A stretch of 64,000 nt of DNA from Vanrija pseudolonga (taxonomy: Eukaryota > Basidiomycota > Tremellomycetes > Trichosporonales > Trichosporonaceae). The notes below the pieces were generated by a model. The model searched no databases. It saw nothing but the letters and a program-made list of their open reading frames with translations, and was not told the origin of the DNA. Below are positions 1-64,000 of this stretch, piece by piece. The first letter of the stretch is position 1; each line of letters begins with the position of its first letter. Both the position numbers and the translations under genes were made by a program. The stretch spans positions 1,860,001 to 1,924,000 of the forward strand of contig NC_085851.1 in the NCBI RefSeq assembly GCF_020906515.1. The letters are read 5' to 3'.

Positions 1-1229
1 CTGCGCCTTGGTGAAGACGAGTGATGTTGCGTTCTAGGTAGGTCAGCAGCTGCGTCCGAGTGGCGAGCGCACCCAACGTGACGTACCATGGTGATGGCTC
101 GCCTGGCAGTGGTGCGATAAGGCAAAGGGAGCGATGGGTGAGAATGGGGGCTGCATGCCTGTATGCGCCGCCTCTTTTAATACACACCCAGCTCGTCGCA
201 GTGGCCTCGCCGCTGTTCTGAGACAGCCCATCCCTGCTGTCGCTCCCTCTTCGCATGCCTTGCAAGCACTTGCACCCGGGCTCTGTCGTGACGTGTGTCG
301 CCCCGCCTCGACAATGGGCACTAAAGTGAGCGGCCCCCGTTCCTCGACGACGTTGGGACACAAAACAAACTCACTCGTCGGCGAGGCGAGCCCTGCCGCT
401 GCCGGCAGGTAGTCTGATTTGGCCTGGTCGGACCTGGTCGGACGAGGAGAGGAGATCAGATCACGACACGATCGTTGGCACCCTCCCTCGCCTCCCTCGT
501 GGACGGTGGGCCTGGCCGCTCGGCCGGCCGCAGTATGCACACCACCCACTGTGGTGAACTCGTGGCTGCTGCCTGCCTGCTAACATTACAGGGGCCGGGC
601 CAAAGCAAACATGTGTACGTTATCGGGCGTGCCTGGCACTTGTCGTCCGGGGAAACGATGCACGAGAGAACTGGGGAGATGGCTGGATGTTTGTTACCGC
701 CGTTCAGGCTCCTGAAACGCCTCGGTCCGGAGCCGCACGGCACGACAGAACAGTCAATCGGTCGAGAGCATCGTGGTGAGGCCGCAACACCACCGACGGA
801 CACGAGGAGGCGACTGACCTTGATCATTGAAACCTCCCAAACGAAGGGACAGGGGGCAGGGTTTGCAGTCCTGTTTGGTTCCTCTGCCGGTCGTCTCGAC
901 GCACTGTGCATCGACGTCCGCGCCCACCTGGCTTTGTTTCGCCTCGCAAAGATCCCTCCAGACTCGGATGTTGTGCCTCTCCGCCCTGTGCCGCTTGCGC
1001 GGGCCGCCATGTTCCCGGTGGTGATGCCACGTTCCCGGGGTGTCGTGTGGGTTGACGACGTCATGAACCTTGACACAACGACGTCTTCACCTGCCGCAAG
1101 CATCCACGCATCCAGCTTGCGTGGTACCAATTCTCAAGGCACGTAGTGCATAGGCGATACCACCAGATGCGGTGGTGGACAACAGGGTGCATCTGCTGAA
1201 ACTTTTGGAGACGGACAGCGCGGCAACGC
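1..1229. other. Intergenic or unresolved stretch
   Basis: No gene can be supported here. Frames of about 220 codons are open on both strands around 460-1140, but they overlap each other, have no recognisable domain and lack the splice-site pattern seen in the real genes. Long chance frames are expected at this GC content. A terminal exon of a gene lying left of the window cannot be excluded. Confidence 0.5.
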
Positions 1230-1815
1230 CTACGCCCGCGCATCCAGGACGAGCGCCGCAATGCCAAACGCCCAGCCAAGGAGCGACACGGCGCCGTGGC
1301 GCCATGCATTCCGGCGCTGCCACTTGCCGAGCAAGGTTTCAACCTGCTGGCCCTGCTCCGCGCTCAGCTTGTCCCCTTCGTCCGCGAGGGCGAGGAGCTC
1401 GACATTGACGGGGTGGATGAACGCCAGGGTGAGGGGCACGGTCGCAAGGCTGAGCACCCCCGCGTGCGCGGCAAGCGTCCGCACGAGGCCGGAAGCTGAG
1501 ACGACAGCGTACGCGTCAAGCGCGGCCGCGAGCGCCTGCGCGCCGAGCGTCCAAGCCTGCAGGCGGTTGGGTCAGCGATGATGCCAGCCAGCCAGAGCAC
1601 ACACGCACCGCCCCGGCGTGGAAGTACGCCTTCCATGCGCCGACCTTGTCTGCGGGGCTGAGTCGTAGCGCGCCGACCTTGCCGGTTAGGAAGGGCACGA
1701 TGCCGAACTGCGCCAGGCCGACGTTGGCGAAGGTCGCGTACGACGACGCGGCGGTCGCGCCGACCAGCGCGACCGTCGTCCAGGTTATGCCGAGCTCAGC
1801 GAATATGGCAGGCAT
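1230..1815 (-). CDS. DUF1772 / anthrone-oxygenase-like small membrane protein
   Basis: Two exons (1815-1609 and 1556-1230) separated by a 52-nt intron with a GTGCGT donor and a GCTGAC branch site give a protein of 177 residues. About four hydrophobic segments are visible: near residues 4-25, 70-90, 100-122 and the C-terminal 20 residues. The stretch AFIHPVNVELLAL followed by an E-rich loop and KWQRRNAWRHG resembles the P-x-N and W-x3-N signatures of the DUF1772 family. That family contains anthrone oxygenases and many uncharacterised fungal membrane proteins. The start at MPAIFAEL gives an N-terminus ending in a membrane segment; an in-frame ATG six codons upstream is possible. No biosynthetic cluster surrounds it, so a specific substrate cannot be proposed. 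The family call is by pattern, not by a search. Confidence 0.6.
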
Positions 1816-2242
1816 GGTGTGTGCTTGGTGCATGCATGCTCGTCCCGGCATCAGACGCATGCTGTTATACAACCTCGAGCGTGCGCCGTGCCGAACGCCA
1901 TCATCGCCGGCAGACTTGCCCGCAACTTCGGCGCGCTCGCTAGACTCGGTACGCTTGTCAGCAGCGTGCACTCCTGTGTCGGGGGGCGCCGTCAGGATCT
2001 GACATTAGAGATAGCAGGGTAGCTGGGCAACTGGGCAGCATGTGACGAGGCGGTTGCCGACGACGCGTCGGATATCGGCCACCATCGGCATGGACACCGT
2101 TGCGAGGTGCCCTCAGTGGCCGCCACGTGGTCTCGCACCGAGGCGCCATTCCTCCAACCACACTCGCCAACCATCTTCGCTGTGCCCTTCCTCATCCTCT
2201 GCACACCCTCACACCCTAAAAAGATCAGCGTGCGCTGCGCTC
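1816..2242. other. Intergenic stretch
   Basis: Upstream region of the DUF1772-like gene and downstream flank of tRNA-Met. Apart from the A5 run at 2217-2222, which is a Pol III terminator for the tRNA on the minus strand, nothing is recognised. Confidence 0.5.
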
Positions 2243-2344
2243 TGACCCCACCGAGACTCGAACTCGGGTCTAGGGATTACACGTCTCTCGACGCTCATAG
2301 ATTAATATGAGACCCTCGCGTTAACCACCTGCGCCATGGAGTCA
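2243..2344 (-). tRNA. tRNA-Met (elongator, anticodon CAT) with intron
   Basis: On the minus strand the acceptor TGACTCC pairs with GGGGTCA. The D arm has the usual GCG/CGC stem. The anticodon loop CTCATAA carries CAT, and the T arm has the loop TTCGAGT. A 28-nt intron sits one base 3' of the anticodon and contains TATGAG, which can pair with the anticodon loop as in normal pre-tRNAs. The non-paired T-T at the base of the anticodon stem also occurs in yeast elongator tRNA-Met. A minus-strand T5 run follows about 20 bases downstream and fits Pol III termination. Confidence 0.85.
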
Positions 2345-2588
2345 ACCGAACTGTTGTTCGTGTCCTCGGAGTCGCTGGGGCCGCTGTAACGGGTCGAGCA
2401 GCGGTGGAATAGGTAGCATACGTGCACTCACACGACACCTTGGAGGCCATTACACACGTGCAGCATGCATACAGAAAGGAACTACAAGCATCCGATGGAG
2501 ACAGTGTTCCCGGCCGTGCCTCATTTCTTGGCTGTGCCTTCGGGATGTGTTCTCACTACCGCGGCTACCCTAACACCTGCGACGCTTT

Positions 2589-4050
2589 CTACATTTTGAT
2601 CTTCCATTGTGGGCTCTTTCGCCAGCGGAGGATGCCGACCATGAGCGCACCGCCCATGGCCATTGCGCCGGCGAAGAACACTGCGGGGCGGTAGGCAGCG
2701 ATGCCGCGGCCGGCGCCGCCGTACGCCCCGAGGAGGTAGCCTGCGATTGGGGAGCCCATGGTATATCCGCCTGCCCATCCGGTGACGATCATACCGAATG
2801 CAACCGCGAGGCGCTGCATGCCGAGGACGCTCCCGACGACCGTCGGCATGATGGCGAAGAAGCCGCCGCTGGCGGTACCGTTGATTATGACGAAGACCAT
2901 GAGCGGGGCAAGGGAGACGGACGACGGCCACAGGGCGAGCAGCGAGAAGCCGGTGATGAAGAGCACTGCAAAGAGCGTGTTGATCGGTCCGAGGAGCCGG
3001 TCGCTAACGAACCCTGTGAGGAAGCGACCGACCGCCGAAGAGAAGTTGAACACTGCGACGGTGACGGCGCCGGTCGAGGTCGACAGGCCGAGGGATTGGG
3101 CATACAACGGCAAGAAGAATGGCGGGACGAAGAGCGGAAACGTGCCCAGCGCACCCGCCAGGAAGAGGAGCACAAAGTCCCACGACTTGAACAGCGACCT
3201 GGCGTCAGTGTCGCGAAACTCCCCCTGCTCACCAGTCGATGAGGACCTTGCGGACAACAGTGGTGCGCTCCTTGAGGCCCCACGCCGCGGGGAGACAGCA
3301 CACGGCCAACGCGATGCCGACGACGCGGAACGTCCACTCGATACCGAGGTTCCGAATGCTCTTCTCAAGGGCGAGCGAGAGGACCGCGCCGCCGATACCG
3401 CCGCCCGCGAAGACAGTGCCGACGGCAGTACCTCGCCGCGTGGTGAAGTACTGTGCTGGCGTGACACTGATGACCATGAAGGAGAAGCTGCAGCCGATAC
3501 CCAGCATGACGCCAGCGGTGAGAAACAGGCCAGGGAGCGAGTTGTGCTGCACAGCCGTGCCAGCGAGCACCTCGGCAACCGACATGAACAGCACACCCGC
3601 GACGGCCATGTACCGCGGCCCGATGGCCGTCACGAGGCGCGCGTTCGCGATGGCGAGGAAGGCCATCATGCCGATCGAGATGGAGCCCACGAAGGCGAGC
3701 GTCGACGCGGACGCGAAGCCCTTGTCGACTAACGCGCGCTGGATCACGCCCCATGAGTAGCCTGTGCCGACGAACCAGAACGCGATCATGGTCGCGCACG
3801 CGACGACGCGCCACGCCTCGGCGCCGCCGTTCGGCGGCTCGTCGACGGGCAGCGCGGGCGTCGGTGCCCGCGTGTCGTCCCCCGAAGTCGGCTTGTCTTC
3901 CTCTGTCGACCCGCGCCCCGCGAGCTCGATATCGGTGCTGGTTGATTCACTAGGGGCCCCGGAAGGTGTGCCGGCTCGCGTGTCCTTCGGTATGGCGGGC
4001 CGCGGTGCGTGTGGTGAGCTGTGGACGTCTGGCACTGCAGTGGTGGGCAT
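2589..4050 (-). CDS. MFS transporter, monocarboxylate-porter (MCT) type
   Basis: Two exons (4050-3233 and 3198-2589) with a very short intron at 3199-3232 (34 nt, donor GTGAGC, acceptor GCCAG) encode 475 residues. The intron splits a Trp codon, so the frame is continuous across it. A cytosolic N-terminus of about 85 residues rich in Pro, Ser and Thr is followed by a 12-segment layout: six helices, then a loop, then six more. Examples are GVIQRALVDKGFASASTLAF in helices 1-2 and FGMIVTGWAGGYTMGSPIAG in helices 10-11. This spacing and the WGVIQ start of the bundle are typical of fungal monocarboxylate-transporter relatives, which move small organic acids or related solutes at the plasma membrane. 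The substrate cannot be read from sequence. The gene ends at a Lys-rich tail and is flanked by tRNA genes. Confidence 0.88.
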
Positions 4051-4488
4051 CGTGAGCGCAGTGTAAGTGGACGGTTAGCCCTCCCTCTCATTCCGCATGC
4101 ATGCTTTGTACCCCCCACCACCATGGGTCACGTCACGACTCGACACCGAGCATCCGAGATAATGTTCTCATCGGACCTTGCGTGCTTGCTGAGTAAGCCG
4201 ATGTGGAGACGTTGAGGAGTAAAGTCGCTTGGCTGGGCGCTACGCGGGCGAGATTGACGATGGAGACATCCGTCCGGGCCGGTTTGACGCCGGCAGCAAG
4301 GGCAGGAGCGGTCAATGCAGCACCAAAAAAGTGCGGATAATCACCGAAATCGAACAGCCATAAGTATTTCCCTAATAGGGCCCCACGTGGCACTTTGTAT
4401 TTCGATCTTGCACTTGCCCCCATTGGCCGTCTGCACAGGACCAATAGGCAGCAAAACGAAGCCGAAGCTCGCGCTTCACTTCCTAAGC
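4051..4488. other. Intergenic stretch
   Basis: Promoter side of the MFS gene and downstream flank of tRNA-Ser. An A4 run near 4453-4456 fits a minus-strand Pol III terminator. A 103-codon open frame on the minus strand has no supporting features. Confidence 0.5.
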
Positions 4489-4582
4489 AGGTGCGACTGG
4501 GATTTGAACCCAGGCGGCTGACGCCAAATGATAGCTAGAACAAGATTCTAATCATTCCCCTTAACCACTCGGGCATCGCACC
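4489..4582 (-). tRNA. tRNA-Ser (anticodon AGA) with intron
   Basis: The acceptor GGTGCGA pairs with TCGCACC. The D arm is of the class II type (GAGTGGTTAAGG). The anticodon stem AATGA/TCATT encloses TTAGAA, giving AGA. A 13-nt intron after the base following the anticodon includes TTCTA, which can pair with the anticodon region. A long variable arm (GGC/GCC stem) and a T arm with TTCAAAT confirm a class II tRNA. The discriminator reads T, unusual for Ser (normally G), so the isotype is probable rather than certain. Confidence 0.75.
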
Positions 4583-5261
4583 GTTGCTGTCGAGAAGCTG
4601 TTGACCGCAGGGTTGCGTCGCATATGAGGAGGCGTTGTATCGGCATCTCATGCTCTGTCGACCGTGTGCTTGGGGCGAGTGCAGTGGAGGGCTCACAGCC
4701 ACCAGGGACTGTGGGTTTTGTTTGTGTAAGAGCTGAATCGCCATATGACGAAGCAAGAGTTGAACCGCCACTTCCTCAGCAAACCGGGATCACCTGCCAC
4801 CAACAACCAAACCCAACACACCATGCCCACCGGCCATACTCTGTGACCGAACGCAATAAACCGGGACCGAACGCTTGGTCTTGTTCCTGTGCACGGCCAG
4901 AGGTACCCGCAGCAGCTGGAATTGACCGCGAGTCCGAGCTCCCGGACCCCCGCATGCTCACTTGCCAAACTTCATACTTTATAACGTCCAGTAACGACTG
5001 TGTGCTCACTACAACTGACTGGGTACAGCGGCCTACTGTACATGTGCGTCTCTTGTATAGACGGGGTGGGGTGGTTCAGATAACATTGTGGAGGTGTTGT
5101 TCGGCGATTCGCACCGGAAGTGGCACGGACGAGGATCTGGGCTGGCTTGAGCGTCGCGCGTGTCTTCTCCGCGTCAGATGTATTTCTGGCTGTTCTCACG
5201 TTCGCTCTTCCCAACACAGTGGAGGCTTTCCGTCCAGTCGGCAAGTTCCCGCTGTACTCAC
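4583..5261. other. Intergenic stretch
   Basis: Between tRNA-Ser and the 3' end of the first cysteine-rich gene. A 213-codon plus-strand frame is open here but shows no domain or plausible start context. Nothing else is recognised. Confidence 0.5.
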
Positions 5262-5810
5262 CTAGACAGCAGCGAGGACCGACAAGCCAGCCCACGCGAC
5301 CAGCGCGAGGAGCACAACAGCGGTGGAGAGGTCGGTCTGGCGCGGTGCAGCAGATGTGCACGTCGACTTTGGGATATCATACCCGCCGCCCTGTGTTCCG
5401 ATGACATAGGTGCAAGTTTGGAAGTCCTTGCTGGTGACATTGTGGCACGCCTGCCCGACAGGGTCGAAGACGCCGTGCTGCATATCACAGCACTTGGACG
5501 TGATGGCGGCGTTGGTGGACGAGCAGGACCATTTCGAGAGGATGACGGGCGTCGTGTCGGTGGGGAGGGGCGACACAGGGGGGCTAGCGAGCGTGAGGGC
5601 CGAGGGCGAGGCAGGCGCAGAGGCCATGGTGGTAGCGTTGGCAGGGTTGGAAACTGATGGAGCGAGGAGCGAGGACACGATGGCAGAGGCAATGGAAGGC
5701 GGCGCGCTGGTCGAAGAAGAGGACAGGAAGACGGCAGCAGTAGACGGCGCGATAGTCGGAGGGGGGGACGAGGAGACAGCAGGAGAAACAGCAACAGGCG
5801 CGCAGTCCAT
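5262..5810 (-). CDS. Cysteine-rich surface protein with C-terminal hydrophobic tail, family member A
   Basis: A single exon reads 182 residues. The first 90 are almost only Ser, Pro, Ala and Thr, as in O-glycosylated wall stalks. The middle holds six cysteines in the order C-x10-CC-x13-C-x10-C-x17-C. The last 20 or so residues are hydrophobic and end in LSVLAAV, which fits a GPI-attachment signal or a membrane tail. The same cysteine spacing with a conserved G, D and N appears in the genes at 7123 and 8220, so these three are paralogues. No signal peptide is visible at the chosen ATG, so an upstream coding exon or a different start may exist. The family is not one I recognise. The role (cell wall, adhesion or host contact) is inference only. 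Confidence 0.6.
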   Translation of the reverse strand: MDCAPVAVSPAVSSSPPPTIAPSTAAVFLSSSSTSAPPSIASAIVSSLLAPSVSNPANATTMASAPASPSALTLASPPVSPLPTDTTPVILSKWSCSSTNAAITSKCCDMQHGVFDPVGQACHNVTSKDFQTCTYVIGTQGGGYDIPKSTCTSAAPRQTDLSTAVVLLALVAWAGLSVLAAV

Positions 5811-7122
5811 CCCAGCGTGCAGGTTAAATGAGTGAGCAGAGAGATGCCGGGCCCCGTGGGCGCGTGTGGCCGCGAACTCGACTTATGCATAGTTGTGGCG
5901 GGTGGAGGGGTGGGGGAGGGGGGGGGAGGGAGCGGATGTGGGAGCAGCCGGTGAACGCGGCCGGTTGATCGCCACACGCTGGCTCGCTCTGCGAGAAAGT
6001 GCTTCTGTATCAAGTCGCAGGTTCGGGTCCCCACTCTGCTGGTGTGTGAGCTGCCACTTTCGGCAGCGGACCTTCAGCGCGCAAGCTTACAACGCGCTGT
6101 GGGATCCGCATGGCGCCGTGCCTTGAGACAGCGCGCGTGCGACCAGCTCTACGAATCGCAGACGCGATGAGCCGTCCTCTCCTCTCACGATCCACAACGC
6201 GTGCGCTGGCTGGCTCGTGCGAGGGGGCACGCGCCCGTCGCGCAGCTCGCCGAGGTCGTGGTCACGGGACACTCGCCGCTGACCCGTGTAAGTACGCAGC
6301 TTGTACGTCGTGAAGATCTCACCCGGGCCCTCCCTTGTGTGTTCTTGGCCAGCGTCGCCACTGACCCACTCGGTGTTCTATATCGCTCGCTCGGGACGAC
6401 CGACGCATGGACGCCGGCGTAGGAGTAGGCAGGCTTGGCACGCTGAAAATGCGCACTGATACGGCCAAGGACGCCACGCGCCGCCACGAAGCACCGCGGT
6501 GGTGCTCGTGGCGCCGTGATCGGGGGTGTTGGGGGGTGGGGTCTTGGACTTCTTTGCAGGTCTTCTGGGGCGGCCTTCGGGTTCATCGGCGATGGGGGCA
6601 GTGAGGTGAGATAAAGGGTATAATAAGTCCGTGGCAAGGCGCGCCGTCGACATACGTCGTGCGTCGAGTGGCGACCTCCGCCTCGCTGACCCGAGTGAGT
6701 TTCTCCAGCGCCGGCCAGCCGCCACACGCGCCACGCAACCATGCACCACGGCCACCCGACGCCGGCGCACACGTTAATGAGCTTGGCGCCGACCCACCAC
6801 AGCCGCCACTGACCCGCCCACCCGCTCACCCATTCTTGGCAGAACGAACAGATCCGAACATGGAACGAGGCGGGCGCCGAGCCACGGCCCGAGCGCGTGA
6901 GTGGGCCGCTGCTCTCGACTGCCTCCTGCGTTCAGCAGGCCCGCCTGCTGCTGCCTATTCAGTCGCAGCCAGCCCTCGTATCCCTCGGTCGGGCACTGCA
7001 TGGTCGGGCGAGCAAGCGCTCGCTTTGCTCGGCGCCGCCGCCACACACATGCTTGCACACAGGCAGTTATAAGACGGGCAAGGAACGCGCTTACGTGGAC
7101 GGCCCCCATCACCCTCGTTACA
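5811..7122. other. Intergenic stretch between divergent cysteine-rich paralogues
   Basis: About 1.3 kb between two divergently read paralogues, so it probably holds both promoters. A tRNA T-arm-like string near 6017-6036 does not fold into a tRNA. Open frames on both strands are GC-driven and lack support. Confidence 0.5.
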
Positions 7123-7482
7123 ATGGTGGCTCGTCTCTCCGTCCTTTTACTCCTCGCCGCTTTCGCCCCGGCCACCCTCGCCAACAGTACAACCAGCACG
7201 CCCTTCTGCACCGACTCGGACGCGTCCATTTCCCAGGGGTGCTGCCAGACCGTCGGCGGAACCTACGACAACACCACGAAATACTGCTACAACGCGCAGA
7301 CAACCTTTGGCCCGTGTATCGTCTCGCACTTTGGCAACTCGCGCACCACGGCCGTCGCGCACACTGCCCACTGCGAAGCGGACGGCAAGGTCACTTGGAG
7401 CTTTGCGTCCAGCGCCGGCGCCCTCTCCGTGTCGATTCCCGCCGTCGCCCTCGCTGCTATCGCCGTTGCGACTTTTGCCTGA
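7123..7482 (+). CDS. Cysteine-rich GPI-type protein, family member B
   Basis: A single exon of 119 residues. It has a clear signal peptide (residues 1-20, hydrophobic core RLSVLLLLAAFAPATLA), then a short NST-rich linker. The cysteine core is C-x10-CC-x13-C-x9-C-x18-C, and the protein ends in a hydrophobic tail (IPAVALAAIAVATFA) after a small-residue stretch that could carry the GPI site. Two NxT sequons lie in the core. Signal peptide plus hydrophobic tail make a GPI-anchored wall or plasma-membrane protein likely. It shares exact cysteine spacing with its neighbours at 5262 and 8220. The open frame extends further upstream, but the internal ATG that opens the signal peptide is preferred. 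Function unknown. Confidence 0.7.
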   Translation: MVARLSVLLLLAAFAPATLANSTTSTPFCTDSDASISQGCCQTVGGTYDNTTKYCYNAQTTFGPCIVSHFGNSRTTAVAHTAHCEADGKVTWSFASSAGALSVSIPAVALAAIAVATFA

Positions 7483-8219
7483 ACGCGCATAAAGAAGCAT
7501 TTTCGCAACCAAGTCAAGTCGCAAGCCACAGGGCACACAGCAAGCAGCACCCTGCTGCCGCCCTCGACCCCCTCGACCCCGACCCCCCGGTTTTCGCCTC
7601 CTCCAGATCTATCTTGGGCTCTGTGCTCTCTCTCTCTCGCGTTCTCTCCCTCTCTCTCTCCACGCTCGTTGGCCGTGTTTGTGCATGTACTTGTTGAATT
7701 GGCGGCAACGCGGCGGAGCGGTTCGGCATGCCGACGCCTGTGTCGGAACGGATTCGCCGTGCAAACGCGTGCTGCCGTGAATAGGCTTAATCTGATAGCG
7801 GTTTTGCCGCAACACTGCGAGCGAGTGGGCAACGAGGATTTTGCTCTCCGCGAGTCGCATATTGCAGCGAGCGAGCGGGGCGTGGGCTGCGCACTCGCCG
7901 CACTCGCGCCGCCGCCGCTGCGCTCCTCACCGCCGCCGTACCCTCGCGCCCTGTCCAGAGTGTCCGCATACGGCGGTGGCGCATGGTGCCATTTTTCAAA
8001 ATAGCACCCAGACACTGAACGAGGTGCACGTCGAGAAGGGGAAGCGGTGCGACGTGCGATGTGCTGATGTGCAGCTGGCGGTGATAGTGGGTACAACGAC
8101 GACGAGGCGCATGTACACAAGGACAAGAAGAAGCACAAGCACATAGCAACTACCTATCCATCCGCAGTCCTTTGTCTCTCGTCGCCCCGCACTCCTTTGT
8201 CTCCTCCAGCCATCCCACA
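7483..8219. other. Intergenic stretch with CT-rich tract
   Basis: A pyrimidine-rich run at about 7618-7662 (CT repeats) lies just downstream of member B. The rest is probably the promoter of member C. No gene is supported. Confidence 0.5.
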
Positions 8220-8567
8220 ATGTCAACGAGCGCGAGCCTAAGCACGAGCACGAGCGCTATCGACCCCAACAACCCGCCAGCGCCGACATTCAGCGGCAAC
8301 GCGACCGACAGACCATACTGCTACGCCGCCGAGGCCAACCTCACAGTCTTCTGCTGCCCGTTCGCGGGCGGCAAGATCGACAACGACAACGGATACTGCA
8401 TCAACGCGCAGGCCGACCCCTGGACCGCGTGCTTCCAGCAGGTCGTGTCCGACAATTCGACCTTCTACTGCACGCCGTCGGCCGACAGCTCGGCGTCACC
8501 GCGCGCCAGAGCGGGTATCGTCGCGGCGGTGCTATGGCTCGCTGTCGCTGTCCTCGCAGCGGCATGA
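8220..8567 (+). CDS. Cysteine-rich GPI-type protein, family member C
   Basis: A single exon of 115 residues from the ATG at 8220; an in-frame ATG at 8172 would add 16. The N-terminus is Ser/Thr-rich. The core reads C-x10-CC-x13-C-x10-C-x12-C with the same G five residues and D eight residues after CC, and an N two residues after the next cysteine, as in members A and B. The C-terminus (GIVAAVLWLAVAVLAAA) is hydrophobic and suits a GPI signal. No N-terminal signal peptide is visible. A pyrimidine tract ending in an acceptor-like CTCCAG just upstream suggests that a first exon carrying the signal may be missing from this model. Same strand as member B, about 740 bp downstream. Function unknown. 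Confidence 0.6.
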   Translation: MSTSASLSTSTSAIDPNNPPAPTFSGNATDRPYCYAAEANLTVFCCPFAGGKIDNDNGYCINAQADPWTACFQQVVSDNSTFYCTPSADSSASPRARAGIVAAVLWLAVAVLAAA

Positions 8568-8821
8568 GGGGCTGGCCGTGCGACCTGGCCTGACAACAGG
8601 CATCGCAAAAGGAAGCACTCAGTGTCTCACACTCCGGGCATCACATGCCCTCGCACCCCGCAACGCCAACGCTGCGCCCTCGCGCCGACGCTTCTGCGTC
8701 CCCGCGGCGCCACTACGCCCCACCCCACCCCACCGGGCCCACACGTTGTACCCTCGTAACATATAATCCTACAGTTGTTCCCTGTGTCGCCTAGCTCGCC
8801 GGCGTGCTCTGCCTGTCAGCG

Positions 8822-10592
8822 CTACTGTGGACACCACCCACCCACCTTGAGCTCGAGGATGTAGCCGTCTGCCAATGGCACGAGGTCGAACACCACGCCG
8901 CCTGTCGTGAGCGAGGCTCGGGAGCACAACTCACCAGCCACACCCCTCGGGTGTGCGATGCGGTAGGGAAGGGTGTCGAGGCGGTCTATTGTCGCGGCAA
9001 GCCCACGCTGCACAATGCCAATGACGTAGTTGATCTGTGGAGGCGTCAGCGCGAGTGACCTTGCTCATTACCCACCGCTGCAAACAACCCCCCGTAGGCC
9101 AGAACCGTCGGCGCCAGGAAAGCCGAGAGCATGAAGAACAGCGTGCCGAGAAACAACGTGTCCGTTTCGTACGTGTACGAGTCGGTGCGGTGGCGGAGGA
9201 CGTTCCACCGCTTGCCGCGGAACAGGTCCCACAGGCCGCGGAGCGCGCTCAGCTGCCAGCGGCAGAGGGCGGCCGTGACGAGGTAGCACAGCCGGAGGTG
9301 GAGTGTGACGAGTGTGATGGCGTCGGAGATGAGCGCGAGGGCGGAGGACAGGCCGAGGAGAGGCGCGGTCGCGAGGAGCGCGATGAGGAGGACGCGCGGG
9401 GCGGAGGCGAGCGCGGGTACGGCGCGGTCTGCAGTCGGTCAGCTCGGCCAGTTGCCACACCTACCCCTCCATGCGAGCAGCAGTGCCGTGAACGCCGAGC
9501 AGAAGCCCTGGCTGAGCGGCGTGTTGAGCTTCAGCCCGAACGGCCAGTCGTTGAGCCACTCGAGCGCCGCGACAACGGGGTCGGCCAGCAGCGCGGGGGA
9601 GGGGGACCAGCTGATGGCGTGCGAGGAGAGGTAGTGCAGTGTCCCGAGGGTGGCGAGTGCGCCGAACAGGTGGTCGTACTGGCGTTAGCGGGGTCGGGTC
9701 TGGGGCCACTCACCAGGATCGCGAGCGCCGAGTCCTCAGCTGCGAGGTGCGCCGCTGCGCGTTCCGCTGTGCTCGCGCCCTCCTTCTCAGGCTCCGTGAT
9801 GAGCGTGGCCGCGCGGCGTTGGATACCTCCGACTGGGGTCAGCTGTCATCCTGCGTCATTGCAGCTCACAGAACGCCGTGCGGTCGAGGGACAGCCGCAC
9901 GCCCAGCACGCGCACCGAGCCGGACAAGCCGGACGTGAGCAACGCGGGCACCGCGCGCGGGAGCCATGCGCGCGGCGCGACGACGCGTGCAGCAGCTACC
10001 AGCGCGACGCGGCTCGCGAGGGGGATCCACTCGGCCGCCGTGCGCGGGATGTGTCGCGTGGACGCGAGCGCGAACGCGAGGGGCACGGCGGCGAGCGCGC
10101 CGAGGTCGAGGCGGGCGTAGGTGCTTGGCTGTGCGAGCCCGAGGGCGGCGCGGGCGCCTTCTACGCGGTTGATCTAGAGTCAGTCAGGCAATGACACTGC
10201 ACGCACGAGCTCGAGGATGGCCGGGAGGGAAGTCGACGACTCTGGCGCGTAGGGCACCTGGGCCGCCGGCGCGATAGAGAGCACTTGGTGCCGCGATACA
10301 GCAGGCGGGGTGTACAGCACCGTCGTCGCGCGCTGGGAGTATGCAACCGGCCGGCCGTCGCCATTGACGCGGATGACCAGGCCGTAGGCTTGCTTCTCCG
10401 CGTCGGCGGTGACTACGCCTAGCCGATCGAGCCCCGCAGTGCTCGCGACACTGGCCAGGTCCTGCCGTCAGTCAGCTGCGTCCGCTAAGGGGAACGCACC
10501 ACCACCGCCGCGACGACGAGCGTGTCGCCCAGCTCCCAGCCTAGCACTGTGCCCTCTTCTTCTCGCACGTCGGTCGGCCAGAAGACGCGCAT
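8822..10592 (-). CDS. GPI1: GPI1 / PIG-Q, subunit of the GPI-GlcNAc transferase complex
   Basis: Eight exons (10592-10500, 10461-10207, 10173-9870, 9832-9714, 9678-9465, 9428-9076, 9034-8935, 8901-8822) join to 505 residues. Introns are 33-41 nt. The C-terminal third carries the Gpi1 signature: LRGLWDLFRGKRWNVLRHR, then DSYTYETDTLFLGTLFF, then LAPTVLAYGGLFA, followed by YVIGIVQRGLA. Gpi1 is a multi-pass ER membrane subunit of the complex that moves GlcNAc from UDP-GlcNAc to phosphatidylinositol, the first step of GPI-anchor synthesis. Several hydrophobic segments before the signature agree. The last intron is 33 nt and leaves the frame open if retained, so the C-terminus could carry 11 extra residues. 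It is divergent from the RWD gene at 10806 with about 210 bp shared upstream. Three GPI-type wall proteins lie just downstream, perhaps by chance. Confidence 0.9.
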
Positions 10593-10805
10593 CGGTGTGG
10601 GGTGGGTTGTGCAGGGGAGACTGAAGCGCGAAACACGGCCGACCAATGTTGTTAACAGCGTGGCGCGGGGCTCCACCCGCGCCAGCTAGCCGCCGAAAGT
10701 CAGTCGTCGGCGCCAACCGAGCGAGTCCTTGTCGCCTGACTCGAGATGTGCGCGCGCTCTGCTCTCCACACTCCACCACTCGACCTCCCCGCCGCCGCCG
10801 CCGCA

Positions 10806-11695
10806 ATGGCCGACGACGCGCTCCAGGCCCTCGCGTTTCTCGAGGCCATGTATCCCCTCCCGGGGGAGCTGCTCCTCTCCGACGCCGCCCGGGCCGCCCT
10901 GGACGCGTACAGTGCCGGCGAGGAGCCCGACCTGGCCGGGGTAGACAGCCTGGACCTGGCACTGTGCGTCGCCTTGGTCGAGGGCGAGGACGAGCAAGGC
11001 CAGCGGGTCGAGCTGGTCATCTCGCTGCCCGTTTCTGGCGGCGCGACGAGAATATCCCTCCGGCAGCCAGACTTCCTCACGCGCGCAAGCTACGAGGTGC
11101 TCGCTGCTGCCCTGCCGGCGCCGAGCAGCGACGAGATCCCCTCGGACGCGATCACGCTCGCTGTCGAGGCGCTGCGGGCCGCCGCGCTCGAGCTGCCCAG
11201 TGCGCCGGCGAGCCCGAAAGCCAAAGCCGACGACAATGACGGCGCCGACGACGGCCCGCTCGAGCGCGTGTGGTTCTGGTTCCCGTCGCTCTCGACAAGA
11301 GAAAAGCGCAAAGACCTCGTGACGTACACCGCGACGTACCGCCTCAAGGGGTTCGTCCTCTCTGGCAAGCCGGCGCTGCTGTGTCTCGAGGGCGGGGGCC
11401 GCGCGGTGGACAGATACATGGCTGCTATCAAGAGCGAGAGCTGGGGCGACATCCCGAGCTATCAGAAGAAGGTAAGCCGAGCCGGCAACTGTCGCTAACT
11501 CTCCAGGTGACAGAACGCCTCCGCCGCCCCATCACCGACGCGGAGCGCAAGTTCTCCACCATGACGGACATTACGCACCTCATTACCCACCACGGGACGT
11601 ACAACCACCGCGGGGACATGAGCGAGGTCAAGAAGCTCATGGACGAGTGGGGAGTCGGAGACGACTTTGCGGGGGCAGTCATGAACGCCACCTAG
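10806..11695 (+). CDS. RWD domain protein with C-terminal DUF1115 (RWDD2-like)
   Basis: Two exons (10806-11471 and 11507-11695) around a 35-nt intron with a GTAAGC donor give 284 residues. Residues 1-110 form an RWD-type fold: an opening helix LQALAFLEAMYPLPGEL, a strand region, and PDFLTRASYEVLAAAL near the end. Residues 150-284 match the DUF1115 part found in RWDD2 proteins (ERVWFWFPSLSTREKRKDLV, then GFVLSGKPALLCLEG, ending with the EVKKLMDEWGVGDDF segment). RWD domains bind partner proteins, as in GCN2 and ubiquitin-conjugation factors. The exact role of RWDD2 proteins is not established. The ATG at 10806 is the only one that gives the full RWD helix. Confidence 0.85.
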
Positions 11696-12065
11696 TGGGT
11701 TTGGGACGAATAAGTTGGTCCTCGGACACCCCATGAGCGTAGAGCGTGCACAACGCTCGGCACGCCTCCAGCGCAGAGCCGCACGGCCTTGCCCGCAGCC
11801 CGCCATCGCCCCTCGCCCGCGGCTCGGACTCGGCCTCGGCTACCTACACCGTGCATCGCCGGTATATATGTAGGGTATATCGCTATAGAGCCCAGTAGAC
11901 AGTCCAAAATGCAAAAAAAGAGTCGGGGCGAGGCTGTGTGGTCCACCAGGGAGCCTGCGCGGGGGCCAAGGAGCTAGCTGCTGCTGCTCACTCGACAATT
12001 TCCATCCACGCAACTTCTGTTCCATCTTCACACCATGCGCCTTCATAACGTCCGTAGTGGCGGGG
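11696..12065. other. Convergent intergenic stretch
   Basis: 3' region shared by two converging genes (RWD protein and the repeat-bearing unknown). An A7 run at 11914-11920 and the TA-rich segment at 11857-11885 may serve 3' end formation. No gene. Confidence 0.5.
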
Positions 12066-13307
12066 TTAGAACCGCCGGCCAGCAGTCTGAGGGGGAGGCC
12101 GCTGCATCACGGGGCTGCCGCGCGGGCTGCCTTGCATGCGCGGGTCGTAGCCCTGTGGTGGCATGGGCGCGCGGCCCTGCGGGGGCATACCATTTGGCGG
12201 CATTCCATTTGGAGGTAAACGCTGCTGAGGAGGCGAGCCGTGGTGATATCCGCCAGGAGGACCGGTCGACGCGATGCCTGGGCCAGTCGACGCGATGCCG
12301 CGGCCGGTGGACGCAATCCCTGGGCCAGTTGAGGCAATCCCCGGACCAGTAGAGGCGATCCCTGGTCCCATGTGTCCGCCAGCCGATCTGGGTCCTGGGT
12401 AGGATCCGTTTGGAGGGCGTACCTGCGGTCTGACAGGTCTCGTAGCAGCAGGGCTTCTCGGAGGAGGGGCCGTGGATGCGGGGCCGCGCATCGGGCCTGA
12501 CGCAGCAACGGGGCTGCGCGATGGGGCCGTCGACGCAGGGCCAGCGCCAGTCTGCTTACGCTCAGCAGCCTGGAGGATCTGGTCGCTGCGAGTGTCAGCT
12601 GGTAGTCCCAAACCTCAGTTGTCTACCCACTCAAGAAGATTCAAGCACGCGCAGACGATGACCCATTCAACACAGTCCTCGTTGCCCACACCGAGTGTCT
12701 GCCACACCTGCTTCTCGTCTTCGTTCCTGCCCGTCACGGTGATGCGCGTTCCACCGCCCTTCTCGGGAGGGTTCTTGGCAATCTTGCCAAACTCGATACG
12801 ACGAGGGGGAATCTGGTGGCCGGCGTACTTGAAGTAGAACATGGTCCACCAGTCTGCGTGCGGGTTGGGCTTTGAGATCTGGTAAAGGGGAGTGTCGTCC
12901 TGGTTGACAATCTTGTATGTCGGCGACATGACACCAGTGTTCTCAATCGTCCACTTGAGGTCGCGCGAGGCTTCACAGCGCACAACATTGTGCTTGTTGG
13001 CCTGCATCGTCGGCAGCGACGAGCTCGAAGTGGCACCTTGACGCGATGGCGGGAAGAGCTTGGCCACGCACAGGTCACCCTGCGGGGACGGCGTAAGGAG
13101 GTAGTTGACCTTGTTCTAGAGGGCGTCAGTCAGGTGGCGAGGTGGGCAAGGTGTCACGCCAACGTACCTCCTCCGTGTGCAGGTAGGTGTACAGGATCTG
13201 ACTGGGTTGGCCTGCGCGAGGATGTTAGCAACGGACGCGTCGACGCGCCTCGCGCATCCCTCCTCACCATGCGGGGTGACGATCAACGTCGGGAGGTGGT
13301 TTGGCAT
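12066..13307 (-). CDS. Conserved unknown protein with GPGIASTG octapeptide repeats
   Basis: Four exons (13307-13268, 13211-13168, 13115-12631, 12585-12066) encode 362 residues. Residues 1-190 look globular: NHLPTLIVTPHGQPSQILYT, then KHNVVRCEASRDLKWTIEN, then PHADWWTMFYFKYAGHQIPP and a WVIVCACLNLLDDQI end. This even mix of strands and the conserved Trp and Cys residues suggest a real domain, but I do not recognise the family; a tubby- or PH-like barrel is only a guess. The C-terminal half is Pro/Gly/Gln-rich and contains five tandem copies of an eight-residue unit (consensus GPGIASTG). The third intron uses a GTGGGT donor that restores LLDDQILQAAE. It converges on the RWD gene. Confidence 0.75.
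12262..12367 (-). repeat. Tandem 24-nt repeat encoding GPGIASTG
   Basis: Five head-to-tail 24-nt units in the last exon of the gene at 12066 encode near-identical octapeptides. One unit starts with Arg-Gly instead of Pro-Gly (GRGIASTG). Such a short in-frame array is expected to change copy number between strains. Confidence 0.8.
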
Positions 13308-15069
13308 CGGCGCATGGTGCGGAGACGTGAAACTAATTTGGTCAGGTGGGTGTCTCGCTTGCGGCCGTGTAAACACAACACAACATACACAGTGTAGATG
13401 GCTTTAAGACAGGATCCGGGGTCGTGGAAACGGCCGTCAACCATGGGCACGATGCGTAGATGGGGGATAGGCGTTGTGGGTAAAGATGGCAGATTGTGTA
13501 GAGACGAGGTTTGTGTGGTTCCAGTGAACGATGGGGTCGTGATGCGGTCGGCGGCGGCACGAGCAGTAGGGAAGGGTATGGTTAGCATGGCTTCGGGGGG
13601 TGTGGGAGAATATGTATGACAAGGTAGAGAGCGTCAAGCAATGGCACGGGACGCTGGGTGGCGTCGATGCAGCTCGACGCTGCTCTACACTGTGCGTACA
13701 GCGAGAAGAGACAGAGAACGTACCTGCCATGGCGGAAGGGATAGGCGGGATGTGTGTGGGTCGAGGAATGCAAAACGGGGGGGCCGCTGGCCGGAAAAGT
13801 CAGAGGAGCCGTTGCACGAGGCTGCTGCTGCTGGTGCTGCTGCTCTACTCTAGGCGAGGGGCGGCGTAACAATGACAGACAGGCTTGAGCGCGCGATCCA
13901 CAAAAGCCACGGCTCGTAGGCGAGGAGGACGTGCAGAGGGCTCGAACGGGTAGGAGGGTCTTGGGTCGGGGAAGGAGAAAAGTAGCGGCGTCGGGGCTGC
14001 TGGCTGGCGCGTGGGGGGGCGGGGGTGGGTGTGACGCTGCCTTGTTCCAAACCAAACTAGGCAAGAGGTCGCTCGCGTGAGGAGGCTGTGGGTGGTATCA
14101 AAGTGGCTGTGCACCAACAACAGCGGCGGGCGGCCAGTAATCCAGTGACGGGAAGGAAGGGAGTGAAGGCAAACGGAGCGTTTTTGCTATTGTTTGTGGG
14201 CCGCCGTCGTTGTTGATCAATGACAACCAATGATGGATTTAAAAGGGTAGAAGATGCGATGGTTGCTTGTGGGGGGGCTGATGTTGTTGAGAGGCCGCAG
14301 CGGCTGCGCGGTGCGGGAAGGGCAAAAAGGTTGGTCGTGGCCGAGGCCTATTGCTGCTGCTCAGTTGTTTTGAAGGGGAGCAAGGGGGGGCGGCGCGCGC
14401 GCGCGAGCGGAGGCGAAGGGAAGGCGGCGGCGGCGGCGTTGGCGTTGGCGTTTGGTCAAAGTGTCTCTGGGATATTTGGCCCTGAGCCACGCGCGGGGAA
14501 GGCAGACGAGACTGGAGTGGGTCGAAGGGGTTGATGGTTGTTCAATGTGCACCAGTGCTGGGAACAAGCGGGAGTGATGCTTTGAGATGGATGCGTGGAG
14601 ATCGACGTTTGACAGGGTGCAATGGAAAAAGGAGTAAGGGCGAGAGGTCGACGACGATGAAGAGGAGGACGAGGACGTGGACTGAGATTGCAACGAGCAA
14701 GGCAGTGTGGGTGGTCGAAACGCCGGGAGGCCAAGGGGAGGCGAGGCGAGGGGGGGAGGGGGGAGGGAGGAAGGCAAGTCGGGCAGCCTGGCCGGCATCG
14801 ACGCGCGCCGTTGTTTACTTGAAAAGGGAAATACGACGGGAGCAAATGCTGTGCCTAGAGGTAAATAAAGCAGCCTGGGTCCAAGGGTATGGCTGTCCTG
14901 GGTCGCAGAGTGACTGTGCATCGCCATCCATCCACCGCTTGGCCTGCATGCCACCGGCAACGTCGGGCAACGACCACTGCAAGCCACCACCTACTGCTTA
15001 ACCGAACGACTCGTATGCATGGTGCTGCATTGCACAAACAATAACAACGAGCCACCCAGCGACAACCAT
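13308..15069. other. Long upstream region, purine/pyrimidine-skewed
   Basis: About 1.8 kb upstream of the gene at 12066. G-rich on the plus strand with several G6-G7 runs (for example 14264-14280 and 14747-14767). Open frames of 100-210 codons on the minus strand are Pro/Ser/Arg-rich and look like chance frames in a pyrimidine-rich leader. No RNA gene was seen. Confidence 0.5.
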
Positions 15070-15688
15070 TCAACAACTGACATCGCTTGCAATTAGCACT
15101 GCACAGCACATTGCACTGGGATTAGCGCGTCCGTTGAAAATTATGGGACACGCTATAAGGCTACCTGAAGGAGCATGCGCGTTTTGCATTACGGCACGCA
15201 GAAGACCACTGCTGGGTATGATGCCGCTCACAGCATGAACCCCCTCCCACTCGACCCCAGTTCCCGCTGCTTCAATGTCCCGATGGACGGATACATCGAA
15301 TCGCGTGCCCAGCATCTGGCATACGCGCTGCACCACACCACGCGGGCAGTACCAAACCTTTTCAAACGTAACCTCACGGCATGGTACCAGTCCAAACATC
15401 GCGCTCGAGTTCGACCCGAGTCTGGAGCTTGCCAAGGTAGGGATCGGTTCCCTCGACGAGGTGAACAGCTTTGCGCCGGTGTGGGCGGGCAATGAGAGCA
15501 CAGGCTCTTGTCGGAGCCCCAGGGTGCAGCAGCAGCGAGCCCAGGTCCGAGGGCCACGCAAACCGCGCGGGACACCTCGTGTCCGTCAGGAAACGGCCAC
15601 AATGCCTGAGCACGGGCGTACCTGTCCACCACCACCGAAGGCCGTACGCGTCGACGGATTCACGTCCGCCGAAACCTAGCTCGCTCAT
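15070..15688 (-). CDS. Possible small gene, unknown protein (doubtful)
   Basis: The minus strand has an ATG at 15688 opening MSELGFGGRESVDAYGLRWWW, followed by a GTACGC donor. A downstream frame reads a well-mixed protein-like sequence (for example SAMFGLVPCREVTFEKVWYC, then VVQRVCQMLGTRFDVSVH) and stops at 15070. The amino-acid mix is unlike the Pro/Ser/Arg-rich shadow frames around it. I could not fix the acceptor or the exact exon join, and no domain is recognised. It may be a short two-exon gene, a decayed gene or a chance frame. Confidence 0.25.
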
Positions 15689-16399
15689 GTCGGCTGTGGG
15701 ATGCGCGACTGTGCAGGGAGGCGCGTCGGCGGGTGTGTTTCGCATTGCGACATGGCGAGCGCGGGAGGCTGCTTGGCATGGACGTGTGGTGTTTCAGGGG
15801 GCACGCGGGTACAGAACGCACCAGTGTTTTGATGTGGCGGCGTGCTTGGCCGCGAGTGATGAGCTGGCAATATCATCTCGGCGCCCGTGACTTTGTATTT
15901 CGCTGGGCAGAGATGGACGTTGGGCGCAGATGGGCCACGCGAAGTTCAAAGCTGCGCTGAACTAGACGTTCAAGAGGTGCCCGTCACATTCCACACGATG
16001 CCCATGACGCGTGACGACTGCCTCGCAGGCAGTGACTCGCGCGACTCACCACCCCCGGCCTCCCCGGTCCCCCAATGCACGCTCTAACCGGACTGAGACA
16101 GTTGAGACAAGGGGACCCGTGGTGCCAGGTCACTCAATGTCGGGCCATTCGGCGCCAATGCAGCAGACTCGGTCTCCTGGTCGAATCAGTCGCTCGGTAC
16201 TTGTCAGTGCGCTGGATCGGAGTGGCAGTCTCGCTCATGCCGTCTGGAGCGCAACCTCTGACCCTTCATCCCCACTGTGGAGACGCCCCTCTGTCAGAAA
16301 CACACTCGCACACTCACCCACGCAGTTCGTCCTTCCTCGCAGACAGGGAGCCCCGGGGCGCGCGGGCCACCCCGAACCCGCCGCCGCCGAGGACACCGA
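15689..16399. other. Intergenic stretch
   Basis: Upstream of the possible small gene and of tRNA-Pro. Nothing recognisable on either strand. Confidence 0.5.
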
Positions 16400-16489
16400 G
16401 CTACTGTAGCGCAGATGGTCAACGCGCTGGCTTTGGGTCGCCGAGGCGCCTAATGCCAGAGATCCTGGGTTCGACTCCCAGCAGTGGCC
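16400..16489 (+). tRNA. tRNA-Pro (anticodon TGG) with intron, copy 1
   Basis: The acceptor GCTACTG pairs with CAGTGGC. The D arm has a GCG/CGC stem and loop CAGATGGTCAA. The anticodon stem CTGGC/GCCAG surrounds TTTGGG, giving TGG. A 16-nt intron follows the base after the anticodon, and the T arm CTGGG-TTCGACT-CCCAG is perfect. The discriminator is C, as in other eukaryotic tRNA-Pro. A T4-5 run at about 16502 can terminate Pol III. Its body differs strongly from the second tRNA-Pro(TGG) at 21610, which leaves some doubt about the isotype. Confidence 0.7.
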
Positions 16490-17022
16490 GGGTAACTGCT
16501 CGTTTTTAGGGCTGTTAGAGCAGGAGAAGAGATCGGCGCGGTGCGGGGCTGATCTTCTTGCTGGAGGAAGACGAGGAAGGCGAGGAAGGTGGAGGGGATC
16601 GGGGCGTCGGTGCAGATCTTTGTGGGGCCTACACACGTCACCCTGGGCTGTGTGCCTCGTCGATGGTCATATCCTTGCATCTGCACACGGTTCTCGCCTC
16701 TCTTGTTCTTCTTGACCGCGGACCGCCTTATCCTATGCAGCATCGGAGTTGGGCGACTCGACGTTGCTTGAGTTGCTCACGGCGGCACAGCGGCGCATCG
16801 TCACTACCGACGGCAGATGTCGGACACTGCTCACGTGACTTGTTGCCACCAAGTCGTGACTCGGCTATCTGGTTGTAATCCGCCTGCCGCCTGAGGCGAG
16901 GAGCCCATATTATTACTTAGGCTTCTGGGAATCCCGACTCATTACAACTCGGAATCCCACCCACCCACCCCACTTCTCCAACCTCCACTTCGCCATCGCA
17001 CTCCCCCAAGCCACCATCACAA
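16490..17022. other. Promoter region of the Zn2Cys6 gene
   Basis: About 530 bp between tRNA-Pro and the transcription-factor start. A repeat of CCCA units at about 16957-16973 lies close to the start codon. No gene is seen. Confidence 0.4.
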
Positions 17023-19823
17023 ATGGCACCACCACAGCCATCAGCAGACGCAGAGTCATCGACATCAGGCGCAGGGCCGCAGCGCACACAGATGCTATCT
17101 CGCGTGCCCCGCAAGCTCAACTTTGCATGCGAGAGCTGCCGCGTCAAGAAGGTGAGATGCTGCGCCGGGCTGGGTTTGCCGGCGTTCGCCTTTCTCCCCA
17201 ACAAGTCGTGCTGACATGACCTCCAGCGACGTTGCGATGGAACCAAACCGCGGTGTAGAGTGAGTTGAGAGTGAATCCGACGTGCTGATAGCAGCTCTGC
17301 GCGGCGCTCAACACGGAATGCGTCTACAAGTCGTGAGTGCCGGGTCGGAGCCGCGGTCGCTCACACGCAGCACCCCCACACCAAAGTATGTGCAAGATCT
17401 CGAAGCGTACAACTCGAGTCTGCGGCATACCCTCCTCCGGCTCAAGGATGCCTCGCCAGCACAGAGAGATCACATCCTCGGCGCGTTGGACCGTGCGGCG
17501 CTTGGCTCGGCTATCCCCTCGGCGCTTGGGACGTCGTCGCCTGCCACCAAATCCCCACATACCGACACCCCGTCGTCAGGCGTCAAGTCCGAGCCCTCGA
17601 GCCAGGCGCAGTCGGTCTCTCCCGAGGGTGATGGGGTCGACTCGCTCACTGAGAAGTTCAAGGAGCAGGCCAAAATATCAGTCGATGGCTCGGGCTTGGT
17701 GCGTGCTGAGCGCGCTCATCGCTGACCTCAGCTATCCCTGCATGGACCCTCGTCACTGTTCTACCTCGCGCCCACGCCGTTCGGGGGCAAGCGCAAAGAC
17801 GACGCGGAGGAGGTGGAGGCCGAGCAGCTCGACATTGAGCAGCACCTTGTGCTCGATTGGATCGACAACATGTCGACAACGGCAAGCGTGCCGTCTGTCA
17901 GCAACGACGTGTGGCAGTACCTCCTCAAGCTGCACTTCACCTGGGTGCAGCCTCTGTTTGGTTTCGTGCACCACAAGGCATTCCTACGTGAGTTCGATGC
18001 CGAAGAAACCTCTAACGCAACCCAGGCGACATGACACGACCGCGCACCCCTACGTCCATGTTCTCGCCCTTCCTCCTCTACTCGCTCGCCACACACGTCA
18101 TGCGATACCGCGACCAGGAGCTCCTGTTCCCACAAGACGGCGACACTCATCCCGATCCTTTCCTCCCACAGGCGCGTTTGCTCGTGTACCGCGAGATTGA
18201 GCGAGGCAGTTCACTGTCAGCGTGTCTCGGCCTCCTCCTACTGAGTGCTAAGGAGGTGTTCCTTGGCCGTGTGGGACAGTCATGGGTGTATCTGTACGTA
18301 TGGAGCCATCTCGCTCGATGCTGACCACCTCGCAGCGGAATAGCAGTTCGGTGGGTTTCTTGTTCTTCCCTTAACCCAACACTAACCGTGCAGCATGGTC
18401 CAAGACCTCGGAATCCACCAAGACGGACGGCAGCTCAACGGCACCTGTCAGTTCAGGTTCTCCCCCGACGAGTTGCGGTCGCGACAGCACATCTTCTGGT
18501 CTGCATACCTCTGGGACAAGATGGTGTCGCTGTATTTCGGCCGCGCGCCGATGCTGCAGGTTACGAAGAACTCCCCACCACCAATGACCGGTGAGCTGCT
18601 TCCTACTCGTCTGTGAGCTGACATCACAGGCGACCCCGAAATCGACCACCAGCCGTGGGAGCCTTGCGGCAGCCAGATGGACAACTTCCCGCCATACAAC
18701 CCACAGCCAAGCTACGAGGTGTTGACGTTTGCATACGCGACGCAACTGGCAGTCGTGATGAACGATGTGCTGCTGTACGAGTGAGTTATGCCATATTCTC
18801 CCCAGCTAATTCCTCAGTGCCGGAGAGCCCACTGCCCGACCATTGGACGCAACACGCGCGGCCTTGACAGAGTGGTACAACTCGCTACCCAAGGACCTAC
18901 GCTACGACCCGAAGAAGGAGACTGGACGTGTTGCGCCAGGACACATTGTCAACCTCAAGTGAGGGCGCAGATCTGTGAACTTTGCTGACCACAGCACGCT
19001 GTACCACATGGTGTCGATCCTCGTCGACCGGCGGCAAAAGGTCGGCGTGGTCCAGAATTCGTCAGTGCGGTCGGCGCTGGACATTTGCGTCCTCGCGCAG
19101 ATCAGCGACAAGCATTATGTGGACAGGCAGGCTGTTCTGTCACACTGTTGTGAGTCGAGTTGGGAGTACTACTTGGAGGACACCAACTGACTCCCCAGAC
19201 TGCATTTACACCGCCGCCACCGTCCTCCTCTTCAAGCTCAAGCAGCACAAAGAAAACACATGGATTACCGACGAAGAGGCTATCATGGCGACGTCATTGC
19301 AGTGGTGCTTGTGGCGCCTCACCGAGACATCAATCACGATCCATGGTGAGTGCGGAGGTGCGCAGCCCTGCTGACTTAAGCCCTCCGAATCCCGATCGAC
19401 GTGCTGCAGGAGCACGTGTCACGGCTACCAGCCAACCTGCAGGCTATCGTCCGCCCGGCAGAGAAGGCGACCGACGCGGCGCACACCGAGGAAGCGCAGG
19501 CGGAGACTGCCGCTGTGATGGCCAACCTCTCGTCAGCCGGCATGGTCGAGGGCACCGACCCGTTCTCTGGCCTGACAATGTCGCTCGACTCCATGTTCGG
19601 CATCATGCCTGCGACGATGGTGCCGACAGGAGACACAAACATGCAGACGCAGACGCCTGGGTCAGCTGCCGAAGGGTCAGCATTCAGTCCCGACCCGGAT
19701 CTCATGGACTGGCTGGGCAGTGGCGCGACCGGTGGAAACGGGGCGTGGTCAGGCCTTGCGCCCCCTCCGGGCGGGTTAGACTTGGCGTGGTTTGCAGGAA
19801 CTCAGACCGACAAGGCGGCATAG
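17023..19823 (+). CDS. Zn2Cys6 fungal transcription factor with middle homology region
   Basis: Thirteen exons join to 766 residues. The binuclear cluster CESCRVKKRRCDGTKPRC followed by RLCAALNTEC (C-x2-C-x6-C-x6-C-x2-C-x6-C, residues 36-63) is split across exons 1 to 3, with the second exon only 33 nt. A Pro/Ser linker and a YVQDLEAYNSSLRHTLLRL helix, probably a dimerising coiled coil, follow. Residues 200-600 form a fungal-specific regulatory region: FTWVQPLFGFVHHKAFLR, then SSLSACLGLLLLSAKEVFLG, then RMVQDLGIHQDGRQLN, then EELRSRQHIFWSAYLWDKM-type motifs. Exon 7 is 15 nt. The C-terminus is acidic and Gly/Pro-rich, fitting activation. It converges on a nitrilase gene 52 bp away; a regulatory link is possible but not shown. 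The target genes are unknown. Confidence 0.9.
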
Positions 19824-19875
19824 GAGCACCGGTGTAGTTAATGTATTCGTTGCCTAATATACAACTTGGATCACC

Positions 19876-21093
19876 TTACAAGTCGCGCACGTCCTCGGCG
19901 ACGACCCAGGGGGTGCGCTCGGCGCTGCCGCGTCCGTCCTCCTCCCAGACGACGGGCTCGTGGCGGGTACGGTTGACGGTGAGCTTGAAGACGTCGTAGC
20001 GCTGGTATCCGCCGACAAAGTCGTGGAACTGCTTTGGCTCGATGCACTTGTTGAGGTCGAACGTGGCGTACGCGATGCCCTCGGTCTCGCCGCTGAGCTC
20101 GTCGCCGATCTGCGCGCCTCCGGGGTCGAGGAACGACGTGGCGGCGACGGGCGCGTTGTCGAGAATGTCCGCGAAGGAGGGGTCACGCGCGACGAGCATC
20201 GCGCGCGCCGTCTCGCCGATAGGCGAGGCCGAGATGATGCCGAAGCATTTCGACTCGAAGCAGTGCGCTGCGACGCGGAGGCGCGTGGCGGCGGCGAGGT
20301 CGACTGGGGCGTGTTAGCGCGCGCGCCGCGTTTCGTCGGGCCGTTCGCCCACTCACAGTTACCGCCCTCGCTCGGCGGCCGCGTCGGGAAGATGGGCGGC
20401 CAGTGGCTGACGTGCAGCTGCTCGCCCTGCGCCATGAGCGAGTATCGCGCGAGGCCGTTGCTGCGGGGGTGGGTGTCAGTGCCTCTCTCTCCACGCCACC
20501 CGTGCCGCAACCCACCCGTTCTCGCCGCAGATGAGCGCGCCCAGACGGCCAATGCTCGTGTCGACGACGCGCAGGCCCGCGCCGTCCCCCGGCGCCCAGG
20601 TAAGCTTCTCGTAGAACGTGGGCACGAGCTTGCGGTGGTGGTTGAGGAGCGCGCCGTCGTCGCCGATCAGCACGGTCGAGTTGTACAGGCACCCGACGGA
20701 CGCGCGCGACTTCTCGTTGAAGCCCACCTGCGCGAACACGCCCAGTCGCTTACACGCGCTGCGGAACTGCGCGATCTCTGGCCCGTCGACGTAGATGCTC
20801 TCCTTGGCGAGGCGGATGAACAGGTCGTGGTTGTGGATCGGGGAGGTCAGGCTCGACCACAGGGGAAAGCCTGGGATCCAGGTCTCGGGGTAGACGACCA
20901 GCTTGGCGCCTGCGGCGGCGGCTTCGGCGAGCAGCGCGAGGCCCTTGGTGACTGTCGCTGCCGTGTCGAGGAAGACGGGCGCGGCGTGGACCGCTGCGCT
21001 CGGTCAGCGAGTGCCGCGGCCATCCCACTCACCAGCCACCTTGACAACTGGCAGGTCCTTGCCCGTGTTGCTGCTCGTGCTCGTGTTCGTCAT
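19876..21093 (-). CDS. Nitrilase (aliphatic nitrilase branch)
   Basis: Four exons (21093-21033, 20993-20516, 20460-20357, 20303-19876) give 356 residues, the usual length for this branch. The catalytic triad of the superfamily is present: Glu57 in VVYPETWIPGFP, Lys142 in HHRKLVPT and Cys176 in ALICGENGNGLARY. The neighbourhood of Cys and the later MAQGEQLHVSHWPP and HCFESKCFGIISA stretches are typical of enzymes that hydrolyse nitriles to acids and ammonia, rather than of amidase or Nit/Fhit branches. The usual CGEN-T-N is here CGEN-G-N, a small change beside the nucleophile that might affect substrate range. No signal peptide, so probably cytosolic. The start at MTNTSTSSNTGK directly precedes the first strand, KVAAVHAAPVF. 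Confidence 0.92.
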
Positions 21094-21609
21094 GGTACGT
21101 GTGTGCTGGGGCATGCTGGTGCATGCTACTCCCCCGCGACATATGTATCTTCCGCGTCGCCGAGTGCGGCCTCGCCCCGCAGATTACACCCGGGCCGCGG
21201 TGCGGCCAGTTGCCGCAGGTAGCCGGGGCCGGTCGCGTTCTTGGCGGGTCGTCAGCTGGCTTATCGCCCGGGGCGATTCCGCACGTCCGCTGCGCAGGGG
21301 AGGGGAGGGGAAGGGGAACGATGCGCAGCGCGCGGCGCCGTGAATAGCTGCGTCGCCATATGGGTGGCAGCTGCCAGGTGTCGTGGTACTATCGTCACGT
21401 CATGTCGCGATGCCGCCGGCTCGCGGCAGTGATCGTCAGGGATGGATGCATCCGAGACACCGGCTCTCTACCACTCCAGCCACGGCTCGCCAACGCCTCC
21501 ACACCCTCTCACCACCGGACACGACCTCCTCGCCACCTCGGTGCATGCACAGCTCAGCATTGGCGCCCAGTCGCACGCTCATACACACCCAATGAACTCC
21601 ATTTTCATC
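21094..21609. other. Promoter region of the nitrilase gene
   Basis: About 500 bp between nitrilase and tRNA-Pro. It contains the short GGGGAGGGGAGGGGAAGGGG purine run at 21297-21317. No coding feature is supported. Confidence 0.5.
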
Positions 21610-21691
21610 GCGTCCATGGTGCAGTGGTAGCATTTCCGTTTTGGGCGAAGCTGATTACGGGAGGTCCTGGGTTCAAACCCCAGTGGACGCC
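21610..21691 (+). tRNA. tRNA-Pro (anticodon TGG) with intron, copy 2
   Basis: The acceptor GCGTCCA pairs with TGGACGC. The D stem GTGC pairs as G-T, T-A, G-C, C-G. The anticodon stem TCCGT/ACGGG surrounds TTTGGG, giving TGG, with a 10-nt intron after the base following the anticodon. The T arm CTGGG-TTCAAAC-CCCAG is perfect and the discriminator is C. The sequence TCTTTT begins within two bases of the end and is a Pol III terminator. If the stem is shifted by one base the anticodon would read TTG (Gln), but numbering from both the D arm and the T arm favours Pro. Confidence 0.75.
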
Positions 21692-21764
21692 TCTTTTGGC
21701 TCCGGTGGGGTGGAATGTGGCAGTTGCGGCCATTTTGCCCTCTGCCCACACCGCCACTGTTAAC

Positions 21765-22294
21765 TTAACGATCTTCGTGTCCAATCGCCTCAACCTCGCG
21801 CATGAACTCGACGTCCACTCCGAGGTCGACTGTGCATGACTCGTCGTGGTGCAGCCAGCCCCCAATTCCCCATGTCCATCGAGATCCTTGTGTGCGGCGA
21901 CCGACCTCGTACCGACGTCGTCTGGTGGTGCGAGCCGCCCACCGCCTTCGTGCGGTGAACGTCTCGACGGCTCGGCTCCGCCGTGGAAATCCCGTCGCAC
22001 GCACGCCCTCGGTACCGTGATTAAAGAACCAGGAGCCGAGTCTCTCGGTTGCACCGATAAGAATGTGTACATGCAATCCGCAGTGACTGTAGTGCGATGC
22101 AACAGCTTCGAGCTCGTCGGGAGCGAGGTGTCTCCCGAGGGCGTCAAGGCGAGAGGGCGAGAGGATGGGGCGGCGCAGATCACACCGCCCGCGGTCGCGA
22201 TCTCGCTCGGCCCCAGACTGACTGACTGTAAGGGCGCAGGACTGACTCACTTGTCGGTCGCGCCATGCTTCTGTGCCAGATCTGGGCGCGACAT
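21765..22294 (-). CDS. Possible small gene divergent from the peptide precursor (doubtful)
   Basis: An ATG at 22294 opens MSRPDLAQKHGATD and runs into a GTGAGT donor. Further on, a frame reads SRLDALGRHLAPDELEAVAS, then CGLHVHILIGATERLGSWFF. The frame ends with WLHHDESCTVDLGVDVEFMR before a stop at 21765. These pieces have a protein-like mix of residues, while the stretches between them are Arg-rich and may be introns. I could not settle the exon joins, and no domain is recognised. If real, it shares a short divergent promoter of about 230 bp with the secreted precursor at 22526. Confidence 0.3.
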
Positions 22295-22410
22295 CTTTCC
22301 GTGGGCCCGTGCAGGCGACTGACTGCGCCAAGAGGCGGTGACTGTGACGATGATTGGGACGATCGTGCGCGTCTCGTTGTGGCGATGGCGATGACGACTC
22401 TGGTGAAACA

Positions 22411-22416
22411 TAAATA
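22411..22416 (+). promoter_or_regulatory. TATA-like element of the peptide-precursor gene
   Basis: TAAATA within ACATAAATACC lies about 110 bp upstream of the ATG at 22526. The CAAGCAAGCAAGCA leader with no upstream ATG in the last 60 bases suits a highly expressed gene. Inference from position and composition only. Confidence 0.4.
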
Positions 22417-22525
22417 CCTGAGGAGACGGCGACGAGAGAGCTCCTCAACACGAACAATCCCCAGCCCACCACAACTTCACTGCTCTACCAAGAACCACAA
22501 AGCAAGCAAGCACAAGAAACACAAC

Positions 22526-24677
22526 ATGCAGCTCGCCATCGCTTTCGCCATCCTCGCTGCGCTCGCCGCCGCCGCCCCGCTCCCCGTTACGGAGGGTACG
22601 TCGTCGCCTGCATCGCCATCCCACGCATAACCACTAACATCCCAGTCGTCGACGCCAAGACAGGCCTCGCTGCGCGCGACGCCGACCCGCAGGGCTCGGC
22701 TGCCCAGGGCGGCTCCAGCACCGGCTGGAACGGCAACCCCAACGGTTCGTCTGCTGCGAGCGGCAACTCTGGCTCCGCGGGCTGGTACTGGTCGTACGGC
22801 TCCGCCCCTGAGGCCGGTGTCGCCAAGCGCGAGGCCGACCCGCAGGGATCGGCGGCCCAGGGCGGCTCCAGCACCGGCTGGAACGGTAACCCCAACGGCT
22901 CCTCCGCTGCCAGCGGCAACTCTGGCTCGGCGGGCTGGTACTGGAGCTACGGTTCGGCTCCCGAGGCCGGCGTGGCCAAGCGCGACGCCGACGCCGACGC
23001 CGGCGCCCCCGTCCACGCTCGTGAGTTGCACGACCACACCACACACTTACGCACCAGCCCCCATCCACGAGCTGGGCTGGAAGGGCCCCGGTGCTGGCCG
23101 TAGCTGGCCCGCCGCTCAAGGCGCAACGGGCCAGTCTGTCGACGCCGACTGCGACCCCGAGGCCGACACTGGTGAGTCTACGCCCCGTCCACACACTGAC
23201 ATGCTAGCTGGCCAGCTCGCGGGCACCAAGGTCTCGGTGAAGGCCGGCAACTACCCGCCCGTCTACCGCCGCGCGCCGGACGGCACCTGCCAGCCGGTCG
23301 TCGAGAAGGCCAACTGGGCGCCGTATGCGCGTGACGCCGAGGCCGAGGGCAACGTTGAGGCGACTGACGGTGAGTTGAACACATGCCAGGTTTGTATCCC
23401 CACTGACACACACGCAGGCAAGGCCAAGCGCCAGGACGGTGGATCCAACACTGACTGGAACGGCACTGGTTCCGGCTCTGGCTCGTCCGGCGGCGCGGGC
23501 AGCACCGGCTTCTGGATCCCCCAGGCGTACGAGGCTGGCATCTCCAAGCGTGACGGCAACGAGGCGGCCGGCAAGCGCCGCATCATGTATTCGGAGGGCG
23601 GCTCGGGTGAGTTGGCGCCGACACCGCCGCCGAGACCCACTGACACTCCAGCCCCGGCCAAGCGCCAGGATGGTGGCTCCAGCACCGGCTGGAACGGTAC
23701 CGGCTCGGGTTCGGGCTCGTCTGGCGGCGCAGGCAGCACTGGCTTCTGGATCCCGCAGGCCTACGAGGCTGGCATCTCGAAGCGTGATGCGGACGGTGAG
23801 TCGGGCCATTCTGACTGCCACTGACGCAACCGCAGGCGCCCGCACCGAGTACCCCGGCACCGAGTACTACGCCAAGGGCGTGCACGTCGCTGGCGCCAAG
23901 CGCCGCTTCATCTTCGGCGGCAACGACCCCTCCGGCCCCGTCCTCCCGCCCGGTTTCGTCACGACCCCAGCCAAGCGCCAGGGCTACGTCTACGGCGGCG
24001 GCCCCGCCAACGTCAACAACGGCTGGCACGGCGTCTCGGGCGGCGCGTCCGCCCCGCTCGGTAACCAGGCTGGCGCAGGCACGTGGAACTGGTACAGCTC
24101 GGCGCCTTACGCCGGTGTTGCGCGCGACGCTGAGCCCGAGGCGGGTGACAAGGTCGAGGCTCGCGACGCCGAGCCCCAGGGCTACGCTTATGGCGCCGGC
24201 CAGGCGGGCAACACCAACGGCGGGTGGAACGGCGCGTCCGCCCCGCTCGGCAACGCCGCAGGCGCTTCCATCTGGAACTACTACGGCTCGGCCCCGTACG
24301 CTGGTGTCGCTCGTGACGCCGAGAACAAGGTCGACGTCCAGGCTCGTGACGCCAACGCTGACGCCGACGCCGGCGACAAGGTCGAGGCTCGTGACCCCCA
24401 GCCGCAGGGCTACGTCTACGGCGGCGGCCCCGCGAACGTGAACAACGGCTGGCATGGCGTCTCGGGCGGCTCAGCCCCCGTCGCTAACGCCGCCGGCGGC
24501 ACCGTCTGGAACTGGTACGGTTCCGCCCCTGAGGCTGGCATCGCCAAGCGCCAGGCCGTGACGGGCGAGGAGCCCGCTGAGGTGTGGGGCGGCGTCCCCG
24601 CCACACCCGAGATCGTGTCTGGCGGCCCCGAGGTCGTCGTCCAGGGCCAGCCCGAGGTCATCATCGGCCCCGCTTAG
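22526..24677 (+). CDS. Secreted multi-peptide precursor with Kex2-type sites (KEP-like)
   Basis: Seven exons (22526-22595, 22646-23020, 23058-23171, 23208-23369, 23418-23606, 23652-23795, 23836-24677) encode 631 residues, and all six introns are phase 1. Residues 1-17 form a signal peptide. The rest is built from repeated Gly/Ser/Asn-rich modules, each ending in an aromatic cluster and a small-residue tail before a basic site: GWYWSYGSAPEAGVAKR twice, GFWIPQAYEAGISKR twice, then WNWYSSAPYAGVAR, WNYYGSAPYAGVAR and WNWYGSAPEAGIAKR. I count ten Lys-Arg pairs. Several are followed by EADP, DADADA or DAEP, the dipeptides that Ste13-type peptidases trim in yeast alpha-factor. This is the layout of Kex2-processed repeat proteins, such as Ustilago Rep1, and of fungal RiPP precursors. 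No UstY-type oxidase gene lies in the window. Likely products are secreted aromatic peptides of unknown role: signalling, wall coat or toxin-like are all open. Confidence 0.85.
22678..22983 (+). repeat. Two 153-bp tandem units in exon 2 of the precursor
   Basis: Units 22678-22830 and 22831-22983 are the same length and encode 51-residue modules that differ only at the first residue (Asp or Glu). Each ends with the WYWSY core and AKR. Many differences between the units are at third codon positions, so the peptide is kept while the DNA drifts. Confidence 0.9.
23423..23785 (+). repeat. Duplicated 129-bp module on two neighbouring exons of the precursor
   Basis: Module 23423-23551 (exon 5) and module 23657-23785 (exon 6) are each 129 bp and encode 43 residues from AKRQDGGS to GISKR with the FWIPQAY core. 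They sit on separate exons flanked by phase-1 introns, so the exon itself was probably the unit that duplicated. Confidence 0.85.
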
Positions 24678-24834
24678 GCGATGCCCCCTACCCTGCCCAT
24701 ATCGGGCTCCGTACTATTGTCCGTCTCCGTGCCATTGTAGATTGTCGAAAGAGCCATAGTCCAAACATGATGAACACATGCTCAGTGCCTGGGTTAGTGC
24801 CCTCGACTCTATGACACCCATTCATCGCGCTAGG

Positions 24835-26400
24835 TTACTGGAACTGCACCTTGCGCTCGTCAGCAGGCTTGGGTGTGCTACCATCGCTGGCTCCAGCGCT
24901 AGTCTTGCCAAACGCCTTCTCGCGGAGCTCGGCTGCCTTGACGCCCTTCTCCACCTCGGCCTCGAGCTTGTCATAGGTGGCGGCAGCAAGGAGGCGGTCG
25001 TGAAGAACTGGCGGGATGCTGCATGTCAGCGAAGCCCCCGCACGCCGACTCACTCGATGATGCCGCAATCCCGAACCACATCGCCCTGGCGCACGCCGTT
25101 GCGCCGGGGGTCAGTGATCTCGTCCAAGTCCTTGGTCTTGGCCTTGGCCTTGACCTTCTCGTCGACAGCGTCCTTGCCATCTGGTGGCTGCACTGGCACA
25201 GCTGCGTCCTTCCGCCCTTCATCTGCGGTCGGCGGCAGATCATCGCCAGGGAACTTCACAGGGGCAGAGAGGGCATACAGGATGGGCTGGATCGACTTGG
25301 AGGGCGAGGGGGTCAGGAGAACGACGAGAGGGTAGAGGAGAGTCCAACTGGGCGTGTAAGAAGAGTTGTTCTGCCTTGAGTCCGAGTGAGCAACTCACAG
25401 AAGCCAACGCAGGAACGTTCCCTCGCCCCACACCGGCTTGACGACCTCGCTCCTTGCCCAAGGCATGATAACGTTGAGTGCCAAGATGTTGCTCTGGATC
25501 TCGGTGTCTCGCGCCTTTACCAGGGGCTTGTCTGGATCCGGCACGATTTCCTTCTTGCTGTACGTCGCGGACGCCAACGTGTCGAGGATAAGGCGGAGCT
25601 GCGTCTGGAGGAGGAACGACGTGAGTCCGCGCTTGGCGGCCTCTGCCAACGGCCCGGTCTGCCCCACGACCTTCTTGTTCTCCATCTGTGCCTCGAGGCC
25701 CGGGATCGCAGCCGACCAGCCGGGGGACACGAGCGAGATGATTCGGATATTGCGCTCGGGCGGCGCGCGGAGGAGGGAGGGGAGGAGGGCCGTGATGAGG
25801 TGGAAGTGGAACTGATGCGGCGTCCAGTCCTCCTCGACCTTGTCTTTCTCGTCCAGGCCCGGGCGGTACGGTTCAGGAGGAGGCAGGCACTCCCACGCTC
25901 CTCCGAGAACGATGGCGTCGACCCGCCGTCCGCCTTCGCCCGCCGTGCCGTACTGCACTGTCGACCACTTGCGCACAAACTCTCGCACGCCCGTTGGCGT
26001 GGGCGGCAGAGCTTCGCAGTGGAGCTGGGCCAGGGGGTTCTCCGAGGCAGACAGCCTGATGATCTGTAGCATCATCAACAAGTCGTCCGGGAGCGGCGAG
26101 GGCAGTGGAGGGAGGTAGAGGATCTGCGGGGGAGATGGCAGGTGGAGGAGGTGGTGGATCAGCGCCCATGTTGTTGGTTCTGGTGGCGCCTGCTAGGTCA
26201 GCTCACGTCGCATCGCGGTGATTGCAAGCTCCACCCACGGCGATCATGATGAGCTTGCCTGCCCAGTCGCGCTCCCAGATGCACTTCCGTCCGCCGGTAT
26301 ACACCTTGACGGCGTAGGCGGTTGCGCCGACAGCTGCCCCGATCGCGAGGTTGGTGTACGGCAGGTCGTCGAACAATGTCGATGCGTAGTTTACTGGCAT
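24835..26400 (-). CDS. Divergent SDR-like membrane-anchored protein
   Basis: Four exons (26400-26239, 26189-25399, 25347-25054, 25018-24835) give 476 residues. A hydrophobic segment near residues 17-33 (LAIGAAVGATAYAVKVY) is a likely N-terminal anchor. The body has the order of an SDR-type alpha/beta protein: an IVLGGAWECLPPPEP strand, a helix with FHFHLITALLPSLL, the strand RNIRIISLVSPGW where SDRs place the catalytic Ser, and SNILALNVIMPW. The classic TGxxxGxG cofactor motif is not visible and a YxxxK pair is not obvious, so it may have lost catalysis or be a distant SDR such as the fungal DUF1776 group. A second hydrophobic stretch (WTLLYPLVVLLTP) follows, then a charged tail. It converges on the peptide-precursor gene 157 bp away. 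Confidence 0.7.
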
Positions 26401-27062
26401 GGTGGGTAGTCTATTGTGTCGTCTATGCTCGTGCTTGTCGTTATATGCTGGGTGTTGTGGTCATGCAATGTCGGTTGATGAAAGTTGGAGTATTCGCAGT
26501 TGCGCGTCGTTGTCGAAATCGGCGCGTGGAAGTGCCGAGGTCAGGAAAAGTGGAGGTAGAGGGGTCGCCGATGGCAGTGCCGGCGGGCAACTGGTGACCA
26601 CAATATCCAGGCAACCCGCGGCCAGCGGGGTACATTGCAATGCGTGTCTTTCGGACTGGGGACCCAGATCATCACGGACAGCTGCAATGGCCGGCCTTGG
26701 GTACGACGAGCTTACTGCCTTGGCCATGGCCATCGTCTGCGCGAGCGACAACACGACACGGACGGGGCTGGCGTGTTCAGACAACGAGCGCCATCCCAGC
26801 GCCTAAAACGCGCTGCTGAGCGCTTGCTGCCCAGTGCCAACTCCATATCCTACGTTCTGTGTATTGCTCAGACATGTAAGAGCGCCAAAGCGATCAAGGC
26901 GAAGTGGAAGCCGCCCACTGTTGCAGCCACACCATGGTGGTCCCTTGACTTTTGCCAGTCTCGACGCGCCGCGGCGCGTCATGGCCAAACCCTGAGTTTC
27001 GAGTTTCCTCCACCCGCGAACAAACTCACCACCACCCATCCCACCTCATCAACCACCCGCAA
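26401..27062. other. Divergent promoter region
   Basis: About 660 bp between the SDR-like gene and RTT109, read in opposite directions. No additional gene or RNA is recognised. Short open frames here lack support. Confidence 0.5.
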
Positions 27063-28495
27063 ATGGCAGCCACCAGCGACGCAAAGCCCGGGGCGGCGAG
27101 GTGAGTACCACTGCGTTGCACGAACGCGCTGACGCCAGCAGCCTGCGCGACACGATCGCTGCCGCGCTCTCGGCCCTGCCCAACCCCCACCAGCTGGGCC
27201 TGACGGTCGTCTCGTCGAGCCCGAAGCGCACGACCGCGCTCTTCCCGCACTCGCCGTCCGCGGGCGTGCGCTGCACCGAGGTCGAGCACCTCGTCGTCGT
27301 GCACTCCGAGCTACCGGCCGAGTTCACCTCGGAGCCGTCCAACGTCCTCGCCGCCGCCATCTCGGCACACGTCTTCACGCTGCCCACGGCCCCGAGCACG
27401 CCGGCCACCTCGCTCCTCTACATCTCCAAGGTCGACTCGTCGGGATACGCGCTACCCGGTGCCCCGCTCACGCGCGAGCTCGCCGTCGGTGTGCTCCGCC
27501 ACTTCCTCGCCCCCGCCACCCGGCCCACGCCACGCGTCGCCGCGACGCTCTTCGCCCGCAGCCAGGGCCAGTACCTCTTCCCCAACTCGGTCGAGGGCGG
27601 CGGCAAGCGCGTACTCGGCGGCCTCGGACTCTGCGGCTGGTGGAAGGGCGTGTATGAGGAGGCTGCGCGCCGGCTCGTCGCCGACGGCGTGAGCCCAGGC
27701 GACTTGGACCTGCGATACCTCCTCCCGTCGTACTCTGCCCCCGAGGCCGCCGGCATGCTCGGCGCCCCGCGGCGGCCCCTCCCCGTCGGCGTATCATGGC
27801 GATACGCGCCGCCATTCGTGTCCCAGCTCCTCCCAGAGGCAGGCGTGCCCTCGCTCGCGACGCTGGTCCCTTCCCTCCCCGACGATCCCAAGACGCGCTT
27901 CCTTGACGAGCTCGTCGGCGAGGCGGTCGACGCCGTGCCGATCGCCCTCACAAAGACCGGCAAGGACAAGGAGCCGTCGGAGCCCCGCAAGCGCAGCCGC
28001 AAGGAGAAGGACGCTGCCGAGGAGGAGGAAGACCGCGCAAGGGCGCACGCGGCGCTCGCCAAGATCCCGCCTGCCGAGTTCTGGGAGCGCCTCGGCTTCA
28101 GGCAGGAGTGCGTGAGCGGTGACGTGACGGGCTTCTTTAGCGCCACGCTCTCGCCCAGCGAGGCGGCCCAGGTGGAGGAGAAGGACGTCAAGGAGGCAAA
28201 GGACGAGGAGAAGGACGCCGCCAGCACCAAGCGGACGCTGTCGCAGGCCCTGGTTGAGCGCCTCCTCAAGTCAATGCTCAACACCGACTTTGCGACACGC
28301 GCCCTCGCGGCGGAGGGCACAGCCAACTGGCTCGCGTCGGCGCGCAGCATCGTCACTGACGAGCTCGGTGAGGAGGGCTGGGCCGCGTCGACTGCTACCA
28401 TTGCCGCCAAGGCTGGCGTCGAAGCCGCTGCCGCGCCACCAAAACGCAAAGAGGAGACTGTCACCATGCTCCAGCCGCGCAAGAAGAAGAAGTAG
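27063..28495 (+). CDS. RTT109: Rtt109-type histone H3 acetyltransferase (KAT11)
   Basis: A 38-nt first exon (27063-27100) and one long exon (27139-28495) give 464 residues; yeast Rtt109 has about 436. The KAT11 signature is present as VAATLFARSQGQYLFPNS, then GGKRVLGGLGLCGWWKGVYEE. The central insert and the C-terminus are Lys/Glu-rich with nuclear-localisation-like KRSRKEKD and a final RKKKK. Rtt109 works with the chaperones Asf1 and Vps75 and acetylates H3 K56 and N-terminal lysines during replication-coupled nucleosome assembly. The first-exon choice (MAATSDAKPGAA joined to SSLRDTIAAALS) rests on a GTGAGT donor, a CTGAC branch and frame continuity. It converges on TAF5, whose stop is 107 bp away. 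Confidence 0.9.
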
Positions 28496-28602
28496 AGGGC
28501 TAACGTCATACATATCACTGTCTGTACAACCATGCAAGCATTATTAGCGCTGCAGGCCGCTCTGCCTCTACTTCTCTCTCTCTCTGTGGGCTAATCGTCC
28601 TA

Positions 28603-31389
28603 CTACGCCTTGGTGGTGGGTGGCACAAACGAGCCAGCAACAATACACATGTTGCGTGGTGTGTAGTGCGTTTTGAGGATCGGAGTGCGCTTGGTGTGGA
28701 ACGTGGCCAGCAGGTCGGATGTCTGCCCCATGTCCTCCCAGCTCAGCTCTCCCGGTCCCATTGGCAGCACGCCTGGCGCGGCGCCAGACGTCGTCATGTC
28801 CTGGCCGGCACGGCGGTCTCCAAAGTCGATGCCTCCGCGCGTCGTTCGCGGCCCACCGGAAGACTTGACATCCCAGCAGCGAACAGTGCTGTCCAGTCCG
28901 CCAGACACCAGCACCGACGACTCGGCCGAGAACGACAGCGACTCGATGGGGGCCGTGTGGCCCGTCATCTTCTTGATGGGCCTGGCCGAGCCGAGGTCCC
29001 ATAGGTAGATGCTGCAGTCGAGGCCGGCGCTTGCCAGTGTTCGGCCGTCGGGGGACATGGCCAGCGTTGTCACGGCGTCTGTGTGGCCGAGGAACAGGCG
29101 GATACATGCTCCTCGCTGCACGTCCCACAGTCGACACGAGTTGTCGCTAGATCCCGTGGCGAGGTAGAGCGAGTTGGGGTGGAACTTGACGACCTGCAGG
29201 GGTTAGCTGACCCATTCGAGATAACAGTTAACTCACGTTGACGTCTGAAATGTGACCAGTGTACAGACGCAATGGTGTCACACGATCAGAGCTCCACAGT
29301 CGCGCAGTGCGATCCCGGCTCGCCGACGCGAAGTACACTCCCATTGGCCCCCATTCCACGTCCCAGACCGCATCACGGCCATGGCCACGGTACACCACCA
29401 GGTTGCTGTACGTGTCTAGTGACCACAAGCGCACTGTCCCGTCCTGTGACGATGACAGCATCGAGCGAGGCGGCCCTCCCGAGCCCGAGATGGGGTCAAA
29501 GGACATCGAGTACACTGGGCCGGAGTGGCCGATGAGTTTCCGCATCGCGAGGCCCTCATCCTCGACCACCTGCCCTGTTGCTTGATCTGAGCGGTTAGCC
29601 CTGAACCTCCGATTAAGCGCTCACCAATGTGCTTGGCCTTCAACTTCTCGTGTTTCAGGCTCCACAAGCGCACAGAGCTCTCTGATGATCCGGCAGCAAT
29701 AAGTGTCGAGTCTGGAGAGAATTCGACCGAGGTGACGCTAAAGAGTCAGCGGCTGCTACGACCCATGAAGCCCGTCACTTACGACTCTCCGCCATCAAAC
29801 ACTGTGTAGGCCAATATGCTTGGGAGGGTGACACCTGAGCCACTGCTCTTCTCGTCCGGCTTGGGGCCCAGCCGAACCATCTTGCGCTTATCCCGGACTG
29901 CCTCAACCTCTCGCTTGACATCTGCCACTTTGTAGAATGTTGGCAGTGGAGGGTTGGTTTCGGTGCCGTCGGGACTGATGAGGTCTGAATCCTTGTTCTC
30001 CTCTGGCTCGAGCTTGGTCACCTTCTTTGATGGCGACCCAACACGTGCCGGGTCCCGAGACGCGTCACCCATCTCCACGTCCCCGTTGGCATCGCCACCA
30101 TTGGCGTGGCCGTTGGAAACCGATCCTCCCGGCGTGGCGACCTCGCCGCCAGCTGCCTCGTCCTCCTCTCGCACGATGCGGATGACCTCCTCTCGCAGCT
30201 TTTCTAACATCGGCGGGGCACCAAGCTTCAGTGGGGTGGCGGCATTGAACTTCTCCACCGATGTCCCAGGAGGCAGCAATTGGCCGAGAAGTCCAGTGGA
30301 CGACGCAATCGCAACCTTGTCCAGAGGCATCGAGCTATCAGACACTGAATCTGTTAGCAACTTTCTCTCAGCTGTCGTCTCCGCTCACCCTTGATGTCCA
30401 ACCTCGAGTTCACGATCGACCTGATTGCCTCCTTCGCGCGACCTGGAGCGGAGTGGAGACCAGCCTCCCACTCCTCGTCCAACCCCGCACCGCTGAGCCA
30501 CTGGACGAGCAATGCGAACGCATTCCGGGACAACGGGATGTCATACTTCTCAGACCTGCATCTGTCAGCCCTGCAGCTCTAAGGTTCGACTCGACTCACC
30601 TCAACCGCTGGCAATATGGGTCCAGAAGAATCTGGTGCGACGCGGTGATGGACGACAGGTAAGACAACTCTGACGGATGGTACAGCTTGTGTGCTTCGGC
30701 ATTCTCCTGATAGAACCGCTGTGCTGAAGGGTGTCAGCATACGTAACCAGAGGATTAGGTTGACACTTACCAGCCTCGGTGAAGCCAAAGTCGATCAGGT
30801 CCAGGAATGTGTGTGCAAAGAGCGGGAACGACACATTGTCCAGCTCAAACTTCCACATGTCCAGGCCACCGCTGACCCATTGCCTGTAACGCCTGTATCC
30901 TTCCACGCGGTCTGATGGGTCGATGAACGCGGCAGGCGTCTGGCCGGGCTTGCCGCCGACCTCCTCCTCGCCGTTCGTCGACTCGAGGCGCGTCTGGAGC
31001 TGCTCGATGATGTACTTGGCCTGCGCGATGAAATCTGGGGTAATCTTGTCCGACATGGTTGACGCCGACACTGTTGTTGCCTGGGGGATGTTGCGCTTGA
31101 CCATGTTGTCGAGCGCGATCGGTTGTGGTGCGCGGAAGATGGCCTCGCGGCCGACAGCCGACCCTCGACGCGCAGGAGCCCCTGCTCCAGCACCACCAGC
31201 GCCTTCTTCCTCGCCATCCGCATCTTTCTCCTCTCCTCCTTTCTCGGATAACTCGGCTTGGAGCGCTTGCAACGCCTTGTCGAAGCCGTGTTGTTGCAAG
31301 TACTCCATCACCGCGGCGGGGAGGAGAGGAGGATCGGCCCGCGGAACATGCGAGCTCGGTCCAGCGGGGACCATTGGTGAGTCGGACAT
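28603..31389 (-). CDS. TAF5: TAF5, TFIID/SAGA WD40 subunit
   Basis: Seven exons (31389-30771, 30723-30600, 30555-30389, 30344-29783, 29737-29625, 29586-29237, 29193-28603) sum to 841 residues. A LisH motif near residues 25-50 (VMEYLQQHGFDKALQALQAE) is followed by the TAF5 NTD2 helical domain (FELDNVSFPLFAHTFLDLI, then AHKLYHPSELSYLSSITASH), a charged linker, and at least six WD40 repeats from about residue 490, for example GHTDAVTTLAMSPDGRTLAS and GLDCSIYLWDLG. TAF5 scaffolds TFIID and also SAGA in fungi. The LisH-NTD2-WD40 order and spacing are diagnostic. It is divergent from the gene at 31854 with 464 bp between starts. Confidence 0.95.
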
Positions 31390-31853
31390 GTCGATGGCGA
31401 CGTGGATGGTCCCTCTGGGTTGAGTTTTGAGGGTGATATGTACACTTCAGACGAGGTGTGTTGTTGACGATGGGATGGAGAGAACGACAAAGACCGAGTT
31501 CTCGCAATGCACTATGGTGGGTGGTGAGTGGGGGTGGTGCGGAATCAAATCCACGTGGCTGAACTCCTCGGCGCGACTGTTTTGGTGGTGATCGTCGTCC
31601 TCGCCTTCCTCCCCTTCTCTCTGCTGTCCACCTCACCTCGTCCCTCCTCCCTCGCTACTTTGTCCTCGTCGTTCACTGCTACACCACGCACTACTACTAC
31701 TCGGTCTCACTCTCTCTCATCCTCTGACATCCTCGCACTACCCTGCCGCCACCTTGACCATCCCCCCCACCACACCAACACCATCTCACCCCATCTAACC
31801 TTCCTCGCATCTCACTCAGTTGACCGCCTCGCTGATCATTTTCCTCGCAGGCC
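31390..31853. other. Divergent promoter of TAF5 and the PIP-box-like gene
   Basis: A pyrimidine-rich stretch (31600-31850) with CT-rich and CA-rich blocks leads into the start at 31854. A CAG just before the ATG may end a 5'-leader intron. No gene. Confidence 0.45.
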
Positions 31854-34078
31854 ATGCCGGCCGAGAAAGACCCTTGGAAACGCTCACTATTTTCCCCTTC
31901 CCCCGTCCCCTCCTACTTCTCAGACGATGAAGACCTGCCTCGCGATGGCGCCTTCATCTCACTCGCCGCCGAGTCTGACCTCGCCAACGAGCTCGATCTC
32001 AGCAGGCGCGAGGACCGCGCAATCGTGACCAAGACTCCCTTCACCTTGGCAACCTTACGAGCAAAGAAGACGGCTGGGGGCAAGACTCGTTCCAAGAGTG
32101 AAGAATCAAACCGCATCGGCAACATCAAGACCGCGGAGGACGCCCTCAAGCCCTCCAAACCGACCCCAGAGAAGGCCGCCAAGGCTGCGCCAAAGAAGGA
32201 TGCGTGGAAGAATAGCACCGCTTGGAGTGACCCGAGTGGTCGAGCTATCCTTCCCACAAACAAACCGAGGAAGAAAGCTGCTGATGCTGGTGGTACGGGA
32301 GGGAAGGGTAAGGGGAAGAAGGCGACAGCCGCCGATGAGAGTACTTCGGCCTCTAGCTCGAAGACCAAAGGCAAGGCGGCCAGTGACAAGATTCAGTTCC
32401 GTCGACTTCGTAAGGACATACACCAGGAATGTGAGCCTCTAACCATTCCAGCGGCCGACCTCGCACCCACGTCCGACTTTCCGATCGTTGCAGGCTTCGA
32501 GCGACAGAAGGCGTTACCGAAGAAAACCCCCAAGCCCCCGGCGGCCAAGGTCAAGCCCAAGGCTCAGCAGACCAAGTTAAACTTCTCGTCAAAGCCTCCC
32601 GTGGACGTCAACGCGCTGGTCGTCGGTCTGAATGGCGGTGCTGCCAAGCTCAAGCCCACCGCGAGGAAGCCGATTCGCGTGTACTCGAGTTCCAGCGACG
32701 GCTCAAGTTCATCCGCGTTCAGCATTGGCAAGGTCATCTCTACCCTTCCCCTTGACGACGAAGATGGAGTAGTGGTGCCCTCCACCCTATCCCGCACTCA
32801 ACACACGCCTCCACTCACACGAAGCCACTCGACACCTTCACCGGAAGAGCTTTACCCTGCAGCCGGCCCCGCCACGCCTGCCCCGCGGCTCCGCCGAGAT
32901 CCCACAGCCTCCAAGGCTCCTGATATTGCCCTTCTCGAAGCAATGGCGGAGAAAGGCGACATGGGTCCGAAGTCCGGTTCGATGTTTAGCCAGTTGATGC
33001 CCTCGCGTCCCGAGGTGTCGTATGGTGAGTGGGTGCTTGTGTTCTTGAACTGATACTGGCAGACAGAAGATCGTACTATGCCAGCGCTGCGCTGCCTCCG
33101 CCCTCCAAAGTCACCGAGTACTATACAGTGCGATCGGCCGAGTCTTCAGCCTCAACCCTCTCGCCACTGCCTCCGGTAACCCCTGTCCCTCAGTACGGGA
33201 TGGAGCAGTCCTCCAGTCTCATCAGGCCAGACCTACGTTCTTTTCAGCCTTCGCCTCGGGTCATGCCCAGTGCACCCTTGGCATCATTTGCCTTGAACTA
33301 TCGAGGCCCACCATCGAATCCTCAGCAACTCGAGGAGCAATACCCAGCGTCTTCCTCCCAGGCGCCTTCGTTTCCCGACCAACATCGGACGTTTGCACCC
33401 TCTCCTTCTTTCCTCGACCATCGTCAAGCACCGGCGCCCTCTCAGTCCTTCCCTGGCCACCGTTTGGAGCAGGCTCCGTCTCGATCCGTCCGAGTACAGC
33501 CAGCCTCGTCATCTGCGTACGGGAATCGCCAGAAGCGGGGCCGCAGCACGTGGCAGTCGACGCTCGAAGGACCGCCCTCTTCTCCCGCTGACGGGGAATG
33601 GGGTACTCTGCACAACAAGAAGTCTCGCCTCACCCTTCGCCCCAGCACCAGCTCCACACCGAAGGTATCGGGTTCCTTTCAGATGCCCTTATTCGATCGC
33701 CACCAGGTCAAGCCGTCACTGTCACGCCCACGGACACAACCTGCGGCGCCGCCGCCTGCCGATATCAACAGCCAGCTCGCAACGCGAACGCAGGTCACGG
33801 TCTGGGCGCCGCCGCCGTCAAAGTTGCAACCCCAGCAGTACTTGGCTCCAGCCGCTTCTCAAGGTTACGTCCCAGCGCCGTTAAAGGCCTTACAGGGAGC
33901 CCCTACCCTCGACGACCAGCTTTGGCCACGCACTCCCACATATTCCGGCCCCTCGAGATCCGCGCCGTCCCGCACGCGGATGGTACCACCGACACGTCCG
34001 CCGCTAGAGGAAGAAGAGGATTGGGCGGCAGCGTGGACGCAGTCGGTGAATCGAGCCTCTCGGCACCCGTCAAACTAG
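31854..34078 (+). CDS. Large disordered protein with a PIP-box-like motif
   Basis: Two exons (31854-33024, 33063-34078) give 728 residues with few predicted structured stretches; Ser, Pro, Lys and Gln dominate. A motif KAQQTKLNFSSK near residue 240 resembles the degenerate PCNA-binding boxes (Q-x2-L-x-F) of replication and repair factors. Basic stretches such as KGKGKK could import it to the nucleus. The second half contains near-repeats of SFPDQHR, SFLDHRQ and SFPGHRL. I do not recognise a family. The protein is probably nuclear and possibly linked to DNA replication or repair, but this rests on the motif alone. It converges on BUB2, 185 bp away. Confidence 0.75.
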
Positions 34079-34263
34079 AGCAAAGCAGAGGCCCTAAGCT
34101 GCTTCATCAGTCGTATCGTTGCGTGCATGAATGGCGTTAGCTGTACAATGGCAAGTGTAATGCAGGTCGTGGCGAGAGGGCGGAGGAAGCCGTGAGAGGA
34201 GATCGGCGGGCGCGAAAGTGCTGAAGAGCCTGAGGATCGAGGAGAGCGCGAGGAGAGATGGGG

Positions 34264-35572
34264 TTAGGCGACGGGGTGGGCAATGAGCTCGGCGTAAACA
34301 TCCTCTGGAATGTCCTTTGCTAGGGCGAGGGTGATGCTGATGACGGGCCGGGCTTGCAAGGGAGGGAAGGTGCGAAGGAGTTTCATTGGTCTGATGGTCA
34401 GCGGCTGGACGACCGCTTTGCCACAGCCACTCACGATGGTGACTCCATGAGCTCCTCCTTGATGAGGATGAGTTGCGCGATGACGCAGAGGACGTTGAGG
34501 TGGGCGCCGAAGGCTAGGAGGAAGCTGGGGGTCAGCCTACCGACACACGGTGCGAACTCACTCCCATAGCATCAATACCTCGTCCAGGGGCGGGGTACAC
34601 GCGCACAGAGTGAGGACGGCTACGGTGTCAGCTGAGAGGACCGAAGGGCCAGCTCACAGGGGAAGGCGTACAGCTCCGCCGTGAGGTTCTTGCTCCTCAG
34701 GTGGTCGTACAGCTCGGCGTCGACAATCTTGAGGCACCTGTCCAAGAGCTGCCGTCAGCGCGACGAGCACTCCACAACCTACCTTCAAGCCGCGGTGCAC
34801 GCCGACGAGCGTCGGCTGGACGTATAACGGGCAGGCGCGCTCGATAAAGTTTGAGAAGCACGCGAACGCCTCGAGCTGCGAGGGCATGGTGTAGAGGAAC
34901 GGCGCGGAGAGGACGTTCATGCCTGTGGCGTGTCAGCGTGTCCGCGTTCCGCCGCTCGCCACCGTCGCCACCACCCACCCTGGACATAGGTGAACGGCAG
35001 GCCGTCGCGCTCCGAGCCGTGGTTCTTCCACACGAACGCCTCGAGGAGCCGGATCAGCATGTCCTCCTTGACGCGGCCCTTGAACTGTGTGTCGGTCGCG
35101 AGCGTGCGGAACGTGTCGTTTTTGACTGGCATCGTCAGCGCTGCCTCTATGACCACCACTAGTACGCACTCTTGGTGCTGACGCTCGACGGCCCGCTGGC
35201 GACGTAGCGCAGGTAGTCTTCCGCGTGGAGGTGGTCGACCTTGAGCATGAGCTTCCAGATGCGCGGCCGGAGCGGGGGACGCGATGGCTAAGAGCGGCGT
35301 GTTAGCTCGGCGCCGGCGCCTCTCTCTACGGCCAGAGGCCGCTCGCTACTACTCACCACGTCTGGAATCCCCTCGGTCAAGATCAGCCGCCGCAGCCGCT
35401 TCAGGCCATCTGCAATCTCCGACGTTGAGCGATACCGCCCAGCAGGGTACGCGCTCGCCGGGGACAGCAGCGCCGCGTACGCATCGTACAGGTCGGCCTT
35501 GTGCCGCTCTGATGCTGTGCGCGCGCGTTCTGGCGCGCGGTCAGGCCGTGGGGGGAGGACGTCGGTGGGCAT
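34264..35572 (-). CDS. BUB2: BUB2 / Cdc16-type TBC-domain GAP
   Basis: Eight exons (35572-35357, 35287-35170, 35125-34979, 34922-34783, 34748-34658, 34619-34562, 34524-34435, 34390-34264) give 328 residues, close to yeast Bub2 (306). The TBC domain fills residues 70-310: RPRIWKLMLKVDHLHAEDYL, then KNDTFRTLATDTQFKGRV, then YVQGMNVLSAPFLY, then YVQPTLVGVHRGLKLLDRCL. The Bub2-specific LYAFPSVLTLCACTPPLDEV block is complete once all introns are removed. The IxxD-R finger appears as TFRTLATD, a Bub2-like variant. Bub2 with Bfa1/Byr4 is the GAP for Tem1/Spg1 at the spindle pole in the mitotic-exit or septation network. It is divergent from MED21 with 316 bp between starts. Confidence 0.92.
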
Positions 35573-35888
35573 GCTCGTGTTCGTGGTGGTGAAGGCGAGA
35601 TGGACAATGCGCGTGTTGACGACTGACTGTTGACACCGCCGATTGTCCGCCCGCCCACGCGCCGATTGTTGACGCCGCCGCCTGACCGCCGCTTGCCTCC
35701 GTCCGTCAACCCAACCCTCATTTCGCAATCCCTCCACTTGCTTTTGTCCATCCACCCCACTCGCTGCTCGACACGACGCGGCACGAACGATCCTCTGCAC
35801 GCCGCGTATAGGTGTGTGATTGCGTGCTTGTGTGCGTGCGCCCCGCTGACCTGACAAGGCACTCCGCTTGCGATGGCCAAGGGCAGCG
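35573..35888. other. Divergent promoter of BUB2 and MED21
   Basis: A compact 316-bp gap between two divergent start codons, so regulatory elements must be shared or overlapping. It contains repeats of CGCCGATTGT at 35637-35669. No gene. Confidence 0.5.
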
Positions 35889-36670
35889 ATGCTCACTGAG
35901 GAATTATCCACTGATATGGTGCGTTTGTGTGGTCGTGCGCGCTGACGACGAAGGACAGGATAACTCAGGTAAGGAAGAGAGAGGGGCGGGGCTGGGCTCT
36001 GCGCATGTGCGGCGGGTGTACTGACGCGACAAGCTGCAAGATGCCATCTTAGATGTGAGTGGTGGCCTCGCGGCCAGGCGTCAGGTCGCGCTGGCCTTCT
36101 CGCTCCCCGCGGCTCGGTCGCTGACGCTCCCTCGCAGCTGCTCACCATCACCTCGGCGTCAATAGAATACATCACGCACCGCACGCACTTTGAGCAGACG
36201 AGCGTTGCCATCCCGACCACGCTGCAGACGGCGCAGGCGGCCAGGCGCAAGGACTACCGGAGTGGGTGTTGTGTATGCGCGCGCGGCAGGACCCACTGAC
36301 GCCGCACAGAGGCCATCGAGACGTTTGTCGCCGACATTGTCCGGCGCGCAAAGGACGTCGAGACGCTCGTCGCTGCCCTCCCGTCAAAGGACGATAGTGG
36401 AGCACGGGTGCGTTGTTGTCGTTGGAGCTGCGCTGACGCCAGGCTGCGCGGCTCGAGGAACTGCAGTTGGAGATGGTCGCGGCGAACGCTGAGTACAAGG
36501 AGGCATTGGCCCAGGCAGGTGAGTTGCAGCGGGTCTGGTCGACCCGCTTCGACAGCTTACACCCCGCAGAGGAGCTGCTGGAAGAGCTCAAGAAGGTCCT
36601 CGCAGTCACTGTCGGCGATGGCACCGAGCGCAACATTGTGACCGACTTTGGACGATCCAACGCCGTGTAG
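35889..36670 (+). CDS. MED21: Mediator subunit Med21 (Srb7)
   Basis: Seven exons (35889-35918, 35954-35968, 36034-36054, 36138-36261, 36310-36407, 36443-36518, 36570-36670) join to 154 residues, the usual Med21 size. The second exon is 15 nt and the third 21 nt. Together they encode DRITQLQDAILD, the conserved opening helix of the Med21 family. Then come LLTITSASIEYITHRTHFEQ and KAIETFVADIVRRAKDVETL, then LEELQLEMVAANAEYKEAL. The C-terminal helix EELLEELKKVLAVTVGD completes the coiled coil that pairs with Med7 in the middle module of Mediator. The acceptor GACGAAG for the 15-nt exon was chosen because only it restores that helix. Confidence 0.9.
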
Positions 36671-36756
36671 ACAAAGCATGTGCAGATCAGGCCGCATGCA
36701 TCGATTCTAACTTCACGTCACAACTCATGCTGATAATGTTAAAAGTACATACAACA

Positions 36757-39700
36757 CTAATCCCAGCTGAACATATTGCCGTTGCAGCTGCGCGTTCCAC
36801 TGCGGCGGTGGTCAGCAAGATGCCTCACCATGTTCACCTACCAAAGACAGCGGTGGACCTTCTGCTCGGCCGGCCGACGAGGGCTGACATGCACGGTAGT
36901 TGACTTGGAGCCTTGTCCACGTCGTGCCGGCGTCTCGCTCCGCTCACGAAGCGCCTCAGGCAGCAGCGGCGCGGGCTCGTCGTCCTATGCGGTTAGCGAG
37001 TGACCGCGAGACTCCGACGACTCACCTTGGTCCCCTTGTACGAAATGCACAGTTCCTCACCCTCGAAGATGTCGTAGCGCGCGATCATAACCAGCCTGGA
37101 AAAGGGTTAGAGTTGGGACTCATGGTGTAATCACGGCACTTACAGTGGCCTTTCCGGGTGAAAGTCCTGTTCAGGTCAGCGCGGTTTCCTGGGTCTCTAC
37201 GCACCTTGACATAGGCTTGGGTTATAACAACGTTCGGCTCGCACGAATGGTTGATAAACCGAGTGTACTGTGGCGTGAGTGGCTCGTCAACGGATATCTT
37301 CGAAACTCACGTTCTGTTACAAAGAAACACACATCCGGTCAGCAGCGCCACCATGACCACCTGTAGTTACTCACGCCATAATGGAAAGCATCGACTGTGG
37401 GGTCAGTACACACCCAGGCTTGCCTGTGACCACTCACCAGAGTACGCCGAGTACTTGCCGTCGTCCGACCCCGACGCATCGGCTCGCTGCTTCACCATCC
37501 TAGCCAACTCATACGCCCGCGGGTCGATATCCTCGAGCCCTTCGGGTGGGTTGGTGAGGTGGTACCCGTCGAGATCGAACAGATACGTGGTGCCGATCTG
37601 GTCGTAGAGCTCGGACGCTCGTCGCTCACTCTCGGCGTCGGTGATGAGTTCCCCTGAGTAGATACCGAGGAACGTGCCGCGTTCGATTATGCCACGAGCA
37701 CGGACACCTAAATTGTCAGCATGGCTTTTTCATCCACCCAAGCCAACCTACCCCAGCCCTTCTTCTCCGTCTTGAAGATCGAGACGTCGGCGTTCTTCTG
37801 GCGGCCACGTTGAATCACCTGAAGCCACGGTCAGCAAGTGTCCAAAGGCCACGTAACGACACAAACCCGGTTCCCACACTCTGGCGGACAACCGCAGTTC
37901 GGGCCGCATTCCCAGATAGTGCAGTCTGGGTGCTTGATCCTCTCGTTACTGTCACAGTCAGCCAGGGGCAAATCCTTTCACTCACTCGTCCCATTGAAAC
38001 CCAGTCGGCCCCAGGTTGTAAAAGTACAACTGTTGCCGGGCGGCACACGAGCACGTTTGCGAGTTTGGATCACACACGCCCTCGCAATCACATCCCTTAC
38101 CAAGCTCTGGGTCAGGAATCGCTTCACTGTAGAGCATCTCGTTCGAGTACTCGTAGTTGGTAGGCGGCGGGGAGCCAACTGCATCTTCGGCGTTGACGAC
38201 CTTGATCTCGGGAGCCCCGTGCTCGTCCCCGCTTGTGGCCACGGAGATCATGGCCTCGATAATCGAGCAGAAGAGCTCGGGTCGGGAAGCAAGGTAGGCC
38301 GCAGCTCTTTGAATATCGTGCACCCTCGGCACGCCCAAGCTGCGCTTCGCAATACCACGACGGCCTGCAGGCGGCTCGTCGTCGACGGGCGACGTTTGGG
38401 CCTCGCGCAAGCCAGCAAATGGCGTCTTGGGTACCCCCGGGGTTCCAAGGCTGATATGATCATGATGCCCTTCATAATGCCGGGCAGTAGCCGACTTGAG
38501 GAGCTCTCTGTATTCCGTCATGTTCACATCGATGCGCTCCGGCTCCGGGGATGGGGAATCACTGAAGCGAATGTGGCGTCCGTTGGTCAGGCCGTTTCTT
38601 CTGCTCTGTCCATTGACCACTGGGACAGGTGGTGCACGCATGCGTCGCAGCTCTTCCCTGAAGACGGTAGCCTTGTCGGCCTCGGTGAGATTTGTCTGGG
38701 GCGCTGTGCCGTTGGATCTACTTGTCGGGCGAGCAGAGGCTGAGGCGTGGTTGCGAGAAGAGGTCGAGGCACCGACCGCAGATTCTGAGCTCCTTGCCCC
38801 CGTCGACGGCTGGCCTCTCGACCCGTTCACGGCGCTCCGACCACCTTCGTCCTCGTTGCCGAACATATCGAGGCCACTATCGCCGTCACTGTCCAGCCAC
38901 TCCAGCCTGGATGGGCTGGGAGAAGGCGAAGCTCGAGCGCGGGGCGGCTCAAGAAGCTCGTCGCCGGATCCCTCAAGCAGGGACAGGTCTTCTTCTTCCT
39001 CGTCCAGAGCTGCGAGGGGATCGGAGCTGTCCTCCTCGGGCGGGTTGGCATTCGGCGAGCTTTGCTGTTGTTGCACGACAATGTCCTCAGCCAGGTCATC
39101 GCCAATATACGGCTCCCCGGTGTCCGCTGGCCTCTCTGGGCTCACGGATCGGTTGACGGCGGGGGCGGCCCGCGTGATGACGGGGCTTGGAATGACTGGC
39201 GCTGGGGCGGCCGAGGTCGCCCATTTCGGAGCACGCTGCGGGGTAGCCGGTGGTGCAGGCCGGGGATGCGATGGCGGCTCGTCCTGAGACGACGGAGGAA
39301 GAGGAGGCATGCGCCGAGGAGCCTTGCCTCCGCCCGTCTTGCGAGCTTTCGTAGGCTTAGGCCTTGGTGCATCTTCCGTCTCGACACCACTCGAGTCGGT
39401 CTCTTGCGGGCGCGCGTTCCTCCTTCCCGTGTTCACAACCAGGGGCTCGGGCTGAGCCCATGTTCCCGAGCTGTCTCGAGACGCTGGTCTTCTGGAGGAT
39501 GATGGGCGCTGGGTCGAAGAAGCCGGTAAAGCGGGCGTCGTCATTGGCTCGGGGTTCTCCCAAGTACCAGAACTGGGTCTGGACCGGGGTCTCTGAGCGG
39601 GGGACGCTGTTCCTCTCTGGGCGGCTGACCCGGATGGCGACGCCGTCCGTCTTGTTCTCGTCGCAACCAGAGGCGAGGGGTTGGACCACGACCCAGGGGT

Positions 39701-40683
39701 GTCATCCGACACAATCGCTCTCTCTGGCGCAATGTTTCTTGGGGGCGGTGACTCCTTTCGTGCAGCAAAAGGATTCGTCGCGTCGGAACTCGACGAAGTG
39801 TTGCCACTCCCACTCGCCTGGTTGGCGGCATGGTTGTTCGATGCCCGCAGCGAAGGTCTGTCGGGCGGTGCCATCGTTGACGTTGGTCTGGAAGCAGAGT
39901 CGCTGTTGGGTCTGCTACGCCCGTCAGCCCCTCTATTCCGCGAAGGCCCGCCTGTGGATCTGGGCGTGAGGCCGCTGCCTGATTCGGCTTCCAAGCGTCT
40001 GGATAATTCCGCCACAGACATTTTCTTGTTTCTGGGTACAGAGGCTTCGGGCTGGGTCCCAGTTGCACGTCGCTTCGGTGCCGGTTCGCCATTCGCTCTG
40101 GAGCTAGCTGAGGAGCTGCTACCTGCCTGGGCATCTGAGGAAGTCAGTGATGCGAACGTCCACAGCACCAAAGGACCCACTTTGAAAGTAGTCGTTAATG
40201 CCTGAGACGCCAGTCAGCACCTGGGAGACACACGGGCCTCGACGTACCTGACTGTCGCGACTTGCTGGGTGACACTGGTGACTCGGACTTCTTTCGCTTC
40301 TTGGGCGATCTTGGTGTGCCGCGCTGCGAATGGCTGACTTTCACAGTCGGAGAGGTCGAGGTTGCTGTCACTCGCGAGGAAGACGCCACGGGCTGCGCGG
40401 GGACCGAGGGCTCCTCGTCTGCGCACACGTCAGCCCGAACGCAAAGATAAGGCCGTCGTTGCTCACCGTCCGAGCCGCGTATTCGTCTAGAAAACGGGGG
40501 CATGATCCCGGTATCCGAGTCCGAGTCGACTGGGCGAGCCCGTCCCTTGCCCTTGTTGGGCCTGCTCGGCGTCGCGGGCTGGCGCGGGCGCTGCTGCGGC
40601 GGCGGCGGTCGAGGCGCATCCTCGTCGCTGCTGCTATCGATTATGAATGGGTCGTCGCGCTCGCCGGCGCCGGCTGCTGTCAT
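36757..40683 (-). CDS. Clr4/SUV39-type histone H3K9 methyltransferase with long disordered N-terminus
   Basis: A multi-exon gene of about 1,100 residues. The last 320 hold a pre-SET domain rich in cysteines (GCDCEGVCDPNSQTCSC, then CTIWECGPNCGCPPECGNRV), and a SET domain (GTFLGIYSGELITDAES, then FTRYVNHSCEPNV, then GEELCISYKGTK). A post-SET KVHRCLCGTRSCNGNM (C-x-C-x4-C) is completed across a last intron. This trio is the hallmark of H3K9 methyltransferases of the SUV39/Clr4/Dim-5 group, which build heterochromatin. The first 750 or so residues are Ser/Pro/Arg-rich with no chromodomain that I can see. They open with a SUMO-interaction-like motif (DDPFIIDSSSDED). One early intron of 48 nt stays in frame if retained. 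The gene converges on MED21 (86 bp). The single-exon frame at 37982-40180 is the central exon. Confidence 0.88.
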
Positions 40684-41356
40684 GGGGTCAGCATGTGTTT
40701 GTGCGGTTTGGTTTGGTCGGCGCGGCGCTGTTTGGTGCGGCGGGCCAGGGCACGCGCGCGGTGGTGGTGGTCCGCGGTGGAGGGCGCGCGCGTGCGGTGG
40801 AGGTCGCGACGGTACTCACTGTTGCGCGACCTGGGCCTCGGCGGCATCCTGAGACCCGACCCTTTTGTGAGGCCAAACTAAAAAGTCACTTTGGTTGAAT
40901 GATGTTTTTGAGTGGCTATGGCCACTCTTTATGGATGAGTGGATGGGAAGAAGAAGGACACTGATGCAACTGTCCTTTCTGGAGGGGGGGACAATGTGCA
41001 CCAGCTCAGCCAATCAGAGGGCTAGCCTGGCCCGACCTTATCCCAGCCACCCACTTTGCCTGTTCGCCTAGTTCGTCTGGGCGAATGTTGGAGAAACCCC
41101 CCATTTAAGGTGTCTCAGAGTCCTTGAATGGTCCCCTGTGGACAGGTGGACAAGTTGTCTCAAGTTGGTGGACATATGGACATTGTGGTGGACAGTGGTG
41201 GGCATGCCATGGTGGACACAATCTGAACTTACATAACAGAAGGTGCCTTGGCCCCGCAGCCTCCACTTCAAGCGACAACATTTCGGCGGAGGGGACAACA
41301 TTTCGACCGCCGCTCCTTGTCTCGCTCACTCACTCACTCACTCGCTCTCGCAACCC
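40684..41356. other. Divergent promoter of the methyltransferase and RPR2 genes
   Basis: About 670 bp between divergent starts. It contains a G-rich CGCGCGGTGGTGGTGG region (40757-40775), a TGGCCA-centred inverted repeat near 40913-40925 (GAGTGGCTATGGCCACTC), and six copies of TGGACA at 41139-41218. The last 30 bp before the RPR2 start are CACT repeats. Confidence 0.55.
41139..41218 (+). repeat. Six TGGACA motifs in 80 bp upstream of RPR2
   Basis: TGGACA occurs at 41139, 41147, 41169, 41177, 41189 and 41213, all on the plus strand. Pairs are 8 bp apart at the start of the first four. The density is far above chance and lies 140-220 bp upstream of the RPR2 start, so it may be an array of factor sites or a degenerate minisatellite. 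Confidence 0.7.
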
Positions 41357-42199
41357 ATGGCGAAAGGCAAGAAGGACGCAACAAGCGGCGGCGCGTCCGC
41401 GTTCCCGACGGGCCCGCCCCCCGTCTTCAGCAAGGACCACGTCGAGCGCGCAAACTTTGCCATCCAGGCCAGCCTGTTCCTCGAGCAGCTCGCCCCGGCG
41501 TCGTCTTCTTCCGCCTCCTCGCCCTCGTCCTCGCTCCGCGCCCAACGCGACAGAAAGGGCAAGTACAAGGCCACCGAGCCGCCCCTTGCGGGAGACGCAG
41601 GCGCCGACTTTCCTCGCCTCGCGCGCGCCGAGCTGCGCGCAATGAAGAAGTGGACCGAGCACAACCAGGTCAAGCGGTGCGTTGTCGAGCTCCGCTGCCC
41701 TGCTAACGCCCCCCAGCGATCCGTCTCTCAAGCGCTCGATCTGCGCAGCGTGCAGTACCCTCCTCGTGCCCGGCCTGACGAGCCGCATCCGGGTCAAGCG
41801 TGAGTGTGTTTCTGCCGAGCTAGCTGCTGACGACAAGCGAGCAAGACGCACGGCAACGTCACGACAGTCACTTGTCTCGCGTGCTCGGCGCACTCGGCCA
41901 TCCCTGCCCCGCCTGGCGTCCCGCCTGAGGACGGCGTCGACGGCCCGGTGCGCGCGAAGTGTAGGGCCAAGATGCGCCGCGTCCGCGCACCGTTCCACCA
42001 GCGCGAGATGGTGCCTCCGAAGGCCGCAGAGCCTGCTGCCGCCGCCACCGCCGCTGCTGCCGATGGGGACGTCGAGATGGGAGACGGTGCTGCGCCCAAG
42101 GCCGCGCCGCTGGAGACCAAGCCATCCGGACATACCGTTTGGGCGGGCGACAAGCGTGTCGAGGGCTGGGGTGTCGCCCAGACCACGACCACCAGCTAG
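41357..42199 (+). CDS. RPR2: RNase P protein subunit Rpr2/Rpp21
   Basis: Three exons (41357-41676, 41717-41799, 41838-42199) give 254 residues. The Rpr2/Rpp21/SNM1 domain lies in the middle: a helix with MKKWTEHNQVKRDPSLKRS, a zinc knuckle CAAC, the basic GLTSRIRVKPSKTHGNVTT loop, and a second knuckle CLAC. The subunit binds the RNA of RNase P (tRNA 5' maturation) in the nucleus. The exon 2 to 3 join uses the acceptor GACGACAAG, which keeps KPSKTHGN in frame. The N-terminus and the Ala-rich, acidic C-terminus are fungal extensions. RPR2 rather than SNM1 (RNase MRP) is the better guess from the CxxC spacing, but the two are close relatives. Confidence 0.85.
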
Positions 42200-42380
42200 C
42201 AAACCGCATTCGGCAAGCGACTCTCATCCTCATTCATTCGCAAGGCTCACTCCGCAAGCACCACACTTCCTGCACACACATTCCCACCACCTCACTCTGT
42301 ATGTAATGCATCAAAGTCCTGTAATGTCTGAATGATACTATGTGCGACAACCGACGACTATTCTACACAAACGACCCGTC

Positions 42381-44342
42381 TTACTTGGCAGAGAAGCGCT
42401 GTCCCCTGCGCCAGCGACGGATACGCTCGCGCTGCCAGAAGGCGAGGGCCGCGACGATGAGCGCGACACCGACGATGACCCCAATGGCGATACCGGCCTT
42501 GGCACCGCCCGAGAGGCTGCTGCCGCACGGGAGGGCGGCGTCGCACGGCTTGCCGCCGGGCGTGGTGAACGAGTTGGCGGCAAGGCTGACATAGTACGGG
42601 TCGGCTGAGCCGTTGACGATCTGGAACGCGGCAATGCCAGGCAGGTTCGAGTTGTAGTCGAGGGCAATCTCAGTCTGGACCCAGTCGTCGCGGTAGTCCC
42701 AGAACTTGTCGCTCTTGAGCGGGCCGCCGGGCATGGCGCCGTAGAGCAAGTACGCCTCGGTCGGGGGGTCGTTGCGGATGTTGTTGAGGTTAGTGCCGCC
42801 CGCAGCGAGGGCCGAGTGCGGGTTCTCGGGCGAGTTGGGGTGCTGGCCGACAATGTACACGCGCGACATGGGGTTGTTGCCGAGGAGGTAGTCGATCTGG
42901 CCCTTTGCAAAGCTGTTGTACGCCGCCGCCTTGTCCGACGAGGACGCGAGCGGCGCGTAGCGCAGCATGAGGGTCGCGGCGGCAACGGCGGGGTTGAGCG
43001 ACGCCTCGTCCGAGTCGCCGGGGTAGTACAGCAGGCCGCCCTTGGTGAGGTAGCCCTGCTTGCCGTTGACAATGCTGTCGAGGTATGCCTCGGTCTCCGT
43101 CTGCCATCCGGTAAGGTTGGTCGAAAGACCCGCAGCCTGTGCGATACCGGGGCGCGCGTTGGCGATCTCAGCGAACAGCACAAAGGCAGCCGGCGAGCGC
43201 GAGTCCCAGTTCCACACCTGACGCTTGCCGCTGAGCGCGTACTGCTGGTAGTAGTTGTACGCGTCCTGGTAGTATCCCGACGAGTTGGTCGCAGCAGCAA
43301 GCGCGAGCGCCGCGATTGTCAGGTCGTCGCCATATCCTGAGCTCGAGTAGGCGGCCTTGATCTGCGGCACGGACTGGGAGTAAGTCGCGAGCGGGGTGGT
43401 GCCCTTTGCCGTCTTGTACAGCGACTCGGCGTGCTGGAGGAGGAGGCCAGCGTACGTGCCGTTGGCAAGCGACGCCGGCGCGTGTGCCGAGCCAGAGGTG
43501 TTCCACTGGCTGCCAGAGTACGCCAGCGAGCCGAGCGCGAACGCGGCCGCGGTCGACGCCCACGCGTCAGTGCCCGGGTGGCTCGCGTTGACGGGGTATC
43601 CCTGGCGCGGCTGGGGGATGTTCTGGTCGCCGCCCCAGTATGCGAGGTCTGCGTCGTTGCCGCCAACCTGGACGAAGAGCACGTCGTCGGAAGGGTGCGC
43701 CTTCATCAGCCAGTCGTACCCCCACCGCAGCGTGCCGTCGAGGTATGGCGTCTGGTGGGCAGCGTCATACCCCGGCCCGTAGGACAGTGCGCCCCACGCG
43801 AGGGAGAACATGGTGTAGCCGAGGGGAAACGTCGCTTTGATGTACTGCGTCATGTGTGTCAGCTCGCGCGCTCGCACGCATGCACGCACAGGCGGGCAGA
43901 CAGCAGGGGGAGGCGGTGAGATGCATGCTGCTGCTGGCTGGGCAATCTGAGATCCGATCCCAGCGCATCGCACAGCCAGCCATCCACCGTTGCCCGCCGC
44001 CTCATGCCGCCTCGCTCCGCCGCCGCACTAAGTACTCACGTCGCCCGCGTCGTACCACCCGCCCGTGAGGTCGAGGTTCCAGTCGGCGCCGTCCTGCAAC
44101 GACGAGTCGTTGCGCCATGGCACGCGGTTCCCGTACGCGCCGGCGCCGAGGCGGCCGCTGCGCTGTGCGTCGTAGAACCACAGCGTGTTGCCCAGCACTG
44201 TCGACCACTGGGCGTTGGGCGAGCCCGCCGGGCTGGCGGTTGTGCCCGACGACGCTGGGGGTGGGGAGTATGTCGGTGACGGGGAGGCTTGCGCCGCCGC
44301 GCGCGAGGCGAGCACCGCGAGTGCGAGTGTTGTGGTGAGCAT
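42381..44342 (-). CDS. GH9 endoglucanase with C-terminal membrane anchor
   Basis: Two exons (44342-44040 and 43844-42381) around a 195-nt intron, by far the longest in this neighbourhood, give 588 residues. A signal peptide (residues 1-18, [14 protein letters not shown]) is followed by a Ser/Pro linker and the GH9 catalytic domain. That domain has [14 protein letters not shown] with the Asp pair, [29 protein letters not shown], the [20 protein letters not shown] block and the acid-catalyst region [13 protein letters not shown]. Then come a Cys pair and a single transmembrane helix ([20 protein letters not shown]) with a basic tail [12 protein letters not shown] on the cytosolic side. GH9 enzymes cut beta-1,4-glucans. 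A plasma-membrane-anchored form in a basidiomycete may act on the cell's own wall or on cellulose held at the surface. Confidence 0.92.
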
Positions 44343-45054
44343 CGCTGCTGCTGTTGAAGAAGAGGGAGTGTGTGATGCCAAGTTGACAGTTTGTGATGCC
44401 AAGACTGGCGTGCACGCCGGCGACTGCGGCCGCCGCAGGTCCGAGTTTTTTTGTTTGTGGTCGGCCAGCCGGTCGTCTGCAAACGAGCCAGCAAGGGGGG
44501 ATGACGTCGCGCCTGCCGTACTCGCCCGGTGAATGCCGCACAGAGACCGGCGGCAACAGAGGCAGTGCAGGTTAGTCAGAGATCCACAGATCACATGCCA
44601 TTTAAGACATTGGGGACTCGTATGCTCGGTGGACGCGGCGGCGACTGTTGCTAGCAGCTAGCAGCATAGCTGACGACAACGCTTCGAGAACGGTTACAGT
44701 GCAATGACTTTGACTGCATGGCGTTTGTTGCTCAGCACCACCAGGCCTTATTGACCAGCCCTTATTGCCCGTCAATGGCGCCTGCGGATGACGTGCCTGG
44801 CTGGTCTTGGCCTTGGCGAGGGCTCTGGGTGACGGGCCATAGCGCCAGAGTGCCAAGAACCAACCTCGTTTCTTGTTGAAACACGCGTGGCCCTGGCGAA
44901 CCACCGCAAGCACACCACGGACCGAGCTTACTCGACTCACGCACTCACACCTCTGCATGCTCTGACTACCTGTGCTTTTCTTGTCTACGACCAAATGCAG
45001 TCTCAGTCATGCACCTCCCTGCAATGTCAGCGGTGCCCTGCCCGAACGCCAGAC
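44343..45054. other. Promoter of the GH9 gene and 3' flank of the next gene
   Basis: About 700 bp. A T6 run at 44448-44453 lies 100 bp upstream of the GH9 start. Open frames on both strands are short and unsupported. Confidence 0.5.
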
Positions 45055-47151
45055 TCACATCGCAGCATACTCGATGACGCGGAACAGCTTCTCGTCGCCG
45101 AAGAGCGCGTTGGCACCGAGTCTAGGTCGTCAGCTCGGGCTTGGCGCGCCAAATGGCAAACTCACGCGTCGACCCAGTCAGCGCCGCGCTCGACCTGAGC
45201 CGCGCCGCGTCCCGCCCATTTGCCCAGCTCGCTGTCGGGGATACCCTTGAAGAGGATCTGACGTCAGCAGATTCTTGATCGTTGGTGACACGCACAAAGA
45301 AGCGGAGGACGGCTTGGGCTGGTGGCACAATCGACAGCTCGGACGACGCCGCGATCTGCTCCTTGTCGAGAATGCTGGTCGTTAGCTGCCCGTTGGAGAA
45401 CCCAAGCTCACCGATACGCCTGCGACCCAGTCAGCGACCTCCAGGTAACACCTCACTTACAATGTTGCTGTGCCGCGTGATACTAGGGAGCCAGGAGGTA
45501 ATGATTGCCGTGCGATTCTCGATCGGCACCCCGAGGGTTGTGAGGACTCGGTCGATGTGCGCGACGAACGTCGCCTGCCCGAGGCACCAAGAGTTCACGG
45601 GGCGAATGTCGGGCCACGCTGGGGTCAGCAGTGTCGCTACGGCCACAACGAACCTGGGACGAGCGGGTCCTCGGGGCCGGCGTTCGCTGGCTTGGAGCTA
45701 GGGAGAGGCCTTCTGTCAGCAGAGCCTTTGACATGCACCCACAGGATCTCGTAGAACACGCCCTGCGCATGGGTCCCATCGAGCGAGTCCTCGATCATGC
45801 CCCCCTTGCCAACGCGCCCGAACCACCGCAGGCGCGTCTTGCCCGCCTCGGTGACCTTCTTTGCTCTGGGGTACGTGGTGAGTGCCTCCCAGCCCTTGAG
45901 AGTCACCGTAACCTCCATCTGAGCGAGTCAGCTGAGTCAGTTTTGTGGCCAGGAACCCACGCTATCCGAGTTTGGCGGCAGCAGCTCGATCCTCGGCGTC
46001 GTCGAGCTCGGCTTGAACAGGATGCGCGCAGTGGCCTTGTCGTGCACGACATCTGGGCGTGTCAGCTGGGAGGGTAGGATCCTCGAGCTACGCACACTTC
46101 ACCGGCACCTCACCAGGCTTCAGCGCCTGACCGTCGAACTTGTAGGCAAATGTGTTGGGCTGGATGTCAGCTGAGTGGTGCGGGAGGAACGCTACACTCA
46201 CCTCGACCGTCAAAGTACCGACATACTCTGCGCAGTGTCAGCAAGGTGTTTCAGCGAGGTGTTGGACCTCGAACGCACTGTTCGGAGCGGGGCCCTTGGA
46301 GAGATCACTGTCATTAGCTGCTGCCACTTCACACCGCCAACCCACCTCGCAGTCACATTACCCTTGATCTCAACTTTGGTGCTATTCGCCGCGGTCGTGG
46401 TCGCAGAGAACGGCGCCGAGCCCTTGCCTACATGTCAACTCGTCTCTGTCACCGTGCTCACCTCCTCCACCGCCTCCGCCGCCGCCCTTGGCCCCACCGT
46501 CGGCCTTGGCCTCGTCCTTCTTTTCGGGGGCAGCTCCTTGTCATCAGCACTCTTCCTTCCTCCGTCCTTACCAGCCTCACCCTTGTTGCCCCCCTTGCCT
46601 CCTCCTCCTCCGCTGCCGCCTCCTCCTCCACCGCCACCCCCAGCTCCTCCACCGCCACCACCACCTCCACCTCCGCCGCCTCCTCCGCCGCCAGCAGGAG
46701 CAGGAGGCTGGGAAGTCAGTTCCACTGTCACCTCAACTTGCGCACACACATTCCTGGGGGTGACAATCACGTCGAGGCGCGTGACGTGCTTGCCCGCACA
46801 AGCGTAGTAGAACGAGTCGTTATCCGCGCTGCTGTCAGCGGCGAACAGGCGGCATGGCACACCCACATCCAGAGGTATTCGGTAGTCGCCCAATTGCCAA
46901 TATACGCGAGCTCGCTCGCCCTGCAGCCCAGGCGCACGACGTGGTCCTTGGGGATCGTATACTTCTCAATCGCTAGGGCGAGGGCTTTCTGCGAGGGTTA
47001 GGGCGTGAGGGGGGGGGAAGGGGGGGGGGGCAGCAGAGTAGAGCCCGCTGGCAAGGCCACAACTCACGTCGTACGTCGTGGGCAGGGCGACCATGATTTC
47101 GTAGTCGTTGAGGTTGAAGAGGAGCATGCGGGGCGGGGCTTGAGTTGCCAT
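45055..47151 (-). CDS. Conserved unknown protein with polyglycine linker
   Basis: Many small exons. The start MATQAPPRMLLFNLNDYE at 47151 leads to an N-terminal domain (KALALAIEKYTIPKDHVVRL, then SELAYIGNWAIGDYRIPLD, then FYYACAGKHVTRLDVIVTP). A linker follows that is nearly all Gly in two blocks separated by a Lys/Asp/Glu stretch. The C-terminal domain contains MEVTVTLKGWEALTTYPRAK, then VNSWCLGQATFVAHIDRVL, then TAIITSWLPSITRHSNI, and a final exon ending FGDEKLFRVIEYAAM. A donor GTGCGT after RFF removes an intron and joins ILFKGIPDSELGKW. I know no family for it, though the TSWLP segment looks conserved. No signal peptide or membrane segment is visible. The number of exons in the middle is uncertain. 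Confidence 0.65.
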
Positions 47152-50100
47152 GATGTCTTGTTGTTTTGCTTGCAAGTGACCGAGTCAAAGGGTGAGAAAG
47201 GAAGGAAGAGGTGAAAGAGTTGTTGGAAAGCAGTGGGACAGTGCTGGGAGAGAAGAAATAGGTGTTGGTGGGGAATGTCGAGCTCGCCCTTGCCAGTCCT
47301 GTGGCCACCGTGTCCGCACCAAGAAGGAAGACAAAGGAGTTTCTGTCGGCAGTGAGTAGTGAGTGAGTGTGTGAGTGAGTGTGTGTGTAGGCGGCGCGAG
47401 GGGCGTCCAAGCGCTGGGCGAGCGAGCAAACAACCTTCTCGAGCTTGGACCTCGACCTCGCCGCCGGCGCGTCATTGCCAGGCCGCGCGGCGTCGGAGGG
47501 CGCGGCAGTCGTCCGTCGTCTGTGCGCACACACGGCGCCATCCAGCTGCGCGTCCTCGCTGTCGTCTGACCTCTGGGCGCCGCTTGACGTCTTGCTTATT
47601 TATGCACCGCGAGTGTGCATTTAAATAGTTAAGAAACACCAGTCAGTCGCATCAAAAGTCAGTGCGGCGTCAGCTCAGCCTGCCTGCCCCGTTACGGTCA
47701 CCACCTCGGCACCCATCCCTACCGAGCGAGCGAGCGAGCGGGTGACGACGTCCTCGGCGAGGGGCTCGGAGAATGAAGAAATTAATCGTCTAGTGCACGC
47801 CGGCTCGCTCGCAAGTCGTACGTCGTGCGAGCTGGCGTGACAGACTGCCGGTCAAGAAACCGTACATGCCAGCTGGGTGCGCGCCAACCTGTCCGCGTTC
47901 CTCGACCAGCGAGCGCTCCAGCGACCCACAAGCCATCCCGCCAGCTCCTGCCGATCGTCAGCCAGCTCCTCTCCACGCTGCCACCTTCTGTCTCCCCCAC
48001 TCTCTTCGCAATCGCCGCCACACTCTCGCACCTCGTCATGTCACAAAAAACCTACGCGTGCGTTCGTGCATTCGTGCGCCGCGACACGCCACATCCGCGC
48101 CTCCCTCCCTCCGTCCCTCGCTAGAGTGAAACGAGCTCGACGTGCGCCGCAGCGACAAGGCAGCGTCTATCCGAAACATGCCCACCTGGCTGGGTTGCGG
48201 CACCCGGCCCACCGGCCACTGAAATCGATCAAGCCACACGTTTCGCAGAAAATTCTTAATTCTTGCACGGCGTGACGGCACACGACGACGGCAGCGTGAC
48301 AGCATGTGAGCGCGGAGAGAGGGGGGCGGAGGGGCGGAGGGGGCTGGCTGCAGTTGACGACAGTCAGGCCGACTGGCCGGCCGACCTACCGACCGACCGA
48401 CGGATGCACAAGCTCACAAGCACGAGCTGAAACTTGCTCCCCCCCAGCCTCTGTTCTCGCTGCTCGGCGTTACATCCCCGCCCCTCTCGCCAGGCACGGG
48501 CCACCCAGGGCAGGCCAGAGTCACGCCGCCGTCGTCGTCGTGCGCTGGAGTCCGCGATTGGCGGCCTAGCGTCCTTGCGCCGATCTACCATGCCGGCATG
48601 GCAGAGTTTGGGGGCGTGGGCCCGCGCTCAGGAGCAAAGGTGCAAAACCCTATTATTTGCTAGCGTCGCGGGTGCCCGTCGTGGTCGTGAGGTGTAGCTT
48701 GTGGCTTGGGCCAGTTGGGTCTGGGCTTCCTGGGCATGCGGGCATTGCTTGTGGCGGCCGTTGGGGTGCGCTTGTTTGCTTTGTGGCGACGTGGCGAGGG
48801 TTGCGTGGGTGCGTGGGGTGCACACAGGGGGGGTTTGTGGCGTTTGGGGTGGCGAGAGCTGAGTGTGTGCCAGAGGTGCTTGCTGTGGGCTGATTGCGGA
48901 TGATGGCGACGACACACTGGCAAGTAGTAGGCTGGTATGGCCTCTCTGTCGTCCCCTCGAGGAGAGGGCCGTGAGCTCTTACGCTGGTCGAGTGGCAGAG
49001 TTCCAATTCTGCGTGGGGGTGGTGCTGTCGCCGGGTTTGCTGCGCGCAAGTAGTTCTGGTCGTTTGCCGCCTGTCGCTCGTTATCCGCGGGCTCGCCCGA
49101 GCCTGGTGGGGACGGACGGCCGTATCACGAGGGCAAAAGTCGCAGAGAACAGCAGCCCACGAGCGTCAAGTGGCGTTTATGGTCAAGTGGAGCACAGCTC
49201 GAGCGCCACCGAGGCCCCGAGTCTCGCCACCGACGACTGACGGTATCAGCCCCGTCGCCACTCTCAACTCACCGAGAACGCCCGCCCGCTCCGAGCACAT
49301 CGTATCGCCAGCCAGCTCGGCAATACCGCCCAGGCGGCCCGTGCGCCAGCTCGCCATCGCCCGTCATCGTCTGTCAGGCTGATGGATGGCGGCGCACGAG
49401 CCCGCGGAACGGAGATCACACGGAGATCGAGGGAGAGGGTCGAGGATCTCGTCTTGGCGCCTGTCTGGCCTGTGCGCACACACGTTGGTTGGTGGCAGGG
49501 CGGGGCGTGCGGCGTGGCGATGGGTGGGGCGCTGGGGCGCTGGCGGGGCCGGTCGGGTCGCCGGGTCGACGTTGCGTTCGCTCAGCGCCGCCCAGACATG
49601 AGTGAAGACCGCAAGCACCACGCGCGTACACAGGCTTATAATAGTCAGCTGTTGCGCCGTATGCAGCACCAACATCCGCATCCGCATTATCAGGTCCGGC
49701 GCACAAGCAAGACGTACATACGCCATGCGAGACAGAGGCTATCTTTGCATGTATCTGCAGTGTGACGCAGACGCCAATCTCGAGTCACCAGATCATCGTG
49801 TCTCCGTCCGTTCCTTGTGGCCTCGCTCGTGCCGCGTGCCGTTCGTCCCCGCTCTTCGATGCGGGGAGGGGAGCTAGCAAGCATATGTACAAGCACGCAA
49901 AAAAGCACGCTCCACCACGCGCACCGCGCCACAGCCGGACCGGCAGTGGCAGACGCCGCACGCCGCGTCTTGTGATCATGTGCACGCGCCCCGCGCACGG
50001 GCCCGCGGGTGTGGCGCACACGTGACGCCCGCCGCCCTCCCGTCGCGATACCAGCTGACTGGCAGCTGACTCGTCGCAGACTGGTCTACTTGACACGGTA

Positions 50101-50974
50101 CCGCTGTTGGCCCTGCTGGCCTGGCCTGGACCCCGTACCCGCCGGAGGAGAAGAGGTCGAGCGCATGGTGCATCTTGTTCCACGCGGTGCAAGATCCACC
50201 ACTGGTGCTGTTTGGAGCTGGAGCCGCCGGCCGCCCGCTCAGTGCTACCGACGACACGACGACGACGCCTGCAGTTGATTGCTGACGCCACTTTCTTTCC
50301 GCCCCGCGGAGACCCGACTCGCTCCCACACGCTCTCACGGTTTGTTGTTGAATGGTGCTGCTTGTGGTCATTTGGCAGGCAGGCAGACGACATGACACTA
50401 CATACCTCCACAAAGACGGTAGCCGCTCCCTCCCACCTTCCGAGAAAGGTACGCCCGCCCTCCCACTACACCCAGTTAGTACCCTTCCCATACAGCGCAT
50501 ACAGCGCCATCCTCAGCCACCCACGTCACACCCATTCCACTCCCCACTCTCCCTTTCGGCGATATTCTCGTGAGACTGAGACACTGGGAGCTCGAGCCGT
50601 TGGAAACGGGGAAAAAAGGAAAAAAGGACGCAAAACAACAAACACCCAACCACCAAACATACGCCACTGGTTGCATACGCGAGGCCGTGAGCAGTGCCCG
50701 CCGGGCCAAGTAGGTATCACCTATCCGGGAGGGTACTAGATTCCGGGGCCGGCTCGCGGCACTACACTTATACTAATGAGGAGAGACGGAGAACGACGAC
50801 GTCTAGACACGCACAGCGCGTACGCCATTATGAAAGATCAGATGTTACACTCGCCACAAGTATCAGTTGATGATGGCGAACAGGGGCGAGCTTTCGTTTC
50901 GATACACTTTGTGTGGGGGTGATGATGGGGGGAGAAGAGACAAGAGACCAGCGAGTCGATCAAGCCAAATCCCT
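47152..50974. other. 3.8 kb without a recognisable gene
   Basis: Lies between two minus-strand genes. It includes promoter sequence of the polyglycine gene (a GTGAGTGAGTGTG repeat run at 47354-47390), a (CCGA)n run at 48391-48404, and short A/T-rich islands such as 50610-50660. Open frames reach 200 codons but show only Arg/Pro/Ser-rich chance sequence. No tRNA, snRNA or transposon was seen. A non-coding RNA cannot be excluded. Confidence 0.5.
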
Positions 50975-52996
50975 CTACTCGGCAACGAGTGCCTTGGGCT
51001 TTCGGTCGCCAGGGCGGTCGCCGCCGCCGCCTCTGATGCCACCGGGCACACCGCCACCTGCCCGGTCGTCCTGGTAGTAGGGGTAGCCCGCGGGCGGTTG
51101 ACCGCCTGGGGGCATTTCACCCGTCGACGGTCTCGAGCGCTGCTCTTGCTGTGGAGAGCCGAGGAGAGCGCTGATTGCTAAAGACGAGCGGCGCTCAGCG
51201 GTTGGCGGGAGCCACAAGGGGTCTTGCCCGGGTTGACCAGGGGCGCGAGGCTCACCAGATGGGGCAGCCTCGTTGCTTGCCCTTGGATGCTTGCGCGCAT
51301 CAGCCGAATCGTCGTCAGAGCGACGCTTGCGCTGGTCGTAGCCACCAGGCGGGTACGGGTACGAGCCACCTGGAGGGGCATTGTACTGGAACGGAGAGTC
51401 GGACGCCTGGCCGTTGTAGTTGGGAGGGTAGCTCTGAGCAGGAGCAGCACCGCCAGCAGGAGGGGGCACCGACGAAAACGTCGCCGGGTGTTGCTGCGCT
51501 GGTGACTGCTGGCCATAGTAGCCTTGGCCGCCCTGCTGCGCGGGGTAGTAGTAACCTCCAGACGAGCCTGGTGGAGGCGGTCCGTAACCAGCTCCGCCCT
51601 GCGCGTGCTCAGGAGGGTATGGGTGCTGTCCGTCTGGTGGAGGTACGGACCCTTGGGGGTACAGGCTTGGGTCCGAGGGAGGGTAGCCGGCGTGCGGAGT
51701 CGGAGGCGAGGTCCAGTTCCCAGCCTGAGGAACACCAGCTGTGTCATGCATGAGTACAAAAGAACGCCCAAACGCATCAGGGGAAGCAAACTCACGGCCA
51801 TTTGACGACACGGGGCGGTAAGGGTACGCGACCTGCGACGAGTCATCCGAGCCGGCAGTGCCGGGTGGCGCATTGGCAGTCGGGGGGCGACCGTGCGACG
51901 AGGGGGGAGGTCCCTGCTCGTAGTATCCGGCGGGGTAGGGGTGACCACCGGCAGAGGAAGGAGGACGTCTGGTGAAACTGGTCAGAAAACGTTTGTTTTT
52001 GGCTGGCAACGGTGCGGTGGCAACTCACGGGTACTCGACCCAGCTTCCCGCCGTTCTAGGGCGTCCACCGTGCTCTGGAGGAGGGGCCCAGCCACCATGG
52101 GGTTGGTGGTAACCCGGACCTGAGTTGTAAATACCACCCGGTGGAATCTGAACGGGACCAGTGGGGGGGTTCTTGCTATTGCGGTCGCCGCGTGGTCGCT
52201 CGACCGCATTCTTGGGGACCTCGACAACCTCACCTCGCCGCCTCTGTTCGCGGTTGGCGCGCTGAGAGAGGGCAGCATGGACAGAGGCCAGGGAGGTGAG
52301 CATTGCTTCGTTCAACTGCGTCTGGTCGGCGTGGACGGTGGCCGCGTGCTGACGCAGGTTGTCGAGTCGAGAGAAGGCCTTGCCACAGTGGCACGGGAAT
52401 GGACGTTCTCCAGTGTGCTTGCGGACATGGCGTGCGAGGTGCTCACTGCGGGTGAACACCTTGTCACATTCGCCAAAGCCACGGCAGCGGAACATCTTGC
52501 CGCCGCTGATGCCAACTGGGACGATGGGAGCGCCTTCCTGAGTGTAGCCTGCAGTGCCGGGTCTGCTGCCGGGGCCAGCAGGAGGGCTTGGTAGGCTGGG
52601 GTCCTGGCCAGCGCCGGCGACTCCATAGTAGGGCTGAGGGGGGGCCTGCGGAGGGTAGCCGGCCGAGCCGCTCAGAGGGGTGATAGGCTGCTGAGGTGGG
52701 TACCCATGAGAGGAACCTGGCGCCGGGCCAATGTCCTGTGGGGGGTACGCATGCGAGGGTGACTGCGGGGGCACTCCATGGGGCGGGATGGCCTTGGGGT
52801 ACGGGCCACCAGCAGAGTGCAGACGCTCCGGCGACGAGGCATCAGGCGCGGGCGGGCCATGCGCAGAACCCGGAGCGGGGCGGCTGTAGTAGCCTTGGTA
52901 GGCGCGGTCGTCGGTCGGGGGGTAGGACATCGACGGATGGACTCTGTCGGTTGGGTGAGGGGGGAGGCTGAGCGGGGCGGTGGTAGTGAGGGACAT
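50975..52996 (-). CDS. C2H2 zinc-finger regulator, Usv1/Nsf1-like
   Basis: Exons 52996-52029 and 51968-50975, the latter cut by a probable 57-nt intron at 51739-51795, give about 634 residues. Two adjacent C2H2 fingers near residues 168-225 read [20 protein letters not shown] with RHVRKH, then [20 protein letters not shown] ending in H. The first has a C-x5-C and the second a tight C-x-C spacing, as in the yeast Usv1/Rgm1/Com2 and Cryptococcus Usv101 group. The rest is Pro/Gly/Tyr/Gln-rich low complexity with repeated YPP motifs, and a short conserved-looking [10 protein letters not shown] near the C-terminus. Usv-type factors control stress and wall or capsule genes; that role here is inference. 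An in-frame ATG 22 codons downstream is an alternative start. The 57-nt intron stays open if retained. Confidence 0.8.
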
Positions 52997-53620
52997 GAAA
53001 TGGCGCCTCTGGTCGCGACTAGTTGTTGGAGAGGTGTGTCTCGCTCGCAAGTGCTACGAGCGAGACTGATGCTGCTGATCGTTTGTTGCGTGCGCTGGGT
53101 CGCTGCTGCGTGTCACAAAGGGGGCAGGACACAGGTTGATGCCTGTTGACGTGTTAGTGTTTGCAGTTGTAGGATGCCGTCGGGTGGGTGAATGGGAGGC
53201 AGTGGTGACCGGATGCTGGGTGGGATTGTGATGGTATCGAGAAGGAATGGGACAAGAGGATAAGACAGAGAGGGACGACTGTTCTGTTCCTTTTGCCGCA
53301 GGGCGCGCGAGGAACACGTCCTGATCGACGACAGGTAGTGTGAATGGGTTGGGGGGCCGTAGAAGTTGAGTGTGCTGCCGCAGCCGCAGCCGTCTTTGGT
53401 TGTCGATGATGAGGATTGTGGATCAAGCCGCAAAAGCGAGAACAATAAAAGATGAAAGGGGAAAGATGAAGTCTGAAGAATGCGCCAGACGTGGTAATGA
53501 TGACTTGAAAGGAGGGGCAGCACAGCCGGCAGAGAACAAAGACGGTGTGGTGGTAAGAGTGTGGGAGCGAGCGCGTCCCACACGTCCCACACACGTCTGT
53601 CTGCGTACAGAAGAGCATCC

Positions 53621-53640
53621 GACCGACCGACCGACCGACG
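53621..53640. repeat. (GACC)5 microsatellite
   Basis: Five GACC units in the long gene-poor region. A related CCGA run occurs at 48391-48404. Confidence 0.85.
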
Positions 53641-56600
53641 AGGAGGCGGCGGCGGTGGGCGGTGCGAATGCGTGGAGAGAACTGTGCGCGCCGTGCAGCA
53701 GCGGGTGACATGCACGGTGGCGACATTGTTGCCAGTGGGCTCGTGGGCAGAGAGCTAGGCACCAACAAGAGGGAGAGAGACGGACAGTTATTGCGAATGG
53801 AGCCAAAACAACGCGGGGATACCCCACATCGAGGACGGTCTGTGGACGACGCGAGCGAGCGCGTGCGCGCGAACCCACACAGACACGTCCACACCGCACC
53901 CACACACAGATACACGTCAGGCGGCGGCGGCCGCGGCCACCCGCCAGCAGACTGCGTTTTTGAGGGGCAGGTCCAAAGACGAGGTGGGCGAGAGACCAGC
54001 TGAGAAAGTGGTGGCGATTGAGAGCGAGAGAAGACGGTGATCAACACTGGTGGGCCGTGTCCATCCCAGCATGCGGCGTAGGCGGCGGCGGCGGCGGCGC
54101 CCACGGCCAGATACACAGCGTGTGAGGTACATGGCGGGATCACGGACGACGCAGGGTTCGCCCTGTTGACGCGCCACAAGAAGCCGAGTGGACCCGCGTG
54201 GAAAGGAGTACACGGTGACCGCGAGGGGCAGTGTGGACCACTTCCGGGTGACGAGAAGAACAGGAGAGAGAACGAGGCGGTGGATGACGGCGGGAATAAC
54301 TCACCTTGGAGCACGGATGCGAAACGCGTAGAGAAGTTGTTGGGGTGCGAGGCGAATGAGAGCCTGTGATTGGCATAATGCGTCAGCTCGAGTTTGTATG
54401 ATGAGGTGATGACCACAGACGGACGATCCGAGATGGTGGTGTGGATGGGAGTGTGAGGTGACGCCACCAAGGACGGTGCGTGCCCACCCAAGTGCTGGCT
54501 CGTGTGGGTTCGAGAACAAAGTGTGAGGGCTATGTGGGGGGATGTGGGAGATGCGTGAGGTTGGGAGACTGTGTGTGGATGTGTATGTGAATCGGGCTGA
54601 CAGCTGCACGGGGGCGAGTGGGTATACCAATTGCCCGTCTCCGTGATCGGTGTGTCTAGGATGGCTGTTCGGCACAAGAGATGCCGTGGTGCACCACTTC
54701 CTTTGGCTCGTGTTTTGATTGTGCAGACGAGGACGAGGTGATGCACGACCCTCGTTGGAATTGGGGTCGTCTGTGGATCGCAGATGCGTTGGCTGGCGGC
54801 GCACACACACACACGCAACGGCACCGCGGGCCCGCGCGCTTTGTATTGCGCGATAAGGCAGGTTGTGCAGGCCAGAGCTGGCCAGGTACCCAGTTACGGG
54901 GCGGGCGGGCGGGCGGCGTTGCGGGGTTGGGGGGTGGGACAGGACGGGCGGGGCTCGATAGGCTGGGCCACACTTACAGGTACCAGGAGGATTACCGATG
55001 CGCGCGTTGGGTGAGCGCTGAGCGTGTATTACAGCGGAGTCGAAACGATGCAACCGGGGAGCTGTCGTGCAGATATGTTGACGGCAATGCCAAACTTGCA
55101 ATGTTTTCTTCTTGGCGACCTCGACGAGGAAATCAACAAGGACGATAGGTGATGGGGGAGGAGGACGTTCGGTTGGTTGTTGGGGGGAGGGGGAAGAGGA
55201 AGGGGGGTGAAACCTAGGTTGTGGATTTAGCCGGTCGGTCGGACGGGGCAGAGAGAGTGTGTGTGTGCAAGGGAAGAGTGGGTTGCGCAAGCCAGACGCC
55301 GGGTGTGTGTGGAGGATGTGTGGTGTATGCTGCCAGATGTTTTACGCACAAAGATGATGATGGTGATGTTGAGAGATGGAGAGAGAAGACACTTGATCCG
55401 AGAGGAGATGGTGTGTTACAAGTTGGAGTAATGAGTGGTGGTCGTGCTCGACATCGGTCTCTGGCGGCGGCGGCGGCGGCAGCGGCGGCGGATGCAGTCG
55501 GTAGGAGCCAGGGAGGGGAAGAGAGGGGTACGACAGGGAGAAAAGGAAGGGGGGGAAGGGGAAGAGAGAGAGAGGGCGAGGGCAGGCGATCCAGGAGGAA
55601 GACGAGGGGGAAGGAGAGCGTAACAACTGGGATATCTGGTGGTGGAGGAAGAGGAGAGAAGGGCTGGCTGGCTGGCTGGGCGGCTGCGAGCAAGCAAGGC
55701 AGGCAGAGAGGCAGGCAGGCGACAAGCAAGGACTGGGAGAGAGAGACGAGGAGTACGGGCCGGGCCGTGGAAACCCAACCAACAGACTGACCACTGAAGA
55801 AGACTTGTGCCGGGCGGCCGGCGGCGGCGGCGGCGGCGGAGGACGAGGCGGAGGAGGCGGAGGAGGCGGCAGAGGGCGGCGATGGGTTACGGTGAAGGTT
55901 GTGTGTGTGTGTGGTCGCTGCGACTGGGACTGGGTGCTTGGCTCTGTCTCCTGGCTGTCGGCTGCTGGCTCGACCAAGTGTCATCTGCAGCAGCAGCAGC
56001 AGGCAGCAGGCAGCATCATCTGCCGACCCCCCTCCCTCTCCCCCATCCCCCAGGCACGCCCTCGTCTCGTCAGGGACAAACACAGCCCCTGGATGTTGAA
56101 AATCCCTGAACCCAACCAAAACCCTGACATGGCCAAAAGGACGCTTTTTTTCCTGGCCTGCCCCTGACTTCGGCCGGCGGCGCGGCGGAGAGAGGCAAGG
56201 GCGAGGAGGAAGGCAGAGTCAGTCGAGTGGCGAGTGTGGGTGTGGGTGTGGGTGGGTGGTGGTGGCAAAAACCTGGGCAGCCGCCAGCCAGCCAGCCAGC
56301 CTGCCCGCGCAACCACCAAGGCAGCGGAACAAACACCTACTCAACAACCAGGGACATGACACTGCGCCAATCAATCCAGCTGCTGCTGGTCCGTGCTTGC
56401 TTGCAGAGGCGGCCGACACACACACTGTACACCCACACTGTCTAGCCTAATTGTATCGCCCCTGCCTTGCTTGTCCCTTGCTTGTCCCTCCCCCGCGCGC
56501 CATGTGTCAACACGAGCATAAAAAAAACTCGACCCCGTGTTTGTCTCGCAAAACCCGTGCCTGTCGAGCGTTGCCATTGCGTTTCGCATTGCGTTGCGTC

Positions 56601-57130
56601 GTTTGCTGGCTGGCTGGCTGCTGACTGGGTCGTCCGTTGTTTGAAGCAAGTGCAAGGAGGCTTGTCAAAGGCCTGGCCTTGGCCGTTGAACACAAGCAGC
56701 AGGCAGACATGGCTCTCCCTCCCCCACACTCCCATGCGGCCAGCATCACGCGCCTCTCGCATCGCATGCATACCGTACGATGCCGACTGACCCCCCCTCC
56801 CCCTTCCCCCCTCCGGCCGAGCCGAGCCAATCGGGCAGTGCCGCCGCCGCAAGCTCGCTCCGCCCGCACCCCCCATCATCGCGAGTGGCAATAAGAAACC
56901 TGCCTATCCTTGTGACTTGTCTCACGGTGGCACAAGGTAAACGTACATGTCCTCAGCTGACGTAGGCTGGATACGGTATGCTAGCTCCCTCCCTCCCTCG
57001 GTAAGCTGCTGCTGCTCTCTGTCTTTACATGAAGCATTATCCCCGCCCGGCTGGTCTGGGTGGGGAAGCTGCAGCCCACCAGAGCAAGCAAGCCCAAAGG
57101 GTTGGTTGCTTTGGCGATTCTCAGTTGCCC

Positions 57131-57152
57131 ATCGTCGTCGTCGTCGTCGTCG
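57131..57152. repeat. (CGT)n microsatellite
   Basis: About seven trinucleotide units ATCGTCGTC in the gene-poor region. Confidence 0.8.
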
Positions 57153-58735
57153 GTGGGTGTTGCGGTGCAACTGCCTGCAGCCGCTGCCGCGGCGCCGAGC
57201 CCGCTTCGCCCCGCCCCGCCCGGCCGCCCAGTCGCCCAGCCGCGGCCCATCAGCCCACCCCCACCCCGTCCGCATCCGTCTTTTGCTTGCACCCACGCCT
57301 CTGTCGTCGTTGCGTTGAAGCGTTTCCCTATCTCAAACACGCCTCGACGCTAGCTGTATGCTTGAGAGCTGGGGGCTGTTGTGCCTAGCCGCCGTCGCTC
57401 GCTCCCTTCAGGGAAGGCTCAAATGCAAGGATTGGAGTGGGCGTCGTGGGCTCACTCGACCGACGATATGATGAGATGCATACGCACATGACAAGTCAGG
57501 GTGGCCGCAAGGCTGCTGGCTGCTGGCTGCTGGCAGCTTGTCATGGGTGGGGAGCAAGTAAGAAAAATCCTGCGCTCCTTGGTCCATTTTGCGACCCGCC
57601 CTGTTTCAAGGGGCAAGGTAGCAGCGGCAGCCAGCGGCATGGAGGCAGGCAGCCAGCCTCGCAGATGTCAGTGAGCCTGGTCTACCCAAACCTTGGCTAC
57701 AGCCCCCATCTCGTAGCGCACGCTTATCCGACGCCCCCGACCCCACACCGACGCCGCCGCGAGCGCCGCCGCCGCCACACTCGCTCGCTTGCTTCACACC
57801 AGCGCGCGTGCGGTTGCTCTGGCTCTGTGCCTTACTTGCTTGCCTCGCCGTGCAGCCGCGTGTGCATCCTCCCACCTCGGTTGCAGCATGACCAAAGATA
57901 TCGGACAGCCGCAGCCGCAGCAGCCACTGCCGCTGGCTCGCACCAATACAGACTTGCTTGCCATGCCACAACCGTAACTGCGTGCTGCTCGTACACCAAC
58001 AGCCAAGTCACGGCCCCATCCAAGAGAGAGGTCGGTCACGGCAACCCCTGCCCGCTGCCAGCTGGCCCGCACTACGATCCTCGGTCCCTGGACCCAGTAG
58101 TAGTTTGGTCCGTATTTCCTACGGTGCGTGGCTTGCGTGCGTGCGTGCTGGTGCGCAGCCCACCCCATCCCTGCCAGCCATGCGACCAGAGCCGCCGGCG
58201 ATTTATTACATGGGCAATTGCGTTGCGTTCGCGTCGACGACGAGTGCAACTACTGGTACTCGGGGTCCGGATACGGATAAAGTACGGGAGAGCGACTGGC
58301 TCTGTTGGGAAACTACTGGATGCAAAAGTGAAACTCGACTCGGGGTGTGCGTGCGCAGGCGGGCAAGATGTATGCAGTCGCGAGGCTGGCAGGCTGCGGC
58401 TGCTGCAACAACTCGCGCTCGTTCTCGAGATTGTCACGACGCATGCGACCTGCGTTCTTGTCGTTGCAGCAATTGTGGCGATCTCAGGTCGGAGTCGGCC
58501 ATGAACAGTGGTACCTAATTCGTGTCCCACAAGACGACGAGCCTCGTTCGCGATCGCAGGTCGTGAGCCTTGGAGATTGCCGCGCGTGCTGGTGTTGCAG
58601 TTGCCCTCGAGAGCCCCTCTCGCCCCCTTGCCACTAGCTCTTGACACAGGAACCCGGATGGGCCTGGCTGGGTAGATGGCCTGGCCTGGGCTGGGCCGAC
58701 AAGACTACCCAACTACCCCAAGCAAGCTCACGCGC

Positions 58736-58760
58736 AGACCAGACCAGACCAGACCAGACC
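58736..58760. repeat. (AGACC)5 pentanucleotide repeat
   Basis: Five AGACC units in tandem in the gene-poor region. Confidence 0.85.
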
Positions 58761-61197
58761 ATCATCTCCCGTGCACTCCCCTTCCCCTAGATGTTGTTTA
58801 GCAGCAGAACCAGCTCATGTAGCCTTGGCCCGACGCGCTCTTGGCTTGGGTTCCCATCAACACCCCCATCTTCCCCTGGCTTCCCCTGCCGTGATGCGGG
58901 GGTTGCCATGGGCGGGCGGATGGGCACTGCACCGCCATGTTATTGTCGTCGCGCTCGCTCTGTCTCTGTCGTCGTGTCGTGTCGTGTAGTCGCAAACTCT
59001 ATCGCCCACTGCATCGCTTTGCGTTGCTTGACGCGGGTACAGGTCCGGGACGACATGTGCTTCCCGCAGCGCGTGTAGCGTGTGTCGTCGTAGTGTGTCG
59101 CCCCGTGAGTCGCGCGGCGACAAGACATGGCACACATTCCTGCTTCTTCCGTACACCTGGGCCCTAGTGAACCGAGACAAGTGTTACCGGCCTTATGCTT
59201 CAACGCGGCGCCGACTCGACTGGCTTTGGCGCAGCACCCTACCCACCCCAAGCAGCAGCCTCTATCGCCACCACAATGCCACCAACCCCCCCACCACGCC
59301 ATGCATGCCCCACCACGTTCCCACTTCCCCACAAGTACGCTGCCATAGGACAAAAGTAACTCCGCAATCCAACGAGAGTGCGTGCCTGGGTCGTTCCCTC
59401 CCTCCCAGCGCGTGTCGTGAGCTAGCTGGCTGCCACAGCTCTGGGGCGCCCACATTCGGCGACTCATCAGCTGAGTGCCGAGTTCCAGACCCTGCCTGCT
59501 CTGCTGCTGCAAATGCAAAACGCCCAGCGCCCAGCGCCCAACGCCAGTGGCGTGGCGGCAGTGCCACGGCCACTTTTGTTGCTCAGGGCGCCCACCGTCT
59601 GCAGAGAACGACGCAACGCAGATCAATCGCTCCCTCGCTCGCTCGCTCATCGACGTGTCATCGGAGCGGAGACATGTCCGTGGTGGCGTTAATAAGACGA
59701 TGTACGACGCTCGGTCGTTAAAGTAAGAGACCGATCGGGAGGGGTGCACGCACCCACGACGAGGTCACGAGCTCGTGTCCTGTGAGCTGGATTCGGATTT
59801 CCACAACCACACCAACCACTCCAACTACGTCAAAGTTTGGTGCCGACTTCCATTCCTGGACGCTGCTGGAGGCCTGCTAGCCTCGCTCCATGTGTCATCA
59901 TGGCACGTCAAGTGATGCTGAGACGCGGGAACGTGTGGAGTCGGTCGGGCTGGCTCAATACTCAATGCTGCTGTCACCAATACGCCGATCCTGTTCCTCT
60001 GCCGATATGCGCATATCCTTACTCACTGCTTGCTTCCGCGAGGCAAAAGTCTGTGAGTGGGAGGGGCCGCTCTCCATGCCCACCTCGTGACGCTTGATTT
60101 TTTTGCATGAGGCGGTGCAGTTGCAGGTGCGCGCAAGCCAGCAAGCGCAACGATAGCAGAGTACGTTGTTGTGTGTCGCTCACTGCACTCTGCCGCTCCG
60201 CGCATCGGGCCGATAACGGCCCAGCGAACGGGAGGGGTGTGGGAATGGCGGGAGCGCCAGCCGGACGTTAGTGGGGCAGTTTTTGGTTCAGGGCGGGGTC
60301 GAGCGCACCAGCAGGCCACAAGACGAGCCAGCGAGGCAGCGGCGGCGGCAGCAGCGGCAAGAGTGATCTGCAGTGCCTGGTCGCAGGAGGGGTCGTCGAC
60401 GGCGGCTGCTGCAGTACGTGCAAACGAGTTGGTCCAGTGGAGTGGGCGCGGCCGCTGCTGCGTCCAATGATCGCGCCAGGTGCCACTTCGTCGTCCTTGG
60501 CATCCCACTGCTCCGCGTCGTCGTCCCACTCCTCGCCCTCGCTCGTCGCAAACAACGCCCAGCCAACGCCTCCTCCCTCCGCCGCCGATCACACAGCCGT
60601 AGCGCAGCCGCCCGCGCCTCGCCGCGCCGCGCCGCCCCACCCCACTCTCCTCTCGTCGACTACGAGCCACCTGCCTGCCCGCCCCGTCCGTGCCCTCCCC
60701 TCTCTCACCCTTATCAAGGTACCGGGTTACGCGTCTGTAACCAAAACACCAACCTCTCATCTCCATGACACGCGATCGCTTACAGGCATCCAGGTACGAG
60801 GGGCACGGTACGGTATGGCAACAACAGGCCACGGCGGCGGACCTGGCTGGTGGGGAGACTGACAGACAGACAGACTCTAACGACCCGACGACCGCTCTGG
60901 CCACGACAGACCGCGTTACCAAACTCTATCGCCATGCGTCCGTCCCCGTCGGACAACGGACGCTCTGAGACTTGTTACACCACACTCAAACCATAACTCA
61001 CCGTGTCTCTAACCCTACTCCTAGTGACGCTCGCGCGACGCACCGCACGCTAGCCCCATGCGAGTGGGCATAGAAACATAGGGTTGGCGGATAGCTCCAC
61101 GAAAAATCTTATGATACGCAATACATGTCGGGGCTGATGGACCGCTGCTCGTCGGAAACGTACACAAAACACTATGCTCTCTATGCCACTGCCTGCC

Positions 61198-63158
61198 CTA
61201 CTCATCCCGATGCCTCTTACGGGCCTCGTCCCTGTTCATGACGTGTCAGCTCGTGTCACACCGCGTTTAGAGGCACGGTAATCCCCTCGACAACAACCAC
61301 GATCACTTACCCTTGATCTGCCACGCGCTTGCCGCCACGCTTGGCCTGGTCGAGGAACTTCTCGACACCAAACGGATCAGACGCCCCGTCGAGCGACACG
61401 ACAACGTCCTTCTCGAACTGTACTGGTCCAGAGCTCGCCTCGGCCTTGTCGGCGCCCTCGAATCCACGCGTCGCGTTGCCGAGCTGGAACCGGTCCTTAG
61501 ACATCTCCTCTCGGATGCCGTCCTCGGTACCACCACCAAAAGAGTCGTCGTTGCCAGCATTGTTGCCGCGCGGCCGGTAGATGGCAGCAGCAGCACTCGA
61601 GCCGTGGAACAGAGGCTTGTCGTAAAGGTTGTAGCTGTCGTCGCCACCAAATCCAGTCGACAGGGCCTCGCGGTTGAACAGACGCGAGTCGAGCAGCGTC
61701 TCCTTGGACGCGCTTGGCTTGGCCAGACCAAGCGCAATCTTCTCGGAAATGTCGCGGTTCTGCTCCTTGGCGATCATCTTGGCGCGCTGCTCAGAGCCCA
61801 TGTTGGACATGCGCATCTCCTTCTCGCGCTCACGACGCTTCTCGGCACGGACAGCCTCACGCTCAGCGATCGCCGCGTCGTCCTCCTTCTCGGCCTCAGA
61901 CTCAGACTCGTCGTCCTCGCTGTCGTTGTCGTCCGAGCTGGCGTAGCCGCCCAGAACAGTGCCGACAGAGGCGGCGGCCCGGCTGGATCCAGACGCGATG
62001 GCGTTGGAAGGTCCGCCGGTACGCTCCTCGCGAGCCTTCTGGGCGAGCAGACGCAGGTTGTCCTCCTTCTGCGTCTTCTCCTTCTGGGCCAGGAGCTGCT
62101 GCATCTGCGCACGAGCGCGGACTTCGTCACGCGCGTGGCGGTCGGCGACGTAGAGAGCCTCGGAGAACTTGGCAAAGTTGTCGTTGATGTGCACGTCCTG
62201 CAGGCCACGGCCGTCGGCGGCGAGACGCTTGTCCAGAGGGATAGTGTAACCCTTGTTGTTCTTCCAGTTGGAGATACAAGGAGGGATCATCCAGTCCTTC
62301 TGGTCCTGAGCCGTAGCAGCACGAGGGGGCGAGTGCATGACTGGGGGAGGAGGCTCAGCCGGGCCGCGGGGAATCTTCTTGTGCTTGAAGCGGGCGGGCT
62401 CCAGGGGGTCCTCCTGCACCTCGGTCAACTTGATGATCCTCTGCTTGCTCTCGTCGGCGCCTTGGTTTGCTGGCGTGTAGCGAATGTACGAGGCGTCATT
62501 GTTGCCCTTTGGCACATGCTTTGGCTGTGCAGCCTTGATCTTGCCGTGGGTGATGCGCTCCAGCGCCTGCCTCGTCCTCTCGGTCGTGTCGTTGACAGCC
62601 GCGCCGTCAGGGCGCACCATCTCACGGTCCTCGTCCGTGACGTCGGTGCGGTTGGCCAGGGGAACAAGGTCTGGTAGACGTCAGTCATTGTTCTAGAACA
62701 ACATTGAAGTAACAACTTACCCTTGAAGCTCGACTGGACCTTGGAGCCAGGCGCACGACCCTGCTGGGCAATAGCGTCGTAGCGCACCTTGCCGTCCGCG
62801 TCGACTTGCAGCGCGACGGTTGTGCCAGGCGCGGCCTTCTTGCGGCCCATGTCGAGAGGGTACTGGGCGACATGGCACTGCGGTTGGTGTCAGTTAGGCG
62901 TCCAGGTCGCAACAACAACACGCCGCAACTCACCTCGGGGTACGCTCCACCGCCGCCAAAGTCGGCCTGCGCCTTCGGCTTCCATCCCTTGCGCTTGCCA
63001 TAGGCAGGAATGACGACCTGGGGGACAGCCGGGAGGATCGGGCCTTCGTCGACCTCCTCCACGACGGTGTGGATCGGGACTGGGAGGGCACTGCGGGGTC
63101 AGTAACACTCCTTACGCACTGTTCGCCTGATGTCAACTTACCGAGCAAGAGCGGCCAT
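61198..63158 (-). CDS. PRP45: PRP45 / SNW1 (SKIP) spliceosome factor
   Basis: Five exons (63158-63142, 63090-62934, 62877-62721, 62670-61311, 61231-61198) give 574 residues. The N-terminal part PYGKR-like (VIPAYGKRKGWKPKAQADFG) and YPLDMGRKK are typical. The SNW domain carries IPPCISNWKNNKGYTIPLDK, then ADGRGLQDVHINDNFAKFSE and the DRHARDEVRARAQMQ helix. Conserved RLFNREALSTGFGGDDSYNLYDKPLF and DPFGVEKFLDQAKRG follow. The last 79-nt intron was inferred because splicing replaces an immediate stop with DEARKRHRDE, the usual basic-acidic end of the family. Prp45/SKIP sits in the activated spliceosome with Prp19-complex proteins and aids Prp22 action; in animals it is also a transcription co-regulator. 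The first exon has only 17 nt. Confidence 0.95.
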
Positions 63159-64000
63159 GATGAATGAGCCTTGTTGTGGTTGTTACACAGCGATGGCAAT
63201 GTGGATATGATGGCACTTCAACATCTTGATCAGCTAGGTGGCGACTTCGTTGAAGGGACGGCATTTCGGAGAATGGGCCGTGTGGCACTGACACCGGTGC
63301 CTATGGTGAGGATTGTGCGTCGTGTGATTAATGATTTTCGCAGTTGCATTGGGCAGCTTCTCATGGTATAAACGTGCTTTACAAGGAGAGGTTAATGCAC
63401 TTCACACCTTGCCATGACATGCATGGCAGCCATGTTACAACTGCCAAGTGCCGCTGACCACATACGCGTCGTGACGTGTCAAGAGCCAGTCAACCACACG
63501 AACTCATCCCCGGTGGATGGGACGCCACTCCCCCGCATTCAGGGTTATCAATCACGCGTCGAGGGATGATACGCCTCTTGTGTGAGGAGGGACGAGATGA
63601 GATGCGCCGCCTAACAAAGTTATCAGTACAGCAGCGTCTGTCACAACTAAGTAGTCAGTCTTGCACTTGTGAACTGTCAGTGGCTGGTGTGTATCTACAT
63701 GCCCCGCGTTGTCGTTGTCGTCTCCAAGCCCCCTCTTCCCAAAGCATACCTTATAATGCAGCAGCGCCCAGCATTTGCCCAGCCCGCCCTTCGCCCATCG
63801 CCGCCCTGGGCATATCGGCATATTAGATCCCGCCCAGCCGAATTCAAGGACGTGTCCTCCCCGCTCCTTCACAACCTACAGGTAGGACTGACTGCTTCAA
63901 ACTTAGACCATCTCTACTTCTCCATGTCCACGTCTCTAGCATCCTGTACTTGATACTCATAGCTCGACATCACAAGACACGCACTTAGCGATCTTCGGCC
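63159..64000. other. Promoter of PRP45 and window end
   Basis: About 840 bp. Several CATG-rich near-palindromes at 63410-63440 and a TA-rich block at 63745-63755. No gene is supported. A gene starting right of the window is possible. Confidence 0.45.

Follow-up and report, generated by a model that had tools for sequence, protein, structure and literature searches.

The gene LOC62_03G004312 of Vanrija pseudolonga, a basidiomycete yeast of the Trichosporonales, is by its sequence a KEX2-processed repeat protein (KEP), a precursor of similar repeats separated by Kex2 sites (ten Lys-Arg pairs, seven modules). It carries a STE13 signature and is of a long-module type whose peptides do not end in Trp, a type not found outside Vanrija in our searches. 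At a probability of roughly 0.55, it is best explained as an α-factor-style KEP precursor that yields linear peptides, with signalling as the best guess for their role. α-Factor-style processing is in itself highly probable from the arrangement of cleavage sites, and the release of linear peptides appears likely.

The window, that is, the whole 64-kb stretch of DNA analysed here, corresponds to C3:1860001-1924000 in the 24.87-Mb V. pseudolonga genome. The gene occupies window positions 22526..24677 on the plus strand, exactly as placed by the first-pass annotation, with the ATG starting at 22526 and the stop codon ending at 24677. Its seven exons form a 1,896-nt CDS for 631 aa, and the hand-spliced translation matched the public predicted protein P0001 letter for letter. 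The frame is not continuous but is interrupted by six introns of 36-50 nt each, GT..AG throughout; these introns, the X-Ala/X-Pro ladders and the Gln start of all seven modules were absent from the first-pass annotation. Its description of a signal peptide agrees with a putative hydrophobic N terminus recognized by eye and with a similar leader in Vanrija albida (27/35 residues identical). The ten Lys-Arg pairs were likewise recovered in the 631 aa, as were the seven repeats in three sub-families: two A modules (GWYWSY), two B modules (FWIPQAY) and three C modules (WNWY, WNYY, WNWY). The features are as follows.

22526-22595, 22646-23020, 23058-23171, 23208-23369, 23418-23606, 23652-23795 and 23836-24677, plus strand: exons, hand-spliced, identical to P0001
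22526..22576, plus strand: putative signal peptide of about 17 aa, called by eye, hydrophobic MQLAIAFAILAALAAAA, with a predicted cleavage point
22690..22830, plus strand: module A1, 47 aa with KR, Q start after AR-DA-DP
22843..22983, plus strand: module A2, 47 aa, protein identical to A1, Q start after KR-EA-DP
23432..23551, plus strand: module B1, 40 aa, core FWIPQAY, Q start immediately after KR
23666..23785, plus strand: module B2, 40 aa, Q start immediately after KR
23907..23972, plus strand: candidate eighth peptide FIFGGNDPSGPVLPPGFVTTPA, unrelated to the modules, flanked by KRR and KR
23979..24125, plus strand: module C1, 49 aa with final R, Q start immediately after KR, single-Arg end (VAR-DA)
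24177..24314, plus strand: module C2, 46 aa with final R, after EAR-DA-EP, single-Arg end
24405..24551, plus strand: module C3, 49 aa with KR, after EAR-DP-QP, IAKR end

The module ends read VAKR, ISKR, VAR, VAR and IAKR, and the predicted peptides are 45 aa (A, twice), 38 aa (B, twice), 48 aa (C1), 45 aa (C2) and 47 aa (C3) long. In the seven-module alignment, Q1, one Trp at the centre and the C-terminal motif A..AG were invariant, and each predicted peptide has a GW(N/H)G-type centre (once DWNG) and an aromatic core close to its C-terminal end. Identity within sub-families was 100% for A, 95% for B and 64-79% for C, and likeness between them was 52-57% (A/B), 47-53% (C/A) and 31-45% (C/B). 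The predicted peptides carry a net charge of 0 to -3, consist to 60-73% of Gly, Ser, Asn and Ala with spaced Trp/Tyr, and have a mildly negative hydropathy (GRAVY -0.15 to -0.63).

Ten KR pairs were observed against 0.75 expected, the maximum among 20,000 shuffles being 6. Gln begins all seven modules and is reached from Arg either directly (3/7, after KR) or across exactly two X-Ala/X-Pro dipeptides (4/7; DA-DP, EA-DP, DA-EP and DP-QP). Such Q-ending ladders follow 7 of the 23 Arg residues, compared with a mean of 0.82 and a maximum of 6 in 20,000 shuffles, and counting K as well as R gave P 0.0005. Of the X-Ala/X-Pro dipeptides in the whole 631-aa protein, 26 are in phase, compared with a single one in the opposite phase. 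In the V. albida relative, ladders of 1, 0, 4 and 2 dipeptides follow 4/15 Arg and precede 4/4 modules (P 0.00025); its dipeptides number 16 in phase and 3 opposite, and shuffles reached 25. The seven predicted peptides contain no K or R in 306 residues, compared with 43 in the other 308, a count that is partly built in because the modules are delimited partly by Q and basic sites. A fair gap test for basic-free stretches gave P 0.009 for the window gene and P 0.22 (not significant) for V. albida, whose module a1 contains an internal Arg.

Dipeptides of the X-Ala/X-Pro type between a basic site and the peptide, present here in 4/7 modules, constitute the STE13 signature described for α-pheromones and some basidiomycete KEPs (PMC6339444). 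In mushroom KEPs, STE13-trimmed and pyro-Gln peptides and some cuts at single Arg were seen by mass spectrometry (PMC9769878); the last of these cover the two modules ending in single Arg here. By analogy, the signal peptide would route the precursor into the secretory pathway, where Kex2 would cut after Lys-Arg and, for modules C1 and C2, after single Arg, and Kex1 would remove the leftover C-terminal basic residues. A Ste13-type dipeptidyl aminopeptidase would then strip the X-Ala/X-Pro ladder and stop at Gln, which once exposed at the N terminus may cyclise to pyroglutamate. The expected products are seven linear peptides of 38-48 residues, rich in Gly, Ser and Asn and carrying no charge or a weakly acidic one. 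They may serve as extracellular signals by which cells of the species communicate outside the CAAX/Ste3 mating system.

Kex2-, Kex1- and Ste13-type enzymes were found in the V. pseudolonga genome at the level of domains rather than of resolved orthologues. The genome search returned a DPPIV_N/Ste13-type peptidase match (E 7.8e-93), S10 carboxypeptidase matches at five places, and a single Kex2 P-domain match at C3:1925869-1926039, about 41 kb downstream of the gene and just past the window end. The frame containing the P-domain match has a TAG within the match itself; upstream of it lies a 401-aa frame that looks subtilase-like by eye. The proximity of this domain to its predicted substrate gene is probably due to chance. 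As for receptors, a single locus on contig C1, unlinked to LOC62_03G004312, matched Ste3 in three exons; in Trichosporonales, both STE3 and a pheromone gene are part of the MAT loci (PMC6730849). Ste2 gave 0 matches in a genome search for which no positive control was returned, the same kind of search having recovered Ste3. The 631-aa protein terminates in QPEVIIGPA, without the C-terminal CAAX box of a basidiomycete a-type pheromone.

The protein search proposed by the first-pass annotation yielded a V. albida relative and no match outside Vanrija, the V. albida protein being the only match among the best ~8,000 candidates scored; shorter proteins searched to E 10 gave no relative either. The relative has 394 aa; by our reading it carries a single A module and three C modules and lacks B, and its UniRef entry is named 'Mating factor alpha' (a database name only). 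A counterpart of the candidate eighth peptide lies at the same position as KRR-FIYGGNDPAGPFVPGLLPAV-KR, with the shared pattern FI(F/Y)GGNDP(S/A)GP.... The earlier claim that third positions vary while the cores are kept is upheld by the duplicated modules: A1 and A2 differ in 15/47 codons, with 15 synonymous and 0 non-synonymous changes, and B1 and B2 by 15 synonymous and 2 non-synonymous changes in 40 codons. Divergence is greater in the three C pairs (dS 0.63-0.77, dN 0.17-0.28). The suggested secreted precursor of Kex2-type repeats, selected for its peptides, is supported. Between species, A1 and V. albida a1 are identical at 44/47 positions and the C modules at 37/47, 33/45 and 29/46, compared with 14/17 for the C1-C2 spacer, 13/30 and 47/80 for other spacers and 4/11 for the tail. 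Identity of the modules between species is 63-94%, a range that the leader and spacers do not consistently fall below. On these alignments the A peptide stands out in conservation; the modules as a group do not separate cleanly from all spacers.

V. pseudolonga contains further predicted precursors of this style, which were found with a query built on the α-pheromone-like KEP peptide QSWGGCGGRGTPCW of Trichosporon oleaginosus (PMC6339444) and by one further search. Their six frames were read as single exons.

C1:2449188-2453678, plus strand: tandem cluster of four genes (C1a-C1d), ATGs at 2449188, 2450592, 2451877 and 2453328, with 3, 5, 3 and 4 copies
C2, ATG at 2261297, minus strand: precursor in which a QGQNINGWGINPPYW-type peptide, flanked by KK sites, occurs four times
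C7:2096408-2097508, plus strand: precursor in which QGGFFGGGGSAGGAA(R/H)W occurs 13 times, every copy delimited by KR/KK plus a ladder of X-Ala/X-Pro dipeptides

The contig C1 cluster consists of small predicted secreted precursors with a different Trp-ending peptide in each gene, and the 13 copies in the contig C7 gene occur in 12 DNA versions and only 2 protein versions. Peptides in the six genes include GRWGNEGPADW, FIGWGAISGPPKW, QGWGGGTGGGPGSGWGPPGW, RTFGKGAPHW, QGQNINGWGINPPYW and QGGFFGGGGSAGGAARW. All 32 dibasic sites in these frames follow Trp (KKR counted as one site). Ladder shuffles gave P values of 0.128 (C1a), 0.23 (C1b), 0.091 (C1c) and 0.0035 (C1d), and 0 of 2,000 for the contig C2 and C7 genes; since the proteins are Ala-rich, the ladders of C1a, C1b and C1c are not significant alone, and the case rests on the Trp-dibasic repeats. 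The Trp-dibasic-(D/E)-A pattern was enriched genome-wide (53 matches versus 4 in the control), with 25 of the 53 inside the six genes. The other 28 include 16 true-dibasic matches, in the excerpts of which no repeat precursor was seen. The ladder-plus-Gln pattern was not enriched genome-wide (36 versus 63 for the reversed-pattern control); 5 of the 36 lie in precursor genes (three in the window gene, one in C1c and one in the contig C2 gene). A candidate place at C2:3250494 was dropped, as no precursor was found there on reading. In a genome search with the module sequences, the only match besides LOC62_03G004312 itself was one weak place on contig C1 (E 0.3), which was rejected as a paralog on finding frames without such a repeat by eye.

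The seven precursors together encode 39 predicted peptide copies, 7 from the window gene and 32 from the other six, and the window gene is the outlier among them with its long modules and lack of a Trp end. STE13 peptides with a Trp end are already documented from mushrooms (PMC9769878). Tremellomycetes are reported to be poor in KEPs, averaging 1.00 per strain (PMC7329392), against at least seven STE13-style precursor genes by our count, figures that differ in methods and filters and are not strictly comparable.

Among known systems, the basidiomycete KEPs with STE13 signature are alike in having a secreted precursor, dibasic sites, X-Ala/X-Pro ladders and Gln starts (PMC6339444, PMC7329392, PMC9769878); the differences here are the 38-48-aa modules, the three sub-families, the absence of a C-terminal Trp and the seven exons. 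The spacer between A2 and B1 is 109 aa, longer than the 100-aa spacer limit given for the PMC7329392 survey, so a gene of this kind would probably be removed by its filters. The T. oleaginosus peptide, from a fungus of the same order, shares the Ste13 signature and Gln start but is a 14-aa peptide with two Cys and a Trp end (PMC6339444), to which the six other V. pseudolonga genes are closer in style than the window gene is. Ascomycete α-pheromone precursors such as S. cerevisiae MFalpha1 have the Kex2, Kex1 and Ste13 processing grammar in common with the window gene, which differs in its much longer peptides, in having no Ste2 match and in lacking an MF_alpha domain (none to Pfam E 10 in P0001 and P0002, nor in the five modules searched out of seven). 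A likeness of the C1 and C3 cores to α-factor (W1, W3, P8) was discarded: in comparisons with one 13-aa reference sequence, modules C1 and C3 each reached 3/13 (P 0.02 each), C2 2/13 and A and B 1/13, so that P 0.02 arose in two of five post-hoc comparisons. Cryptococcus Qsp1, a secreted peptide signal from the same class, Tremellomycetes, resembles the present system by description only and is reported to be imported by Opt1 and to act inside the cell (PMC7537855).

Between signalling and a surface coat, signalling as the main role is preferred at near-even odds, the α-factor-type architecture tipping the balance, although three divergent sub-families in one precursor would be unusual for one ligand and one receptor. 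The main rival is that, as in Ustilago maydis Rep1, the same processing supplies Gly-rich aromatic peptides that would assemble at the surface of cells or hyphae, as fibrils or for water repellency or adhesion. Rep1 also consists of Kex2 repeats, and its peptides of 35-53 aa (PMC4617103) fit the 38-48 aa found here better than the short Trp-ending peptides do; the uncharged Gly/Ser/Asn/Ala-rich composition with spaced Trp/Tyr, and the several divergent module types, suit such a coat as well. Rep1, however, is described in PMC6339444 as lacking the STE13 signature that LOC62_03G004312 possesses, and the GRAVY values are mildly negative. A coat of this kind is on balance unlikely, though still the reading to be taken most seriously besides signalling.

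It is quite improbable that the peptides are aimed at other organisms, as antimicrobials or effector-like in soil interactions; the predicted peptides are neutral to acidic and have no basic residue, unlike usual antimicrobial peptides, which are cationic. In favour of that role are the genus-restricted, quickly changing module set, with the B modules missing from V. albida, and the mushroom KEP knockouts without axenic phenotype, for which the authors favour biotic interaction (PMC9769878). The first-pass annotation had also considered a RiPP-type precursor, and Kex2 repeats with Tyr/Trp-rich cores would suit a dikaritin whose aromatic cores are cross-linked by UstYa-type oxidases. This reading is unsupported and very improbable: no UstYa/DUF3328 domain was present in the 30 window ORFs scanned or, in a search without positive control and hence a weak negative, genome-wide.

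The 'undescribed system' of the first-pass annotation holds only in part. No paper about LOC62_03G004312 was found by title or abstract start in the V. pseudolonga, V. albida, Vanrija pheromone and KEX2/Tremellomycetes literature; KEPs, including STE13-signature basidiomycete members, are already described (PMC6339444, PMC7329392, PMC9769878), and what is new is the long-module, non-Trp-ending variant in Vanrija. Such basidiomycete KEPs are known from surveys, and α-factor-type mating is not thought to be used in the phylum. With at least seven such genes, V. pseudolonga would allow the role of α-factor-style peptides without α-factor mating, and any receptor for them, to be studied in a unicellular species. 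Taking signalling further, the precursors might form a multi-channel α-factor-style peptide language outside sex, with the window gene as a divergent branch whose peptides would be long ligands with aromatic cores or would serve the other peptides as a scaffold. This extension is speculative and rather doubtful; as the usual Ste3 is kept and no Ste2 match was found, its peptides would need receptors not yet known.

Within the window, 10 of the 30 ORFs scanned carried Pfam domains, mostly housekeeping: CN hydrolase (adjoining upstream), KAT11 acetyltransferase, WD40 with TFIID_NTD2, Prp3_C, MFS, Pre-SET, GH9, SKIP/SNW and C2H2. No peptide-modifying cluster was apparent among these 30 ORFs, and Rfam reported nothing at gathering score on 21400-25600. 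ARAGORN called a tRNA-Gln at 21610-21691, 0.8 kb upstream of the gene, which was not reported by Rfam at that score; its length of 82 nt perhaps reflects a small intron.
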